Shown here piece after piece: positions 1 to 64,000 of a stretch of 64,000 nucleotides of DNA. How positions within the stretch are numbered: the first letter of the stretch is position 1; every line of letters begins with the position of its first letter. The position numbers and the translations under genes are program-made. Below the pieces are notes generated by a model that had not been told where the DNA came from, made no database searches, and was given only the letters and a program-made list of their open reading frames with translations. Source of the stretch: Ignavibacteriota bacterium (GTDB taxonomy: Bacteria > Bacteroidota > Ignavibacteria > Kapaibacteriales > UBA2268); the NCBI GenBank assembly GCA_020437395.1, contig JAGQWJ010000008.1:1-64000 (forward strand), in the 5' to 3' direction.

Positions 1-1647
1 AGAGCTAAGATAACCATCATTAGAAGCACTTGCTTGAGCTAAATTTAATGGATTAGCAGAAGTGCCATCGCCGGTAATAGGAGCGTTTGCAGTCAACTGC
101 GTTGCTGCATCAAAACGAATCCAATCAGCCGAACTGAGTACACCTGTAAATGTTGCATCAGCTGTAGGTATAGAAAGTGGATTAGCAGAAGTACCATCAC
201 CACTTATAGGACTGTTCACGTTTACATTATCTAATTTACCGTCGAATTTTTGCCAATCAGAAGTTGTCAAATATCCATCTTGAGTCGCATTGGCAGAACT
301 TATTGTCAATGGATTTGAACTAATACCTAATCCACTCAAAGGTGCATTTGCAACTACTTGCGATAATTTAGCATTAAAATTACTAAAATCAGTTGCTGCT
401 AAGTATCCATCACTCGTGTGAGATGCTCGACTTATATAAAGTGGTTTAGACGTTGAACCGTCACCTGCTAATGGTGCACCTGTTTCAATTTTTGATAATT
501 TATTTCCAAACACTTTGTAATCTTCTTTATCCAAGTAGCCAGATTCAAAACTAGTTGCTTTAGGTATGTCAATAATAACATTGCTATTGCCAATTATTGT
601 CCCTTCGCCGTTTTGTATCTTTAATACTCCATTTGATTGTATGTCGCCAGTTAAAAGTGACAGTGGGCTTGTTTTAGTACCTTTGCCTGATAAAGGCGTA
701 TTAACAGTAATTTCTCCAGCACTATTGACAGTGTTGAATTTTGCATAATCTTCCTTACTTAGATAACCGTCTGTAGTCGATGATGCTTTTCCTATTTTTA
801 TTGGATTTGAACTTGTTCCATTGCCTGTGATAGGTGCAGTAGTCTGTATATCTACACTACCAATCTGATCATTTTCGGCAACCCAACTATTGCCATCCCA
901 CTTTAAGACTTGTCCCTTACTTGCTCCTTTGCTTGAAAGTGTAGGATTTGGATAATTCCCCTCTAAATCACCGCCAGCTGCACCACTTGGCGAAAATGAT
1001 GTTGGTGCATTTTTTATTTTTGACCAATCGACATCATTAATTAGATTATCAGTAATTGAGTTATCCTTTATGTTTATGTCAAATTTGCTGCCGTCGGTTT
1101 CAATTTCTAAATGAGATTTACTTGACTCTATTTGTACTGAAATATTCGATTCAGCACTAATCAAAATTTTACCATTACTGTTGCTTATTGTTATATTCTT
1201 TCCAGCTTCTAAATTCAAATCACCTTCCATGCCGTTCAACGAGAGTACAGCACCTGTTGCATTGTCAGTTAATGATTGAGAAGTGTTCGAATTGAAAGAA
1301 TAAGGGGCCGCAACAAGTGGGATACGGGGCGACATTTCGTTTTCGCCATCGAGTTGAATACCTAACCAATATTGAGTATTGAAGCCCAAATTCAAAGGTG
1401 TTACCTCACCTAGTACTACATCAAAAACTCCACTTGTTGTAGTTATTGATCTAGTTTCGCTCCAAACAAGATTGCCACCATTAGGTGAATCATATAATGA
1501 GAAACTTACATTGTAGTTGCCATCTAAGACTGGTTTCAGACTTTGATTAGTAAGTAATCCCTGATAAGATATGCTTTGTGGTATTTGCGAGTATGAGACC
1601 ATGCTCATCGCAAAAAGTATCGATAATATTATTAAAATTTTTTTCAT
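1..1647 (-). CDS. Secreted tail-fibre-like repeat protein (C-terminus outside window)
   Basis: An open frame of 549 codons runs from an ATG at 1645-1647 to the left edge without a stop, so the C-terminus is missing. It begins with a signal peptide ending near SYSQ, then an 'IPQSISYQGLLTNQ' domain with VFDVVLGEVTPLNLGF and SPRIPLVAAPYSFNS, a conserved N-terminal module of FCB-group surface proteins. From about residue 265 there are degenerate repeats of roughly 44 residues of the type APITGDGTSANPL...A...DGYLS..D...F, which resemble phage and pseudo-tail-fibre repeats. The role is probably cell-surface or extracellular. It may end in a sorting or endosialidase-chaperone domain, but this cannot be seen here. 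Confidence 0.85.
   Translation of the reverse strand, partial: MKKILIILSILFAMSMVSYSQIPQSISYQGLLTNQSLKPVLDGNYNVSFSLYDSPNGGNLVWSETRSITTTSGVFDVVLGEVTPLNLGFNTQYWLGIQLDGENEMSPRIPLVAAPYSFNSNTSQSLTDNATGAVLSLNGMEGDLNLEAGKNITISNSNGKILISAESNISVQIESSKSHLEIETDGSKFDINIKDNSITDNLINDVDWSKIKNAPTSFSPSGAAGGDLEGNYPNPTLSSKGASKGQVLKWDGNSWVAENDQIGSVDIQTTAPITGNGTSSNPIKIGKASSTTDGYLSKEDYAKFNTVNSAGEITVNTPLSGKGTKTSPLSLLTGDIQSNGVLKIQNGEGTIIGNSNVIIDIPKATSFESGYLDKEDYKVFGNKLSKIETGAPLAGDGSTSKPLYISRASHTSDGYLAATDFSNFNAKLSQVVANAPLSGLGISSNPLTISSANATQDGYLTTSDWQKFDGKLDNVNVNSPISGDGTSANPLSIPTADATFTGVLSSADWIRFDAATQLTANAPITGDGTSANPLNLAQASASNDGYLSS
40..860 (-). repeat. Degenerate ~131-bp tandem repeats inside the surface-protein gene
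   Basis: The plus-strand motif TGGATT-AGCAGAAGTnCCATC (encoding GDGTSANPL on the minus strand) recurs near 51, 180, 311, 442, 665 and 802. Spacing is about 131 bp except for one longer gap of about 223 bp. The copies closest to the window edge are the most alike, which suggests recent duplication toward the 3' end of the gene. Confidence 0.75.
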
Positions 1648-1733
1648 TTTACACTCCGCCGATGAGAGAATAATTAACTTATGATTAAAGAATTAAACAA
1701 ATCTAATTAATTAATTCATAAATGAAAAAAAAT

Positions 1734-2570
1734 TTATTTCATTTTGTTTCTATACTCCCTCGGATTTTCTTTGTATCGCCTCTTAAATCGGTTCGAAAAG
1801 GCAGATCTATCTGTGAAATTTAATTTCTGTGCAACTTCAATTGTATTATGATCTTTTAATAATTTTCTTGATTCATTTAGCTTAAGTTCTAATATATAGC
1901 TATATGGAGAGATTCTAAACATTTTCTTATACATTCTTAGAAAATGAAATTTTGAAGTAAAACAAAGATCTGCTAACTGATCTATTTCGAGGTTTTCGTA
2001 GTAATTGTTATCAATGAACTCCTTAACCTTCATCAATCTATATGCCAAATCAGAACTTAAGTTCGAATTTTTCATTTCCAGACCAGTTAATGAATGTTTC
2101 AAGACTTTATTATCATCTGTTAATAATTCTAAAAATGAATTGAAATTAATAGTTGTCTTTTCTAGTCTATTTCTAACCACATTATCTTTTATATAGATTA
2201 TATTATCCATCAATAATTTATTTTCTGAAATATTATATTTTTTGTTCTCGAATACGGTGTCTGAAATATTATGCTCAAATGTATTCTCAAAAAAAAGACA
2301 TATACCTTCTGTATTTTTCTTATCTGCAATTATTTCGAAATTTTGCTCCGGGTTCACTAATATAAATTCACCTGGTTTCAATATCTTTTCATATCCATTT
2401 ATCCTATATATTTCAATACCTGAAACGCAGAACTTCAGAGAATGCAATTTCGCTGTGTCTTGAACAGCAGTGTTAGAGATATTAGAGTAAACTATATGAC
2501 TATTACTTATCTGTTTATTAGTATAGTACATATCGTCTGTTATATATTTTATTTCAATTGTTTCTTTCAT
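1734..2570 (-). CDS. AraC/XylS-family transcriptional regulator
   Basis: This 278-residue protein has a C-terminal AraC-type double helix-turn-helix (about residues 178-278): the first helix pair covers 'LEIDQLADLCFTSKFHFLRMYKKMF', and the second contains 'EVAQKLNFTDRSAFSNRFKRRYKENPREYR', close to the family consensus. The N-terminal half (KPGEFILVNPEQNFEI) looks like a cupin-type effector domain. Its ATG lies inside the end of the upstream hydrolase gene (17-nt overlap), so the two are probably translated together. The ligand is unknown; the linked hydrolase may process it. Confidence 0.88.
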   Translation of the reverse strand: MKETIEIKYITDDMYYTNKQISNSHIVYSNISNTAVQDTAKLHSLKFCVSGIEIYRINGYEKILKPGEFILVNPEQNFEIIADKKNTEGICLFFENTFEHNISDTVFENKKYNISENKLLMDNIIYIKDNVVRNRLEKTTINFNSFLELLTDDNKVLKHSLTGLEMKNSNLSSDLAYRLMKVKEFIDNNYYENLEIDQLADLCFTSKFHFLRMYKKMFRISPYSYILELKLNESRKLLKDHNTIEVAQKLNFTDRSAFSNRFKRRYKENPREYRNKMK

Positions 2571-3903
2571 ATACTTTTTTCAACCAATTATGTACATATA
2601 ATGGAATCTCTTCATTGTAGTTATCAGCTGCATATTTAAACATTTGCCCCGATTCTGATAATTGAGCTACTTGTTTTTGGCTTTCTACTTTCATAAAAAT
2701 ATGCTCCGTATTTGGGACTTCAATATAATCAGCCATGTCCTTACCGTTATAATAGTCAACTATTTCTTCTATTTTCTTTGCGCTTTCGTTATCCAGTGCT
2801 TGTAAATCATATTGTCCGTGCAGTGAAAGTACTGGGTTACGTACTTCGCTCCAATATTTGACTATATTTGTTGCATTCAAATCCACGAAAAAATCACTAT
2901 TCCGACCGAAAAATTTATTGTCCCCCATATAATTCAGATGAATCTGGAACAACCTACGAGTAGAATCTGAATCAATCATATCTTCAGCACTTTTACCTTT
3001 ATAATATATCTGGTACAAATAGTCTCTTACCTGATTTTTAACATCATTTCCTTGAACATAATCGCCACCAGTCCAAAGCGGGTATTGAACATCAAAAGTT
3101 TTAAGCAAATAGTCATACCAATTATCGATCCGAATACCATAAACTATTGTAGCTGCTGGCTTCTTTTTGGCAGATATAATGGGAGCATGCATACCTCCTA
3201 ATGAATGACCGAATATAGCAATTTTGTTTTTGTCGATTAACTCAGATTTTAATAATTCATCATAACCTTTAGAAAATACTTCATTTTCTGTATTAAATGT
3301 TATTTCATCGCATTGTAACTCGCCTCTCGAATCACCCATATTTGGTTTCTCTACTCTATAAACCAAGTAACCTAAATCTACCAAATCATCTATAAACTTA
3401 CGCAAAGGGCTATTTGGGTCCGTGTACTCACAACTCTGACAAGGATAACCCTGAATATAGTAAATAGTCGGGAAAGGCCCTTTACCTTCGGGTTTCTCTA
3501 TTATAGTCCTTATCTGATTACCTTTATAATCAAAACTATTTAATATGTATTCATTTTTTACAACGAAAGGAGTAGGTAGAAGTTCACCTCTGACTTCTAT
3601 TTTCTTCCCTTTTCTTAATAACCCTAATTTGGTTTCTTTAGTTTTTTTAGTTTCACCAAGTTGCTTCATTAGTTCTTTAAATGAATTCGTTTCATTACCA
3701 TTTACTGAAATTATTCTATCACCATCAATTACACCCATTCTTTCTGCAGAACCATTTGGTATTACTTTCTGAACTATTGCTCCGCTTTGTTGAGTTGTAT
3801 CTGGAGCAAGGTGAACACCTAACATTCCTCTTCTAGGTAATTCCCCAGCTTGAATTGACAAAGATACTAGTAATGCTAACGACAAGTAGATAAAGTTTTT
3901 CAT
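2554..3903 (-). CDS. Secreted PDZ-domain alpha/beta hydrolase
   Basis: A signal peptide (MKNFIYLSLALLVSLSIQAG) is followed by a PDZ domain (about residues 25-110; GAIVQKVIPNGSAERMGVIDGDRIISVNG) and an alpha/beta-hydrolase fold with the nucleophile elbow GHSLGG and a likely catalytic histidine in NTEHIF near the C-terminus. It is probably a periplasmic esterase or peptidase-like enzyme; the substrate is not evident. Two starts are possible, ATG 3909 and ATG 3903. I prefer 3903 because AGGA sits at a normal distance and the signal peptide begins cleanly. The 3' end overlaps the AraC regulator gene by 17 nt. Confidence 0.8.
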   Translation of the reverse strand: MKNFIYLSLALLVSLSIQAGELPRRGMLGVHLAPDTTQQSGAIVQKVIPNGSAERMGVIDGDRIISVNGNETNSFKELMKQLGETKKTKETKLGLLRKGKKIEVRGELLPTPFVVKNEYILNSFDYKGNQIRTIIEKPEGKGPFPTIYYIQGYPCQSCEYTDPNSPLRKFIDDLVDLGYLVYRVEKPNMGDSRGELQCDEITFNTENEVFSKGYDELLKSELIDKNKIAIFGHSLGGMHAPIISAKKKPAATIVYGIRIDNWYDYLLKTFDVQYPLWTGGDYVQGNDVKNQVRDYLYQIYYKGKSAEDMIDSDSTRRLFQIHLNYMGDNKFFGRNSDFFVDLNATNIVKYWSEVRNPVLSLHGQYDLQALDNESAKKIEEIVDYYNGKDMADYIEVPNTEHIFMKVESQKQVAQLSESGQMFKYAADNYNEEIPLYVHNWLKKVYERNN

Positions 3904-3992
3904 AATCATTCCTATTTATTTGGTATATTTGATTATTACTTTTAACTAATATGATTAGTTGCAATTTTAAAATTAATAGCAATAAAAAACAC

Positions 3993-4409
3993 ATGGCACA
4001 AAAAAACTATACGAAAGAAGATTTGACAGTTCATTGGGATTCTTCAGTTTGCATTCATTCGGAGAAATGCTACCATGGGTTAAAATCTGTTTTCGACCCT
4101 AAGGCAAGACCTTGGATTAACGTAGATGGTGCAAGCAAAGAAGAAATAATGCAGCAAATAGACCAATGCCCTTCGGGTGCATTGAGTTATACTTATAATA
4201 AACAAAAGGAAGGAGAAAAAATGTCAGAGCCAACTAAAGTAGAACCTTTACAAAATGGACCCCTAATTGTGTACGGGGATATAACTTTGAAAACAATAGA
4301 TGGAGAAGAAAAACTAGATAGAAAAGCTGTTGCTTTTTGCCGCTGTGGACACTCTGCTAATAAACCCTATTGTGATGGGCAACACAAAGCTCACGATTTT
4401 AAGGGGTAG
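3993..4409 (+). CDS. Fused 4Fe-4S (Fer4_19) and CDGSH iron-sulfur protein
   Basis: The first part (HWDSSVCIHSEKCYHGL ... IDQCPSGAL) is a YjdI-type mono-cluster Fer4_19 domain. The second part has the CDGSH signature CRCGHSANKPYCDGQH, three Cys and one His expected to bind a redox-active 2Fe-2S cluster. It is probably a small cytoplasmic electron-transfer or cluster-carrier protein; the physiological partner is unknown. The frame is open from 3951, but ATG 3993 (MAQKNYTKEDL) fits the family start better. A terminator follows. Confidence 0.85.
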   Translation: MAQKNYTKEDLTVHWDSSVCIHSEKCYHGLKSVFDPKARPWINVDGASKEEIMQQIDQCPSGALSYTYNKQKEGEKMSEPTKVEPLQNGPLIVYGDITLKTIDGEEKLDRKAVAFCRCGHSANKPYCDGQHKAHDFKG

Positions 4410-4435
4410 AATAATCTCTATTCATAAAAAAAATC

Positions 4436-4465
4436 AAGCGAAGCTAACGAAGTTTCGCTTTTTTT
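4436..4465 (+). terminator. Intrinsic terminator after the CDGSH gene
   Basis: AAGCGAAGCT and AGTTTCGCTT form a roughly 10-bp stem (one G-T pair) around loop AACGA, followed by a run of seven T. It separates the Fe-S gene from alaS. Confidence 0.8.
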
Positions 4466-4515
4466 GTGCCCAATTCGTTAAATTTGGAATTACTATAACT
4501 TAAAACTTTGTAAAT

Positions 4516-7059
4516 ATGCTTACATCAAAAGAAATTAGAAACCAATTCATAGAGTTTTTCAAATCAAAAGGACACAGAGCTGTGCCTTCTGCCCCCGTAA
4601 TACCACACGGTGACCCTACATTGTTGTTTACAAATGCTGGAATGAACCAATTCAAAGACGTATTCCTAGGTCAGGGAAACAGAGATTATACTCGTGCTGT
4701 TGATACTCAAAAATGTATTAGAGTAAGCGGTAAGCATAATGATTTGGAAGAAGTTGGAGTGGACACATATCACCATACTTTTTTTGAGATGCTTGGTAAT
4801 TGGAGCTTTGGAGACTATTACAAAGAAGAAGCTATAGCATGGGCTTGGGAGTTATTAACTGAAGTTTGGGGATTGCCAAAAGACAGGTTATTTGCTTCTG
4901 TATTTCGCGAAGACGATGAGGCATTCCAAATATGGACTAAATTCTTACCAGAAGAAAGAATCCTAAGATGCGATGAAAAGGATAATTTCTGGGAAATGGG
5001 AGACACAGGACCTTGTGGCCCTTGCTCTGAGTTACATTATGACGGTACACCTGATAAATCGGGTCGCGATTTGGTCAATGCAGATGACCCAAGAGTAATT
5101 GAAATATGGAACTTAGTTTTCATACAATACAACAGAAATGAAAAAGGTGAATTAGAAAATCTGAAGAATACTCACGTCGATACGGGTATGGGTCTAGAGC
5201 GTATAGTACGTGTACTTCAAGGAAAAGACTCTAACTACGATACTGATATATTTATGCCTTTAATAGAAAAAATTTCTTCACTTTCAGGAATCAAATATGA
5301 GCATAGTGAGGCAGGAAAAACAGATATAGCAATGCGAGTAATTGCCGACCATATTCGTACACTCGCATTCTCGATAGCAGATGGTGCTATACCTGGTAAT
5401 GAAGGCAGAGGATATGTGCTAAGAAGAATACTCAGAAGAGCAGCTCGTTTCTCACGTGAATTAGGATTCAGAAAACCCGTATTGTTTGAACTTGTTTCGG
5501 TGTTAGTAAATAATATGGGTGGATTCTTTAAGGAAATTGCAGAGAATGAGGAGTTAATTACAAAAATAATTAAAGCAGAGGAAGAAAGTTTCTTGCAAAC
5601 ACTCGATCAAGGTCTTATAAAGTTCGAAGAGCTTGCAAACAATAGCGATAAAGTTATAAGTGGCGAAGACGCTTTTTTACTTTATGATTCGTTTGGCTTC
5701 CCACTTGATTTGACAGAGTTAATAGCTCGTGACAAGGGGATGACAGTTGATACAGCTGGTTTTGAGAAGAAAATGCAAGAGCAAAAAGACCGCTCAAGAA
5801 GTAACAGAAAAAATGTAAGCCAGCAAGCAGAAAGCGACAACTATGATTTTGCTTCAGAGTTCGTCGGCTATACGGCTATGGAATCAGAAAGTACGATTCT
5901 CCACGTAGATAGTAATTTGATAATATTAGATAAAACACCTTTCTATGTTGAAAGCGGTGGACAAATCTCTGACACAGGTATTATACGAGTAGATGAAAAG
6001 GATTATAAAGTGACAGGAGTAAAGAAATCAGGCGAAGCTATACTTCACTTCATAGATGGAGATATATCAGCAGATATAACAGGTAAGCATGCCACGGCAA
6101 TAATTGATAAGCAAAGAAGATTGAATATAATGCGTAATCACAGTGCTACTCACCTTCTTCACGAAGCATTGAAAAGAGTATTGGGCTCTCATATTCAACA
6201 GCAAGGTTCTCTGGTTGCCCCTGATTATCTCCGTTTTGACTATAATCACTTTGAAAAGATGACTCCGGATCAAATGACAGAGATTGAAAATATAGTCAAT
6301 AGTAAGATTTTGGAAGCTCATACTGTAGAAACAAACGTAATGTCGTTAGAAGAAGCTCAGAACAAGGAAGGCCTGAAAATGTACTTCGGTGATAAATATG
6401 GCGAGACGGTTCGTGCTGTTGTTATGGATAGTAACTATTCTCAAGAGCTATGCGGCGGTACTCATGTTAAGAATACTTCCGAAATTGGTTTCATAAAAAT
6501 CACTTCCGAATCATCGATTGCATCTGGAATAAGAAGAATAGAGGCAATATCAGGTTCAGCAATTCCTCAACACATCAGAAAGTTAGAACAAGCAATAGCC
6601 GATGAAAAAGAAAAAGAAGCAAAACTTCAAGATCAAATAAAACAGCTCGAAAAAGAAATCTCAGATTTGAAAACTAAAGAGCTATCAAGTGGTTTATCTG
6701 ATGTCTCATTTGAATCTAAGAATGTAAACGGAATAAATGTTGTAGCTAAGAAAATAAATGCGGAGAATATGGAGCAACTCAGAGAGTTAGGTGATGAGTT
6801 AAGGAAAGGATTCAAATCAAATGGAATTGGTTTACTAGGTACAATTGTTGATGATAAAGTACAATTAGTTTGTGTGGTCTCAGACGATATAAAGAGCGAT
6901 TATCCAGCTGGTAAGATAGTAGGAGAAGCAGCGAAATTCCTTGGTGGCGGTGGCGGAGGTAAACCCCACATGGCAACTGCAGGTGGAAGAGACGTTGCTA
7001 AACTAGATGAACTAATAGAGGAAGAATTCGTAAATATAGTTGCAAGACAAAAAAGTTAG
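4516..7059 (+). CDS. alaS: Alanyl-tRNA synthetase
   Basis: AlaRS charges tRNA-Ala in the cytoplasm. The 847 residues contain the class II catalytic core (LTSKEIRNQFIEFFKSKGH, PSAPVIPHGDPTLLFTNAGMNQFKD), the editing-domain zinc site (NHSATHLLH and CGGTH) and the C-terminal DHHA1-type region with the glycine-rich stretch GGGGGGKPHMATAGG. Length is slightly under the usual ~875. It has its own upstream region after the terminator and is followed by a small secreted-protein gene 21 bp later. Confidence 0.97.
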   Translation: MLTSKEIRNQFIEFFKSKGHRAVPSAPVIPHGDPTLLFTNAGMNQFKDVFLGQGNRDYTRAVDTQKCIRVSGKHNDLEEVGVDTYHHTFFEMLGNWSFGDYYKEEAIAWAWELLTEVWGLPKDRLFASVFREDDEAFQIWTKFLPEERILRCDEKDNFWEMGDTGPCGPCSELHYDGTPDKSGRDLVNADDPRVIEIWNLVFIQYNRNEKGELENLKNTHVDTGMGLERIVRVLQGKDSNYDTDIFMPLIEKISSLSGIKYEHSEAGKTDIAMRVIADHIRTLAFSIADGAIPGNEGRGYVLRRILRRAARFSRELGFRKPVLFELVSVLVNNMGGFFKEIAENEELITKIIKAEEESFLQTLDQGLIKFEELANNSDKVISGEDAFLLYDSFGFPLDLTELIARDKGMTVDTAGFEKKMQEQKDRSRSNRKNVSQQAESDNYDFASEFVGYTAMESESTILHVDSNLIILDKTPFYVESGGQISDTGIIRVDEKDYKVTGVKKSGEAILHFIDGDISADITGKHATAIIDKQRRLNIMRNHSATHLLHEALKRVLGSHIQQQGSLVAPDYLRFDYNHFEKMTPDQMTEIENIVNSKILEAHTVETNVMSLEEAQNKEGLKMYFGDKYGETVRAVVMDSNYSQELCGGTHVKNTSEIGFIKITSESSIASGIRRIEAISGSAIPQHIRKLEQAIADEKEKEAKLQDQIKQLEKEISDLKTKELSSGLSDVSFESKNVNGINVVAKKINAENMEQLRELGDELRKGFKSNGIGLLGTIVDDKVQLVCVVSDDIKSDYPAGKIVGEAAKFLGGGGGGKPHMATAGGRDVAKLDELIEEEFVNIVARQKS

Positions 7060-7080
7060 ATTAATAAGTAAGGAAGAACA

Positions 7081-7605
7081 ATGAAAAAGTTTATATTTAT
7101 ATTTTTGATAACTGCGATAGTAACTGCGACTGCTATAGAGCGAAGCCCCTATTACTCTAGTCCCCATCATAAAGTTTTTGAACAATTCTTAGGTGAATGG
7201 GATGTTATTTATGCTAACAGAAATGACAAAGGTATTCCTTCCGGAGGTAGAGGAGTAGCAATATCGGATTTGGAATTAGGGAAAACAGTACTACGAATAA
7301 GTAGTAAATTGGATTATGACTTAGGCGAGATACAGCTTTATACTGTAATTGGCTATGACAAAAACCTATCTAAATATTATTTTGTGAGCTATGATAATTC
7401 TGGAGCAACTCCGTCACTTTTTTGGGGAGAATATAAATCTGGAAGCAGAATGTTTGAATTTAAAAATTATGAAAAATACCCTTCTGAAGGTGATATTCGT
7501 TTGGAAGTGAAACTAGAAAGAGACGATAAATTTATTATAAAATCTTATATTAGGTCGAACGGAAATGATGTAGTATCCACAGATATGGCATATATCAAAA
7601 AATAA
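7081..7605 (+). CDS. Small secreted DUF1579-like protein
   Basis: The 174-residue protein has an N-terminal signal peptide (MKKFIFIFLITAIVTATAIE). The mature part begins HKVFEQFLGEWDVIY and continues as alternating beta strands, like the DUF1579/lipocalin-like 'GxW' proteins. No catalytic motif is seen. It lies 21 bp after alaS and before a bidirectional terminator, so it may be co-transcribed with alaS. Function unknown. Confidence 0.7.
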   Translation: MKKFIFIFLITAIVTATAIERSPYYSSPHHKVFEQFLGEWDVIYANRNDKGIPSGGRGVAISDLELGKTVLRISSKLDYDLGEIQLYTVIGYDKNLSKYYFVSYDNSGATPSLFWGEYKSGSRMFEFKNYEKYPSEGDIRLEVKLERDDKFIIKSYIRSNGNDVVSTDMAYIKK

Positions 7606-7628
7606 AAAGTTCTAGCGGAAAATGAAAA

Positions 7629-7650
7629 GGGCTGATATAAATATCAGCCC
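7629..7650. terminator. Bidirectional terminator
   Basis: GGGCTGATA and TATCAGCCC form a 9-bp stem with loop TAAA. T-rich sequence follows on the plus strand and TTTTCATTTT on the minus strand. It lies between the convergent 7081 and RRM genes. Confidence 0.85.
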
Positions 7651-7686
7651 AATAATTGTTTTCTTTTTTCTTAGAATAACAAATGA

Positions 7687-7977
7687 TTAATATCTGTCGT
7701 CTCTGTCAAATCTTCTGTTATTTCTTGGTCTTTCTTCTCTTGGATTCGCTTTCTTAACAACAATTGTTCTTTCTTCGAATTCGCTTTGATCAATCTCGTC
7801 AATAGCACGTTGTGCTTCTTCGTCATTAGACATTTCTACGAAGCCGTACCCTTTAGATTTCCCTGTAACTCTGTCCATAATAACATTTGCAGATGTTACT
7901 TCACCAAACTCTTCGAATAATTCACGAAGACTGTCGCTAGTAGTTGAAAAATTCAACTTTGCAATAAATATATTCAT
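7687..7977 (-). CDS. RRM RNA-binding protein (Rbp type)
   Basis: A single RNA recognition motif with RNP2 (IFIAKL) and RNP1 (KGYGFVEM) is followed by a short Arg/Asp-rich tail (NNRRFDRDDRY). This is the bacterial cold- or stress-linked Rbp family that binds single-stranded RNA. The frame is open further upstream, but ATG 7977 (MNIFIAKLNFS) is the family start; this gives 96 residues. About 150 bp of 5' region carries a 12-bp palindrome TACTTTAAAGTA at 8028-8039, which could be an operator or part of the leader; this is inference. Confidence 0.92.
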   Translation of the reverse strand: MNIFIAKLNFSTTSDSLRELFEEFGEVTSANVIMDRVTGKSKGYGFVEMSNDEEAQRAIDEIDQSEFEERTIVVKKANPREERPRNNRRFDRDDRY

Positions 7978-8129
7978 ACAATAAACTTTAAATAAATTAT
8001 AAAAAACAATGACTGAATTACTCACTTTACTTTAAAGTATTTAACTTATATCAGTCAATAAAATGTAAGTTATATTTAATAATTGGAATATCAAAGAAAA
8101 AAGTTAAAATATTTACAATATTTAAACCC

Positions 8130-9029
8130 TTAAATTTTCAATCTCTTATAAATATAACTACCCAATTCTGAAATTAATACTCCAAACATAAGAATAGTAG
8201 CTCCCAGTAACTCAAGTGAAGATAATAATTCACTTAAGAAAAATGCTGCAAAAATAGCCGCAAATATCGGCTCAAGACTAAAAATTAATGCTGCTTTCAC
8301 TGGCGTAGTATATCTTTGGTAAGTTGTGTGGATTATTGTCAAAACAAAGCTTGCGAGTACTGCGTTGAATGATAATGATAATAATAAATCAGATGAGAAA
8401 GATATTTCTAACGAAGGACGCTCGAATATAAAAAAACCGATTAAAGGTAGAGGTAGAGCAAACAGAAATTGGATTGCAACCAATTGCATTGTTTGTTTTT
8501 GCGAGTTATAGTTCTTAGTGTATAAGTCCATTAGTGTTATATAGACAGCCCAGAAACCAGTAGATATTAAGGTTAGTATATCACCTGTGTTCAAGTTCTC
8601 CAAATCGGGATTGGTGAATATATATAGTCCTATGAATGCTACTATAACACCAATTTTTGGCCAGAACAATAATTTCTCTTTTGATATGAGTTTAAATGCA
8701 AACGGAGTTAATACTACAGTTAATCCAGTGATAAATGCAGAATTAGTTACTTCTGTTAAACCTAATCCTACGGTTTGCAATACGAAACCACCACCGAATA
8801 GTAAACCTAATATTGCCCCAGTTTTCCAAGTCTTTGTTCCTATGTCTTTCATATATTTATGGAAGAATATAAGTACTAATGACAGGGCAATGGTAAATCT
8901 GAAAACTACATAGAGAAAAGGTGGACAGCTTTCTAATCCGAGCTTTGTGAACAAAAATGTAGCCCCCCAAATCAATGTCATCAGCAACAACATAAATTCG
9001 GCTTTCCAATGAGTTACTTTTTTACTCAT
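8130..9029 (-). CDS. EamA/DMT-family transporter
   Basis: The 299-residue protein has about ten hydrophobic helices in two EamA repeats (first beginning LMTLIWGATFLFTKLGLESCPP, second including PVKAALIFSLEPIFAAIFAA). The family exports small metabolites across the inner membrane; the substrate cannot be predicted. Its start immediately follows the stop of the L,D-transpeptidase gene, so the two form an operon. Confidence 0.9.
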   Translation of the reverse strand: MSKKVTHWKAEFMLLLMTLIWGATFLFTKLGLESCPPFLYVVFRFTIALSLVLIFFHKYMKDIGTKTWKTGAILGLLFGGGFVLQTVGLGLTEVTNSAFITGLTVVLTPFAFKLISKEKLLFWPKIGVIVAFIGLYIFTNPDLENLNTGDILTLISTGFWAVYITLMDLYTKNYNSQKQTMQLVAIQFLFALPLPLIGFFIFERPSLEISFSSDLLLSLSFNAVLASFVLTIIHTTYQRYTTPVKAALIFSLEPIFAAIFAAFFLSELLSSLELLGATILMFGVLISELGSYIYKRLKI

Positions 9030-10220
9030 TTATTTTTTCTCTGTACTATCAGTTGGATTTGTCTCTAATTTTTTGCCTTCCAGCTCTTCTAATTTTTTTC
9101 GAATCAAATCCATATCAGTACTAGATTTTACTCCGTTTATGGAATCAAGACGGGCTTTTTCTTTGGCTGCTTTTGCTTCTCTTGCTTTTTTCTCTCTTCT
9201 TCTTTTGTTGAAATTCACAGACTCAATTAAAGTAACATCTTCCGGTATAATACCTCTTGCCCGAAGAGTATCTTCAGCCACCAAATATCTCTTTCTGTTA
9301 GGAATCCATCCCTGAATCTCCTCTGGAATTTGTTTAATAGGGATATAAGCTTCTTCTACATCCATTGGATTACTTGAAAGCTTTAACCTACCTTCTTTGT
9401 TATTAGCTAAATCGAGCCAAGGACCAAATTTTCTATCATAATCAAACATTCCTTGTATAATTACGGGAGTTCCAGAGAGCCATATCTGTTGTTTATTGGA
9501 ATCGAGCTCAACCCCTTTCCCCCAATCATAAAGCCATTTGGAATCAGACAAAAACTGTCTAATGCAAGAGTGAGAAACAGCTCTTCCAGGCATATCGAAT
9601 TGGTGAAACGCATTACCCGCATACCTATGGAAATTCCAAGTGTATGGCAATACCCAAGTTGAGTCAAGTGATGATTTACGAATTCTGTCCCTCCAAACTA
9701 ATGCATAGCGTCCCGGATAAGTTGGTGTTCGTTCTTTACCTGTGTTAGCAGCGGCAAACCGAACTAATACTCCATATTCATAGGCTGCGTAGCACTGAAA
9801 TTTATTAGAAACCATTATTAGTTTAGGTATATGCTTAGCGTCGCAATAGTAAGGCGGATAAACCGAATAAGCCCGCATATCTGCGATTATAGTATCTGGT
9901 ACAACTATACTATCTCCTATCTTTAGAAATCGCATTTCTTTTCTATTCAAAGTAATGAAGGCCTTGTTTGACCATTTATTTGAGTCACTATATGAGTATT
10001 TCTTTTTTATTTCTAAAAATTGGGCATAGTCCTCAATCTTCAAAGAGGTATAATTGATAGTAGGAAAAGTATCCAATGCAATAAATTTCTCTTCGCAGTG
10101 ATCTATTTCTTCCGACTCTCTTGAATCTGTTAGGTCTTCTTCTTCTATATCCTTTGGGAGCTCTGACTCTTTGCAAGCAGCAAAAAATAAGAATATCAAT
10201 GCAAAAAGTACTTTCTTCAT
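9030..10220 (-). CDS. L,D-transpeptidase (YkuD-type) lipoprotein
   Basis: The N-terminus is a lipoprotein signal (FALIFLFFAACKES). The central part carries the YkuD signature, with an upstream His in NAFHQFDMPG and the catalytic motif SHSCIR (Cys nucleophile; most relatives have SHGCIR). The family makes 3-3 peptidoglycan cross-links or attaches proteins to the wall in the periplasm. The last 70 residues are a charged Lys/Glu-rich tail of unknown role. It is the first gene of a two-gene operon with the EamA transporter. Confidence 0.85.
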   Translation of the reverse strand: MKKVLFALIFLFFAACKESELPKDIEEEDLTDSRESEEIDHCEEKFIALDTFPTINYTSLKIEDYAQFLEIKKKYSYSDSNKWSNKAFITLNRKEMRFLKIGDSIVVPDTIIADMRAYSVYPPYYCDAKHIPKLIMVSNKFQCYAAYEYGVLVRFAAANTGKERTPTYPGRYALVWRDRIRKSSLDSTWVLPYTWNFHRYAGNAFHQFDMPGRAVSHSCIRQFLSDSKWLYDWGKGVELDSNKQQIWLSGTPVIIQGMFDYDRKFGPWLDLANNKEGRLKLSSNPMDVEEAYIPIKQIPEEIQGWIPNRKRYLVAEDTLRARGIIPEDVTLIESVNFNKRRREKKAREAKAAKEKARLDSINGVKSSTDMDLIRKKLEELEGKKLETNPTDSTEKK

Positions 10221-10246
10221 AATTATATTTTTTAATCTAACGACTA

Positions 10247-10275
10247 TTTTGGATATTAAGATATTAATAATTTTG
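10247..10275 (+). promoter_or_regulatory. Predicted promoter (TTG-N18-TAATTTTG)
   Basis: TTG at 10247-10249 and TAATTTTG at 10268-10275 match the Bacteroidota -33/-7 pattern with an 18-bp spacer. The pair lies 35 bp before the ATG of the deoxyhypusine-synthase-like gene. Prediction only. Confidence 0.5.
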
Positions 10276-10309
10276 CAAAGTTAGAACATTTTTTAATAAA
10301 AGGTAGATT

Positions 10310-11284
10310 ATGGAAAGAAATACGATTTCAAAATTTATGGAAACAAACTTTTTGCATTTCAATTCTGCTGCATTAGTAGATGCTGCAAAGGGTTACGAAA
10401 AGCAATTAGAAATGGGCAATAAGATGATGATAACCCTTGCTGGTGCAATGAGTACAGCAGAGTTAGGAATTTCTTTGGCGGAGATTATAAGACAAGGTAA
10501 AGTGGATATTATTTCTTGTACAGGGGCCAATCTGGAAGAAGACATTATGAATTTGGTAGCCCACAATAGTTACGAAAGAGTGCCTCATTATCGTGATTTG
10601 ACACCAAAAGACGAATGGGCATTGTTAGAAAGAGGGCTAAACAGAGTTACTGACACGTGTATTCCCGAAGAGGAAGCTTTCCGTAAACTACAAAAACACA
10701 TATATAAGATATGGAAAACAGCTGAAGAAAACGGCGAAAGATATTTCCCTCATGAGTTTATGTACAAAATGTTGCTCTCTGGAGTTCTTGAAGATGACTA
10801 TGAGATAGACCCTAAGAACTCTTGGATGTTAGCTGCCGCTGAAAAAAACTTACCTATTATTGTACCGGGATGGGAAGATTCAACTATGGGTAATATATTC
10901 GCCTCATATTGTATGAAAGGAGAGTTAAAGCCAAGCACAATGAAAAGCGGAATAGAATATATGACTTTTCTTGCTGATTATTATATAAAGAATACGAAAG
11001 ACAAAGGTATTGGGTTCTTCCAAATAGGTGGCGGTATAGCAGGTGACTTTCCTATTTGCGTTGTACCTATGCTTTATCAAGATATGGAGATGGAGACTAT
11101 TCCTTTTTGGAGCTATTTCTGCCAGATTTCTGACTCTACTACAAGCTTTGGTTCATATTCAGGTGCGGTGCCTAATGAGAAGATTACGTGGGGGAAATTG
11201 GATATAGACACGCCGAAATTTATAATTGAATCGGATGCAACTATAGTAGCACCATTAATTTTTGCTTGGCTTTTAAATAAATAA
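10310..11284 (+). CDS. Deoxyhypusine synthase-like protein (possible homospermidine synthase)
   Basis: The 324 residues match the deoxyhypusine synthase fold along their length. There is an NAD-binding region (MMITLAGAMSTAELGISLAEIIRQGKVDIISCTGANLEEDI), the SWMLAAAEKNLPIIVPGWEDSTMGN block, and the active-site lysine context TWGKLD near residue 300. In eukaryotes the enzyme modifies eIF5A with spermidine. Bacteria lack eIF5A, and some bacterial members act as homospermidine synthases, so a polyamine NAD-dependent aminobutyltransferase role is more likely. No polyamine gene is adjacent. Confidence 0.88.
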   Translation: MERNTISKFMETNFLHFNSAALVDAAKGYEKQLEMGNKMMITLAGAMSTAELGISLAEIIRQGKVDIISCTGANLEEDIMNLVAHNSYERVPHYRDLTPKDEWALLERGLNRVTDTCIPEEEAFRKLQKHIYKIWKTAEENGERYFPHEFMYKMLLSGVLEDDYEIDPKNSWMLAAAEKNLPIIVPGWEDSTMGNIFASYCMKGELKPSTMKSGIEYMTFLADYYIKNTKDKGIGFFQIGGGIAGDFPICVVPMLYQDMEMETIPFWSYFCQISDSTTSFGSYSGAVPNEKITWGKLDIDTPKFIIESDATIVAPLIFAWLLNK

Positions 11285-11355
11285 TTCGTTATTTTAAGTG
11301 ACTTTATTACAACAGTTTGAAATTATATTAGTTAAATTAAATGGAATTATAGGTG

Positions 11356-12207
11356 ATGAAAAAAATTGTTTTAATTATAATAGCAATCGGTCTTATGACT
11401 ATGAGTAGCTATTCGCAAGAAGACGTACTCAGACCAAAGGGGAGAACAGATGGTGGATATTCTAAATCTAATAATCACCCATGGGCTGTTGGTTTGGAAG
11501 GGGGAATTAGCTACAATGTGTATTCTGCAAATCTGAATTGGTTACCGGAATTACCCAGTCCAACATTAGCAGTATTAGAATCTATGAATGGGTTATCTCC
11601 ATTTTTTGGAATATTTGTAGATTATGACTTTAATAAGACTTTTGGAATCCACACAAAGTTCCAATACAATTCTATTAATCATAGTAACACTAATAATGGT
11701 TTAAGGGATTTGAGAGACAATTTTAATTTGACTTATACAACTGAGATTATGGAACTCGAATACAAGGAGTCATATAATTATTTAGTTTTAGAGCCGAATT
11801 TGAGAATTAATGCGAACGAACAGTTATATTTTTTGATTGGTCCTTCTTTTCAGTTTGGAACAGGTAACTTTAAGACGGAATACACATATACCAAAGAACA
11901 GAACAACGTAATGTTTGATAATGGGACTTATGTTGAATCGGGTAGTGGTGAAGTGGCTTTTACTGAAAATAGATTAGCACTTAATCTTGCTGCAGGTTAT
12001 AAATTTGAAGTTGGTAGGAATATATTTATTGCTCCTCAGTTATCATATCACTTGGGATTGTCAAAATTCAGAGATGATTATGCAATAAATGACGAGACAC
12101 AGATAGAATCGCAAGGGGGTGGATTAAGTCCTTCCATACTTACTATTACTAACCAAAGACTTAGTAACTTACGCTTTTCTTTAACTTTATGGTTTGAAAA
12201 CCTATAA
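11356..12207 (+). CDS. Outer-membrane beta-barrel protein
   Basis: A signal peptide ends at SYSQ, and the rest is alternating beta strands with aromatic girdles (FGIHTKFQYNSI, YLVLEPNLRINANEQLYFLIGPSFQFGTG), ending in LRFSLTLWFENL. This is the Bacteroidota porin-like beta-barrel (PF13568/OmpA_b-brl) pattern. ATG 11356 follows a GTG codon at 11353 in the same frame; I take the ATG. It is 16 bp upstream of an OmpA/PD40 gene and probably shares its envelope context. Confidence 0.8.
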   Translation: MKKIVLIIIAIGLMTMSSYSQEDVLRPKGRTDGGYSKSNNHPWAVGLEGGISYNVYSANLNWLPELPSPTLAVLESMNGLSPFFGIFVDYDFNKTFGIHTKFQYNSINHSNTNNGLRDLRDNFNLTYTTEIMELEYKESYNYLVLEPNLRINANEQLYFLIGPSFQFGTGNFKTEYTYTKEQNNVMFDNGTYVESGSGEVAFTENRLALNLAAGYKFEVGRNIFIAPQLSYHLGLSKFRDDYAINDETQIESQGGGLSPSILTITNQRLSNLRFSLTLWFENL

Positions 12208-12223
12208 TCAGGAGAAATAAAAA

Positions 12224-13696
12224 ATGAAAAACTTAAGTATATATATAGCTTTAGTAGCAGCTTCTTTCTCCTTGGCATTCGGACAAAATATAATAGTTAG
12301 TCCGATTGGGGTGAACACAGATGGCGATGATTTTTCGAGTGGTATTACTCTTAGAGCAAACGAGATGTATTTCACCGCTGATAAATCAGGAGAACAAACC
12401 ATTTACCACGCTAAGTTAAAAAATGGCAAATGGGAAATAATGGAGAAAGTAGATAGCGATGTTAATTCTGGTGACCAAAATGGATCAGCAACTCTTACCC
12501 CAGACGGACAGTATATGATATTCGCATCCTACGAGCATAGTGTTGGCGGTATGGGTAGAACTGACCTTTACAGCGCTAGAAAAGTGAACGGCTCTTGGAC
12601 TGATGTCCAAAACTTAGGAATGGCCGTGAACAGTAAGTATTGGGATTCTCAACCATCTCTAACAAGTGATGGTAGAACTTTATTTTTTGTTAGTGACAGA
12701 CCGGCTTCCAAAGAAGGAACGAATATATTTTATAGCGAAAGAACGAGAGAAGGATGGTCGTTAGCAAAAGAGTTAACATCCGTGAATACTGATGCAGACG
12801 AAATGAGTCCATTTATTGCGGCTGATAACAAAACTTTCACATATTCAAGTAATAGATCGGGGGGGCAAGGCGGATTCGACATCTATTTTGCTAAAATAAA
12901 TTCATCAAAAAATGCTTTTGATTTTAAAAATGCAGGTGCAGCTATTAATACAGAATATGATGAACACTTCTATGTTGTAGCAGCTAACTCTGAAACAGCA
13001 TTTTTCAGCACTAATAAACCATCTGAAAAAGCTAATTTTAACATTTATACTGCGGTACCTAATCCACACGTAGCAGAAGATGTAGTTTTTGTGCACGGGA
13101 AAGTAACAGACATAGATGATAATACTCCACTTGGTTCAGATATAACAATTACTGATTTAACCAATGGTCAAGTAGTGGCTAATTTACGAAGTGATGATAT
13201 AACAGGTGAATATAGCTCTGTATTAACAGCTGGTAGAAATTATTCAATTACTGCCGAAAAAGATGGTTATTTATTCTATTCAGAGAATTTCAATATCTCT
13301 TCCTCTATCACTAGCAAAGATATTACTAAAGACATTTCTTTAAGTAAGATTGCTGAAGGTAAAACTAGGTTGTTAATTTTCTTCGATTTTGATAAATCTA
13401 CGTTGCAGAATGAATCTAAACCAGAACTTGAAAGATTGACCAAGTTTATGAATGATAATCCGAATGTTAAAATAGAACTTCACGGTCATACTGACGACAG
13501 AGGTGCTGAAGATTATAATAATAATCTCTCTTTAGAAAGAGCTAAAGCCGTTAAGGATTATTTGTATAATAATGGAGTTCAAAATGGCCGGATTGGTACA
13601 AAAGGTTTTGGAGAGTCGAAACCACTAATAGTGGATACAACTGAGGAAGCAAGGGCAAAGAACAGAAGAGTCGAGTTAGTTATTGTTTCTATCTAA
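12224..13696 (+). CDS. OmpA-family protein with PD40 beta-propeller
   Basis: Signal peptide (residues 1-21, ending AFGQ), PD40/WD40-like repeats (TLTPDGQYMIFAS, SLTSDGRTLFFVSDRP, FIAADNKTFTYSSNRSGGQGGFDIY), a carboxypeptidase-regulatory-like domain (VHGKVTDIDDNTPLG), and a C-terminal OmpA peptidoglycan-binding domain (LLIFFDFDKSTLQ, HGHTDDRGAEDYNNNLSLERAKAV). It probably anchors an outer-membrane complex to peptidoglycan; such proteins are linked to type IX secretion and gliding machinery in relatives, but no partner is adjacent. A second protein of similar design lies at 46176-48281. Confidence 0.92.
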   Translation: MKNLSIYIALVAASFSLAFGQNIIVSPIGVNTDGDDFSSGITLRANEMYFTADKSGEQTIYHAKLKNGKWEIMEKVDSDVNSGDQNGSATLTPDGQYMIFASYEHSVGGMGRTDLYSARKVNGSWTDVQNLGMAVNSKYWDSQPSLTSDGRTLFFVSDRPASKEGTNIFYSERTREGWSLAKELTSVNTDADEMSPFIAADNKTFTYSSNRSGGQGGFDIYFAKINSSKNAFDFKNAGAAINTEYDEHFYVVAANSETAFFSTNKPSEKANFNIYTAVPNPHVAEDVVFVHGKVTDIDDNTPLGSDITITDLTNGQVVANLRSDDITGEYSSVLTAGRNYSITAEKDGYLFYSENFNISSSITSKDITKDISLSKIAEGKTRLLIFFDFDKSTLQNESKPELERLTKFMNDNPNVKIELHGHTDDRGAEDYNNNLSLERAKAVKDYLYNNGVQNGRIGTKGFGESKPLIVDTTEEARAKNRRVELVIVSI

Positions 13697-13724
13697 TTCA
13701 GTAAATTGCGTTATAAAAAATAAG

Positions 13725-13761
13725 ACCCTCTTATAAATAGAAATTATTAGAGGGTTTTTTT
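13725..13761 (+). terminator. Intrinsic terminator after the OmpA/PD40 gene
   Basis: ACCCTCT pairs with AGAGGGT, extended by ATAA/TTAT, and is followed by seven T. It isolates the envelope genes from the downstream metal-efflux operon. Confidence 0.85.
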
Positions 13762-13840
13762 GTAAACAATTTTTTTTTAAATTAGAACAATAAATAGAGG
13801 ACATTTTAGTCTTAAAAATTATCAACCAAGTATTTTTTAT

Positions 13841-14158
13841 TTGAAAATAGTATCTATCATATTGTTAATTCTAATCAATACGTTTGTTGCATTCCCTTGC
13901 ACAGACAATCACGACCTTGAGTTCGAGAAACACGAAGAATTCAGTGTTGTGGATTGCGGAGGAAGCCATTCAGATGTTGTCCCTCACGAAGAAACATGCA
14001 CTCCGTTTTGTATGTGCAACTGTTGTAGCACTCATTTAGTAGAGGACCGCACAAGCATAGATTTTGTAATAGAATATACTATAGCAGAGAGACAAGATCA
14101 TAGATACGCAACAATCGATCAATATATACGCCCCAAGATAACACCCCCAAAATACTAA
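13841..14158 (+). CDS. Cys/His-rich small secreted protein (DUF6660-like)
   Basis: The 105 residues include a signal peptide (IILLILINTFVAFPC) and a cysteine cluster (CTPFCMCNCC) plus several histidines. This design is recurrent directly upstream of CzcA-type pumps in Bacteroidota. It is probably a periplasmic metal-binding accessory; the metal is not known. The start appears to be TTG 13841, since no in-frame ATG gives a signal peptide. It lies 83 bp before the pump gene, in the same direction. Confidence 0.75.
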   Translation: MKIVSIILLILINTFVAFPCTDNHDLEFEKHEEFSVVDCGGSHSDVVPHEETCTPFCMCNCCSTHLVEDRTSIDFVIEYTIAERQDHRYATIDQYIRPKITPPKY

Positions 14159-14241
14159 TAATACTCACTGAATTGTCGTTTAATTACGACTGTCGATTAT
14201 ATAATAATTCGTATTACTATTTAACACAATAGGTTAATTCT

Positions 14242-17200
14242 ATGATTAACAAAATTATTGATTTCTCAATAGAGAATCGTGTTGCTATTGGTTTTATGAC
14301 AATAGCACTAATAGTGGGTGGTATTTGGAGTATGTATAAAGTTCCTATAGATGCCGTCCCCGATATAACAAACAATCAAGTACAAATAATTACTCAAGCG
14401 CCCAACTTGGGTACAGTGGATATAGAGCAATTTGTGACATACCCCGTTGAATTGGAATTGTCAAATTTACCAGGAGTTACGGAGATTAGGTCAATTTCTA
14501 GATTCGGACTGTCCGTTGTAACAGTGGTTTTCGAAGATGATATGGGTACTTATCTCCCACGTCAGCTGGTACAGGAAAAACTAGAATCAGTTAGGTCTGA
14601 AATTCCAAGAGATTTCGGCTCTCCTTCTATGGGACCAATCTCCACTGGTTTAGGCGAAATTTATCAATATGCATTAGAAGTTGCACCTGAGTATAAAGAT
14701 AAATATACTCTCACAGATTTGCGTTCGTTCCAAGATTGGATTGTTCGCAGACAAATGGCTATGGTCCCAGGAGTTGTAGAAGTGAATGGATTTGGCGGGA
14801 ATATTAAACAATATGAAATTGCGATTCATCCCGAAAAACTCAAGTCTATGGGGTTGACCATTGCTGAAGTTTTTACTGCATTGGAAAAGAACAATGAGAA
14901 TACTGGAGGTGCATATATAGTTAAAAATCATCAGGCAAATTTCATAAGAGGTGAAGGTTTAATAAGTAGTTTAGAAGATATTCGGTCAATCCGAATAAAA
15001 AATATGAATGACATACCCATTTACATTAGCGATGTTGCCGATGTGAAAATTGGTAAAGCAATACGCTATGGTGCATTTACAAGAAATGGACAAGGCGAAG
15101 CAGTAGGAGGTATGGCACTAATGTTGAAGGGTGACAATTCGAATGACGTTATTGAAAATGTGAAGAAAAGAGTTGAACAGATTCAATTATCGTTGCCAGA
15201 AGGTATCAAGATTGTCCCATTTCTTGATAGGAGTGTCTTAATAGAAGAAACAACATCAACAATATTCACTAACTTAATAGAAGGTGGATTAATTGTAATA
15301 TTTGTCTTGGTCCTATTCTTAGGTAATTGGCGTGGTGGGTTGATAGTAGCTTCAACAATCCCACTTTCTTTACTTTTTGCCTTTATACTTATGAATTGGT
15401 TAGATGTTTGGGCAAACCTCATGAGTCTAGGAGCAATAGATTTTGGTATAATAGTGGATGGTGCCGTAATTATTGTGGAAAGTACAGTTTTCGGCATAAC
15501 TCAGAAGATACGAAGAACTAAGCAAGCAGTAAACAAGACCGAAATGAAGACAATAGCTAAAGAATCATCAAAAAAAATGATGAATTCCGCTTTTTTTGGT
15601 CAATTGATAATACTTATAGTGTTTGTACCAATTCTATTCCTAGAAGGCGTAGAAGGAAAGATGTTCAAACCGATGGCTTTGACATTCGGCTTTGCTATGT
15701 TAGGTGCTATGATACTTTGTCTAACCTATGTTCCTATGATGTCGGCTACGTTTTTGAAATCGAACGAAAAGCACAGCTTTGGAGATAAGATAGTAGCTCA
15801 ACTTGAAAAACTGTATAGCTCTTCTTTAAAGTTTGTGCTCAAACAAGCTAAAGTATTTATTATTATATTAGTTGCTATTTTTGGGTTCTCGACTTATATA
15901 TTTAGTCAGTTGGGGGGAGAGTTTATACCCCAGTTAGATGAGGGAGATTTAGCGTTCCATGTGATTTTAAAACCTGGGTCATCTTTAGAGGAAGCAATTA
16001 AGGCATCAACAAGAATAGAAAAACTACTCTTAGATAAATTCCCAGAAGTAAATGATGCAATGACCAAATTTGGTGTAGCGGAAGTTCCTACCGACCCTAT
16101 GCCAATGGAGATTGGAGATTGCATAGTGAAGTTGAAGCCAAGAGATGAATGGACTTCTGCAAGTTCAAAAGATGAACTAATAGAAAAGATGAAAGCTGAA
16201 CTACAATCAATACCAGGTATCAATTACGAATTTACTCAACCAATAGAAATGAGATTCAACGACTTGCTAACTGGCGTAAGGCAAGACATAGCAATAAAGA
16301 TTTTTGGAGAAGATCTTGAAGTACTTGCCAAAAAAGCTCAGGAGGCCAGCAACCTAATACAGGGTATTTATGGTATAGGAGATATGTCAGTCGAAGCAAC
16401 AACAGGTTTGTCACAAATCACTGTAAAGTACAATCGTGACAAAATGGCGCGCTACGATTTGGATATTACGGATTTAAACAATACACTGAAAACCGCATTT
16501 GCTGGTGGAAAAGCTGGTGTGATATTCGAAGGTGAGAAGCGATATGATTTGGTAGTCCGCTTGAACGAAGATGAACGAACTAACATAGATGATATTCGAT
16601 ATTTATATGTTAATACTCCTGACGGTACGCAAGTACCATTATCGGAAGTTGCAGAAATAGAGTACAACAATGGCCCTATGCAGATTAGCCGTGACAATAC
16701 GAATAGAAGAGTTTACGTAGGAATAAATGTACGCGACAGAGATATAGAATCATTAGTCAATGAGATAAGAACAAAGTTAGATTCTGATTTAGATCTTCCA
16801 GCTGGCTATTATATCACTTATGGTGGTGCATTTGAGAATTTGGATAGAGCTATGAACAGACTTAAAATAGTAATTCCAGTTGTTCTATTGTTAATATTTA
16901 TTCTAATATACTTTGCTCTAAAGTCATTCAGATATACATCGTTGATTTTCTTTGCAATTCCTTTTGCTGCAATAGGTGGTGTACTTTCATTATGGTTACG
17001 AGGATTGCCTTTCAGTATCTCTGCTGGAGTTGGGTTCATAGTACTTTTCGGAGTGGCTGTTCTCAATGGCTTAGTATTGTTGAATGGGTTCGAAGAGTTG
17101 AGAGAAGAATATGAATCGGATTTGGACAATAGGATAATTAAAGGAACAAAACGAAGAGTCAGACCAATCTTATTGACTGCTCTAACGGATATATTAGGAT

Positions 17201-18564
17201 TTTTCCCCATGGCAATTAGTATGTCGTCAGGTGCTGAGGTTCAAAGACCATTGGCTACTGTCGTAATTGGTGGGCTTTTCACTTCTACTTTGCTAACACT
17301 ATTTGTTTTACCAATTATGTACAGATGGGTGGAGAGTAGAAAAATTAAATTTAGTACAAAGATAGTAACTTCTGCAATAGTGCTTTTTATTGTTACTTTA
17401 TCTGGAAGCAATAGTGCTTATTCTCAAAATTACGATGCAAAAAAGATAACAATAGAAGAAGCTATTGAGCTTGCAAAGCAATATTACCCACAGCTAAAAA
17501 TCAAAGAACATTTGATAACTAAAGCTAACAAACAAAGCAAAAAGGCAGTTGACTTTGGTCAAACTCAACTCTTTACAGGGGTTGAAGAAGCTGGAAACGG
17601 AAATCAGGGTGTTCAAAGCATAATAGGGTTTGGACAAAACAATATTGATATTATTGGCTCATTTGCCAGAAGTGATTATTATGATTCGAATAAGAAGTTA
17701 GCAGAGATAGACTACAACCTTACTGAATTACAACTATCGCAACAAGTCTCTAACGATTGGATGAAAGTTGCCACTGCAATTAGTCATTATGAGTTTTATC
17801 TCAAATTTGATTCATTGTTTGCAGGTGTTAGAAAAACGAATCAGTCAAAATATGAATTGCAAGATATTTCAGGATTGGAATATTCGATTACTAAATCAAA
17901 ATCTAATGAAGTTGCAAATCAACTACAGGTTTCTAAAACAGAAGTCGAACAAGCAATAATACAGCTAAACAAATGGCTGCCGGATGATAATCTCTACATA
18001 GCTAACACTAACTTTGAGTTGTTAGTTGGATCAGATTTGGAGATAAATCAAGCTCACCCCTACATAGAATATTTTAAGCAGAATATAGCGGTAAGTCAAT
18101 CGCAACTGGATATGAGTTGTAGCGAGCTTTATCCTAAAATATCTGGCAATTACGCAATCCAAGATATTCAAGGTCAATCGGGTTTTTACTCTTATCAAAT
18201 TGGTTTATCTTTTCCCCTCATATTCAACTCAGTATCAGCAGACATTGGGGCTGCAGAGCAAGACTTTATTATCGCTAAACAGACATTAGAAATGAAAGAG
18301 ATTGAGTTTAGTGCAAATTATAAATCGCAACTTCTTGATATGAAAAAATGGGAAAGTTCATTCAAATATTATAAGAATGAGGCTATGCCATTAATCAATG
18401 ATATTAAGGAAAAGTCATTTCTAAGATATCAGAATGGTGAGATTGACTACACTGACTTTGTCCAAAGTGTCAGGGAAGTGATAGATATAGAAGCAAACTA
18501 TATAGAAGCGATGAAGAATTATTACAATTCATACATCAACTTAAAATATTATACAAATAAGTAA
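14242..18564 (+). CDS. czcA: CzcA-type heavy-metal RND pump fused to TolC-like outer-membrane factor
   Basis: Residues 1 to about 1035 are an HME-RND transporter with 12 membrane helices and two periplasmic domains. TM4 carries DFGIIVDGAVIIVE (D400, D406, E413), the form found in pumps for divalent Zn/Co/Cd/Ni, not the AxGAMVDAA form of Cu/Ag pumps. Residues about 1065-1440 are a TolC-type outer-membrane efflux domain (ITIEEAIELAKQYYPQLKIKE onward). Between them lies a hydrophobic stretch ending AYSQ that looks like a retained signal peptide (about 1038-1061). The inner-membrane pump and outer-membrane channel may therefore be made as one chain and possibly cleaved. Inner membrane to outer membrane; partner adaptor gene 12 bp downstream. 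Confidence 0.93.
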   Translation: MINKIIDFSIENRVAIGFMTIALIVGGIWSMYKVPIDAVPDITNNQVQIITQAPNLGTVDIEQFVTYPVELELSNLPGVTEIRSISRFGLSVVTVVFEDDMGTYLPRQLVQEKLESVRSEIPRDFGSPSMGPISTGLGEIYQYALEVAPEYKDKYTLTDLRSFQDWIVRRQMAMVPGVVEVNGFGGNIKQYEIAIHPEKLKSMGLTIAEVFTALEKNNENTGGAYIVKNHQANFIRGEGLISSLEDIRSIRIKNMNDIPIYISDVADVKIGKAIRYGAFTRNGQGEAVGGMALMLKGDNSNDVIENVKKRVEQIQLSLPEGIKIVPFLDRSVLIEETTSTIFTNLIEGGLIVIFVLVLFLGNWRGGLIVASTIPLSLLFAFILMNWLDVWANLMSLGAIDFGIIVDGAVIIVESTVFGITQKIRRTKQAVNKTEMKTIAKESSKKMMNSAFFGQLIILIVFVPILFLEGVEGKMFKPMALTFGFAMLGAMILCLTYVPMMSATFLKSNEKHSFGDKIVAQLEKLYSSSLKFVLKQAKVFIIILVAIFGFSTYIFSQLGGEFIPQLDEGDLAFHVILKPGSSLEEAIKASTRIEKLLLDKFPEVNDAMTKFGVAEVPTDPMPMEIGDCIVKLKPRDEWTSASSKDELIEKMKAELQSIPGINYEFTQPIEMRFNDLLTGVRQDIAIKIFGEDLEVLAKKAQEASNLIQGIYGIGDMSVEATTGLSQITVKYNRDKMARYDLDITDLNNTLKTAFAGGKAGVIFEGEKRYDLVVRLNEDERTNIDDIRYLYVNTPDGTQVPLSEVAEIEYNNGPMQISRDNTNRRVYVGINVRDRDIESLVNEIRTKLDSDLDLPAGYYITYGGAFENLDRAMNRLKIVIPVVLLLIFILIYFALKSFRYTSLIFFAIPFAAIGGVLSLWLRGLPFSISAGVGFIVLFGVAVLNGLVLLNGFEELREEYESDLDNRIIKGTKRRVRPILLTALTDILGFFPMAISMSSGAEVQRPLATVVIGGLFTSTLLTLFVLPIMYRWVESRKIKFSTKIVTSAIVLFIVTLSGSNSAYSQNYDAKKITIEEAIELAKQYYPQLKIKEHLITKANKQSKKAVDFGQTQLFTGVEEAGNGNQGVQSIIGFGQNNIDIIGSFARSDYYDSNKKLAEIDYNLTELQLSQQVSNDWMKVATAISHYEFYLKFDSLFAGVRKTNQSKYELQDISGLEYSITKSKSNEVANQLQVSKTEVEQAIIQLNKWLPDDNLYIANTNFELLVGSDLEINQAHPYIEYFKQNIAVSQSQLDMSCSELYPKISGNYAIQDIQGQSGFYSYQIGLSFPLIFNSVSADIGAAEQDFIIAKQTLEMKEIEFSANYKSQLLDMKKWESSFKYYKNEAMPLINDIKEKSFLRYQNGEIDYTDFVQSVREVIDIEANYIEAMKNYYNSYINLKYYTNK

Positions 18565-18575
18565 GAGAGATAGAA

Positions 18576-19760
18576 ATGAAAAAATTAATTTTAATATTAT
18601 TGGCTATAACTTTTGTTTCTTGTTCAAAAGAACAAAGCAAAGACCCACACTCAGATCATAATCATAGCGAAATGAATAATGAAGGACATCAGCACGAAGA
18701 TGATATATTGGAGATTGACAAAAAAGTATTCGAATCGATGAATATAGAGTTTGACTCTCTTACAAAAAGGAATCTTAGCGAAGCAGTATATGCAACAGGT
18801 CATTTGCGGTTGCCACCAAACAATGAAGCAACTGTTACTGCTATGGTGGGTGCGAATATCAAAGATATAAAAGTTATAGAAGGCGATAAGGTAGCAAAGG
18901 GTCAAACCTTAGTGGTTATGCATCATCCAAATCTGGTTGAATTACAAACTAACTTTATCGAATTAGCAAGTGAATTGAAATATTTGGAACAAGAATATGC
19001 AAGACAAGAAAAACTATATGATTTGGATGCAAATTCAGGAAAATCATTTCAAAAGGTTAAATCAGAGTATATGTCCAAAAAAGCCAGATACAACGGTGAA
19101 CGAAAAAAACTTGAAATGCTGAAAATAAATGCTGACAGAGTATTGGAAGGTGAAATTGCAGAGAGCATCAGTATTTCGAGTCCTATTGCGGGATATGTGA
19201 CAAATGTTGCTGTACGAAAAGGTCAATACATTAATCCAAATGATGAGATTATAAGCTTAGTGAACAATGATCATTTGCACGCCGACCTAATGATTTTTGA
19301 GAAAGACGCAATGAAAGTGAAGAAAGGTCAGAAAGTTAGATTTAGCACAGAGTTTATTCCGAACAAAGAGCTGAATGCGAAGATTTATTCTGTGGGGAAA
19401 GTGTTTGAGGAGAACCCAAAAGCTGTGCATATACATGCGGAAATAACAGACAATAAAGAGGGGCTAATACCTGGGTTATATATCAAAGGCACCATATTAA
19501 TTGATTCAGCAAAAGTAAACGCTTTGCCAGAAACGGCAATAGTTCGCGACGGAAAAGACTTCTATGCTTTCTTATATGAAGGCAAAGATGATAGCCACGT
19601 AAAGCTGAGAAGAGTAAAAGTAATAACAGGTCTGATAAAAGATGGTTGGGTAGAGGTTAAGAGTCTGTTGAGTAACGAAAAAACAATCAAAATAGCTCAA
19701 ACTCAAGCTTATTTCCTACAAGCTGAAATGGACAAAGGTTCAGTGGGACATTCCCACTAA
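18576..19760 (+). CDS. RND efflux periplasmic adaptor lipoprotein (CzcB/CusB type)
   Basis: The lipobox VSCSKE gives a lipoprotein start, followed by a His/Asp-rich metal-binding stretch (DPHSDHNHSEMNNEGHQHEDD). The core is a membrane-fusion protein: a barrel-sandwich part (ATVTAMVGANIKDIKVIEGDKVAKGQTL), a helical hairpin (ELKYLEQEYARQEKLYDL), then beta-barrel and membrane-proximal domains. The C-terminus ends GHSH. It bridges the pump to the outer-membrane channel in the periplasm and may deliver metal. It is the last gene of the operon; a terminator follows. Confidence 0.92.
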   Translation: MKKLILILLAITFVSCSKEQSKDPHSDHNHSEMNNEGHQHEDDILEIDKKVFESMNIEFDSLTKRNLSEAVYATGHLRLPPNNEATVTAMVGANIKDIKVIEGDKVAKGQTLVVMHHPNLVELQTNFIELASELKYLEQEYARQEKLYDLDANSGKSFQKVKSEYMSKKARYNGERKKLEMLKINADRVLEGEIAESISISSPIAGYVTNVAVRKGQYINPNDEIISLVNNDHLHADLMIFEKDAMKVKKGQKVRFSTEFIPNKELNAKIYSVGKVFEENPKAVHIHAEITDNKEGLIPGLYIKGTILIDSAKVNALPETAIVRDGKDFYAFLYEGKDDSHVKLRRVKVITGLIKDGWVEVKSLLSNEKTIKIAQTQAYFLQAEMDKGSVGHSH

Positions 19761-19781
19761 AAAATGCAATATGATTCAACA

Positions 19782-19812
19782 AGCCCACTTTATATGAGTG
19801 GGCTTATTTTCT
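19782..19812 (+). terminator. Intrinsic terminator after the metal-efflux operon
   Basis: AGCCCACT pairs with AGTGGGCT around loop TTATATG, and is followed by TATTTTCT. The T-run is interrupted but the stem is strong. Confidence 0.75.
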
Positions 19813-19899
19813 ATAATTATGATTATTTATATTTCTTGTTTCAAATTATTTGGCAAGCAACTTGCAATACTTCTCAAGAGGTATAAATATTACTAATTA

Positions 19900-22038
19900 T
19901 TGGCTAAAAATAGACAATTGGCTTTACTAGATAACCCAACAATCAATAGATTGAAGAATAGTATTCTTTCACCAATCTTTAACAATCCAGACTTTGTATT
20001 AGCTGGTGGTGTATTGCTAATTCTTGCATTATTATTATTGCCACTACCTCCCTTTGCCTTAGATTTATTTCTGACATTGAACATTGCACTATCGGTAATG
20101 ATTCTAATGGTCGCAGTTTACTTGGTCAAACCGTTGGAATTTTCAGCATTTCCTGCAATACTACTTATCACCACTATGCTCCGATTAGGATTGAATGTTG
20201 CATCAACAAGATTAATTCTGGGAGAAGCGAATGCTGGAAAGATAATATACGCATTTGGGGATTTCGTTATAGGTGGGAATATTGTTGTTGGGATTATTAT
20301 ATTCTTAATCTTATTAGTGATTAACTTTATAGTAGTTATCAAAGGATCCACAAGGATAGCCGAAGTATCAGCCAGGTTTACTTTGGATGCTATGCCTGGT
20401 AAACAAATGAGTATTGATGCCGATTTGAATGCTGGATATATAGATGAGCAGATGGCAAAATCGAGAAGAGATGAACTAGCACACGAAGCTGACTTTTTTG
20501 GCTCTATGGATGGTGCTGCTAAGTTTATCAAAGGTGATGCAATTGCTGGTATTATAATAACGATTGTGAATCTAATCGGTGGTTTCGCTATTGGTATGTT
20601 GCAACGAGATATGTCATTTGCAGATGCGATTTCTACTTATTCTACTTTAACTATAGGTGATGGATTAGTATCGCAAATACCGGCATTGTTAATATCAGTT
20701 GCTGGTGGTATAGTAGTTACTCGATCTGGTGCAAAAGATCAATTAGAAACCGAATTTGGGCAACAGTTCGGTGCAAAGCCAAGAGCACTCTATGTGGCTG
20801 CCGTTGCATTGTTCTTGATTGGTTTGCTTCCAGGGTTTCCTTTGATTCCTTTTACAATCATAGCTTCAATTATAGGAGCAATTGCTTACTTCAGAACAAA
20901 ATCAATGAAAAAACTTGCTGAAGAAGAAATGCGTGAAGGATTACAGACCGCAGAACAAGAAGAAAAACCAAGCGAAACTCCTGTAGAAGATTTATTGAAA
21001 GTTGACCCAGTCGAAATAGAACTCGGTTATTCGCTCATTGCTCTTGTCGATGAGGCACAGGGCGGCGATGTTTTCAAACGAATAACCAATGTACGCAAGC
21101 AGTTAGCAACTGAATTAGGAATTATTTTACCTCCGGTTCGTGTGAGAGATAACTTGCAATTAGACCCAGAAAATTATATAATAAAAATTCGGGGGAATGA
21201 AGTAGCGTCTAATTTTCTATTTCCTAATATGTTATTAGCTATGAACCCTGGCACCGCCGAAGGTGAGCTTAGAGGTAAACAAGTAACAGAGCCAGTATTT
21301 GGACTTCCAGCAAAATGGATAGATCAGAATGAACGTGAGAATGCAGAAATAATGGGTTACACAGTAGTTGAATCAGCTACAGTGTTAACTACTCATTTAA
21401 CCGAAATACTTAAACGAAACTCGGATAAACTATTAACTAGACAAGACACCAAACAGCTTATTGACAATTTGAAAGATGATTATCCAGCACTCACAGAAGA
21501 GATTTCGCCAGATAATCTACCACTATCGACTATTCAGAAAGTTCTACAAAACTTACTCGCAGAAGGTATTCCAATTCGTGATTTACCTTTGATATTAGAG
21601 TCGTTACTTGAATATTACCGAGTTACTCAGAATATAGACGTATTAACCGAATATGTGAGGCACAATCTATCTGAAACTATAAAGACCCTCTATGAAGATG
21701 TGGACGGTGTGGTACATGCGATATCGCTTGACCAAGAGATTGAAGATAGTATAACTCAAGCATTACAAAAAAGTGGCGGCAATCAAATAAGCCCATCTAT
21801 GGGGCTGTCTCCTGAATTTATTTCAAGAGTGAAAGAAGGAGTATCGAAAGCGATAGACGATACAACAATTGCCGGACACCTTCCAGTGGTTATTTGTTCT
21901 GCCCAAGTACGACCTTATTTCAAGAAAATGATACAATCCGCATTCCCTGTTGTGAGTGTTATTAGCTATTCAGAGCTACCTTCTGATACGGATATAGAAA
22001 TATTAAGTAGTGTAAATGTACTAGAACAAGTACAATAA
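19900..22038 (+). CDS. flhA: Flagellar export gate protein FlhA
   Basis: The 712 residues match FlhA. There are about eight membrane helices in the first 330 residues, with the FHIPEP-region signature PLEFSAFPAILLITTMLRLGLNVASTRLIL and the FHIPEP loop (IAEVSARFTLDAMPGKQMSIDADLNAGYI), then a cytoplasmic domain (SPEFISRVKEGVSKAI, VVICSAQVRPYFKKMI). It forms the nonameric gate of the flagellar type III export apparatus. The start appears to be TTG 19900 with AGAGG upstream. No other flagellar gene is adjacent, so the flagellar genes must be scattered or elsewhere. A J-domain gene follows. Confidence 0.94.
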   Translation: MAKNRQLALLDNPTINRLKNSILSPIFNNPDFVLAGGVLLILALLLLPLPPFALDLFLTLNIALSVMILMVAVYLVKPLEFSAFPAILLITTMLRLGLNVASTRLILGEANAGKIIYAFGDFVIGGNIVVGIIIFLILLVINFIVVIKGSTRIAEVSARFTLDAMPGKQMSIDADLNAGYIDEQMAKSRRDELAHEADFFGSMDGAAKFIKGDAIAGIIITIVNLIGGFAIGMLQRDMSFADAISTYSTLTIGDGLVSQIPALLISVAGGIVVTRSGAKDQLETEFGQQFGAKPRALYVAAVALFLIGLLPGFPLIPFTIIASIIGAIAYFRTKSMKKLAEEEMREGLQTAEQEEKPSETPVEDLLKVDPVEIELGYSLIALVDEAQGGDVFKRITNVRKQLATELGIILPPVRVRDNLQLDPENYIIKIRGNEVASNFLFPNMLLAMNPGTAEGELRGKQVTEPVFGLPAKWIDQNERENAEIMGYTVVESATVLTTHLTEILKRNSDKLLTRQDTKQLIDNLKDDYPALTEEISPDNLPLSTIQKVLQNLLAEGIPIRDLPLILESLLEYYRVTQNIDVLTEYVRHNLSETIKTLYEDVDGVVHAISLDQEIEDSITQALQKSGGNQISPSMGLSPEFISRVKEGVSKAIDDTTIAGHLPVVICSAQVRPYFKKMIQSAFPVVSVISYSELPSDTDIEILSSVNVLEQVQ

Positions 22039-22073
22039 TTCAGGAATTTTCATTATTTTTATAATCTTAAAAT

Positions 22074-22349
22074 ATGAAAATCAAAAATTATTATAGAATA
22101 CTTGGGTTAGAAAGCTCTGCCACTTCCGATGAAATTCGGATGGCATATAAGCGTTTGGTACGAAAATACCACCCCGACTTGCATCCCGATGATAAAAAAA
22201 TTCAACGCGTTTTCAGTGAAATAAAAGAGGCATACGAAGTACTTAGTAACTTAGACGAAAGACTCAAATACAACCTATTGTTAAGTAAATCCAAAAAACT
22301 GATGGACGAAGTTACTCGACGCGAATATGAGATGAATAAGAAGAAATAA
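22074..22349 (+). CDS. J-domain-only protein
   Basis: The 91 residues are almost entirely a DnaJ J-domain (NYYRILGLESSATSDEIRMAYKRLVRKYHPDLHPDDKK) with the HPD motif needed to stimulate Hsp70 ATPase. There is no G/F region, zinc domain or substrate-binding domain, so it is not DnaJ itself. It probably recruits DnaK to a specific client. It lies 35 bp after flhA and could be co-transcribed. Confidence 0.9.
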   Translation: MKIKNYYRILGLESSATSDEIRMAYKRLVRKYHPDLHPDDKKIQRVFSEIKEAYEVLSNLDERLKYNLLLSKSKKLMDEVTRREYEMNKKK

Positions 22350-22396
22350 CCCTTCTAATTTAACTCCCTTTGCATATATCAGATATTATAATTAAT

Positions 22397-22454
22397 TTTA
22401 TACCAAATGGTATAATACCTTTTGGTAAAACAAATTTTATAGTAAATGGTATAA
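22397..22454. repeat. Left copy of 58-bp repeat with three TATACC-N4-GGTATA palindromes
   Basis: It contains TATACCAAATGGTATA (22399-22414), ATACCTTTTGGTA (22416-22428) and an imperfect TATAGTAAATGGTATA (22438-22453). The last ends 4 bp before the ATPase ATG, so it could act as an operator over the promoter/RBS. A second copy lies at 23597-23654. Confidence 0.9.
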
Positions 22455-22457
22455 AAA

Positions 22458-23588
22458 ATGAAAAAGTCTCCTTTTGTATATGGCGTGACAGTTAGTGATG
22501 CTGCATTCACTAACCGAGAAAGTGAAATAAAGCGACTAAAAAGCAACCTCCTGAATAATATCAATACGATGATTATTTCTCCTCGCCGATGGGGTAAGAC
22601 TTCTCTTGTAGAAAAAGTATCAAAACAAATAGCTAACAAGAATTCGAAAATCAAAGTCGTAAACCTTGACTTATTTGCAACATCTTCGCAAAGAGAATTC
22701 CTAGAAGTATTCGCAAGCGAGATAGTCAAAGCTTCTTCCAATAAACTAGATGATTGGATAGATTCGGCCAAGAATTTGTTAAAATCTATTACTCCTTCTA
22801 TATCATTGGGAGTTGAGCCAATGACGGATTTTAGTTTGCAATTCAATTGGAATCAACCTACTAAAAACATAAAAGAAATACTCGATTTACCCCAGAAACT
22901 AGCAGAAGAAAAAAATATAAAATTGGTTATATGTATCGATGAATTTCAAAACTTAGCTTCGTTCGATAATTTCGAACAATTTGAGAAGAAAATGCGCTCG
23001 TCTTGGCAAAGGCAAACTAATGTCACTTACTGTCTGTACGGTAGTATGAGACACATGATGCTTGATATATTTGATAATTCATCACGGCCTTTTTATCGGT
23101 TTGGGGATATTATTCTATTACCCAAAATCAGTACTAAAAAATGGATTGATTTTATAGTCAAAGGATTCGCTAATACGAAAAAAGAAATTACACCAGAGTT
23201 AGCGAAAACTATAGCGGAAACAATGGATAATCACCCTTGGTATGTACAGCAACTATCACATTATACTTGGTTGAACACAAATAGAAAAGCGACTAACCGT
23301 AACCTCGAAGAAGCTATAGATGAACTATTAACTACAAACTCTCCATATTATCTACTAGAGACAAGTAGTATCAGTAGAACTCAGCTTAATCTACTAAAAG
23401 CGATTGCTAATAACGAAGAGCAACTAACTAGCAAATCAACTATGGATGAGTATGATCTGGGTAGCCCCAACAACGTTACAAAAAACAGAAATGTTCTAAT
23501 GGAAAAGGATCTGATTCACCAAAGCGAAAACAAATATATATTCTTAGATCCAGCATTTGGGTTGTGGTTCAGAAGGGAGTTTGCGTAG
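22458..23588 (+). CDS. AAA-family ATPase (archaeal-type ATPase, PF01637-like) bracketed by repeats
   Basis: The 376-residue protein has Walker A SPRRWGKTSL (K47), Walker B LVICIDEFQN (D161, E162) and a sensor-like stretch YGSMRHMM. The C-terminal ~90 residues (SRTQLNLLKAIANNEEQL...NVTKNRNVLMEKDLIHQSENKYIFLDPAFGLWF) look like a winged helix. This is the AAA/STAND-related ATPase type common as an orphan gene in FCB genomes and archaea; cellular role unknown. It is directly bracketed by 58-bp repeats 1200 bp apart. The winged helix could bind the palindromes (autoregulation), or the unit could be mobile; both are inference. Confidence 0.85.
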   Translation: MKKSPFVYGVTVSDAAFTNRESEIKRLKSNLLNNINTMIISPRRWGKTSLVEKVSKQIANKNSKIKVVNLDLFATSSQREFLEVFASEIVKASSNKLDDWIDSAKNLLKSITPSISLGVEPMTDFSLQFNWNQPTKNIKEILDLPQKLAEEKNIKLVICIDEFQNLASFDNFEQFEKKMRSSWQRQTNVTYCLYGSMRHMMLDIFDNSSRPFYRFGDIILLPKISTKKWIDFIVKGFANTKKEITPELAKTIAETMDNHPWYVQQLSHYTWLNTNRKATNRNLEEAIDELLTTNSPYYLLETSSISRTQLNLLKAIANNEEQLTSKSTMDEYDLGSPNNVTKNRNVLMEKDLIHQSENKYIFLDPAFGLWFRREFA

Positions 23589-23596
23589 TGATTCAC

Positions 23597-23654
23597 TTTA
23601 TACCAAAAGGTATAATACCAATAGGTATAAAATATTTTATACTATTTGGTATAA
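23597..23654. repeat. Right copy of 58-bp palindromic repeat
   Basis: It contains TATACCAAAAGGTATA (23599-23614), ATACCAATAGGTAT (23615-23628) and TATACTATTTGGTATA (23638-23653). All three palindromes are offset from the left copy by exactly 1200 bp. An ATG at 23658 also matches the position of the ATPase ATG, but it opens no gene. The repeat ends 11 bp before the end of the convergent TonB-receptor gene. Confidence 0.9.
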
Positions 23655-23665
23655 TGAATGTACTG

Positions 23666-25720
23666 CTATTCACTTATAAACATATCGTCAGATATACTCA
23701 CGCCTAACATAAACCAACGCCCTGGCAACTGAACCCCAAGTATATCGGAATATTCCCTGTCAAATAGATTCTTTACTGTTAAATCGATGTCAAAAATACT
23801 AAGTCTGTAAGTCAATTTGGCATCCATTACGAAGTACTCTGAAGTCAAACCAAACTCAATCGATTGGTCTTCTGTTACATCACGTTTGCGGTAAATTACA
23901 TCAGTAGATAATTTTAGATAATCAGTCATGATAAAGAACAACCCCGCTGAAAAATTCAGCCCAGCAGCATTAGTAATATACTTAGAACTTATATCATCGG
24001 CAACTGTAATATCCAATATATTACCTCCAACGTACCAATTAAAAGTCTTTAAACTACTGCCCTCAAATCCACTTACCTTAAACTCTACTCCTCTTACCTG
24101 CAATTCAGCTAAGTTCTGAGCGTAGAGATAATCAAAAGTTGGATCTAGGTTTTGATTGTTAGCTATCTCACTTCCTTTCTTGAAACCATAGTCAATAATA
24201 TTTTTCGAATCGCGCATATATCCCGTTACGTTTAGAGATACTTTCTGTGCGAGTTGTATATCTGTCCCTGCCTCATAATTCCACGATATTTCGGGCATTA
24301 AATCTGGATTCCCTAAGTTTCTACCGGCTGAGAGTATTCCATCTAATCCAGTTGAAACATATCTTTCTGTGTAGTCGGGTGTACGGATAGAACGACCCGC
24401 ATTTGCTCTTAGTTTTATTTTATCCGTCAAGTAATAATTTGTACCAACACTAGGAACTACTTCTATGTCACCAGTAGGTAATAGCTCGCCCCTGAGACCA
24501 GCATTCATATTAAAATCAGTGTTGAAATCGTGAACTCCAACCGCGTATAAACCAAGTTGTTGTTGACTTCTATCGCCTCTATCAGTACTTTCCATAAAGT
24601 TGAATTGCAGTTCAGTTCCGAAGGTCATCGCCGTATTTGCATCTAGTTTGAGCTGGTCGTGTATATTCAGATTTCCGCTAATTGTTTTATGATTGTTCGG
24701 TGTAAACGCAGGGTTAAAAGTAAAATTATCTGTGGTATATATTAACCCAAAATTCCCAATTATATCGTACCCCTCGTAGCTTCTGATTCTAAATTTAGTC
24801 TGGCCAAAATACCTTTCTACTCGCTCTTTTGATTTATCGAATGAAGATGCTGTATAAAAGTATCTAGCATCGAAATATCTATAATCAGCAGCGAATCTAT
24901 AAGCAATATAATCGGTTTCATTCATTGTCTCATTAATTGACATCCCACCTGTATGATTATTGAATCCATAATTATGAGTATTATTGAATGCTGGATAACC
25001 ATAAGATTCATTGTGATTATAAGCAATATCAATATGTACGTTAGAACAGGTAGATGCTTGTGAAAAATAATTTATTCCATAGGTTGAATACTGCCCAATT
25101 GATATACCCAATATGCCTTCTTCGTATTCCTTATCATTTATAGTGTCCTTTTCAATATATTTTACTTTTTCTGAGGGAATATATCTTGGTGCATTACCGC
25201 ACATCATAGGTGGTTGTCTATATTGAAAAAAAGTGGACATATTTCTTGTTACTATATTTATCACGCCACCGACTGCATCAGCGCCATAAATAACGGAACT
25301 TGCACCTTTGATTATCTCTATTCGGTATATATTAGAAAGTGTTAATGGTAAGTTACTATTGAAATGACCAGTCATTGGGTCGCCAATGCGGATACCATCG
25401 AGTAGAATTAGCGTTTGGTTGTATGTACCGCCACGCATAGTTATATCAGCTTGAGTGCCATACATTCCTCGGCTCTGTACTTCCACACCAGGGATATATC
25501 TTAGTAGCTCATCTACTGAGTTGACAGGCATCTGACTGATTTCGTATTGGGTGATAACTTCGACTTGTTTTCCTAGATCTTTGAGTTCGATTCCTGTGCG
25601 TGAATCTGTAACTTCTATTTCATCCAATCGGAAAGTAGGATAGCCCCTCTTTTCAGTACTATCTTGCGCCGATAGTAATGTTGAGGATATTATTAATATT
25701 AATAGTAAAGTAAATTTCAT
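23666..25720 (-). CDS. TonB-dependent outer-membrane receptor
   Basis: Signal peptide (ISSTLLSAQ), plug domain (EVITQYEISQMPVNSVDELLRYIPGVEVQSRG, GGTYNQTLILLDGIRIGDPMTGHFNSNLPL, IEIIKGASSVIYGADAVGGVINIVTRN) and a C-terminal 22-strand barrel ending DLTVKNLFDREYSDI. This resembles BtuB/FepA-like receptors that use TonB energy to import metal chelates or cofactors. The ligand cannot be told. A small cysteine-containing insertion (MMCGNAPRY ... STCSN) sits in an early extracellular region. No transport partner is adjacent. Confidence 0.93.
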   Translation of the reverse strand: MKFTLLLILIISSTLLSAQDSTEKRGYPTFRLDEIEVTDSRTGIELKDLGKQVEVITQYEISQMPVNSVDELLRYIPGVEVQSRGMYGTQADITMRGGTYNQTLILLDGIRIGDPMTGHFNSNLPLTLSNIYRIEIIKGASSVIYGADAVGGVINIVTRNMSTFFQYRQPPMMCGNAPRYIPSEKVKYIEKDTINDKEYEEGILGISIGQYSTYGINYFSQASTCSNVHIDIAYNHNESYGYPAFNNTHNYGFNNHTGGMSINETMNETDYIAYRFAADYRYFDARYFYTASSFDKSKERVERYFGQTKFRIRSYEGYDIIGNFGLIYTTDNFTFNPAFTPNNHKTISGNLNIHDQLKLDANTAMTFGTELQFNFMESTDRGDRSQQQLGLYAVGVHDFNTDFNMNAGLRGELLPTGDIEVVPSVGTNYYLTDKIKLRANAGRSIRTPDYTERYVSTGLDGILSAGRNLGNPDLMPEISWNYEAGTDIQLAQKVSLNVTGYMRDSKNIIDYGFKKGSEIANNQNLDPTFDYLYAQNLAELQVRGVEFKVSGFEGSSLKTFNWYVGGNILDITVADDISSKYITNAAGLNFSAGLFFIMTDYLKLSTDVIYRKRDVTEDQSIEFGLTSEYFVMDAKLTYRLSIFDIDLTVKNLFDREYSDILGVQLPGRWFMLGVSISDDMFISE

Positions 25721-25786
25721 TTCAATTTTTGCTATTCATCTTTGATGCAATGTAAGCAAAGTAATATTAATTCACATTATCAACTA

Positions 25787-26488
25787 TCAACTCTTTCTTG
25801 CTTGTACTAGTGATAGTACGTGTATAAACACAGCTGACGGCATCAAAAAGCCAGCAACCAATGTGAATGGATAAGTCCCCAATTGATTAGATAAAAGTCC
25901 GACTTCACTACCGTATATTTGTGGTGCATACATAGAAGTAATGAAGAGAAATATAATTGAAGCAATTACTGTTAGCCCCAGATAATTCCAAATAGTGATT
26001 AACTTAAGAGTAGGCATACCCTTTTTGTAAATTATAGTTCCCATTACCGACGCAGATAGAGCATAAATCATATCCATATTGTACCCTTCTATAGTTACAT
26101 TACTATGCAAAATACCAGCTGCGACTGTGAATACGAATATAGTTTCTATTCCTATTCTGAAGGATTGATAATAAGCTAACCAATGCGGAGGAACTACTTT
26201 TATCCATTTTTCATTTCTATTCTTATATAGGAATAGGCCAGTGAATATGAAAAGTGGTAATATCATCATTAATACGAACCTAGGAGGAAATGATAGGTCT
26301 TCTAGGAATCCTGATTTGGAAAGTAGGAAGACGTAAACTTGCCAGAGAGTTAGGCCAGCTACTACTGTAATTTTTCTCTTCTTCCTCATAGCTAGATCAC
26401 TAATTGAGTTATCTATTGCGTAAAACCCAATCTTAATCAGAATCAGATTCATGATTAATGTCAATAGTATATATGATAATTCTAACAT
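25787..26488 (-). CDS. Polytopic membrane protein in a MarR operon
   Basis: The 233 residues form about seven hydrophobic helices (for example LSYILLTLIMNLILIKIGFYAI and ITVVAGLTLWQVYVFLLS). No transporter motif is recognised. It lies 10 bp after the MarR-family regulator and is probably the main target of it. Function unknown. Confidence 0.75.
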   Translation of the reverse strand: MLELSYILLTLIMNLILIKIGFYAIDNSISDLAMRKKRKITVVAGLTLWQVYVFLLSKSGFLEDLSFPPRFVLMMILPLFIFTGLFLYKNRNEKWIKVVPPHWLAYYQSFRIGIETIFVFTVAAGILHSNVTIEGYNMDMIYALSASVMGTIIYKKGMPTLKLITIWNYLGLTVIASIIFLFITSMYAPQIYGSEVGLLSNQLGTYPFTLVAGFLMPSAVFIHVLSLVQARKS

Positions 26489-26498
26489 GATAAACCTA

Positions 26499-26915
26499 TT
26501 AATTAGTAAGTTTTGTTACCACTTCGTCAATGGCAGTTACACCATTTTCACCAAGTGCTTTTCTTATTTCTTTCATAGCCTTTTTCCAACTCGGAATTAC
26601 TTCTGTTACGAACTCCAATCCCGATTCGGTTATAACTAGTTTAGGTAATTGCTTTTGCTCTAAATACCCTTTTTCTGCTAACCGTTTTAGATTTCGACTA
26701 ACAGTTGATTTTTCTAAATAGTAAAATTCACTTATTTGTTTTTGGGTTATTTCTCTCATCTTAGAAGTAATGAAAAGGATGCTTAGTTGACTTTCCGTAA
26801 TGTCGTGCTTAGCTAGATGCTTCCTGAATATATTGGAAGTAAGTCTGGAAATTAGTCCAACCTTACCAGCTATGCATGATGAAAAATCTGTTTTTTCTAT
26901 TTCGGTGTAATTCAT
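26499..26915 (-). CDS. MarR-family transcriptional regulator
   Basis: The 138 residues carry a MarR winged helix (LAKHDITESQLSILFITSKMREITQKQISEFYYLEKSTVSRNLKRLAEKGYLEQKQ). The family represses its own operon and is released by small aromatic or oxidising effectors. A perfect 18-bp palindrome lies 21 bp upstream of the ATG, a natural autorepressor site. The downstream membrane-protein gene is probably in the same transcript. Confidence 0.92.
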   Translation of the reverse strand: MNYTEIEKTDFSSCIAGKVGLISRLTSNIFRKHLAKHDITESQLSILFITSKMREITQKQISEFYYLEKSTVSRNLKRLAEKGYLEQKQLPKLVITESGLEFVTEVIPSWKKAMKEIRKALGENGVTAIDEVVTKLTN

Positions 26916-26935
26916 AAATGCAAAATAGATAACAT

Positions 26936-26953
26936 AAGTTGTATATACAACTT
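26936..26953. promoter_or_regulatory. Perfect palindromic operator for the MarR regulator
   Basis: AAGTTGTATATACAACTT is an 18-bp perfect palindrome, a size and symmetry typical of MarR dimer sites. It is 21 bp upstream of the marR start codon. Confidence 0.7.
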
Positions 26954-27003
26954 TTTTACAATAATTAGTGAAAAAAAAAGAGAGAGGTGGATTTATCTTT
27001 TCA

Positions 27004-27264
27004 CTAATTGTATTTTTTTACAAGACACTTAAGATACTGCTCTGTCACTCCCAAGCGTACGGCAAGTTTCTTTAGTGTTTCCGCCTTATTTTCTCTGATA
27101 TATCTGTATATCAGGTCATCGAATCTGGTTATCTTAGGTACATAAAAACTAAGACCACCAAGGTTTTCTATCATCTGTATCACGACTTTTTCGCCGCATA
27201 CATCGTATATCATTTGCAAATCTTCGGTCAAATCACCGTACTGCAAGTCTCTAAGTATATTCAT
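27004..27264 (-). CDS. Mor-like helix-turn-helix protein
   Basis: The 86 residues resemble the Mor transcription-activator family of Mu-like phages: an N-terminal part (DLQMIYDVCGEKVVIQMIENLGGLSFYVPKI) and a C-terminal HTH (KLAVRLGVTEQYLKCLVKKY). No phage genes lie nearby, so it is either a stand-alone host regulator or a relic. Target unknown. Confidence 0.7.
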   Translation of the reverse strand: MNILRDLQYGDLTEDLQMIYDVCGEKVVIQMIENLGGLSFYVPKITRFDDLIYRYIRENKAETLKKLAVRLGVTEQYLKCLVKKYN

Positions 27265-27387
27265 AATATCTCCTAATAATTTTGAATATGGTAAATAATT
27301 CGATTGCTTTACAATCCGTACAACAATTTTATGTAGATTTTACATATTATGCAAATAATTGTTATTCAGATTTTGAATTATTTTTTA

Positions 27388-27395
27388 TATATTTG
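27388..27395 (+). promoter_or_regulatory. Predicted promoter -7 box
   Basis: TATATTTG matches the Bacteroidota -7 consensus TAnnTTTG. It lies 30 bp before the TTG start of the small barrel gene. No convincing -33 element at the usual spacing. Confidence 0.4.
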
Positions 27396-27425
27396 TTTAA
27401 CTTCATGTATTAATGGAACTTATAA

Positions 27426-27926
27426 TTGAAAATAATTATCACCATATTGTTATTATTAACATCAACAGCTGCTTATTCTAAAGCAAAAGATGTTAATGTA
27501 TATATTGAGATAATTGGAAATACTATTGGTTTTAAGCCAACAATCGAGTATAATATTAATACTTTTGAGTTTTTAGGTGAATCTCAGATAACATACATTA
27601 ATTTTGGTGCTTCTATGATAGGGGTTATCAATGGAGGTATTTTCTATTCATCACCAGTTATTGGAATTACACAAGTGATTGGAGATGGAGCGGGGTTAGA
27701 GTTTGGGGCTAATTATTTCCGTCAATATAAAGGCGATCAAGATACGGACTTTGATAACGTATCTTCGATTTATGATTTGGATCATTACGATGCAATTGGT
27801 TTCCAAGCTGGATATAGGGAATGTTCCGAGACTTTCCTGTTTAGAATAACTTACACTCCATTTTATAGATTAGACACAAAGAAATTTACTACTTCATTCA
27901 GTATTAGTTTCGGGTGGGGATTTTGA
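27426..27926 (+). CDS. Small secreted beta-strand protein, probable outer-membrane barrel
   Basis: The 166 residues begin with a signal peptide (IIITILLLLTSTAAYSKA) and continue with Gly/aromatic-rich alternating strands ending FTTSFSISFGWGF, which fits a small outer-membrane beta-barrel with a terminal aromatic. The start is TTG; the nearby ATG at 27413 is out of frame and soon terminates. It overlaps the next gene, which has a similar design, so they probably form a pair. Function unknown. Confidence 0.65.
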   Translation: MKIIITILLLLTSTAAYSKAKDVNVYIEIIGNTIGFKPTIEYNINTFEFLGESQITYINFGASMIGVINGGIFYSSPVIGITQVIGDGAGLEFGANYFRQYKGDQDTDFDNVSSIYDLDHYDAIGFQAGYRECSETFLFRITYTPFYRLDTKKFTTSFSISFGWGF

Positions 27927-28396
27927 GATATTTACTAATATTTATATTATTTACCACTTCTGTAATTGCTCATGAAGACAAAGATGTATATATGTACAAT
28001 GAGGTTTATGGACCTCAAGAATCTCTTTGGGCACCAAATTTGGAGATTACTCTGCTTAGGACGGTAAGTGAAGAATATGGTGATGGTAGTCTAAGATTAA
28101 GGGGGGCAATACGATTTTCTGGCTTAGCATTATTTACAATGTATCCGAGCTATCTAGGTGGCTTTCATTATATTGTAGGCAGAGAACATAAGCTAGATTT
28201 AGGAATAAATATTCTTTATCAAGAACTTGAAGATTATTATCTTTTTCAGACAGGGACTTCGGTTTCTTTTAATATTGGATATAGACATAGATTAGGTAAA
28301 AATTGGTTTGTAGGATTTGCCTTCAATCCAACTTATGGCAAAGAAAACAAACCGTTTTATCCAGTCAGCCTTAAAATTGGAGCATCTATTTTTTAG
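27914..28396 (+). CDS. Second small secreted beta-strand protein
   Basis: The 160-residue protein has a signal peptide (RYLLIFILFTTSVIAHE) and beta-barrel-like strands (LDLGINILYQELEDYYLFQTGTSVSFNIGYRHRLGKNWFVGFAFNPTYG). The frame can begin at GTG 27914 or at TTG 27923; TTG overlaps the preceding TGA and gives a neater signal peptide. It is translationally coupled to 27426. Not recognised beyond this. Confidence 0.65.
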   Translation: MGILRYLLIFILFTTSVIAHEDKDVYMYNEVYGPQESLWAPNLEITLLRTVSEEYGDGSLRLRGAIRFSGLALFTMYPSYLGGFHYIVGREHKLDLGINILYQELEDYYLFQTGTSVSFNIGYRHRLGKNWFVGFAFNPTYGKENKPFYPVSLKIGASIF

Positions 28397-28432
28397 TGGT
28401 CAATTCCTTCAAATAGTATTTTTGCAATTATC

Positions 28433-28467
28433 ACATATCTTATGTAAGTTACATAGTACAGATATGT
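28433..28467. promoter_or_regulatory. Nested palindromes upstream of the HTH gene
   Basis: TATGTAAGTTACATA (28441-28455) is a 15-bp palindrome. It is flanked by the inverted pair ACATATCT (28433-28440) and AGATATGT (28460-28467). The group lies 34 bp before the HTH gene and is a likely operator for it. Confidence 0.6.
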
Positions 28468-28501
28468 AATATCTACATAATCAAAACTAAGAAAATGTAA
28501 T

Positions 28502-28849
28502 ATGGAAAACATAAATCAAGAAATAGGCAATCGGCTTCGTGAGATACGTGATATTTTTCACGAAGGAGTGAAGCTATCTGCGGACCAATTCGCATTCATA
28601 CTTGACGAAACTGGCGATAAGATTCGGAATTATGAATTAGGAAGAGCAGCTGTAAGTGTGCGACTACTTCGCAAATTGCACGAGAAAGGAATAAATCCAA
28701 CTTACCTTATTACAGGAGAAGGTGAAATATTTGCGGAGAACAGAGCTGGAAAAAAACGCAAAGAAATTATCAAACAGAATATCGAAAAAGGAAAGTTAGA
28801 GGCCAATAATAAGATTATTCTAGCTGTTGCAGGTAGTATAGATGACTAA
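28502..28849 (+). CDS. Cro/C1-type helix-turn-helix protein
   Basis: The 115 residues have an XRE-like DNA-binding domain (NRLREIRDIFHEGVKLSADQFAFILDETGDKIRNYELGRAAVSVRLLRKLHEKGINPTYLITGEGEIF), common in bacterial phage-type repressors. It overlaps the next gene by 8 nt in another frame. Together the two look like a repressor whose DNA-binding and S24-like domains are on separate polypeptides. Nested palindromes lie upstream. Confidence 0.82.
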   Translation: MENINQEIGNRLREIRDIFHEGVKLSADQFAFILDETGDKIRNYELGRAAVSVRLLRKLHEKGINPTYLITGEGEIFAENRAGKKRKEIIKQNIEKGKLEANNKIILAVAGSIDD

Positions 28850-29372
28850 CTATTCTGATTTGAATACCCTACTATTGTTTGATTTGCTAGTTGATTATAT
28901 AACTTTGCAGTTGAACGGAATAGATAAATCGGTTCAATTAAAGGAATTGAAAGAGGAGGCCGATAATAGAGAAGTTGGTTTATATGACAAAGCATTTAAC
29001 AAAGCGCTAAAGAATCATAAACCACTGTTAGAAATAGAAAATGAAAATTACGAAACACCTGAGTATATAGAAATTATTAGCAAATCGTTAGATGGATCTG
29101 AGTATGCAGTTGCTCTTGTTAGCGGAAGCGAGCTTAGTAGTTACGGAATTATTGATGGTCAACATATTTTATTTGAAAAAAATACGATTCCAAAGAATAA
29201 TGATATTATTTTGGTAAAGAGAAAAAACAACATAATTATAGAAAGATATAATAATAAAAATCATAAAAAAGAATTAAACACGTCCGGAAGAAGTCGAAGA
29301 ACAATTACTAATAGAAATGAAGACAATTACAATATATTAGGTGTAGTTAGATTAATATTAAAAAAAATTTAG
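28842..29372 (+). CDS. Degenerate S24/LexA-like domain protein
   Basis: The 176 residues end in a LexA/S24-like fold (VSGSELSSYGIIDGQHILFEKNTIPKNNDIILVKRKNNIIIERYN). In LexA-type enzymes GDSMxxxGI carries the catalytic Ser and 'VKR' carries the Lys. Here E97 and E134 stand at those places, so self-cleavage is unlikely. It probably acts as a dimerisation or partner domain for the HTH protein encoded just upstream (8-nt overlap). The S24 assignment rests on motif alignment by eye. Confidence 0.6.
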   Translation: MTNYSDLNTLLLFDLLVDYITLQLNGIDKSVQLKELKEEADNREVGLYDKAFNKALKNHKPLLEIENENYETPEYIEIISKSLDGSEYAVALVSGSELSSYGIIDGQHILFEKNTIPKNNDIILVKRKNNIIIERYNNKNHKKELNTSGRSRRTITNRNEDNYNILGVVRLILKKI

Positions 29373-29398
29373 TTTTTTATTTATAAATACATTATATT

Positions 29399-29406
29399 TA
29401 TCTTTG
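29399..29406 (+). promoter_or_regulatory. Predicted promoter -7 box
   Basis: TATCTTTG matches TAnnTTTG and lies 32 bp before the receiver-protein ATG, which itself has a purine-rich AAAAAGGGG upstream. No clear -33 box. Confidence 0.45.
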
Positions 29407-29438
29407 TAAATAGAAAAAAAACAAAAAGGGGATAAACT

Positions 29439-29906
29439 ATGAGTTCGAAGCCAATATTAGTTGTAGATGATAATAAAATCACAACAAAATTGCTTAAGAG
29501 ATATTTAGAATCTAATGGCTATGAGGTGATGATAGCTCACGACGGGATAGAGTGCTTAGAGGCCGTTAAAGAAAAAAAGCCTTATGCAATCGTGCTTGAC
29601 GTAATGATGCCGAGAATGGACGGTTATGAAACAGTCCGTAATTTAAAAGCGAACGCCGAAGACGCCAACATACCAGTTGTGATTGTAACCGCACTTAACG
29701 ACACGGCGAATCAGCTAAAATCAATAGAAGCTGGTGCTGATGATTTCTTAAGTAAACCAATAGAAGAAAAATTATTAGTTGCTAAAGTAAAATTATTGTC
29801 AGACCTTAATATTGCTCAAATGAAAGTTAAGGCACTTACTGCTGCGTTAGATGGAGCTGGGCAATCATCTGAATCAGTTCTAACTGAAGCAGGGTTGAAC
29901 GTATAA
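29439..29906 (+). CDS. Single-domain response regulator receiver
   Basis: The 155 residues are a CheY-like receiver with acidic residues VVDD near residue 10, phosphoacceptor D54 in VLDVMMP, T84 and K106 (SKPIEE). A short C-terminal helix (MKVKALTAALDGAGQSSESVLTEAG) follows; there is no output domain. It probably signals by protein contact or phosphorelay. No kinase is adjacent. A lipoprotein gene follows after 2 bp. Confidence 0.92.
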   Translation: MSSKPILVVDDNKITTKLLKRYLESNGYEVMIAHDGIECLEAVKEKKPYAIVLDVMMPRMDGYETVRNLKANAEDANIPVVIVTALNDTANQLKSIEAGADDFLSKPIEEKLLVAKVKLLSDLNIAQMKVKALTAALDGAGQSSESVLTEAGLNV

Positions 29907-29908
29907 TA

Positions 29909-30538
29909 ATGAGAAATAAGAACTTTATAATTGCCATAGTTGCAATTTTTACTACTCTATTTCTAGGAAGTTGTAAGACTTTGAATCAGTTTGCTGACTC
30001 ATTGAATAATTTGCAACGCTTAGAATTCAAATTAGATAATGTGAATAATTTCAAATTAGCTGGAGTAAACCTTAGCAATATCAAATCCGTTAGCGATTTA
30101 TCTTTAATGGATGGTATTAAGCTAACAAAGGCTTTTGCTGATAAAAAATTACCTGCCCAATTTGTGCTTAATGTTGATGCCAGAAACCCAAATGATGGTA
30201 AAGGTGGATCGAAACAATCAACCGCTACTCTGTCATCATTCGATTGGAAATTATACATAGACGACAAGGAAACAATTGCGGGAGACATAAACAAAGAATT
30301 TGTAATACCTGGTACAGGGAGTTCTGAAATAATACCATTGGTAATGAACATAGATCTTTATGAGTTCTTTGGCAATAGAGGTTATGAAGATATCATAAAT
30401 CTTGCGTTGGCTATTGGTGGACAAAGTGGAAGTGCATCTCGTTTGAAATTAGATGCAAGACCTACAGTAAAAACACCAATTGGCAATATTAATTATCCTA
30501 ATCGAATTACAATAGTTGACAAAGGTTGGACAAACTAA
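29909..30538 (+). CDS. LEA14-like lipoprotein
   Basis: The lipobox LFLGSCKT gives an envelope lipoprotein. The 209 residues (VNNFKLAGVNLSNIKSVSDLSLMDGIKLTKAFADKKLPAQFVLNVDARNPN...) have the beta-sandwich pattern of LEA type 2/WHy-like domains. The starting ATG is 2 bp after the receiver gene, so the two are co-expressed. Function unknown. Confidence 0.72.
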   Translation: MRNKNFIIAIVAIFTTLFLGSCKTLNQFADSLNNLQRLEFKLDNVNNFKLAGVNLSNIKSVSDLSLMDGIKLTKAFADKKLPAQFVLNVDARNPNDGKGGSKQSTATLSSFDWKLYIDDKETIAGDINKEFVIPGTGSSEIIPLVMNIDLYEFFGNRGYEDIINLALAIGGQSGSASRLKLDARPTVKTPIGNINYPNRITIVDKGWTN

Positions 30539-30617
30539 ATGTTTGAAACTAAATTAATTATTTGTTATATTGTCATTATTTATATCTTAAACAATTGCGG
30601 AGCTCTTTAGCTTTCTC

Positions 30618-31661
30618 ATGGACGTACCCCTGCTTATAACGATTATTTCTATTCTAATCGCTACTTCAATTTCGTTCTTATCTTATATGGTTTCGGCTCT
30701 AAGTCAAGACGATATTGATAAATTTATTGAAGACGAAACTCCAAATGCTAGAAAATTACAAAAAGTCTGGTTGAAATTCGACGAATCTTTTAATCCGTTT
30801 ATGATAGTTGAAATGGCACTTTATGCTATTGCAATTTTCGTCTTTGGTCTTTCTTTCGATTTTCAAACGAGTACTTTGGTCTCAATCATTGGTGGATTTT
30901 TTCTACTAATTGCAATGACTCTAACACTAAAATTCATAGCTTATTTTATTGGTATCAAACTATCGAAAACATCGGCTACTAAGTTTGTTCCTTTCTTCGA
31001 TTTGTTCTATTCAGCACTATCACCTCTGGAATTGTTAAATGAGAAAATATCACACAAAATAAGTGGAAAAAATGCCGAAGAATTCAGCAGAGAAGAGATT
31101 ACGGCTCTGTTCGAATCTGCTAAGGACGAGGGCTCGTTAGATGATGACGAATATAGAATATTGAAAAACATAATGAATTTTAGTGAAGTTTTAGTTACGG
31201 ACGTTTTAACTCCGCGTACTGTTATGATTACCCTTCGTGCAAGTCAAACTATAGGTGAAGTTCAAGATATTACGGAACTAAGTCAATATTCGAGAATCCC
31301 AGTTTGGAGCGATGACAAAGAAGATGAAGAAATAATTGGTTACGTCTTGTCTAAAGATATATTTCTTACTGCTCTTAAAGGTGAAAAAGATAAGAAGATT
31401 AGCACTATCACAAGAGAATTGAATCTGATAAACGAAAACACGCGTTTGGACAAAGCTTTGGAAGAGTTTTTACGAAGGAAAAAACACATGTTCGTAGTTG
31501 TTGATGAATATGGTGGTGTAGAAGGCCTTATAACTATGGAAGACGTTCTTGAAACAATTTTGGGAGTGGAAATAGTTGATGAGGGTGACAAAGTAGCGGA
31601 TTTACGTGTATTAGCTAAGCAACAAAGAGACAAACGTATAGAACGCAAACACGATTTATAG
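30618..31661 (+). CDS. DUF21/CBS-domain membrane protein (CorC/HlyC-like), short form
   Basis: The first ~150 residues are a DUF21-type membrane region with several helices. A cytoplasmic CBS pair follows (LVTDVLTPRTVMITLRASQTIGEVQDITELSQYSRIPVWSD and KHMFVVVDEYGGVEGLITMEDVLETILG). The protein stops soon after the second CBS domain, so the usual C-terminal CorC_HlyC (transporter-associated) domain is missing. Relatives are linked to magnesium or cobalt efflux; that role is inferred. Confidence 0.88.
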   Translation: MDVPLLITIISILIATSISFLSYMVSALSQDDIDKFIEDETPNARKLQKVWLKFDESFNPFMIVEMALYAIAIFVFGLSFDFQTSTLVSIIGGFFLLIAMTLTLKFIAYFIGIKLSKTSATKFVPFFDLFYSALSPLELLNEKISHKISGKNAEEFSREEITALFESAKDEGSLDDDEYRILKNIMNFSEVLVTDVLTPRTVMITLRASQTIGEVQDITELSQYSRIPVWSDDKEDEEIIGYVLSKDIFLTALKGEKDKKISTITRELNLINENTRLDKALEEFLRRKKHMFVVVDEYGGVEGLITMEDVLETILGVEIVDEGDKVADLRVLAKQQRDKRIERKHDL

Positions 31662-31678
31662 AGTTTTTCAGAATTGCT

Positions 31679-32239
31679 ATGAAATTTCTATTTACACTTT
31701 TGTTTGTTGCTCTTCCTTTGAATAACCTTATTTCTGATGACTATGACCGAATTGGTGTAAATTATACACACTCTCTTGGTATCCACTCATTATCAGCAAA
31801 TCTGAATGATAATGATGACATATTTGAAACTATAAATAGCGTAAATCTTTCATTTCAAACAGATTTTGAAGTCAGGCATATTTTCAGAAGAACCAAAGTT
31901 CAATTCAACATAGGGCACTCAAATTATTCTATGAAAGATAGTGCTATAATAGAGAATCTAAATTCGTTAGATTTTTTCATTGGCTTCGGAAATACTTACA
32001 CGATAGATAATAATGTTACATTTTACTTTTTAGTAGGTAGTCAAATTAGCTACCTATATGAAGCACCAGTAAATTTTTCAGTTCGAAATACTGTTGGATT
32101 CCCATATTTATCACTTGGCGTTTATTTCAATATTATAAGCAGTCTAGAACTTAAAACTTCAATACAATCAGGTCTGTTTAACAATAGATTGTTAGGTATA
32201 GTGCCAAATTATGAAATCGGATTGATTTGGCGTTACTAA
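31679..32239 (+). CDS. Putative small outer-membrane protein
   Basis: The 186 residues have a short signal peptide (KFLFTLLFVALPLNNLISD) and beta-rich sequence (VNLSFQTDFEVRHIFRRTKVQFNIGHSNY, NNVTFYFLVGSQISYLY) ending in YEIGLIWRY, with an aromatic C-terminus typical of outer-membrane barrels. It starts 17 bp after the CBS gene and overlaps the convergent CoA-transferase gene by 4 nt. Not otherwise recognised. Confidence 0.65.
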   Translation: MKFLFTLLFVALPLNNLISDDYDRIGVNYTHSLGIHSLSANLNDNDDIFETINSVNLSFQTDFEVRHIFRRTKVQFNIGHSNYSMKDSAIIENLNSLDFFIGFGNTYTIDNNVTFYFLVGSQISYLYEAPVNFSVRNTVGFPYLSLGVYFNIISSLELKTSIQSGLFNNRLLGIVPNYEIGLIWRY

Positions 32240-33498
32240 ATAAAGAGTAGTTTCTTAGATTCCTCCAAATCATCCCTATGCTTAGGGTGTGCAATTCTTA
32301 TTAGCTCAGATATCCTTTCTTCAATGGTTTTACCATAGAGATAAGCTACGCCATATTCTGTAACAACGTAGTGAATATGTGACCTAGTGGTAACTACACC
32401 AGCCCCTTGTTTAAGAAATGGAACTATTTTCGATTCGCCCTTGCTTGTAGTTGAGCTAAGTGCTATAATTGGTTTTCCTCCTTCCGAAAGCGACGCACCA
32501 CGAATGAAATCCATCTGGCCGCCAACTCCAGAGTATATCTTAGACCCGATAGAATCGGCACAGACCTGTCCTGTTAGATCTATTTCGATTGCACTATTGA
32601 TAGCTACTACCTTTGGGTTTCTCTGTATCACAGTAGGACTATTTACATAGTCCGAATCTAACATCTGCACAGATGGGTTATCGTCTATAAAGTCATATAA
32701 GTTCTTGCTACCTACAACAAATGAAGAAACGATGTATCCTTTATGCTTCTTTTTCAATTTCCCATTTATAACCCCACTTTCTACAAGTGGCAATATACCA
32801 TCAGAGAACATTTCGGAGTGTATACCCAAGTCCTTATGATTTCCAAGGAACGAGAGTACAGCATTTGGAATTGCTCCTATTCCCATTTGGAGGGTTGACC
32901 CATCTTCAATAAGTTCAGCTATGTTTTTACCAATAGCCATATTTTCTTCACTAAGAGCGGCGTACTCTACTTCGTATAAATCAACATTTCCTTCTACTTT
33001 TATATCTATATCATCTATATGAATAATCCCGTCACCGTGAGTTCTAGGCATCTTATCGTTTATTTGAGCTATAACTACTTTTGCAGTCTCCACAGCTGCT
33101 AAAGATGTATCTATAGAAGTTCCGAGTGAACAAAAACCATGTTTATCTGGCGGTGAAACTGTGATTAGGGCAACATCTATCTTTATTACTCCTTTGCGGA
33201 ATAGTTTGGGTGCTTCACTCAAAAAAATTGGGATGTAGCTATTAGCTCCACCTCTTATGGATTTTCTGGTATTGGCACCTACGAACATTGCTTTAACTTT
33301 GAATGAATCTTCCATCCCTTCGTTGCAGTAAGGAGCGGGACCCTCTGTATGAATTTGGTAAATACTGACATTTTTTAGTTCCGTGTATCTTTCACTCATC
33401 GCTTCCACTAAAAGTGATGGAGCGGCAGCAGCTGAATGAATAAATACATTGTCATTACTTTTGATTAGCTTTACGGCTTCTTGAGCTGTGTTCGTCAT
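32236..33498 (-). CDS. Acetyl-CoA hydrolase/CoA-transferase family protein
   Basis: The 420 residues match the 4-hydroxybutyrate CoA-transferase/acetyl-CoA hydrolase family. The catalytic glutamate region is AINSAIEIDLTGQVCADSIGSKIYSG, followed by GVGGQMDFIRGASLSEGGK and the C-terminal HYVVTEYGVAYLYGKTIEER. It moves CoA between carboxylic acids in the cytoplasm and could serve acetate or butyrate metabolism. Substrate not determined; no pathway neighbours. Confidence 0.92.
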   Translation of the reverse strand: MTNTAQEAVKLIKSNDNVFIHSAAAAPSLLVEAMSERYTELKNVSIYQIHTEGPAPYCNEGMEDSFKVKAMFVGANTRKSIRGGANSYIPIFLSEAPKLFRKGVIKIDVALITVSPPDKHGFCSLGTSIDTSLAAVETAKVVIAQINDKMPRTHGDGIIHIDDIDIKVEGNVDLYEVEYAALSEENMAIGKNIAELIEDGSTLQMGIGAIPNAVLSFLGNHKDLGIHSEMFSDGILPLVESGVINGKLKKKHKGYIVSSFVVGSKNLYDFIDDNPSVQMLDSDYVNSPTVIQRNPKVVAINSAIEIDLTGQVCADSIGSKIYSGVGGQMDFIRGASLSEGGKPIIALSSTTSKGESKIVPFLKQGAGVVTTRSHIHYVVTEYGVAYLYGKTIEERISELIRIAHPKHRDDLEESKKLLFI

Positions 33499-33611
33499 AT
33501 TTTTTATCTTTTTTGTAAATTGAGATTCTTCAAACCTAATTAAAAATAAAGAGAAATATTATAATTAAAGATTAAATACTCTTTTTTCTTTTTAATATAA
33601 TATTCTTTTCT

Positions 33612-33619
33612 TATATTTG
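33612..33619 (+). promoter_or_regulatory. Predicted promoter -7 box
   Basis: TATATTTG matches TAnnTTTG, 29 bp before the TTG start of the first gene of the Cys/Met-rich operon. Confidence 0.45.
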
Positions 33620-33648
33620 TCTTAGGTAATAACACAAAATACGAATAA

Positions 33649-34017
33649 TTGAAAAGAACATTTGCCATATTATCAATACTTCTATACATCAATGCGTTGA
33701 TTATACCTGTGTTCCCTGTATTCAACTACATGGTCAATACTGAATTGTACGAGGCATTATGTATCAACAAAGACAAACCAGAAATGGAATGTCATGGTAA
33801 ATGTCACCTATCTGATGAGATAAATGAGAAAGAAGCTGAAAAGAAAACTACTCCTTTACTCGAAATCAACCTAAAAGACTATCCTATTGGATTTGTAAAT
33901 TTCGTAGTACTAGATGAATTGATTCCTTCGGAATTCGAACCCCAAGTAATTCCTATAAGAGAATACTCATTTCATCTTCAATTAGATATATTCCATCCCC
34001 CTAAGCAATTAGTATAA
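33649..34017 (+). CDS. Small membrane-anchored Cys/His protein of the metal-uptake operon
   Basis: The 122 residues have one N-terminal hydrophobic segment (TFAILSILLYINALIIPVFPVF) and then a metal-ligand-like cluster LCINKDKPEMECHGKCHLSDE (C38, C48, H49, C52, H53). This short protein type is found upstream of copper-related TonB receptors in Bacteroidota. The start is TTG. It is the first of three co-directed genes and probably binds metal in the periplasm; the metal is inferred to be copper. Confidence 0.68.
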   Translation: MKRTFAILSILLYINALIIPVFPVFNYMVNTELYEALCINKDKPEMECHGKCHLSDEINEKEAEKKTTPLLEINLKDYPIGFVNFVVLDELIPSEFEPQVIPIREYSFHLQLDIFHPPKQLV

Positions 34018-34096
34018 ATACATATACTTACACAAAATTAAATTGCTTTTTTAACAAATAAATATTATAAAATAAAAATATATAAAAGGGATAACT

Positions 34097-34882
34097 ATGT
34101 TTAATTCATTAAAATACATAGCATTATTGCTATTGGCAATCACTATGTTTTCGTGTTCAGATGATGACACTAATCCAGTAAAAGATACTGACGAAATAAC
34201 TCTAAACTCGATCGTAAATAAAACTTCTGGTGACTATACGTTTGACGTATTATCAGAAGGCACTGAATTAGAAGAAGGGCACAATGTGTTTTACATTCGC
34301 GCTACGGACAATTCGGGTAACTCAATAGCTAATGATATATCAGTAAATCTGATGATGGATATGGGTATGATGATGCACTCTACACCATTTATGACCGAAG
34401 TCGTAACTATGAATGACAAAGAATACATAAAAGTAGATGCTACATTTATAATGGCAAGTGCTGGCGGTACTTGGTTTCTGACATTGAAATCGGAGACTAT
34501 GAATATTGATGAGAGAATAGATTATACAGTAACAGCAACAGGAAATGTGAAGCGATTTATATTTGATGAAAAATCATATTTCGTAACACTTCGCTCTTTG
34601 GATTCTCCCAAAGTGGGGATTAATGATTTCATAGTTTCTATTCACACTCGTGAATCTATGATGATTCACCCTGCAGTTACTGATTTGACTACTGAAGTAG
34701 AGATGCTTATGCCTTCTATGGGGCATGGCTCAGATGGGAATGTAAGCCCAGTACATACTGAAAATGGTGTTTACGCAGGTAAAGTAAACTTCAATATGAC
34801 AGGCGATTGGCAAATTACGCTTAAGTTGAAAAGAGGCGATATTATGATTGGTGAGCCAATAGTTTACACATTGGATTTCTAA
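34097..34882 (+). CDS. Met/His-rich lipoprotein with two YtkA/FixH-like domains
   Basis: The lipobox is MFSCSDDD (C20). Two immunoglobulin-like YtkA-type repeats follow. The first carries a Met/His cluster LMMDMGMMMHSTPFM (residues 85-99), and the second the related MLMPSMGHGSDGNVSP followed by GVYAGKVNFNMTGDWQI. Clustered methionines and histidines are typical Cu(I) ligands. It probably hands metal to or from the TonB receptor encoded downstream. Confidence 0.75.
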   Translation: MFNSLKYIALLLLAITMFSCSDDDTNPVKDTDEITLNSIVNKTSGDYTFDVLSEGTELEEGHNVFYIRATDNSGNSIANDISVNLMMDMGMMMHSTPFMTEVVTMNDKEYIKVDATFIMASAGGTWFLTLKSETMNIDERIDYTVTATGNVKRFIFDEKSYFVTLRSLDSPKVGINDFIVSIHTRESMMIHPAVTDLTTEVEMLMPSMGHGSDGNVSPVHTENGVYAGKVNFNMTGDWQITLKLKRGDIMIGEPIVYTLDF

Positions 34883-34902
34883 TCTAAATCTTAAAGAGAA
34901 AT

Positions 34903-34925
34903 GGGTGTACCAACTCGGTGCACCC
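34903..34925 (+). promoter_or_regulatory. GC-rich intercistronic hairpin
   Basis: GGGTGTACC and GGTGCACCC form a 9-bp stem (one T-G) with loop AACTC, 20 bp before the TonB-receptor ATG. There is no T-run, so it is more likely an mRNA-processing or stability element than a terminator. Confidence 0.5.
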
Positions 34926-34944
34926 ACAGTCTCTGGAGAATTAA

Positions 34945-36954
34945 ATGAAAAAGTTAATATTAATATTACTATTACCATATTTATTGATAGCAGCTACTGA
35001 AAAGGATTCTATTTCAAATATTGAGTATAAGTCTGATGAGATTATTGTCATTGACGATGATTTTAATGCTGTTCAGAAGAATATGAACACTGTACTCAAC
35101 TCTGTAGACGATTTGCTCAAATATAATAATTCTATAGATTTGATTACCCGAGCTAATTTCGCATCCGAAGCAATAGTGCGCGGTTATGATCAGAATAGAT
35201 TGAGCGTAACTATCGATGGTATGCGTATGTTTTCAGCTTGTATAGATAAGATGGATCCAATAACTTCGTACATAGAAGTAGAAAACCTGAAAGCAAGTGA
35301 AGTATCGGCTGACAAATCTGACATGAGCCACGGTATTTCTGTTGGGGGTAGCTTAAATTTTATTACTAATAAACCTACTATCAATAATGATTTCAGAATA
35401 GTATTAGATAATCAAATTAGCTCTGCCTCCGAATATTATAATAGTAAAGGTAGAGTTGACTATTCTAGCGGTAATTTCGCTACACTAATAAGCTATTCGG
35501 TGAAAAATGCAGGTAACTTTACTGCTGGTAATAGTACTTTGATAGGTAATAGCAGCTTTAGTAAAGAAAATGTAAAATTGAACACATTATACAACTCAAG
35601 TACTAATATCACTCACGGATTAGAATATATATATGACCATAGCGCTGATGTAGGTTACCCTGCCCTTATTATGGATACTCGCAGTACTGAAATGAATATG
35701 CTATCTTATCAGTTGGGAATGAAAAATATAAATGAAGTGATACTTAGTTGGGATACTCGAGTTTACTACAATAGAATCTCTCACCTAATGGATGATTATA
35801 ATAGAAGCGATGAAGAGATAATGAACCGTTCAGTTATGCCAGGTATGTATATGCCTATGGACGGGACTACTGAGACTATGGGTTTCCTTACTAAAAATAA
35901 ACTATTAGTCGGAGATGATATACTAAAATTCACATTAGAAGTATTCCGAATGAACGCTTTCTCTGATATGAAAATGGAGATGTTAGAGACCGGAAGAGAA
36001 ATGTACTTGATAAACTTAGGTGACATAGAAACATATAGTGGAGGCATATATACAGGGTATTTCACTCAACTTAATGAGTCACTATTGCTAAAACTAAATG
36101 GTAGAATCGATTATATAACTCGTAAGGTAAATAGCGAATTTGCAAGAGCAACAGCTGAAAGTTATTGGGGCAATAATTATTCGAATAATAATCTTCAGCT
36201 CAATACTTCTGCCAATTTACAATTAGAAATATCAGAATCACAAAACGCTAATATTACACTATCTAGAGTAGAAAGAGCCCCAACTCATTTGGAATCTTTC
36301 GGATTTTACATCTATAATATAGCAGATAATTCCATTTATATTGGTAATCCAGATTTGAATAAGGAAAAATCATATTCTGTAAATCTTGGCTATGACTTCC
36401 ATTCTGATAACTTCAATCTAAAACTAAATTTATACAATGATTATATAGTCGATTATATTGCAGGACTTGTTGACGATGGGGTTGAGGTAGTCGAAACATT
36501 CGCACAGAGTTTCAAATTGTTCCAAAATATAGGTAATGCCAATATAACAGGGATGGAAGCAAGCATTGACTATAATATTAACTCTAGTTTTGGTTTACTT
36601 GGTAAGTTGAAGTATCAATATTCACAATCACTAACATACAACGAGGCATTGCCATTTACACCTCCTCTTTCTGGAATTTTAAACTTTAGTTATACAACAA
36701 ATAGCTATACGGGAGTGATTGGAGTCGAGTTTGCAGCTGAGCAAAACAATATCTCTAAGTATATAAATATAGAAGACAGTACTCCGGGTTTTGTGATACT
36801 CAATTGGAGAAATAATTATAAGATAAACGATACTTTTAAGTTGAGATTCGGAATTGATAATATATTTGACAAATACTATTTCACTCATTTTAGTATAAAC
36901 AATCTTCCTAGTTTAGGAAGAAATTTATATTTAGGTCTTGTGGTAGGTATGTAA
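34945..36954 (+). CDS. TonB-dependent receptor, probable copper-linked
   Basis: The 669 residues include a signal peptide, a plug (TRANFASEAIVRGYDQNRLSVTIDGMRMFSACIDKMDPITSYIEVENL, GGSLNFITNKP) and a barrel ending LRFGIDNIFDKYYFTHF. The plug motif SACIDKMDP is a conserved Cys/Met element in receptors from such operons, and the barrel has a Met-rich loop (SVMPGMYMPMDGTTETMGF). With the two upstream Cys/Met-rich proteins it suggests uptake or sensing of copper or a copper chelate; this is inference. Confidence 0.88.
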   Translation: MKKLILILLLPYLLIAATEKDSISNIEYKSDEIIVIDDDFNAVQKNMNTVLNSVDDLLKYNNSIDLITRANFASEAIVRGYDQNRLSVTIDGMRMFSACIDKMDPITSYIEVENLKASEVSADKSDMSHGISVGGSLNFITNKPTINNDFRIVLDNQISSASEYYNSKGRVDYSSGNFATLISYSVKNAGNFTAGNSTLIGNSSFSKENVKLNTLYNSSTNITHGLEYIYDHSADVGYPALIMDTRSTEMNMLSYQLGMKNINEVILSWDTRVYYNRISHLMDDYNRSDEEIMNRSVMPGMYMPMDGTTETMGFLTKNKLLVGDDILKFTLEVFRMNAFSDMKMEMLETGREMYLINLGDIETYSGGIYTGYFTQLNESLLLKLNGRIDYITRKVNSEFARATAESYWGNNYSNNNLQLNTSANLQLEISESQNANITLSRVERAPTHLESFGFYIYNIADNSIYIGNPDLNKEKSYSVNLGYDFHSDNFNLKLNLYNDYIVDYIAGLVDDGVEVVETFAQSFKLFQNIGNANITGMEASIDYNINSSFGLLGKLKYQYSQSLTYNEALPFTPPLSGILNFSYTTNSYTGVIGVEFAAEQNNISKYINIEDSTPGFVILNWRNNYKINDTFKLRFGIDNIFDKYYFTHFSINNLPSLGRNLYLGLVVGM

Positions 36955-37057
36955 ACAACATAAGATTACGAAAATTGTCAATTAATTGTATTTAGACTAT
37001 TACTTGATTAAATTGTGAATTGAAATTAAAGCGAAATAAAAACAGAAATCAACAATT

Positions 37058-37714
37058 ATGAATTTAATTTTTTTAGGTCCTCCTGGTGCTGGCAAAGGCA
37101 CTCAAGCAAAGAGAATTTGCGATAAATACAACTTAACACAAATAGCTACTGGTGATATACTACGTGAGCATTTGAAAAATGAAACTGGGTTGGGGAAAAA
37201 AGCCAAGGAATATATCAACGCTGGCAATCTTGTCCCTAATGATCTTATAATAGATATGATGCGTTACGAAATAGAGAAAAATCGATCGAAAGGTGGATAT
37301 TTATTAGATGGATTCCCAAGAACAGTAAAGCAAGCAGAAGCATTAGACGAGTTGCTCAAAGATATAAATGACAAAATTGATGTTGCCATTGTGCTAAACG
37401 TTCCTAACGATGAGTTGATAGCTCGATTGACAGGGAGAAGAGTATGTCCTAATTGTGGAACTTCATATCACTTATTGTTTAACCCACCCGCTAATGAAGG
37501 CATTTGTGATCATGATGGTGAAGAATTAATTCAAAGAAAAGATGATAACGAAGAAACTGTAAAAAATAGATTAGAAGTTTACACAAAAGAAACAAAGCCA
37601 ATAATTACATATTATGAGAAACAGGGACTTGCTCACCACGTTGATGGTGTGGGCTCTGTTGACGAAATATTCAATCTGATAAACGAAGGAATTGATTCGT
37701 TCGTAAACGATTAA
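37058..37714 (+). CDS. adk: Adenylate kinase
   Basis: P-loop GPPGAGKGT, NMP-binding region, LID with RLTGRRVCPNCG and a second Cys/Asp pair (ICDHDGEE), so a zinc-type lid. At 218 residues it is the long form. It interconverts ATP, ADP and AMP in the cytoplasm. The next gene begins 1 bp after the stop, an unusual neighbour (transposase-like). Confidence 0.96.
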   Translation: MNLIFLGPPGAGKGTQAKRICDKYNLTQIATGDILREHLKNETGLGKKAKEYINAGNLVPNDLIIDMMRYEIEKNRSKGGYLLDGFPRTVKQAEALDELLKDINDKIDVAIVLNVPNDELIARLTGRRVCPNCGTSYHLLFNPPANEGICDHDGEELIQRKDDNEETVKNRLEVYTKETKPIITYYEKQGLAHHVDGVGSVDEIFNLINEGIDSFVND

Positions 37715-37715
37715 A

Positions 37716-38870
37716 ATGATTATCAATTCACACATAAATTGTATATACTGCCAATCAGAAGCAGTGATAAAGCATGGTAAAACACGCTCGGGAGATCCTC
37801 GTTTCCGTTGTAAGGATTGCGAAAAAACTTGGGTGAAGGGCATAGTTATTTACAAAAAGCCTGATATAAGTGCTATTGCAGAATCATATTTGCTTGGGTA
37901 TTCAATACGAGATTTGGTGCCATTTTACAAAAGTTCTCCTCATCGGATTAATATTAAGATTCGTGAATTTTTAGGTGAGACACAAAGTTGGGAATCTTTC
38001 TTAGATAAGAACTCAGATGTTCGCAAGGCTGATGTGGTCTATTTGCAAGGGATTAGATTTAATTGCTCCTACAAATCACCTGAGAACAATGAGATGTTCG
38101 TAGCGTTTGCAATTGAAGGGCTATCATCACAAATTATTGGATTCGAAATTGCTGAAGACAATACAGAAGATGTATGGACTAAGCTTATTGCACGATTAAG
38201 CAAACGTAATTATGAAGTAAAAACGTTTCTTACGAGGGATATTAAAACAGTCGAAAATTCCGTCACAAAATATTTTAGTGATTCCAGAGTAAAACTTTAC
38301 TTGCACAAATTGAATAGAGATAAGGAAGTGGCTAATAGGTGCTGCGTATTGGAGAACGTCAAACTCAGAGATAAGCTAATAGACGATGCCTTAAAATTTT
38401 ACTCTAAATTAGACAATCAAAGCTATACTTCATATCTGAAAAATAGATTCGATATGGATATCAAAACATGCATAAAAAAGGATTGCGATAGATTCTTCGA
38501 ATGTATGATGAAGAACTGTGGAACCGAGTCCGAATCGAGATTAGAACAGTTATTAGTAGAATTCCACAATCGTTTCGAGAAATTCCATGCACTCAAAACC
38601 GACCCTTATATCATTATCAATGCGTGGATAGGTCTTCACATGCTAAGACCGATGGAATGTGGTTTTACCAGATATTCCCTCTATAATCAATTGCCTTGCA
38701 AATGCTCATTCGCTTGCTTTGCGAGCAACCACAATGATGAGCAATGCGAGTTTATTCCAAACCAAAGAGAACTTAGTGATTTCGCGAATGAAGTAACTAT
38801 TCGAGCTCTCCACTTACCAATTGAATCAACAGTAAAAGGCAAATTCAAGCTGGAACTCACAAGTTTTTAA
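37716..38870 (+). CDS. Transposase-derived protein with degenerate catalytic core
   Basis: The N-terminus is an IS1/InsA-like zinc ribbon (C9-x2-C12, C32-x2-C35 in FRCKDCEKTW), then an HTH (AIAESYLLGYSIRDLVPFYKSS), then an RNase-H-like core of IS256/MULE type. Where such transposases have 'lalDGi' this has YLQGIRF (Q111). The second motif (visDg) reads FLTRDI, with R174 at the expected place. No terminal inverted repeats flank the gene, and its start is 1 bp after adk. It may be a domesticated DNA-binding protein or an inactive remnant. The catalytic comparison is by eye. Confidence 0.7.
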   Translation: MIINSHINCIYCQSEAVIKHGKTRSGDPRFRCKDCEKTWVKGIVIYKKPDISAIAESYLLGYSIRDLVPFYKSSPHRINIKIREFLGETQSWESFLDKNSDVRKADVVYLQGIRFNCSYKSPENNEMFVAFAIEGLSSQIIGFEIAEDNTEDVWTKLIARLSKRNYEVKTFLTRDIKTVENSVTKYFSDSRVKLYLHKLNRDKEVANRCCVLENVKLRDKLIDDALKFYSKLDNQSYTSYLKNRFDMDIKTCIKKDCDRFFECMMKNCGTESESRLEQLLVEFHNRFEKFHALKTDPYIIINAWIGLHMLRPMECGFTRYSLYNQLPCKCSFACFASNHNDEQCEFIPNQRELSDFANEVTIRALHLPIESTVKGKFKLELTSF

Positions 38871-38931
38871 GTTAGTGGATTCGATATATTTTTTGAATTT
38901 GTTCAATTAATAATATTTGTTAATTTACTGA

Positions 38932-40386
38932 ATGATTGATATAAAAGAAAAAGATAAAAAATTGATAGGTTATTCCTTCATTGATTTGTTTGCAGGTATA
39001 GGTGGTTTTCATTATGCATTAACTTCCTTTGGAGCAAATTGTGTTTTTGCTAGTGAAATTGATGAGAAAGCCGCACACATATACAATGTAAATCACAAAA
39101 CGGAACCATTTGGTGATATAACTAAGATTAGTGAAACTGATATTCCTAATCACGATATACTCTGTGCTGGCTTCCCTTGCCAAGCATTTTCCATATCTGG
39201 TAAACAAAAGGGATTTGAAGATACTCGAGGTACATTATTCTTCGATATTGCTCGAATAGTAGATCACCACAAACCCAAAGTTCTTTTTCTTGAGAATGTA
39301 AAGAATTTCATAAAACATGATGGTGGAAATACACTTAAAACGGTAGTGAATGTAATTGTGAAAATGGGCTACAATGTATATTATGAAGTACTCAACACCA
39401 GTAATTTTGGATTACCTCAGAATAGAGAACGTGTTTATATCGTTGCTTTTAGGAATGATTTAAACAGTTCTTTATTTAGTTTTCCTAGTTTTATAATAAA
39501 ATCTAAATTAACAGAGATCCTTGAAAATAATCCTGAAGATGGGAAAGTAATATCGAGAGAAGATATTTCGATTGATAAAGATTATATACCCCAAACAAAT
39601 ATGTTTGGAAAATCAGAAATCCCAAACAAACCAATTCAAATAGGCAAAGTGAATAAGGGTGGTCAAGGTGAAAGAATCTATCATCCTTTAGGTCATGCTA
39701 TCACCTTATCCGCATACGGAGGTGGGGCTGGGTCTAAAACTGGATTGTATAAAATAGAAGATGTAATTAGAAAACTTTCACCCCGTGAATGTGCTAGGTT
39801 ACAAGGATTCCCTGAATCTTTTATTTACCCATCAAGTATTTCAGAAGCTCACAAACAGTTTGGTAATAGCGTCTCAATCAACGTATTACAGTATATAACG
39901 CAAGAAATTATAAATGTATTAGAATATAATGAAAAAGAAAATACTACTCGGTTCGCAAACGGCAAAACAGGGATTCAGAAACGAAAAGAAATAGTATCAA
40001 AATTTGAGAATTGGAAAAATAATCTTGAGGCAAGAGCATGGCTTTTGATAATGGAATATGAACTTACTGAAATCAAATCAGTTAAAGCTGTTGTGATTTC
40101 TGGGTTTAAAACTGATGTACAAGTACAAATAACTATTCATCTAGCAGAAGCAATCAACGTAGAAAACCTTCAAGTTAAGTTAGTAAGTAACCTCAAAGGA
40201 TTCAACCAGATTGACAAAAGATGGACGGATAAATATGTCGAGATGTGGGATATACCTAACAACATAACAAAACTAATAAAGCAATATACCGGAGAGTTGT
40301 TACCATCTATCGATGAGCCAAGAGACAGTCGGAGAATGTTTATTGATGAACTTAGCAAAGTAAGTCAGAATAAACTGGTAAATTAG
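38932..40386 (+). CDS. C5-cytosine DNA methyltransferase fused to N-terminal part of a restriction endonuclease
   Basis: Residues about 10-330 are a 5mC methyltransferase: motif I FIDLFAGIGGFHYAL, motif IV GFPCQAF (C83), motif VI ENV (121-123), motif VIII QNRERVYIVAF, motif IX/X RKLSPRECARLQGFPESF and QFGNSVSINV. Residues about 335-484 are not methyltransferase; KAVVISGFKTDVQVQITIHL and RWTDKYVEMW...RDSRRMFIDELS resemble a type II endonuclease domain. The frame stops at TAG 40384-40386 but continues open to 40674. The methyltransferase part is complete and probably active; recognition site unknown. Confidence 0.88.
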   Translation: MIDIKEKDKKLIGYSFIDLFAGIGGFHYALTSFGANCVFASEIDEKAAHIYNVNHKTEPFGDITKISETDIPNHDILCAGFPCQAFSISGKQKGFEDTRGTLFFDIARIVDHHKPKVLFLENVKNFIKHDGGNTLKTVVNVIVKMGYNVYYEVLNTSNFGLPQNRERVYIVAFRNDLNSSLFSFPSFIIKSKLTEILENNPEDGKVISREDISIDKDYIPQTNMFGKSEIPNKPIQIGKVNKGGQGERIYHPLGHAITLSAYGGGAGSKTGLYKIEDVIRKLSPRECARLQGFPESFIYPSSISEAHKQFGNSVSINVLQYITQEIINVLEYNEKENTTRFANGKTGIQKRKEIVSKFENWKNNLEARAWLLIMEYELTEIKSVKAVVISGFKTDVQVQITIHLAEAINVENLQVKLVSNLKGFNQIDKRWTDKYVEMWDIPNNITKLIKQYTGELLPSIDEPRDSRRMFIDELSKVSQNKLVN

Positions 40387-40674
40387 TTAGTAGAGAATCA
40401 AACGTTAATTGTTAGTGATATTCTCAAAGGTCGAGGTAAATTTTCAGCGGAGTGGATGCTAGTAGCCCAAAAAGTTGAAAATTCAGCAAGGTGGGTTCTC
40501 AAACCAATGAATTTTTGTGTTAACTATTTTGGTAACGGAAAAGTAGAGATCACAAAACAAGGAAACATAAAGATTGGAAGGATTACAATGCAACGAAAAG
40601 GTGGAGATGGGGGAAGAAAAACGGCACAAATGTTACAGTTTAAATTAAATCCAGCAGAACTTTTTGAAGTTTAA
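40387..40674 (+). pseudogene. C-terminal restriction-endonuclease part, cut off by in-frame TAG
   Basis: In the same frame as the methyltransferase, 95 codons follow the TAG: LVENQTLIVSDILKGRGKFS, then AEWMLVAQKVENSARWVLKP, then IGRITMQRKGGDGGRKTAQM and LQFKLNPAELF. These look like the conserved end of the same nuclease. An internal ATG at 40456 could start a 72-residue piece, but without the upstream part it would lack a full domain. The simplest reading is a nonsense mutation that inactivates the nuclease. Readthrough or sequencing error are alternatives. Confidence 0.75.
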
Positions 40675-40689
40675 CTGATATGATGAAAC

Positions 40690-40727
40690 TCTTAAAAAAA
40701 AGCTTCATTCTTTGCGGAATGAAGCTT
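40690..40727 (-). terminator. Terminator after tRNA-Thr (also usable on the plus strand)
   Basis: AGCTTCATTC pairs with GAATGAAGCT (10 bp, loop TTTGCG), followed on the minus strand by eight T. It lies just after the 3' end of the tRNA gene. Confidence 0.85.
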
Positions 40728-40736
40728 CTCTTTATG

Positions 40737-40809
40737 AGCCGCCTATCGGATTCGAACCAATGACCTGCTGATTACAAATCAGCTGCTCTACCAACTGAGC
40801 TAAGGCGGC
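40737..40809 (-). tRNA. tRNA-Thr (anticodon UGU)
   Basis: On the minus strand, GCCGCCT pairs with AGGCGGC (acceptor). The D-loop has AGCTCAGTTGGTAGAGCA, the anticodon stem-loop is GCTGA-TTTGTAA-TCAGC (anticodon TGT), and the T-arm contains GGTTCGAATCC. It is 73 nt, and CCA is not encoded. Confidence 0.95.
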
Positions 40810-40882
40810 TTAAATTTAGAATGCAAAATTAAGACTTTTTATATATATAAACCAAATTATTTTTAACTTTTTTATACTTTTT

Positions 40883-41464
40883 TTACAAATAATTTATTTC
40901 TTCGATTATTCTGCACCAGATATGACCTATAAGTATATGACATTCTTGGATTCTTGCTGTCACATTACTTGGAACTACTACAAAATCATCACAATCTGAT
41001 TTTAATTTTCCGCCTTCATTACCCAATAGCCCAATTGTCATCACACCTTTTTTCTTTGCTGTTTGTACTGCACGTATTACATTTTCCGAATTACCACTTG
41101 TGCTTATTGCTATAAGTGCATCGCCTTTCTGTCCGTATGCTTCTACACCACGAGCGAATATATTATCAAATCCAATGTCATTACCACCTGCTGTTAGTAT
41201 AGATGTATCTACTGTGAGTGCCATAGCAGGTATTGCGGGCCGATTCACTTCACTTCGTAGGCGAACTACTAACTCAGCAGCTATGTGCTGACTGTCAGCT
41301 GCACTACCTCCGTTCCCGCATAGCAAAATCTTGTTTCCCGACTTTATTACCTCACCCAGCTTGATTGCTATATCGTGAATCTCGTCAGAGCAATATTGCA
41401 TTAACTTTTGTTTCGCTTCTATGCTTTGAGTTATCTCTTCCGCTATGCTATTTTTTCTTTGCAT
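40883..41464 (-). CDS. gmhA: Phosphoheptose isomerase (SIS domain)
   Basis: The 193 residues carry the SIS fold with NGGSAADSQHIAAEL and STSGNSENVIRA, motifs of GmhA, which converts sedoheptulose-7-phosphate to D-glycero-D-manno-heptose-7-phosphate for lipopolysaccharide inner core. It is the last gene of the minus-strand operon and overlaps engB by 17 nt. Confidence 0.92.
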   Translation of the reverse strand: MQRKNSIAEEITQSIEAKQKLMQYCSDEIHDIAIKLGEVIKSGNKILLCGNGGSAADSQHIAAELVVRLRSEVNRPAIPAMALTVDTSILTAGGNDIGFDNIFARGVEAYGQKGDALIAISTSGNSENVIRAVQTAKKKGVMTIGLLGNEGGKLKSDCDDFVVVPSNVTARIQECHILIGHIWCRIIEEINYL

Positions 41465-42056
41465 CTTTCAATCCACGATTTATGATACCAATTAGTTGAT
41501 CTCGGCCGACCCTGGTCACAGAAGAGTAAGGTAAAACGTCTATCACGTGGTTACATTGAGATACAACATCACGTATCTGTTCTTCTCTTTCTGCTATTGC
41601 TTTCTTCGAAAGTTTATCAGTTTTTGTGAGTACTATTACATAGTTTATTCTGGCGTTCTCCAATATCTCTATGATTGCCAAATCTCTTTCCATAGGGTCG
41701 TGGCGGCTATCTATTAGCATGGCTACGAAAAGTAAGTCTTGACTGTTAGAAAGGTACTCTAGGTTGAAAGCTTCCCACTTGTCGCGATATTGCTTACCTT
41801 TGGTGGCAAAGCCAAACCCTGGCATATCTACAAGATACCAGCTTTCATCTACTAAGTAAAAGTTAATCTCTTGAGTTTTACCAGGTGTACTCGATGTACG
41901 AGCTAAATTTTTTCGGAATACTATACTATTGATTAGCGACGACTTTCCAACGTTGGAACGTCCCGCGAATGCTATTTCAGGTAAGCCGTCATTCTGGAAT
42001 TGCTCCTTTGTGACGGCACCTATTTTAAATTCTGCTTGAAAATAGTTTTTCTTCAC
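41448..42056 (-). CDS. engB: Ribosome-biogenesis GTPase EngB/YsxC
   Basis: 202 residues with G1 GRSNVGKSSL, the G2-region threonine context ARTSSTPGKTQ, G3 DMPGFG and G4 LTKTDK. The family acts in assembly of the large ribosomal subunit. It shares one base with the cyclophilin gene's stop and overlaps gmhA. Confidence 0.95.
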   Translation of the reverse strand: MKKNYFQAEFKIGAVTKEQFQNDGLPEIAFAGRSNVGKSSLINSIVFRKNLARTSSTPGKTQEINFYLVDESWYLVDMPGFGFATKGKQYRDKWEAFNLEYLSNSQDLLFVAMLIDSRHDPMERDLAIIEILENARINYVIVLTKTDKLSKKAIAEREEQIRDVVSQCNHVIDVLPYSSVTRVGRDQLIGIINRGLKDAKKK

Positions 42057-42649
42057 TATTTCGAAGCTCCTTCTTCAGGAGTGATAAACATTTCAACTTT
42101 TTTCAGTGGATTGTCTCTCTCATCACGAGGCATGTTTACAATTTTGTCAACTACATCCATACCATCAGATACTGCACCAAATACTGTGTATTGATTGTTT
42201 AAGCTTGGTACATCGGCAACACAGATGAAAAATTGAGATGTACCGCTATTTATATCATTACCTTTTCTTGCCATAGAAAGAATTCCTCTTTCGTGTTTTA
42301 CATCGCTAAATTCTGCGGGAACAGTCTTTTGTCCAGGTGCACCCATTCCCCAAGAACTTTTCGGACCTTCCTTAGAGTTTGGATCACCACCTTGGATTAC
42401 GAAACCAGGAATTACTCTGTGGAATGCTGTGCCGTCATAAGCACCAGTCTTAACTAAATTGTCGAAATTTGCGACTGTTTCAGGCGCCAAATCTGGCCAA
42501 AGAGAAATACTAATTTTCCCAATTGATTTTCCTTCTACTTTAACGTCTATTACGTAGTCTTTAGTTTTTTCTAATCTTGCGTCTTTTGCTGTTGTTGTCA
42601 TAGTAAATGCTAACATTATTAGTGATAAAATAAGTGTAATTTTTTTCAT
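42056..42649 (-). CDS. Secreted cyclophilin-type peptidyl-prolyl isomerase
   Basis: A signal peptide (residues 1-21, LAFTMTTTA) is followed by a cyclophilin domain with FHRVIPGFVIQGGDP, SMAR and GTSQFFICV. The active-site Arg (FHRV) and Phe (SQFFI) are present, so it is likely active. It probably helps folding in the periplasm. Operon member between uppP and engB. Confidence 0.93.
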   Translation of the reverse strand: MKKITLILSLIMLAFTMTTTAKDARLEKTKDYVIDVKVEGKSIGKISISLWPDLAPETVANFDNLVKTGAYDGTAFHRVIPGFVIQGGDPNSKEGPKSSWGMGAPGQKTVPAEFSDVKHERGILSMARKGNDINSGTSQFFICVADVPSLNNQYTVFGAVSDGMDVVDKIVNMPRDERDNPLKKVEMFITPEEGASK

Positions 42650-42669
42650 TTTTCTTACTCCTAATTAAT

Positions 42670-43500
42670 TTATATAAAGAATAATAATACGATTGCGCCA
42701 AGAGCAATTCTGTAAAATATAAAAAGTTTTGTTGTGTTCTTTCTTAAAAAATTTAATAAAAAAGCAATTGATAAATATCCACTAATTCCTGCTACTACAG
42801 TTGCCACAATTATAGTTACGTACATATCACTTGTAAGATACGCAGTTGCTTCAAAAAACTCTAATAATCCACTTCCTAAAATAGCTGGAATACTCAAAAG
42901 AAAAGAAAATCTCGCTGCTGCTTCTCGGTTGAGCCCCATAAATAAACCAGAAGTAATAGTTGTGCCAGAGCGTGAAGCACCTGGTATAAGTGCAAAGACT
43001 TGCCCAAATCCCATTGTTAGTGTTTCTTTCCAACCAAGATTATCCATATTCTTTCTCTCTTTGTAAATAATCTCTGCTAACCAAAGTATAAGTGCAAAGA
43101 CTATCAGTGATGTCCCAATGACCACAGGTTCTTTCGTAAAGCTTGAGCGAATTAGGTCTTTGAGTGTTAAACCGACTACTGCTATAGGAATAGAACCAAC
43201 AGCTATATACCAGCCTAATTTTGAGTTTTGCGATTGCTCTTTGAATGGTTTACGCTTTGTTAGATTCTCTATTAGAAATGAAGATAATATTTCTTTTATG
43301 TCTTTTCTGAAATAAATAAATACTGCTGCCAGAGTTCCTAATTGGACAGTTGCTATGAACGAAGTCCACTGCTCCGGACTTTGATTTCTAATCACATCCA
43401 TTAGCTGACCAGCAATTGTCATGTGAGCAGTGCTACTAATCGGAATAAACTCCGAGAGACCTTGTACAAGACCAATTATTATAGCTTCTAAGATACTCAT
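42670..43500 (-). CDS. uppP: Undecaprenyl-diphosphate phosphatase
   Basis: The 276 residues carry GLVQGLSEFIPISSTAHM and PGASRSGTT, the two conserved catalytic motifs of UppP/BacA, and about eight hydrophobic helices. It recycles the lipid carrier for peptidoglycan and O-antigen by dephosphorylating undecaprenyl pyrophosphate at the inner membrane. Same operon as cysS and engB. Confidence 0.95.
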   Translation of the reverse strand: MSILEAIIIGLVQGLSEFIPISSTAHMTIAGQLMDVIRNQSPEQWTSFIATVQLGTLAAVFIYFRKDIKEILSSFLIENLTKRKPFKEQSQNSKLGWYIAVGSIPIAVVGLTLKDLIRSSFTKEPVVIGTSLIVFALILWLAEIIYKERKNMDNLGWKETLTMGFGQVFALIPGASRSGTTITSGLFMGLNREAAARFSFLLSIPAILGSGLLEFFEATAYLTSDMYVTIIVATVVAGISGYLSIAFLLNFLRKNTTKLFIFYRIALGAIVLLFFI

Positions 43501-43503
43501 TTG

Positions 43504-44361
43504 TTAATCCAATATTTCCATAATATCTTCGAATTTTTCGCCTGATAATAATCCTTTTTCCAAAGCCATTAATGCTAAAGATTCGCACATATTTTTATAA
43601 ATAACACTGTTCATTGACTCACCAAGTGCGTCTAAGTGTTTTTTAATTGTTGTTACCTCTCCTCGTACTACAGGGCCTGTGATTGCAGGAATATCACTAG
43701 AAATCTGTTTTATATTGTTTTGAAGTGTTGTTTCTAAAATTTGAGGCAAAAATACCTTAGCATCTATACTAGCTTCTTTGGCTATTTCCTTAGCTAAATC
43801 AATAGTTAATGCCATAAAATTTGAAGCCGCGACAGCTGATATGTGATATAGTGCTTTTTTCTTGATTGATTCAGCGGTTAGTTTTATTGCTTTACCACTT
43901 AAAATCTCAATAAATTCTGAAATTTCATCAAAATCGTGTTCTTCAGAGTCAATTCCCCAAGCTACATTGTTCAATACACTTTCTTCGCTGAAATAAAAAG
44001 TTTGAAATGGGTGAGCCGCTGCAATTCTTGCTCCTTTTTCTTTCAGATTTATTAAGCTTTCTTTAGTTAATGTACCCGAAGTATGTAGGACTATTTTGCC
44101 ATTCAATTTATCAGAATATTTTTCGATTAGTTGATTAACCACAGTTCCAATGTCACTGTCCTTAACACAGATGATTATTACTTTACCATCAAACTCTGCC
44201 TTATCCCAATTAGTTAAATTGATGACAGATAATCCACTCTCTAAGGCGTTGCTTCTACTATTTTCGGAGTGAACTAAAATTTCATAATCTCCAGCGTTTT
44301 CCAACTTTCTCGCTAATGTAATACCAACTTTCCCTGCACCTATTATACTTACACTTATCAT
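43504..44361 (-). CDS. Rossmann-fold DUF2520 protein
   Basis: The N-terminal part is a nucleotide-binding Rossmann fold (SVSIIGAGKVGITLARKLENAG). Then HTSGTLTKESL and AAHPFQTF lead to the DUF2520 helical part (ALYHISAVAASNFMALTIDLAKEIA). The fold is like 6-phosphogluconate or pyrroline-5-carboxylate dehydrogenases; the substrate is unknown. It overlaps cysS by 4 nt. Confidence 0.88.
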   Translation of the reverse strand: MISVSIIGAGKVGITLARKLENAGDYEILVHSENSRSNALESGLSVINLTNWDKAEFDGKVIIICVKDSDIGTVVNQLIEKYSDKLNGKIVLHTSGTLTKESLINLKEKGARIAAAHPFQTFYFSEESVLNNVAWGIDSEEHDFDEISEFIEILSGKAIKLTAESIKKKALYHISAVAASNFMALTIDLAKEIAKEASIDAKVFLPQILETTLQNNIKQISSDIPAITGPVVRGEVTTIKKHLDALGESMNSVIYKNMCESLALMALEKGLLSGEKFEDIMEILD

Positions 44362-45800
44362 AATTTTTCTATCTCGAAACCTTCAGCTGTATCTTTTATC
44401 ACATATCCACGGTTGTTAATTTCTATTCTTAGCATATCGGCCAAGTCATAGTTCTTAGATTTTTTCGCTTCAATCCTTTTTGTTGCCAACATCGTTATTT
44501 CTTCTGGAATATCCTCATCTGGCATCTCAAAACTTAGTATGCCAAAAATTTCGTTGAACTCTTTGAAGAATTCGAGCATTTCATCACGGGTATTCCTACC
44601 CATTACTATGGCTGCATTTTTGTTTATGAAAGTAAATAACTCTCCTAATGCTTTCGGAGTGTGTAAGTCATTTTTAAGATGGTTAAAGAATTTTTCACTA
44701 AATAGAGTTACATCGACATAATCATGACCTACATTATTGGAGATTAGTTCATATACATATCTTTGAATGCGCTTTCTGGATTTACTCGCTGCTTCCACAT
44801 CGTCAAAAGTAAAATTATACTTAGAACGGTAATGAGCTGATAGCATAGCAAACCTAACATCAATAGGATCTAAACCTTTGTCAATTAAGTCCCTTAAAGT
44901 GTAAAAATTCCTTGCTGATTTGCTCATCTTTTGACCCTCGACTTGCAAAAATTCATTGTGGAACCAATAATTAGTAGGTTCTTTGCCGTAACCTGCTTTC
45001 GATTGAGCTATTTCATCTTCATGATGTGGGAATTGCAAATCAATGCCACCAGTGTGAATGTCGAAAGGCAATCCCAATATTTCTTTCTCCATTACCGAAC
45101 ATTCCAAATGCCAACCTGGACGTCCGATTAGTGTTTTCCCTTCGAATTCAAATTCCCAACTTGGCTCACCCTCTTTCTTTGCTTTCCATAAAACGAAATC
45201 ACTTACTTGCTCTCTTTCATATTCATCAGAATCGACTCTCTCGCCTGAGCGGAAATTATCAAAATCTAAGTTTTTAAGTTTACCATATTTATCAGTATCT
45301 TTCCATTTTCCTACGTTGAAATAAACTGAACCACCAGATTCATAAGCAAAACCATTATTAGCGATCAAAACTATCAGACTTTTCATCTCTTCAATAAAAT
45401 CTGTTGCGCGTGGGAAATCGTGAAAATGGCTCATAGAGAGACCTAATAAACGAATGTCTTTATGAAATTCATCTTTGTAATAACTAGTGAAATTTTTCAA
45501 ATTCTCAATAATATCATTACTTCTAACTCCCATTTGTGGCTTCCATTGAGTTTCATCACTAATATTCTTTATCGTTTTGTCATCAATATCTGTGATATTC
45601 ATTACCCAAGTAATTTTGTATCCATCTACAACTTTCAGAGTTCTCTGGAGTAAATCGGCACACAAAAATGCACGCAGATTACCTATGTGGGCATAATTGT
45701 AAACAGTTGGGCCACAACTATATATTTTTACTTCACCTCTTTTAATAGGTTTGAATAATTCTATTTCCTTTGTGAGGGTATTATAAAGCTTTATTGACAT
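44358..45800 (-). CDS. cysS: Cysteinyl-tRNA synthetase
   Basis: 480 residues with a class I HIGH-type motif YAHIGN, a zinc-site cysteine in YSCGPTVYNYAHIGNLR, HPGWHLECS-type region (GRPGWHLECSVM), HHEDEIAQS and KMSKS (QKMSKSARN). It charges tRNA-Cys. An upstream in-frame ATG would add 43 residues; I chose ATG 45800 because MSIKLYNTLTKEIE is the usual family start. It is the first gene of the minus-strand operon. Confidence 0.95.
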   Translation of the reverse strand: MSIKLYNTLTKEIELFKPIKRGEVKIYSCGPTVYNYAHIGNLRAFLCADLLQRTLKVVDGYKITWVMNITDIDDKTIKNISDETQWKPQMGVRSNDIIENLKNFTSYYKDEFHKDIRLLGLSMSHFHDFPRATDFIEEMKSLIVLIANNGFAYESGGSVYFNVGKWKDTDKYGKLKNLDFDNFRSGERVDSDEYEREQVSDFVLWKAKKEGEPSWEFEFEGKTLIGRPGWHLECSVMEKEILGLPFDIHTGGIDLQFPHHEDEIAQSKAGYGKEPTNYWFHNEFLQVEGQKMSKSARNFYTLRDLIDKGLDPIDVRFAMLSAHYRSKYNFTFDDVEAASKSRKRIQRYVYELISNNVGHDYVDVTLFSEKFFNHLKNDLHTPKALGELFTFINKNAAIVMGRNTRDEMLEFFKEFNEIFGILSFEMPDEDIPEEITMLATKRIEAKKSKNYDLADMLRIEINNRGYVIKDTAEGFEIEKL

Positions 45801-45933
45801 TGATATTTTCTTGAATATGTGAAATTCAGCAATCCCAAATATAATTATTTTTATTGTGAATATGGAAAGAACAGTAATTTTCATATTACCTTTACGGGTT
45901 CCACTCTGTCCCAACAATATAATTCCCAAACAC

Positions 45934-46014
45934 TGTCATTCTGAACGAGCGGAGCGAAGTGAAGAATTTATACGAAACTGTAATAACCCCAAGACTCATC
46001 GCTTCGCTCAGACC
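45934..46014. repeat. REP-like inverted repeat (TGTCATTCTGA... type)
   Basis: The arm at 45934-45969 (TGTCATTCTGAACGAGCGGA then GCGAAGTGAAGAATTT) and an opposite-strand arm at 45993-46014 (reading GGTCTGAGCGAAGCGATGAG) resemble the widespread 'GTCATTCTGAGCGAAGCGAAGAATCT' intergenic repeat seen in many bacterial genomes. It lies in the 375-bp gene-free stretch 45801-46175; I see no other feature there. Confidence 0.7.
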
Positions 46015-46175
46015 AACGTCTCATCGTTGAGCCCACTTGAAAAATGCGGTTTGGGGGATTAGAGATTTTGCACTTCTACACCTCTCAGAGTAATCAATAA
46101 GTCTCTACTATGTAATATTAAATTACTCCGCCACAACTACGCTTTTGGTAATAGCATCGTAATGTGTAATCAACT

Positions 46176-48281
46176 CTACTTTTCGATTATTGTAAACTCT
46201 ACTCGGCGATTAAGTTGTCGCCCTTCTTCTGTTTCGTTGGTAGCTACTGGGTCTTTTTCTCCTAATCCTACAGAAGATAATTTAGATTTTTCAATGTTAT
46301 TTTTTAATAACCATTCATAAACAGAGTTGGCTCTGTTTTTAGAAAGTATAAGGTTATTAGCATCGCTTCCAACATTGTCCGTATAGCCAATTATTTTAAT
46401 TTTCATATTTGGGTTCAGTTCCAACAGTTTCAATAAGTTATTTAACTCAGAATTAGATGATTCTTTTAAATCATATTTTCCTGTATCAAAAAATAAATTA
46501 TTAAGTCTTATATTTTGTCCTACTTCAATAGGCACTAAATATAAGTTCCTTTCTATTTCCTCATATCGATTTAACTTAGTCAAATCTAAATTTTCTGAAA
46601 TTGATACATATCCTGATGCTCCCGATTTGAACCCGAAATTCACACCACGTGGCAATACTATATTATACTCACCTGTGTTAATATCCGAGTTTGCAGTACC
46701 GTACTCTTTGCCAGTTGTCAAATCGAAGTAATTAATCTTCGCAGCTATTGGTTCATTTGTTTTCTTGTTCAATACTTTGCCATATACTAAAACTACGGGT
46801 TCCGGTTTAGCACCTTCTGGGAGTTCCAACTTCATAATGTCGCCTTCACCCTTGTATCCAGCAAGTGTTTTGTCGTAAGATCCAAGATAAGCAAAGTCGC
46901 CTTTTGCATCTAAACTTAAATTAAGTTCGAAGCCAGAGCTGTTCACAATTGGTCCTAAGTTTTCGGGTTCTGTCCAATTTTGCCAAGTGTCGTCTAATCG
47001 TCTCGTAACCCATATATCAGCTGAACCATAGCCAGGGCGACCAGTGGAGCTATAATAAAGTGTCTTGCTGTCGGGTGCTAAAAATGGGTTAAAATCCATA
47101 GCAAGTGTGTTGATTGTTGGGCCTAAGTTCTTAGGTTCTGTATAAGTTCCATCTTCTTTGATGAAAGATACGAAAAGTGATTGTTCGTCATAATCTTCAT
47201 CATTTGGTTGTACTGCGATTAATAATATTTTATTATCCGATGTAAAAAAATATGAAACATATTTATTCTTGTTAATCAGATTTTCTACATCTATTGTTTT
47301 TGGTACTTCCCAGCCATCCTTAGTTTTGTTCGTAACAGAAATTCCTGACTTATCGGGTTCTCCATTTGGCTTATAAGTATTCATCAAATAAAGAGTATTT
47401 TGGTCAGCAGAAGCTGAGATAATACCATTATGACCATTGTTATTGATTGGAAATGGTAATTTTGTAAGATTACCCCACTTTTTACCATCAAATTTGCTTA
47501 CCCAGATATTACTTTTGTTTTTACCATCTTCTCTTGTAACGTACATAGTATTGCCATCTGCCGATACATAGCAAAATTTCTCATTTTCTTCAGTGTTGAA
47601 AGGCAAATACTCTCTGGATAATGGTTTATCTGCACCTACTACATTTTTAACTTCATAATCAAATGTAGTTAGCTTGAAATTGTCTATCTCTACTTTCATA
47701 CCCTTTTTTTCTACAAATATTGCAATATTACGACCATTATCTTTGAATTTGCCATAAGCAGCAACCATTACATTATTTACGTAAAGCTCTAATAAATTGC
47801 GAGTTCTTACGAGTTTTATTCTGTTCCACTCATTCATTTGTTTAATAACTGAAGATTTTTTCTTCCAATCTCTTAAATCGTATGTTTTACTATCCCAATA
47901 GCCTTGCAATTTTCTAAATTGAGTGCTAGTGATAGAAAATTTGTAATATTCTGTTTTAGCAGGGTTCATTCCAAAAATAAGACCAAAACCACTATTGTCA
48001 TCACCTGCAACTTGTTTGATATCAAACTCTATAATATAATTATTATTGACTTTTAGACCCAAATCCTTGTAAGACCATCCTAAGTTATTTGTGTGATTAC
48101 CTTCTAAATAATAAACTCCATTTTCTATTTTCAAATCTTGATAAATAGTATTTGACTGAATCCAGTCTTTCGTGCTAGGGTCATCAAATTTTTCGTCAAC
48201 TATAACTTTATAGTTCGACTGTGAATTTAATGTAGTTATTGCTAATATGAGTATTAATATACAGTATAGAGTGTATCTCAT
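46176..48281 (-). CDS. OmpA-family protein with LamG-like and PD40 domains
   Basis: Starts at the internal ATG (MRYTLYCILILILAITTLNS) rather than the first ATG of the open frame. A signal peptide is followed by a jelly-roll/DUF1080-like domain (VDEKFDDPSTKDWIQSNTIY..., FGLIFGMNPAKTEYYKFSI), PD40 repeats (YVSADGNTMYVTREDG, FLAPDSKTLYYSSTGRPGYGSADIWV), a carboxypeptidase-regulatory-like domain and a C-terminal OmpA domain (FFDTGKYDLKESSNSELNNL, IIGYTDNVGSDANNLILSKNRANSV). It probably tethers the outer membrane to peptidoglycan. It is a larger relative of the protein at 12224. Confidence 0.9.
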   Translation of the reverse strand: MRYTLYCILILILAITTLNSQSNYKVIVDEKFDDPSTKDWIQSNTIYQDLKIENGVYYLEGNHTNNLGWSYKDLGLKVNNNYIIEFDIKQVAGDDNSGFGLIFGMNPAKTEYYKFSITSTQFRKLQGYWDSKTYDLRDWKKKSSVIKQMNEWNRIKLVRTRNLLELYVNNVMVAAYGKFKDNGRNIAIFVEKKGMKVEIDNFKLTTFDYEVKNVVGADKPLSREYLPFNTEENEKFCYVSADGNTMYVTREDGKNKSNIWVSKFDGKKWGNLTKLPFPINNNGHNGIISASADQNTLYLMNTYKPNGEPDKSGISVTNKTKDGWEVPKTIDVENLINKNKYVSYFFTSDNKILLIAVQPNDEDYDEQSLFVSFIKEDGTYTEPKNLGPTINTLAMDFNPFLAPDSKTLYYSSTGRPGYGSADIWVTRRLDDTWQNWTEPENLGPIVNSSGFELNLSLDAKGDFAYLGSYDKTLAGYKGEGDIMKLELPEGAKPEPVVLVYGKVLNKKTNEPIAAKINYFDLTTGKEYGTANSDINTGEYNIVLPRGVNFGFKSGASGYVSISENLDLTKLNRYEEIERNLYLVPIEVGQNIRLNNLFFDTGKYDLKESSNSELNNLLKLLELNPNMKIKIIGYTDNVGSDANNLILSKNRANSVYEWLLKNNIEKSKLSSVGLGEKDPVATNETEEGRQLNRRVEFTIIEK

Positions 48282-48443
48282 TATCTGAATCTTTTTATTT
48301 GTTGATTGAATTAACACGAATATAGTGAATGTAATTAAATATTCGATTCTTTATTGGTAGTATTTTATTGTTCAATATAGCTAGCTTCGCAAAAAAATAT
48401 TTATATTGCATTTTTTATAGCAAAACTTATGCAAACACATTAA

Positions 48444-50855
48444 ATGAAATTATCATATAATTGGCTCCGAGAGTATATTGACCTAGATATACCAATTGAA
48501 GAACTAGTAGAAGTACTTACGTATATCGGCTTAGAAGTAGAAGAAGTAATCGACAACAAAGCAAAATATAATGGTTTCTTCACTGCTCACGTGCTTGAAA
48601 TTGTACCACATCCAGACGCTGATAAATTAAGATTATGCACGGTCCAATCTGTAAATGGAGAACAAACAGTGGTTTGTGGTGCACCTAACGTAGAAGTGGG
48701 GCAGAATGTAATACTCGGAACTGAAGGTGCCGTAGTCCCGAGTGCAGGTTTTGTACTTTCTAAAAGAAAGATAAGAGGCGTAGAATCCAATGGGATGATT
48801 TGTAGCCAATCAGAACTTGAATTAGGCGAGGATAGTGATGGTATATGGGTTTTACCGGAAGATGTCAAACCTGGTCAACCAATAAGTGAATATTTAGGAT
48901 TGAATGACACTACGTTTGAAATTGCAATAACACCTAATAAAGGTGATTGTCTGAGTCATTATGGTATTGCGCGTGATTTGGGTGCATATTTTAGAAAGAA
49001 AGTCAAAAAACCAGATTTTGATATTGTTGAAAATGGAGAAAGCGTTTCTAATTCAATAGCAATTGAAATAGAAAATGATGAAGCATGCCCACGCTATGCT
49101 GCTAGAATAGTGAGGGGAGTAAAAGTGCAAGAATCACCGAAATGGTTAAAGCAAAGACTAACTTCAATTGGGTTGAGACCAATCAATAATGTAGTTGATA
49201 TAACAAATTTTGTGTTAATGGAACTGGGGCAACCGTTGCACGCTTTCGACTATAATTTGGTAGCTGGTAATAAAATAATTGTTAAAAATGCAGCCGCTAA
49301 GCAAGAATTCACTACATTAGACGAAAAGAAGAGAATATTGGATTCGGATATGTTGATGATATGCGATAGCGAAAAGCCAATAGCAGTTGCTGGAGTTATG
49401 GGTGGGGTGAACTCTGAGATTAATGACAATACAACAGATGTACTTATTGAATCAGCATATTTTAGCCCCAACTCTGTTCGAAGTACTGCAAAGAAGTTAG
49501 GAATAACAAGCGATGCTTCTTATAGATTTGAGCGAGGAGTAGATATAGATTCTGTAGAATTAGCTGCTGATAGATGTGCTTATTTACTTCAAAAATATGC
49601 AAATGGGGTTATAGAGAAGGGCATAGTTGATGTTTACAAATCTGCAAAAGAGAAAGTTAAAGTTAGCTTAAGGTTCCAAAGAGTAGAAAAGATAACAGGA
49701 TTAAAACTAGCAAACGAGGAAATTAAAGAAATACTCACATCATTAAATTTCGTAGTGATTAGTGAGAGTAGTGAAAGTATTGAATTTGAAATTCCTAATT
49801 ATAGACATGATATACAAGATGAAATCGATTTGGTCGAAGAGGTTGTCAGAATTTATAATTATGATAAATTAACACCTCAGTTTTTTGCAAAGATTTCATT
49901 CGATTCACGTCCCTTACCTTCGGGATTGAGATTGCCTCCGTTAAGAAACAAGATAAGAGAATATTTGATTAACAATGGTTTTAACGAATCTCTTACTCAA
50001 AATCAGATAGATCCCGAATCAGCAGCTCTTTTTACTGATACGCCTTTGGTTGTTTCAAACCCATTAGGTAGGGAGTTGTCAATAATGCGGCCTTCGCTTT
50101 TACCATCTATGCTCAGAGTTGTAAGTAGGAATATTCGCTTAGGTACTTCTGATTTGCAATTGTTCGAAGTAGGAAAAATATTTGAGACTAGAGACAATGA
50201 TTCAAATCTGGTAAAAGGTGTAGTAGAGCGAGAGAACTTACTAGTGGTGCTAAGTGGAAACAAATTTACTAATAATTGGGATGTCAAAAATAGAAAAGTT
50301 AATTTCTACGATATCAAAGGTTTATTGCAAAGCATAGTAGAATTTATTAAATTGAACAATCTGAAATTAGATCAAAATGTAGAAACAGGATTTGGAGCAA
50401 ATTCTTGTCAAATAATGTTAGATAGCACCAAGATTGGGGTAGTTGGTGAAATAGAAAGAAAGCTCTTGAAGAAATATGATATAGATCAGCCAGTTATGGC
50501 GTTGCTATTTGATATGACTGAATTGTATAAGGTTCCAGAGAAACAAAGTCGATATAACAAAGTGTCACCGTTTCCATCGATAAGCAGAGATTTGGCCTTC
50601 ATTGTTCCAGAAGAGCTAGAGGCAGGTAAGATTTCATCACTAATAGAGTCGAATGGGGGAAAATATTTCAAATCGGTTGATGTATTCGATGTATATAAAG
50701 GTGATAATATTGACAAAGGGAAGAAAAGTGTTGCTTACTCATTGGAGTTTATTTCTAGCGAGAGGACTCTTACAGATAGTGATATTGATAAGGTAATTAA
50801 GAACTTAGTTAAGAATATAGAATCGACTTTCAAAGCCGAATTAAGAAAAAATTAA
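48444..50855 (+). CDS. pheT: Phenylalanyl-tRNA synthetase beta subunit
   Basis: 803 residues with the N-terminal tRNA-binding (EMAP/OB) domain (FFTAHVLEIVPHPDADKLRLCTVQ), B3/B4 editing region (PVAAVMGG-like VAGVMGGVNSEI), B5 and a C-terminal FDX-ACB domain (RYNKVSPFPSISRDLAFIVPE). It works with PheS as an alpha2beta2 enzyme. PheS is not next to it, unlike in many bacteria. A coiled-coil gene starts 16 bp downstream. Confidence 0.96.
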   Translation: MKLSYNWLREYIDLDIPIEELVEVLTYIGLEVEEVIDNKAKYNGFFTAHVLEIVPHPDADKLRLCTVQSVNGEQTVVCGAPNVEVGQNVILGTEGAVVPSAGFVLSKRKIRGVESNGMICSQSELELGEDSDGIWVLPEDVKPGQPISEYLGLNDTTFEIAITPNKGDCLSHYGIARDLGAYFRKKVKKPDFDIVENGESVSNSIAIEIENDEACPRYAARIVRGVKVQESPKWLKQRLTSIGLRPINNVVDITNFVLMELGQPLHAFDYNLVAGNKIIVKNAAAKQEFTTLDEKKRILDSDMLMICDSEKPIAVAGVMGGVNSEINDNTTDVLIESAYFSPNSVRSTAKKLGITSDASYRFERGVDIDSVELAADRCAYLLQKYANGVIEKGIVDVYKSAKEKVKVSLRFQRVEKITGLKLANEEIKEILTSLNFVVISESSESIEFEIPNYRHDIQDEIDLVEEVVRIYNYDKLTPQFFAKISFDSRPLPSGLRLPPLRNKIREYLINNGFNESLTQNQIDPESAALFTDTPLVVSNPLGRELSIMRPSLLPSMLRVVSRNIRLGTSDLQLFEVGKIFETRDNDSNLVKGVVERENLLVVLSGNKFTNNWDVKNRKVNFYDIKGLLQSIVEFIKLNNLKLDQNVETGFGANSCQIMLDSTKIGVVGEIERKLLKKYDIDQPVMALLFDMTELYKVPEKQSRYNKVSPFPSISRDLAFIVPEELEAGKISSLIESNGGKYFKSVDVFDVYKGDNIDKGKKSVAYSLEFISSERTLTDSDIDKVIKNLVKNIESTFKAELRKN

Positions 50856-50871
50856 TAGAAGAAGTAGTAAA

Positions 50872-52089
50872 ATGATTAGTGATAACTTGATAAAACAGAT
50901 TAACGAATTCAAAGACTTATTGATAAGTGCTACTACATTGTTAGTAGAGCTAAAGTCAGAAAATGAAACTCTGCGCGAGAAGAACAATGAGTTGTATGAA
51001 TCGCTTATGAACAATGATAGTTCACTTTCGGAAGTTAAAGACGTTGAATCTGATTTGAGACATAAGCTAAAAGCTACTGAATACAAGGTTGAGCAATTAG
51101 AAACGGAATTAAAAACATTAAATGATGAGTTAGAAGACAAGGAATTACAAATAGAGGAACTGAAACAATCCGAAAGTAAATTTGCTTCAATTGAATTTGA
51201 ACTATCCCAAAAAATTGAAACTTTAACAAATACGAACAATCAAAAAGATATAATAATTGAAGACATAAGAAATAATCACGAATATGTGAAAAAGGCATTA
51301 GCTGCTAAACAAGATGAGTTGTTTGAAAAAGATAAAGAAATAGCGAATGTAGTTGAGAAAAGTGCCCATCTTAAAAATGAAATCTATCACTTTAAATTGA
51401 AACTTGAGGAATATCCTAAGTTTAAAGAAAAAGCAAAAGAATATGATAGTCTGGTACTTACTGCTAAAGAAGACGAAGAGCAATATTTGAAGAATATAGA
51501 CGAGTTAAAGCAACTGACTTATGCACTGGAAGAAGAACACGCTAGAGAAAAAGAAATGCTCAATAAGGATTTGGAGCAAAAAGTAAAAACAATAGAACTA
51601 TTAGAATCGAAGATAAAAGAATCGCAGAGCAAAGATCAGAGCGAAATTCAAAACTATGATTTAGAAAAGAAAATTGAGGAACTGAAAAAAGAATTAGAAA
51701 TAAAAGAAAAGGAAGTAAAGGAGTTGAACGATGCGGGCTATGGCGTCTTAGGTCAAACTCTTTTCGGAACTTTAACTTTTGATAATACTGATATAAAACG
51801 GGAAGGACAAGAAGTAGGAGAATTGCAAGAGAAATTAGGACAGAAAGATTTTAGAATTGAATTATTAGAAACCGAAAACAAAGAGCAAAAAGAAAAATTG
51901 GCAAATCTGGCTGCTAAGAACGATAGTTTAGAAGCACTTATGAAGAAGCGTTATAAGCAAATACAAGTATTAGAAGAAGAGTTGAATGAAGCTATCCACT
52001 TTAAAATGGAAACTAAGGAAAAAAGATTAAAGTTAGCGGACAGCTTAGAAAAATATCTACAAAAAATAGAAAAAATCATTGAAAATTAA
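50872..52089 (+). CDS. Long coiled-coil protein upstream of zapA
   Basis: Nearly all 405 residues are Lys/Glu-rich heptad-like sequence (VEQLETELKTLNDELEDKELQIEELKQ and similar), with one non-coil break near residue 285-310 (DAGYGVLGQTLFGTLTFDN). No signal peptide or transmembrane segment. It lies between pheT and zapA in one direction; a role in division or chromosome/ring organisation is suggested only by context. Function unknown. Confidence 0.75.
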   Translation: MISDNLIKQINEFKDLLISATTLLVELKSENETLREKNNELYESLMNNDSSLSEVKDVESDLRHKLKATEYKVEQLETELKTLNDELEDKELQIEELKQSESKFASIEFELSQKIETLTNTNNQKDIIIEDIRNNHEYVKKALAAKQDELFEKDKEIANVVEKSAHLKNEIYHFKLKLEEYPKFKEKAKEYDSLVLTAKEDEEQYLKNIDELKQLTYALEEEHAREKEMLNKDLEQKVKTIELLESKIKESQSKDQSEIQNYDLEKKIEELKKELEIKEKEVKELNDAGYGVLGQTLFGTLTFDNTDIKREGQEVGELQEKLGQKDFRIELLETENKEQKEKLANLAAKNDSLEALMKKRYKQIQVLEEELNEAIHFKMETKEKRLKLADSLEKYLQKIEKIIEN

Positions 52090-52109
52090 ATTTTTTTTGA
52101 TATTATAGT

Positions 52110-52132
52110 ATAGTTTACAAAGTGTGAACTAT
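52110..52132 (+). promoter_or_regulatory. Inverted repeat before zapA
   Basis: ATAGTTTACA and TGTGAACTAT form a 10-bp stem (one T-G) with a 3-nt loop, 18 bp before the zapA ATG. There is an A-run, not T-run, on its 3' side, so it is probably a leader hairpin or operator. Confidence 0.4.
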
Positions 52133-52150
52133 AAAAAAGACAAGTAACAA

Positions 52151-52429
52151 ATGAATAAGACTGTAAAAGTAAAGATTGGTTATAAGGAGTATTCGCTTGC
52201 TAGTGACAATGAAGCAAGTGTAATTGCATCTACAGAAAGAGTAAATGAACAGTTAGAGCACTTAAAAAATAGTTTGGGAAATTTGCCCGAAGAAACTTTA
52301 GCAATTTTGGCGGCGTTAAATATTGCAGAGAATGACATAAAAAACGAAGAAAAAATGAAAGAATCTGTGACTTATTTACAAAAAGAATTACGAAATATGT
52401 CAGCTTTGCTGAAGGAAGCAATTTCATAA
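52151..52429 (+). CDS. zapA: Cell-division protein ZapA
   Basis: The 92 residues (VKVKIGYKEYSLASDNEASVIASTERVNEQLEHLKNSLGNLPEETLAILAALNIAEND) match ZapA: an N-terminal beta hairpin and C-terminal coiled coil. It bundles FtsZ filaments at midcell. The downstream candidate 6S RNA and rny occupy an arrangement known from other bacteria, where zapA precedes ssrS. Confidence 0.92.
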   Translation: MNKTVKVKIGYKEYSLASDNEASVIASTERVNEQLEHLKNSLGNLPEETLAILAALNIAENDIKNEEKMKESVTYLQKELRNMSALLKEAIS

Positions 52430-52505
52430 GGTGTTATATGCCATTTATTTACTATTTCCCCAATACTTTACGGAATTATAACCGCGTTTACTATCCTTGT
52501 CTTAC

Positions 52506-52738
52506 GTAATAGAATCTATAATTACAATAAAGGGAGTTAGACTTCAATTATTGATATCGGGCCGCCACATCGCTTCAAAGTGATGGTTGTCAATTTTAAG
52601 TTATTTATAGAACTTAGAAAGGACCAGCGGATTTTAGATATAGTTGAGCTTTCACCCACCGTGTTTGGCTTGGGTTCAACACGTCACATAGCTATTATCT
52701 TCGGATAATTGCTAAAAAGGATGGTAAACGTAGTTTTT
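52506..52738 (+). ncRNA. ssrS: Candidate 6S RNA (ssrS) between zapA and rny
   Basis: This 338-bp gene-free stretch (52430-52767) lies downstream of zapA, the classical position of 6S RNA. A closing stem is visible: TTAG (52537-52540) plus CAATTATT (52545-52552) pair with GATAATTG (52704-52711) plus CTAA (52712-52715), enclosing about 179 nt, the usual 6S size. Inside are a hairpin CGTGTT/AACACG and a CATC...GATG hairpin. TATCCTTG (52492-52499) could be a promoter -7 box and a T6 run (52733-52738) the end. 6S RNA binds the housekeeping RNA polymerase. The ATTATC-TTCG-GATAAT hairpin at 52694-52709 competes with the closing stem, so the fold needs computation. Confidence 0.55.
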
Positions 52739-52767
52739 TATAATTTACGGCTCTTATTAAAGGAGAA

Positions 52768-54339
52768 ATGATGGACGGATCAATAATGATGGCAATTGGG
52801 ATTGGAGTAGCAGTATCAGCTGTACTCGGTGCTATTGCTTATTTGTCAGCTAAAAAAGTTGGCGATAGAAAGATTGAAGAAGCAGAACTAAAAGCAAAGA
52901 AAGTAGTAGATGGAGCTTATGAGAAATCTAACAAGATAAAAAGAGAGAAAAAGTTAGAGTTAAAAGAAGAATGGCAGAAAAAGAAACAAGAGTTCGACGC
53001 TACTTACAAATCAAAGAAAGAAGAATTAAGAATAAAAGAAACTGCTGTACAGACTCGTGAGAAAGGTATTGACGAAAAATTAGATATTATTCTAAAAAAG
53101 GAAAAAAACCTACATAATTTTGAACAAGATCTGAAAAGAAAAGAAGCAACATTAGATGAGAAAACGAAGAAAACTAATGAGCTTTTTGAACAGATGACTC
53201 ATAAGTTAGAAGAAATATCTGGTATGTCACGCGAAGAAGCAAGCAGACAAATATTCGAAGAGCTAGCTAATGATGTGCGTAAACGTTCGGCACAGAAACT
53301 AAACCAAATCAGAGAAGATTACAAAGTCAAAGCAAGAAAAGAAGCTGTCAACATAGTAGTATCTGCTATTCAACGTTCAGCATCAGATATTGCTATAGAC
53401 AATACTGTTTCTATTGTGAACTTAGAAAGCGACGATATGAAAGGTCGTATAATAGGTCGTGAAGGTAGAAATATACGTGCATTTGAAGCGGCTACGGGTA
53501 TTGATTTGATTATTGATGACACTCCCGAAGCTGTGATTATCTCTGGCTATGACCCATTCAGAAGAGAAGTAGCTAAGCGATCATTAGAGACTTTAATGCT
53601 CGATGGCCGGATTCATCCTGCAAGGATTGAAGAGATTGTAAACAAAACCGAAAAAGAGTTAGAAGAAGAAATAGTAGAAGTTGGTCAGAAGGCATTGCTC
53701 GACCTTGGTCTTTCTAATATGAAGGCGGGGTTAGTGTACTATGTTGGCAAGATGAAATATAGATCGTCTTATGGTCAAAACCTTTTGAATCACTCCATAG
53801 AAGTTGCTAATATTTGTGGTATAATGGCGGCTCAGTTAGATTTAGACATTAATACTGCTAAAAGAGCTGCGTTGTTGCACGATATTGGTAAGTGTGCTCC
53901 TAAAGAAATGGAAGGGCCACATGCTTTAGTCGGAATGGAATTAGCAATCAAATATAAAGAGAAACCGATTATTACCAATGCAATTGGTGCTCATCACGAA
54001 GACATTGAAATGGAATCACCAATAGCTGTTTTGGTTCAAGCTGCTGACTCTATAAGTGGTGCAAGACCTGGTGCAAGACGTGAATCACTAGAGAACTATA
54101 TTAAGCGATTAGAAAAATTAGAATCTATAGCTAATCAGTGGGATGGAGTGATAAAGACTTATGCGATTCAAGCAGGTAGAGACTTGAGGGTAATAGTAGA
54201 ACCAACTATTGTCGATGACGCTACTGCCGACGAAATGGCTGATAATATTGCTAGCAGAATACAGGATGATATGGAATATCCTGGTCAAATTCAAGTAACT
54301 GTTATCAGAGAGAAAAGAGCTGTTGCATTAGCAAAATAG
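52768..54339 (+). CDS. rny: Ribonuclease Y
   Basis: 523 residues: N-terminal membrane helix (IMMAIGIGVAVSAVLGAIAYL), long coiled coil, a KH domain (IIGREGRNIRAFEAATGIDLIIDDTPEAV) and an HD phosphohydrolase domain (NHSIEVANICGIMA, LLHDIGK, IGAHHEDIE). It is the membrane-bound endonuclease that initiates mRNA decay. AGGAG precedes the ATG. A terminator follows. Confidence 0.97.
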   Translation: MMDGSIMMAIGIGVAVSAVLGAIAYLSAKKVGDRKIEEAELKAKKVVDGAYEKSNKIKREKKLELKEEWQKKKQEFDATYKSKKEELRIKETAVQTREKGIDEKLDIILKKEKNLHNFEQDLKRKEATLDEKTKKTNELFEQMTHKLEEISGMSREEASRQIFEELANDVRKRSAQKLNQIREDYKVKARKEAVNIVVSAIQRSASDIAIDNTVSIVNLESDDMKGRIIGREGRNIRAFEAATGIDLIIDDTPEAVIISGYDPFRREVAKRSLETLMLDGRIHPARIEEIVNKTEKELEEEIVEVGQKALLDLGLSNMKAGLVYYVGKMKYRSSYGQNLLNHSIEVANICGIMAAQLDLDINTAKRAALLHDIGKCAPKEMEGPHALVGMELAIKYKEKPIITNAIGAHHEDIEMESPIAVLVQAADSISGARPGARRESLENYIKRLEKLESIANQWDGVIKTYAIQAGRDLRVIVEPTIVDDATADEMADNIASRIQDDMEYPGQIQVTVIREKRAVALAK

Positions 54340-54361
54340 AAACTTGCAATTTTGAAACTAA

Positions 54362-54401
54362 AAAAGAGTGTATTGATTAATATCTATACACTCTTTTCTT
54401 T
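54362..54401. terminator. Bidirectional terminator after rny
   Basis: AAAAGAGTGTAT pairs with ATACACTCTTTT, a 12-bp stem around a 12-nt loop, followed by CTTTTTTA. It separates rny from the convergent DUF819 gene. Confidence 0.85.
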
Positions 54402-54443
54402 TTTATATTTGATTTCTTAATTATTCCAATAGGAAGCTAATAT

Positions 54444-55685
54444 TTATGGGGCAACAATTCGCATCATTTCTGCAGCTAATATAGCTCCATAAGTACCAAG
54501 GGCATAGCCGAGTACTGCTAACAACACGCCGACAGAAGCAAGTGAAGGATGGAAAGCAGATGCTACAACAGGTGCCGAAGCGGCACCACCGACGTTTGCC
54601 TTACTTCCGACAGCTAGAAAGAAAAAAGGAGCACGTATCAACTTTGCTACTATAAAAAGTAGTAATACGTGAAATCCCATCCATATTAGTCCTACAGCTA
54701 ACAATCCGGGGTTATCAAATGTTTGAGTTACATCCATTTTCATACCGATAGTAGCTACTAAAATGTAGATAAAAACACTACCTATACGTGAAGCTCCTGA
54801 ACCTTCTAAGTTTCTCGCTTTCGTAAACGAAAGTGCTAAACCTATAGTTGTGGCAATTACTACTAGCCAAAAGAAATGGCTATTGAGTACAGATTGTTGC
54901 ATTGCCACAGAACCACTAGTTTCTATGTAATTAGTTATTATATTCGCGACTAAATGCGAGACAGAAGTTGCTCCAAACCCAACTCCCAGAATTACCATTG
55001 TGTCTGATAGTGTGGGCATTTTTTGAACTGATAATCTATAATTCTCCATTTTTTCTTTCAATCTATCTATTGCTGATGAGTCTGCCTTTAACCATTTATC
55101 CATTGAGTCGCTTCTACCAGCACCCCAAAGTAAAAAGGCCATCCAAATATTTGCTACGATAATATCTACAGCAACCATTCCAGCATAAAATGATTGATTG
55201 TACTCATACATTTCTAACATAGCGGCTTGATTCGCACCGCCTCCTATCCAACTACCTGCTAAAGTGGATAATCCTCTCCATACTGCATCATGTCCTACTC
55301 CGCCAACTACGTCCGGAGAAATTAGTGACATTACAATTACTGCTATTGGGCCTCCTATAACTATGCCGGCTGTTGCTGTGAAAAACATTATCAATGCTTT
55401 GTTCCCAAGTCTGAGTATTCCTTTGAAATCTATACTTAGTGTAAGTAAAACTAAACTCGTTGGTAATAGATAATCTTTCGCCATTGAGTAAAGACCAGAT
55501 GAACTATCTGAAATTATTCCAAAAGTATTAAAAAGTGAGGGGATTAAGTAGCACATTAATAATGCAGGGATTACGGCGTAGAATTTTTTGAAAAATTTAA
55601 TTTCCGAATTAGAACTATAGAAGACGAAACCTAAAGTGAGTGCAAGAATACCAAAGACAATCTGATCTTGTGGGAATAAGGGCAT
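54444..55685 (-). CDS. DUF819 family integral membrane protein
   Basis: 413 residues, about ten or more helices, with GGGANQAAMLEMYEYNQSFYAGMVAVDIIVANIWMAFLLWGAG and GSKANVGGAASAPVVASAFHPSLASVGVLLAVLGYALGTYGA characteristic of the DUF819 family. Topology resembles a secondary transporter with a broken pseudo-repeat; the substrate is unknown. Monocistronic by context. Confidence 0.88.
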   Translation of the reverse strand: MPLFPQDQIVFGILALTLGFVFYSSNSEIKFFKKFYAVIPALLMCYLIPSLFNTFGIISDSSSGLYSMAKDYLLPTSLVLLTLSIDFKGILRLGNKALIMFFTATAGIVIGGPIAVIVMSLISPDVVGGVGHDAVWRGLSTLAGSWIGGGANQAAMLEMYEYNQSFYAGMVAVDIIVANIWMAFLLWGAGRSDSMDKWLKADSSAIDRLKEKMENYRLSVQKMPTLSDTMVILGVGFGATSVSHLVANIITNYIETSGSVAMQQSVLNSHFFWLVVIATTIGLALSFTKARNLEGSGASRIGSVFIYILVATIGMKMDVTQTFDNPGLLAVGLIWMGFHVLLLFIVAKLIRAPFFFLAVGSKANVGGAASAPVVASAFHPSLASVGVLLAVLGYALGTYGAILAAEMMRIVAP

Positions 55686-55840
55686 AGTTAATCCTAATAA
55701 TTAAATGAATTTCGTTGTTTAAATACGCCTAATATACAAAAAAATTATCTTTTAGATTTGTATTAATTGATTCAATTTTGTGTAAGGATGTATTTTTTTT
55801 TAGTTACTGAATATTACACTTTGGAATTAGGTTGCAATAT

Positions 55841-56761
55841 CTACTCGATTGCTTTTTTTATAAAACCGTCATTTTCATTTAATTTATTCGTAGCATCTTC
55901 TCTAGAACAGTTTAGTAGCGACATAACTATCGCCGTTTTTACGTGGTGTCCACTATCAACTAAGAGTTTCGAGGCAGTATCATAATCTACATCGCATATT
56001 GACATTATTATCTTCTTAGATCTTTCTTTTAATTTTGCATTTGTTTGTTTCAAATCTACCATTACGTTTCCGAATGTTTTTCCCATCCGAACCATTGCAG
56101 CAGTAGTAAGCATATTGAGTACCAATTTCTGAGCTGTCCCAGATTTCATCCTAGTAGAACCGGCTACAACTTCAGGGCCTACGTTTGGCGAGATAATTAC
56201 ATCAGCTTTTACCCCCATTTGCTCTATTGAATTGTGGCCAGCTGTAGTAACTAATATTGTAAAACAGCCAATTTCGCTTGCTTTTTGCAATGCTCCCAAA
56301 ACATAAGGTGTTCTGCCAGAAGCTGCTATTCCACAGCAAATGTCTTTTTCCCTTAATTCCGATTCTATAACATCTATAACACCACTTTGAGGGTCATCCT
56401 CTGCTCCTTCTTGAGCTACGAACATTGCCTGAGTACCACCTGCTATCCTGCCTTGCACCAACTCTGGATCAGAACCAAAAGTAGGAGGACATTCGGAGGC
56501 ATCTAAAACACCCAACCTTCCGCTAGTTCCTGCACCAAAATAGAAAAGTCTTCCTTCTCTTTTGAAACGGTCAACTATACCATCTACGGCAACAGCTATG
56601 TTATCTATTTCAATTTCAACTGCATCTGCTACCAATTTATCTTGAGTGTTTATTATACTTAATATCTCACGAGTAGTGGCAATATCTATATTCGACGAAG
56701 CTGGATTGTTTTGCTCTGTCGAAAGTGATGTTATATGTTTGAATAATTCAGATTCTGCCAT
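55841..56761 (-). CDS. murQ: N-acetylmuramic acid 6-phosphate etherase
   Basis: The 306 residues show the SIS-type etherase signature (GRLFYFGAGTSGRLGVLDASECPPTFG, GSTRMKSGTAQKLVLNMLTTAAMVR). MurQ cleaves the lactyl ether of MurNAc-6P to GlcNAc-6P and lactate in peptidoglycan recycling. No MurNAc transporter or kinase is adjacent. Overlaps the preceding lipoprotein's stop by 1 nt. Confidence 0.96.
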   Translation of the reverse strand: MAESELFKHITSLSTEQNNPASSNIDIATTREILSIINTQDKLVADAVEIEIDNIAVAVDGIVDRFKREGRLFYFGAGTSGRLGVLDASECPPTFGSDPELVQGRIAGGTQAMFVAQEGAEDDPQSGVIDVIESELREKDICCGIAASGRTPYVLGALQKASEIGCFTILVTTAGHNSIEQMGVKADVIISPNVGPEVVAGSTRMKSGTAQKLVLNMLTTAAMVRMGKTFGNVMVDLKQTNAKLKERSKKIIMSICDVDYDTASKLLVDSGHHVKTAIVMSLLNCSREDATNKLNENDGFIKKAIE

Positions 56762-57303
56762 TAGTCAAGTATTATTTGTTTATTGTCGATTGTTAATTCA
56801 TTCATTGTTCGAATTACTGATTCATATTCTCTGGATATCTCATTGTTCTTTAACCCATTTATAACATAAGGATCGCTAATGATTACTGTTCTAAATGAAT
56901 AGGACTTATCTGGGAATTGTTTGTTTGTTGGGTGAGTATCAAAGTACTCTATTCTCACCGTATTGTTTTTATAGGTTGGGTACATTTCTAATGTATATGG
57001 TACTCCTTCATTATCGGCGAAAAATAAAGTCTGTGGGAGTTCGCTATAAATCGGATTGTCATCGCTCCCAATATTAATATACGTGATGAAATAACCATAT
57101 TTTAACATATCATTAGTTAACTCTGGTGCATTTATTTCAGAAAAAAGTAATTCACCGCCATCTATCCAATTATTAGGGCTTATAGTATAAACAAATGTTG
57201 TATAGTCAGATTTGTAAACCGTTGGATGATCGTGATCATTGTTGTGGTAAGTACAAGACGAGAGCCCCACAAGTAAAGCTATTGATAAAAGTAGATATTT
57301 CAT
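56761..57303 (-). CDS. Small lipoprotein co-transcribed with murQ
   Basis: The lipobox LSSCTYHNN gives a 180-residue envelope lipoprotein (YKSDYTTFVYTISPNNWIDGGELLFSEINAPELTNDMLKYGYFITYINIG). The mature part is likely beta-rich. No domain recognised. Overlap of 1 nt with murQ implies shared expression; a link with peptidoglycan recycling is only positional. Confidence 0.75.
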   Translation of the reverse strand: MKYLLLSIALLVGLSSCTYHNNDHDHPTVYKSDYTTFVYTISPNNWIDGGELLFSEINAPELTNDMLKYGYFITYINIGSDDNPIYSELPQTLFFADNEGVPYTLEMYPTYKNNTVRIEYFDTHPTNKQFPDKSYSFRTVIISDPYVINGLKNNEISREYESVIRTMNELTIDNKQIILD

Positions 57304-57474
57304 TTACTAACCTCTTTATATATTTATTTAGAATAATTAATAAATAGAACGATAAGAATGACATTTGGTTATATATAATTATTAATAATTTGTAAATTAA
57401 TATATATACACAAAGTAAAGTCGTGTCAAATTAATATTTTAAGTGTTAATACCTATGATATAAAATCAATTATT

Positions 57475-57518
57475 CACTATTTTGTCTTTGTTAGCGAATA
57501 TTATTCATCAAAATAGTG
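57475..57518 (+). promoter_or_regulatory. 10-bp perfect inverted repeat before the cobalamin-type binding protein
   Basis: CACTATTTTG (57475-57484) and CAAAATAGTG (57509-57518) form a perfect stem with a 24-nt loop, ending 12 bp before the ATG. Sequence does not resemble a cobalamin riboswitch. It may be an operator or leader hairpin. Confidence 0.55.
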
Positions 57519-57530
57519 TAAAAAAAAGCT

Positions 57531-58334
57531 ATGTATGAAAATTTACCTAAAAGAATAGTTTGCCTAACCGAAGAAACTACTGAAACACTATATAGCATTG
57601 GAGCAGAGGATTTGATAGTTGGGATTACTCAATTCGTAAAACGTCCTAAGAGGGCAAGAAAAGAGAAGCCAGTAGTATCAAGATATATAGACGCTAAGAT
57701 AGATAAAATAATAGAATTAGATCCAGATTTAGTTTTAGCATGGTCCGATTTGCAAGCAGACATTTGTGCTGAACTAATTAAATCAGGTAAAAATGTAATG
57801 TGCTTCAACCACCGAACAATTGGAGGGATATTGAAGTTCATAGAGCAACTTGGGGCGATGGTAGGCAAATATGAGGAATCACTTGCATTTGCTAACAACA
57901 TAAACGATAAAATTGAACGCACAATAGCAAAAGCTTCTGAAAGAAAATATAAACCTAGAGTGTATTTTGAAGAATGGGATGAGCCAATCATAACTGGAAT
58001 AAGTTGGGTGAGCGAGCTAATCGAAATTTGCGGTGGGGTTGACGTCTATTCAGATTTGAGTTTCAAATTCCATGCTAAAGACAGAATATTGGATTCATCT
58101 GATAGAGTTTTAGAAAAAGATTCTGATATAATGCTTGCTTCTTGGTGTGGTAAAAAGTTTAATAAAGATAATGTTCTCAGACGTGATGGATGGAGTAAAT
58201 TACAATTCGTAATTAACGATGAGATACACGAATTACCATCGGAAATAATATTGCAGCCAGGGCCAGCCGCTTTGACTGATGGTATTGATTTAATAATGGA
58301 TATATTTGACAAATGGGAATCAAAACAAAAATAA
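57531..58334 (+). CDS. Cobalamin/Fe-siderophore ABC-type binding protein without signal peptide
   Basis: The 267 residues match the BtuF/FecB-like fold (KRIVCLTEETTETLYSIGAEDLIVGITQF, ELDPDLVLAWSDLQADICAEL, VYFEEWDEPIITGISWVSELIEICGG). Unusually there is no signal peptide, so it may act in the cytoplasm. The final 22 nt overlap the next gene, coupling its translation with a secreted lectin. No cobalamin permease is nearby. Confidence 0.83.
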   Translation: MYENLPKRIVCLTEETTETLYSIGAEDLIVGITQFVKRPKRARKEKPVVSRYIDAKIDKIIELDPDLVLAWSDLQADICAELIKSGKNVMCFNHRTIGGILKFIEQLGAMVGKYEESLAFANNINDKIERTIAKASERKYKPRVYFEEWDEPIITGISWVSELIEICGGVDVYSDLSFKFHAKDRILDSSDRVLEKDSDIMLASWCGKKFNKDNVLRRDGWSKLQFVINDEIHELPSEIILQPGPAALTDGIDLIMDIFDKWESKQK

Positions 58335-60406
58335 TAATGCTTATACTTTCCGTGACGGTTGCCTTTGCACAACCTGAAACTGAAACTTGGTATTTCGGAA
58401 TTGGAGCTGGTATAGATTTCACTTCGGGTAAACCTGAAATGATCAGCGGACCACTGAAAACTAATGAGGGATGCAGTATATTCTGCGATAGGTTCGGAAA
58501 GCCTATGTTCTTCACCGATGGTCAAACTATATGGAATAGGGAAAATAAGATTATGCAAAATGGCACTGGTCTTATGGGCCACCCTTCTTCTACACAATCA
58601 GCTGTAGTAGTTGAAATTCCTAGCAATAAGAATTTGTACTATGTTGTAACGGCCTTGAATGTGGGACGAAAACAAGGTCTTAACTATTCATTAATAGATA
58701 TGAGACTGGACAATGGTCGTGGTGCTGTAGTAAAAAAGAATATTAATCTTCATAATAGGATACATGAGAAGATAACAGTCTGTGCAACTCCAGATTATAA
58801 AACTTATTGGCTTATAGCAACTGAATATGCCAGTAATAATTATTTAGCATATAGAATTGACTCCTCTGGTATCGATTCCATTCCTATCGTTTCAAAAGTT
58901 GGTGGTTTCAAGGATTCATTGATTGTAAACAACATTGGCTATATTAAAGCATCTCCTAATAGCAAATACGTAATTAATGCTCACCAAAACAAGCATATAC
59001 TAGAATTATCAAGCTTCGATTATAAAACAGGTAAAATAAATTTAATTGATGAAATAGAACTAGGGGAAGGGTCTCTTACTTATGGTCTAGAATTTTCTCC
59101 AGATAGTAGAATTATTTATGTGGGTTCTATTTTCCCTGAATCCAAAGTCTATCAGATTTTACATCCAGCTTTAATAGATGTTAATGAGATAGAATTCTAT
59201 GAATTAGGGGGTTGGTCAACAGAGTACATACTTGGTGCATTGCAACTAGGCCCAGATAAAAAGCTATATGTTACTAATGATGCTGATAGTACTTTAGGTG
59301 TTGTTAATTTCCCTTGGTTAATTGGTCAGAATGCAGATTATCAGAAGAAAGCTTTGCAAACTTTACCGGGAACATATACTACACGTGGTCTTCCGAATTT
59401 TCTAACAAACTATTTCTATGACCCAATGCTTTGCGATGAATATCTTTACGATGAAAGGAACGAAGATACCTCAAAGATTAACTTAGTTCAAGAGTTCCCA
59501 CCCGATGGAATAGACATAGGTTACGACGTAAGGTGGATGAAAGGTGCTCTTTGGTCAGAAGAAATGATACCTATTTCTGGCGGTTTTACTGCCGAATTCC
59601 AAGTGCAATTATCAAAGGGAGGTAAAGACGTTGAAACTACGAACAGAGGGGGCACCGGTTTTGCTTTTGTACTTCAAACTAAAAGTGGCTATGAACTTGG
59701 CTCAGGTCAAGATGGTCTTGCTTATGAAGGATTAGAAAATTCGTTAGTTATTGAATTTGATCAAAATAAGGATATTCATGAAAATGATGGTAACCATCTT
59801 GCTGTAATGTCTTCACGAGGGAAAATTTCACCTGATTTTAGTTTAAATGGAATAAAAGCAACTAATAACATACCTGAAATTGAACCAGATAATAATCTCT
59901 ATAAGTGTCTTGTTTCCTATCACAATAAGCAATTGAAAGTTTATATTTCTCCAGAAAGTTACTATCTCCTTCCACAGCTTGTTATTGATAATTTCGATAT
60001 TGAGAATTTTATTGATTTGGAAAAAGGTAGAGCATACATGGGAATTACCACTGCAACTACAAATGTTTTTCAGCAAACCACTCTAAAATATTTCAGATAT
60101 TGCTCTCAGCCAATTAATGAAAGTGAAACTAGCTCCGTGTCTATTAATAATATTACAGATTATTCTATGCAGATTAACCCAAATCCTGCAACTGACATAA
60201 TTAATATTGACTTAGAGAGTGATAAAGATGTTCTGGGTTATAAAATCTACAATCTAAAAGGGGAGATAGTCCAATTAGAAACTGTTAATTACACAAGGTT
60301 ACAAAATCTGAAATTAGATGTTGGAAGCTTAGTAAATGGTGTTTATATTGTTAAGTTAGAACTTGGTACCGGAATAAAAACTGGTAAGTTTATAATTAAC
60401 AAATAA
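58313..60406 (+). CDS. Secreted protein with lectin domain and type IX sorting signal
   Basis: A signal peptide (KIIMLILSVTVAFAQ) is followed by a propeller-like region (about residues 25-385, WYFGIGAGIDFTSGKPEM...) and a legume-lectin-like domain (about 395-600, GGTGFAFVLQ, LAYEGLENSLVIEFDQ, NHLAVMSSRGK). The last ~80 residues are a Por/T9SS C-terminal domain (INPNPATDIINI, GYKIYNLKGEIV, GVYIVKLELGTGIKTGKFIIN). It should cross the outer membrane through the type IX system and bind carbohydrate outside the cell. Sugar ligand unknown. Confidence 0.88.
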   Translation: MGIKTKIIMLILSVTVAFAQPETETWYFGIGAGIDFTSGKPEMISGPLKTNEGCSIFCDRFGKPMFFTDGQTIWNRENKIMQNGTGLMGHPSSTQSAVVVEIPSNKNLYYVVTALNVGRKQGLNYSLIDMRLDNGRGAVVKKNINLHNRIHEKITVCATPDYKTYWLIATEYASNNYLAYRIDSSGIDSIPIVSKVGGFKDSLIVNNIGYIKASPNSKYVINAHQNKHILELSSFDYKTGKINLIDEIELGEGSLTYGLEFSPDSRIIYVGSIFPESKVYQILHPALIDVNEIEFYELGGWSTEYILGALQLGPDKKLYVTNDADSTLGVVNFPWLIGQNADYQKKALQTLPGTYTTRGLPNFLTNYFYDPMLCDEYLYDERNEDTSKINLVQEFPPDGIDIGYDVRWMKGALWSEEMIPISGGFTAEFQVQLSKGGKDVETTNRGGTGFAFVLQTKSGYELGSGQDGLAYEGLENSLVIEFDQNKDIHENDGNHLAVMSSRGKISPDFSLNGIKATNNIPEIEPDNNLYKCLVSYHNKQLKVYISPESYYLLPQLVIDNFDIENFIDLEKGRAYMGITTATTNVFQQTTLKYFRYCSQPINESETSSVSINNITDYSMQINPNPATDIINIDLESDKDVLGYKIYNLKGEIVQLETVNYTRLQNLKLDVGSLVNGVYIVKLELGTGIKTGKFIINK

Positions 60407-60416
60407 GACCTGACCA

Positions 60417-61460
60417 ATGAATATTTTCAATCGAATAATTCTACTTGCAGTTGCAATTGTGCTAATCGCATGCAATAAAGCAGATAGAGAACCTGCGAAG
60501 GAATCCAAAGAAGTTAACGTTTATACTCACAGACATTACGACACAGACAAATTACTGTTCAAACAGTTCGAAGATGAGACGGGAATAAAAGTAAATGTTA
60601 TCAATGCCACTGCGGATGAGTTAATAACAAGAATGGTAAATGAAGGAGAACAATCTCCTGCAGATGTCTTGATAACAGTCGATGCAGGTCGCTTGCACTA
60701 TGCAAAAGAAAAAGGATTACTACAGCCCATAGAATCTGAGATATTGAAAAAGAATGTTCCAACACATCTTAAAGATAGTGAAAATTATTGGTATGGTCTT
60801 ACAAAAAGAGCAAGATTAATAGTGTACTCTAAAGACAGGGTTAAAGATGGTGATTTGAAGAATTATTGGGATTTGACAAATCAAAAGTATAAAGGTAAAG
60901 TATTAGTTCGAGCAAGTAGCAATATCTATAACCAATCTCTACTAGCGTCTTTCATAGCTCACTTTCCCGATAGTAACTATGCAGAACAATGGGCTAAGGG
61001 TATAGTAAACAATATGGCGAGAACTCCGGCTGGTGGCGACAGAGATCAAGTCAAAGCAATTGCAGCAGGGTTAGGTGATTTGGCAATCGTGAATTCATAT
61101 TATATTGGTAAGATGATTCAATCTGATGACGAATCTGAAAGAAACGCTGTCGCAACTATTTCTGTTCTTTTTCCGAATCAAGAAGACAGAGGAACCCATA
61201 TTAATGTCTCTGGTGCTGGCGTAGCGAAGTATAGTAAGAATAAGGAAAATGCCATCAAATTTATAGAGTATTTGACATCGAAAAATGCCCAGGGTTTATT
61301 TTCAGATTCAAACTACGAGTATCCTGTTAACCCTGAAGTTGATCCTTCTGATTTGCTAAAATCATGGGGAACTTTTAAAGAAGATGAGATTAATTTGTCT
61401 AAGCTTGGTGAATATAATAAAGAAGCAGTTAAATTATTTAATAAAGTAGGTTGGAAGTAA
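60417..61460 (+). CDS. Fe(3+)-type ABC transporter substrate-binding lipoprotein
   Basis: Lipobox LIACNKA and an FbpA/FutA-type solute-binding fold (VNVYTHRHYDTDKLLFKQFEDETGIKVNVI, SPADVLITVDAGRLHYAKEKGLLQPI, TRTPAGGDRDQ-like region, LAIVNSYYIGKM, the tyrosines of which are the Fe ligands in relatives). It probably captures ferric iron in the periplasm. ABC permease and ATPase are not adjacent. It starts 11 bp after the lectin gene. Confidence 0.9.
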   Translation: MNIFNRIILLAVAIVLIACNKADREPAKESKEVNVYTHRHYDTDKLLFKQFEDETGIKVNVINATADELITRMVNEGEQSPADVLITVDAGRLHYAKEKGLLQPIESEILKKNVPTHLKDSENYWYGLTKRARLIVYSKDRVKDGDLKNYWDLTNQKYKGKVLVRASSNIYNQSLLASFIAHFPDSNYAEQWAKGIVNNMARTPAGGDRDQVKAIAAGLGDLAIVNSYYIGKMIQSDDESERNAVATISVLFPNQEDRGTHINVSGAGVAKYSKNKENAIKFIEYLTSKNAQGLFSDSNYEYPVNPEVDPSDLLKSWGTFKEDEINLSKLGEYNKEAVKLFNKVGWK

Positions 61461-61510
61461 TTCGTTAAAGAAATCTGAATATTATTTCATTTTTTATTTA
61501 TTTTTCAATA

Positions 61511-61556
61511 AAGTATTTGCTAATTTCGTCTTCTGAAATAGTAAATACTTTTTTTT
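61511..61556 (+). terminator. Intrinsic terminator before the Bax-inhibitor-1 gene
   Basis: AAGTATTT (61511-61518) pairs with AAATACTT (61543-61550), extended inward by ATTTC/GAAAT, followed by eight T. It lies 20 bp upstream of the next ATG, so attenuation is conceivable. Confidence 0.7.
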
Positions 61557-61576
61557 ATTATTATAAGAGGAAATAA

Positions 61577-62287
61577 ATGATAGATTATTCAGAAGAGTTA
61601 AGACCAATACAAGGACTAAGCCAAAGTCAACTAGAAGCCTCACAAGCTGCTTTTATGCAGAAAGTATATGGTTGGATGGTTGGTGGTTTAGGTCTAACTG
61701 GCTTAATTGCATACTACATATTCGATAGTGGTATGTGGGTCTCCTTAGCTCCGTACAATCTTTTTATTGGATTAGCGACGTTAGGTCTAGTCTTTTTTCT
61801 TTCTTTTAGAATTGACAAAATAACTGCAACAACTGCAACTGGTATTTTTATTGCCTATGCGGCACTTAATGGATTATTCTTTTCATCTATATTTGCTGCT
61901 TACACAATGGGGGCAATATATAATGCATTCTTTGTAAGTGCAGGGGCATTTGCTGCATTAAGTGTATATGGGTTTACAACAAAGAAAGATTTATCAGCAT
62001 TTGGTAAATTTTTATTTATGGGCATAATCGGTATTATCTTAGTAACGTTGATAAACTCATTTTTTGTGCAAAGCACTATGTTAGAAACTGGAGTTTCTAT
62101 TCTTGGTGTATTGTTGTTCGCAGGACTAACGGCTTATGATACTCAAAGACTAAAGAATATGCACCATTATTATATGCAGAATAATGAACTTGCACAAAAA
62201 GGTGCTATTATGGGTGCTCTTGCACTTTACTTAGACTTTATAAATATGTTCTTATTTATGCTCAGATTACTAGGTAGTAGAGACTAA
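61577..62287 (+). CDS. Bax-inhibitor-1/YccA family membrane protein
   Basis: 236 residues with seven hydrophobic helices and the family pattern FMQKVYGWMVGGLGLTGLIAYY, NGLFFSSIFAAYTMGAIYNAFFVSAGAF, AGLTAYDTQRLKNMHHYY and the C-terminal ALYLDFINMFLFMLRLLGSRD. Bacterial members interact with FtsH or leak calcium. It shares one base with the downstream gene's start. Confidence 0.94.
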   Translation: MIDYSEELRPIQGLSQSQLEASQAAFMQKVYGWMVGGLGLTGLIAYYIFDSGMWVSLAPYNLFIGLATLGLVFFLSFRIDKITATTATGIFIAYAALNGLFFSSIFAAYTMGAIYNAFFVSAGAFAALSVYGFTTKKDLSAFGKFLFMGIIGIILVTLINSFFVQSTMLETGVSILGVLLFAGLTAYDTQRLKNMHHYYMQNNELAQKGAIMGALALYLDFINMFLFMLRLLGSRD

Positions 62288-62949
62288 TGCACGAGATAGA
62301 GCCTGCTTTTCTTGTAGAAGCAGAAAAATTATTACAAGAAGGTAAATCGCGCGAAGCAGCTGTACTTTGTACTCGGGGGTTAGCCAAATACCCCCAGTAC
62401 TTTACTGCTTACGTAGTGCTAATCCGTGCCTTGGAAGCAATGGGCGATTACGAACAAATGCAAGAAGTTTACGATAGTGCACCTAATGTAATTAAATTCA
62501 ATATAAATAATAGTAAAATAAATAAAACATCTACTGAAGTAGCTAAAAAACAAACCGAAATCATAATAGATGATTCAAATGAGTTATCTGAAATTGCGGA
62601 AATCCAAAATTTAGAAATTGAAGAGAGAAGTGAAAATTATTTAGAAGAATCGGATGCCGATGATCCACCAGAAGTTAATAGTGCATTAGAAGAAGAAATA
62701 AACCAAGCTATAAGAAACGATGAATTGAATCCAGAAATTGTTTCAGACCTAACTAAAAGTGATAGAAAAGGTCAAGATGAAATTGACATTAAGGAGACCC
62801 TAACCTTAGCCAAAATATATGAGCAACAAGACGCATTTGAAGAAGCTCTTATTATTTATAAACAGTTGCAAGTAATTACCTCAGATAAATCTAAATACAC
62901 TGACAAAATTTTAGAATTGCAAACCTTAGTAAATGAAGAAAAAAAATAG
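62287..62949 (+). CDS. TPR-like protein
   Basis: An N-terminal tetratricopeptide-like segment (VEAEKLLQEGKSREAAVLCTRGLAKYPQYFTAYVVLIRALEAMGDYEQMQEVYDSAP), an acidic middle (EIAEIQNLEIEERSENYLEESDADDPPEV), and a second TPR near the end (LAKIYEQQDAFEEALIIYKQLQVI). Cytoplasmic. It may be a scaffold; no partner identified. Overlaps the preceding gene by 1 nt. Confidence 0.8.
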   Translation: MHEIEPAFLVEAEKLLQEGKSREAAVLCTRGLAKYPQYFTAYVVLIRALEAMGDYEQMQEVYDSAPNVIKFNINNSKINKTSTEVAKKQTEIIIDDSNELSEIAEIQNLEIEERSENYLEESDADDPPEVNSALEEEINQAIRNDELNPEIVSDLTKSDRKGQDEIDIKETLTLAKIYEQQDAFEEALIIYKQLQVITSDKSKYTDKILELQTLVNEEKK

Positions 62950-63055
62950 TCTCAATATATTCTACTTTGCAGTTTAATCACTTCACAAAAAATTATTTTA
63001 TTCTTAATACGTTATTTCCTCGTTACATTGACTTAAAAAAACCTATTAGGATATA

Positions 63056-64000
63056 TTGGAAGAAATCAAACCAAAAGAAAATAAAGCGAAATTCACAACG
63101 GGTGATGTTGGCAAACAATTATTATTTGGAGCCATTCCAATGACCATAGGGATTGGAGCTGCTATCGGTTTTAATTTTGTCGATACAGTCTTCATAGCCA
63201 AATTAGGAGTAAAGCAACTGGCCGCTATTACTTATACTTTCCCAATGGTATTTGTTGTTATTGGAATTGCTATGGGATTGGGGATAGGTGCCACTGCTGT
63301 TATTTCGAAAGCTATTGGCGAAGGAGACGAACACAGAGTAAAGCGACTTACTACTGATTCTATCATTTTGGCACTTATCGTTACTGCAATTACTATTATA
63401 GTCGGTATATTATTCATAGACCAACTTTTTATGTCCATAGGCGCTGACGAATCGACTATGGTTTATATACGGGAGTATATGTACATTTGGCTTCCGGGTA
63501 CATTGTTTCTTATAGTTCCAATGGTTGGTAACTATGCCATTCGTGCCACAGGAGATATAAAAACACCAAGTTATATTATGTTATTAGCTGTAGGGATTAA
63601 CATAATATTAGACCCAATTCTTATTTTCGGTTTGGGGCCTATTCCGTCTATGGGAATACAGGGTGCTGCAATAGCGACGCTCATAGGTCGAATAGTTACT
63701 TTGGTAGTTGCCTTTAGACTTTTGTACTACAAATATGATATGATTACTTTTGAAATACCTTCTTTAAAAGAAATAATAGATTCTTGGAAAGAAATACTTC
63801 ATGTAGGGCTACCTACGGCGGCAAGCAATATAATTTTACCAGCGGGATTCGGTATTATTATAGATTTTACTTCGGACTATGGAGAAGCGGCTGTGGCTGC
63901 ACTGGGAGCTGCATCGCGTATAGAGTCTTTAGTGCTAACAGTATTTATGGCTACTGCTGCAGTGCTGAGCCCTTTTATTGGACAGAACTGGGGGGCATTG
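63056..64000 (+). CDS. MATE-family efflux transporter (C-terminus outside window)
   Basis: 315 codons are open to the right edge (full length expected about 450). Sequence shows MATE features: LLFGAIPMTIGIGAAIGFNFVDTVFIAKLG, GATAVISKAIGEGDEHRV, RATGDIKTPSYIMLLAVGINIILDPILIFGLGPIPSMGIQGAAIATLIGR. It exports drugs or metabolites with H+ or Na+. The frame has a stop at 63047-63049, so TTG 63056 is the first possible start. Confidence 0.9.
   Translation, partial: MEEIKPKENKAKFTTGDVGKQLLFGAIPMTIGIGAAIGFNFVDTVFIAKLGVKQLAAITYTFPMVFVVIGIAMGLGIGATAVISKAIGEGDEHRVKRLTTDSIILALIVTAITIIVGILFIDQLFMSIGADESTMVYIREYMYIWLPGTLFLIVPMVGNYAIRATGDIKTPSYIMLLAVGINIILDPILIFGLGPIPSMGIQGAAIATLIGRIVTLVVAFRLLYYKYDMITFEIPSLKEIIDSWKEILHVGLPTAASNIILPAGFGIIIDFTSDYGEAAVAALGAASRIESLVLTVFMATAAVLSPFIGQNWGAL

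What the first reader, a model, noticed from the sequence alone, without database searches (positions are those of the whole stretch)
37716..38870. Transposase-derived gene immediately after adk, with expected catalytic residues replaced
The protein keeps a zinc ribbon, HTH and RNase-H-like core, but Q111 and R174 stand where IS256/MULE-type enzymes have catalytic Asp. It starts 1 bp after adk, has no flanking inverted repeats, and its frame is intact over 384 codons. This points to exaptation as a DNA-binding protein, possibly tied to the neighbouring modification gene.
Basis: partly seen in the sequence, partly recalled or inferred. Interest (0 to 1): 0.6.

Follow-up and report, generated by a model that had tools for sequence, protein, structure and literature searches.

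The report
Domesticated dead transposase conserved in Ignavibacteriota
A gene that began as a jumping-gene enzyme lost its cutting residues in the ancestor of one bacterial family and has since been inherited as an ordinary single-copy gene under selection as strong as on a housekeeping gene, most likely as a DNA-binding regulator.

Summary
ORF 37716-38867 (stop to 38870, 384 aa, +) starts 1 bp after the adk stop. It has a zinc ribbon, an HTH and an RNase-H core most like ISCth4/IS256 transposase (Foldseek E=1.7e-8). Q111 and R174 occupy the two catalytic Asp positions.

The loss is not peculiar to this genome. In 32 members from 31 genomes, position 111 is never acidic (0/32) and position 174 is N, K or R (0/32); the third acid, E277, is D/E in 32/32.

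The family occurs in 31 of 54 genomes of the window's taxonomic family and in none of the 69 other genomes searched in the order. It is single copy apart from one duplicate and one split gene. Every multiply sampled genus is monophyletic in the gene tree, clades match an alaS tree, and within-genus dN/dS is mostly 0.02-0.06, the same as adk. There are no terminal repeats.

This is a domesticated, catalytically dead transposase: shown by sequence, untested at the bench. DNA binding and regulation are inferred: zinc ribbon and HTH are the most conserved parts, and the gene's own leader carries a nearly unique footprint (TAATCT-N2-3-TGTTGC).

adk linkage belongs to one clade only. The link to the modification gene is not supported: that gene sits there in this genome only.

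The parts
37058..37714 (+). adk (adenylate kinase), upstream partner; stop 1 bp before the gene's ATG, so probably co-transcribed and translationally coupled
   Evidence: same order in G001-G003
37716..38870 (+). domesticated transposase gene, 384 aa plus stop
37740..37820 (+). four-Cys zinc ribbon, residues 9-35 (C9, C12, C32, C35 invariant)
37866..37976 (+). helix-turn-helix, residues 51-87; recognition-helix region SSP.RIN..IR nearly invariant; with the ribbon the most conserved part of the protein
38025..38579 (+). RNase-H-like core with helical insertion, residues 104-288
38046..38048 (+). codon of Q111, position of catalytic Asp 1 (Q/I/V/A/S in the family; acidic 0/32)
38235..38237 (+). 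codon of R174, position of catalytic Asp 2 (N, K or R in the family; acidic 0/32)
38544..38546 (+). codon of E277, probable position of the third catalytic acid (D/E 32/32)
   Evidence: motif matched by eye to TNALEG of the intact IS1249-like proteins
38607..38867 (+). C-terminal helical region, residues 298-384, unassigned, well conserved at INGWIA; the last 12 residues have low model confidence

Best explanation
The gene is a domesticated, catalytically dead transposase of IS256/IS1249 ancestry. It was immobilised once, at or before the base of one Ignavibacteriota family, then inherited vertically and lost in several lineages. The protein most likely acts as a sequence-specific DNA-binding protein: zinc ribbon and HTH read the DNA, and the dead RNase-H and C-terminal domains serve dimerisation or as scaffold. 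The most likely role is transcription factor, autoregulating through a TAATCT-N2-3-TGTTGC element in its leader where it has its own promoter, and expressed from the adk operon in the adk-linked clade. Shown from sequence: ancestry, loss of both catalytic Asp, single copy, vertical descent, purifying selection. Inferred: DNA binding, dimerisation, regulation, targets.
For: Fold and profile match to ISCth4 transposase with both Asp positions lost in 32/32. 31 of 54 family genomes, none in the rest of the order, no full-length match outside the family among 395 genomes drawn from the phylum, none in viral contigs; in plasmids only a zinc-ribbon match to an IS1 protein. Genera monophyletic and deep clades (g1+g4+g17; g19+g25) shared with alaS, Mantel r=0.45, 0/2000 permutations. 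Parsimony on an alaS tree needs 8 changes, compatible with one gain and about seven losses. dN/dS 0.017-0.064 in close pairs against 0.015-0.068 for adk. Mean between-genus identity: ribbon 55%, HTH 56%, first part of core 40%. Leader word TGTTGCAAA in 4 of 13 groups against 0.1 expected. The element lies just upstream of the gene in all 7 genomes of g20, g5 and g22 searched, and only 11 other copies occur in those genomes, several inside ORFs. Five g9 leaders share a matching island in otherwise unconserved DNA.
Against: No binding, expression or phenotype data. The leader element was found in the same sequences it was scored on and could be the core promoter instead of an operator. Genomic neighbours vary between genera, giving no functional clue. 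About 43% of family genomes lack the gene, so it is not essential there. The root of the alaS tree inside the family is unresolved, so gain and loss counts are approximate.
Confidence: 0.62

Rival explanations
1. Domesticated DNA-binding protein with a non-transcriptional role: nucleoid structure, chromosome segregation, replication or DNA repair, using retained end-binding and synapsis without catalysis.
For: The same anatomy and selection evidence fits. The core and C-terminal half remain well conserved (INGWIA, RFEKFH), more than an inert scaffold would need.
Against: The leader footprint suggests specific autoregulation. Loss in many genomes argues against a central chromosome role.
Confidence: 0.2
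2. Trans-acting silencer of related insertion sequences: it binds the ends or promoters of IS256/IS1249-type elements without cutting, as truncated transposases can.
For: Shares zinc ribbon and HTH with IS1249-like elements.
Against: Above-cut-off IS256_Zn_var transposases occur in 1 of 54 family genomes, a genome that lacks this gene. The own genome has no other IS1249-type match. Selection has held for the whole depth of the family.
Confidence: 0.08
3. A nuclease or transposase with a rearranged, still active metal site.
For: E277, D97 and the R201/D202/E204 cluster are strongly conserved acidic or charged positions.
Against: Strand 1 has no conserved acid: position 111 is 0/32, position 112 2/32. 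Position 174 is 0/32 and 175 4/32, in one genus only. The ISCth4 CxxH motif keeps the His in most members but not the Cys. ISCth4 D175A abolishes activity (PMC7780238).
Confidence: 0.05
4. A recently inserted, decaying IS copy with no function.
For: Downstream flank differs between strains of the genus.
Against: dN/dS 0.02-0.06, open frames in all but one member, single copy, same position in all four genus members, no terminal repeats.
Confidence: 0.01

Closest known systems
ISCth4 / IS256-family (Mutator-type) transposases
   Same: Best structural match (Foldseek E=1.7e-8) and best profile match; RNase-H core with helical insertion; HTH before the core
   Different: Both catalytic Asp lost, Cys of CxxH lost, single copy, no terminal repeats, vertical inheritance
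IS1249 / IS256 variant-zinc transposases (NF033544, NF048019; intact copies in L057, L058, L060)
   Same: Same order of four-Cys zinc ribbon, HTH and RNase-H core; hhalign probability 97%
   Different: Those keep the FDGT, TVDG and TNALEG acids and are about 320 aa; this family scores far below either cut-off
FHY3/FAR1 plant transcription factors
   Same: MULE-transposase-derived, catalytically inactive, turned into transcription factors (PMC13306707)
   Different: Eukaryotic, different zinc finger (from my own knowledge), independent domestication; function known there, inferred here
TldR, RNA-guided transcription factors derived from TnpB
   Same: A transposon-derived protein that regulates genes in bacteria (PMC13418256; origin from nuclease-dead TnpB is from my own knowledge)
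   Different: RNA-guided RuvC-type protein, unrelated to DDE transposases
Mobile-element transcription factors co-opted by bacteria (Ner/SfsB and others)
   Same: Mobile DNA-binding protein taken over by the host (review PMC8987985)
   Different: Those come from phage repressors or antitoxins; the review text mentions neither DDE nor IS256

Membership tests
IS256-family / Mutator transposase (active IS) | DDE triad in an RNase-H fold | tested here: not met
   First and second Asp positions acidic in 0/32 members, mapped through ISCth4
IS256-family / Mutator transposase (active IS) | RNase-H core with helical insertion | tested here: met
   AlphaFold model and Foldseek to 6xgx/6xg8
IS256-family / Mutator transposase (active IS) | Curated family score | tested here: not met
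   NF033543 22.8 bits against cut-off 150; NF033544 30.5 against 300; PF00872 13.9 against 21
IS256-family / Mutator transposase (active IS) | Terminal inverted repeats bracketing the gene | tested here: not met
   No such pair in 37600-39000
IS256-family / Mutator transposase (active IS) | Multiple or mobile copies | tested here: not met
   Single copy in the own genome and in nearly all carriers
Domesticated transposase gene | Purifying selection on the protein | tested here: met
   dN/dS 0.017-0.064 in close pairs, like adk
Domesticated transposase gene | Vertical inheritance | tested here: met
   Gene tree and alaS tree largely congruent
Domesticated transposase gene | Host function | not testable with these tools
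   Needs knockout or expression data
Bacterial transcription factor | Sequence-specific DNA binding at promoters | tested here: inconclusive
   Conserved zinc ribbon and HTH, leader footprint; no binding data

The most novel reading that the evidence does not exclude
A previously undescribed bacterial family of transcription factors made from an entire DDE transposase that lost both catalytic aspartates, a prokaryotic counterpart of plant FHY3/FAR1, with a conserved operator and a regulon in Ignavibacteriota.
Probability: 0.5. Interest if true: 0.72.

Novelty: new variant of a known kind. Interest (0 to 1): 0.58.

Why it matters
Well-documented domesticated DDE transposases are mostly eukaryotic. 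My literature searches, limited to open-access papers, turned up no bacterial case in which a nearly whole DDE transposase became a vertically inherited, catalytically dead gene. This family offers an ancestral loss of catalysis, a species tree, a clean selection signal and a candidate operator, so the step from transposase to regulator can be tested directly. It also shows that annotation as transposase would hide a conserved host gene.

Tried and rejected
Tie to the modification gene: rejected, it is at the locus only in the window genome. adk linkage as a general rule: rejected, it holds in one clade of three genera (g1, g4, g17). Alternative acidic triad: no acid conserved at strand 1 or after strand 4. 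IS silencing: no intact related IS in carriers. Eukaryotic zinc-finger hits in the PDB with the full profile: judged chance matches of the ribbon and gone without it. Broad database hits outside the family: only ribbon and HTH regions. Pattern scan in genome contigs reached the genus only. Viral contigs: none; plasmids: one IS1 ribbon match. PADLOC: no match; PHROGs: only transposase zinc-ribbon and partial core matches. Search for adk-locus remnants in gene-less relatives: G030's adk contig ends there and G436 gave no hit.

Full report
Observation. The ORF at 37716-38870 (+, 384 codons and a stop) begins with ATG one base after the TAA of adk. It is the only copy in the own genome. Its N-terminus passes the cut-offs of Pfam Zn_ribbon_InsA and of NCBIfam IS1_IS1595_Zn and IS256_N_4Cys. 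Full-length transposase families (IS1249, IS256, Transposase_mut) match weakly and below their cut-offs. AlphaFold on the family alignment gave mean pLDDT 84 and pTM 0.81: zinc ribbon, three-helix HTH, RNase-H-like core with a helical insertion, and a C-terminal helical part. Foldseek puts ISCth4 transposase chains first, E=1.7e-8.

Catalytic residues. A profile of the family without the ribbon finds ISCth4 (6xg8) in the PDB at E=2.3e-4. The alignment sets its first Asp at window residue 111 and its second at 174. The ISCth4 paper names D175, D241 and E348 as the triad and C262/H265 as a further catalytic motif, and reports that D175A abolished activity (PMC7780238). In 32 homologues position 111 is Q, I, V, A or S and position 174 N, K or R: no acid in any. 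E277 is D or E in all 32; I matched it by eye to the TNALEG motif of intact IS1249-like relatives. The His of CxxH is kept in 29 of 32, the Cys is not. No other acid is conserved on strand 1 or just after strand 4.

Distribution and descent. The gene was found in 31 of 54 genomes of the window's taxonomic family (16 of 27 genera), in none of the 69 other genomes searched in the order, and not at full length outside the family among 395 genomes drawn evenly from the phylum. It is single copy except for two copies in G018 and a frame-split gene in G009. The gene tree makes every multiply sampled genus monophyletic and recovers clades g1+g4+g17 and g19+g25, as does an alaS tree (Mantel r=0.45, 0 of 2000 permutations). 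On an alaS tree of 44 family genomes and four outgroups, presence and absence need eight changes, compatible with one gain and about seven losses. Relatives with public names are Ignavibacteriota MAGs.

Selection. Within genera dN/dS is 0.017-0.064 for close pairs (NG86 and, where it converged, YN00); the two more distant pairs that could be measured give 0.07 and 0.15. adk of the same four genomes gives 0.015-0.068. Many pairs are saturated at synonymous sites, so the values are approximate, but they are far from neutral. Third-position GC of the gene is a little above that of adk, alaS and the upstream TonB-receptor gene (0.36 against 0.27-0.29) and its codon usage correlates with housekeeping genes at r=0.82.

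Context. adk stands directly upstream in all four members of the window genus and in G006 and G019, which form one clade with it; elsewhere neighbours vary. A response regulator with a GcvH-like domain lies directly or closely upstream in several other genera. No bracketing inverted repeats are present. Of the four genus members only the window genome carries the methylase: G001 has a secreted propeller protein, then rplT and infC; G002 has an IS110 and a cyclase gene, then the same rplT and infC; the G003 contig ends after the gene. The proposed tie to modification is therefore not supported.

Mechanism. Zinc ribbon (55%) and HTH (56%) are the most conserved parts between genera, against 40% in the first part of the core, which is what retained DNA recognition with dispensable catalysis would give. 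In the gene's own leader the word TGTTGCAAA occurs in 4 of 13 groups against 0.1 expected. TAATCT-N2-3-TGTTGC lies just upstream of the gene in all seven genomes of g20, g5 and g22 that I searched. The same seven genomes hold only 11 other copies, several of them inside ORFs, and the two gene-less genomes searched hold theirs inside ORFs. Five g9 leaders share a related island (TTTGTA...ATGTTGTTTG.TAATTT) in otherwise unalignable DNA. I read this as a candidate autoregulatory operator overlapping the promoter; it could be promoter alone. It was found and scored on the same sequences.

Rivals. A structural or repair role for a dead DNA-binding transposase cannot be excluded. IS silencing lacks a target in carriers: the only above-cut-off relative among 54 genomes is in one that lacks this gene. 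Hidden catalysis is unlikely.

Known comparators. Plant FHY3/FAR1 are MULE-derived, catalytically inactive transcription factors (PMC13306707). In bacteria, TldR are RNA-guided regulators (PMC13418256, abstract; their TnpB origin is from my own knowledge), and Ner/SfsB-type factors came from phages (PMC8987985). My literature searches found no bacterial counterpart for a DDE transposase, but they cover open-access papers only.

Noticed in passing
window 38932-40674 (+): M.HhaI-like methylase (E=5e-109 to HhaI) fused in one ORF to R.HinP1I-like endonuclease (both enzymes known to read GCGC). An in-frame TAG at 40384-40386 cuts the endonuclease; the rest of it (PF11463 118-208 of 208) continues in the same frame to about 40671. 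A tRNA-Thr gene lies just beyond, at 40736-40809.
   Followed up: partly
L061-L067, L070, L071, L073, L077, L078: Other phylum members carry 139-169 aa open frames with IS1-type zinc ribbon and HTH but no DDE core, strikingly alike across families: perhaps another, shorter domestication.
   Followed up: no
G018 C68 (L046): A second, very divergent member of the family lies beside ATP-sulfurylase and APS-reductase genes; in G028 the single member has the same neighbours.
   Followed up: no
G009 C30 (L045): The gene is split into two frames in this genome, a pseudogene or a MAG error.
   Followed up: no
window 38607-38867, genus g1: The C-terminal part in the window genus is rich in Cys (CKCSFACF...C) while relatives have a conserved CEMKLDKCS tail lacking in the window genus.
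   Followed up: no
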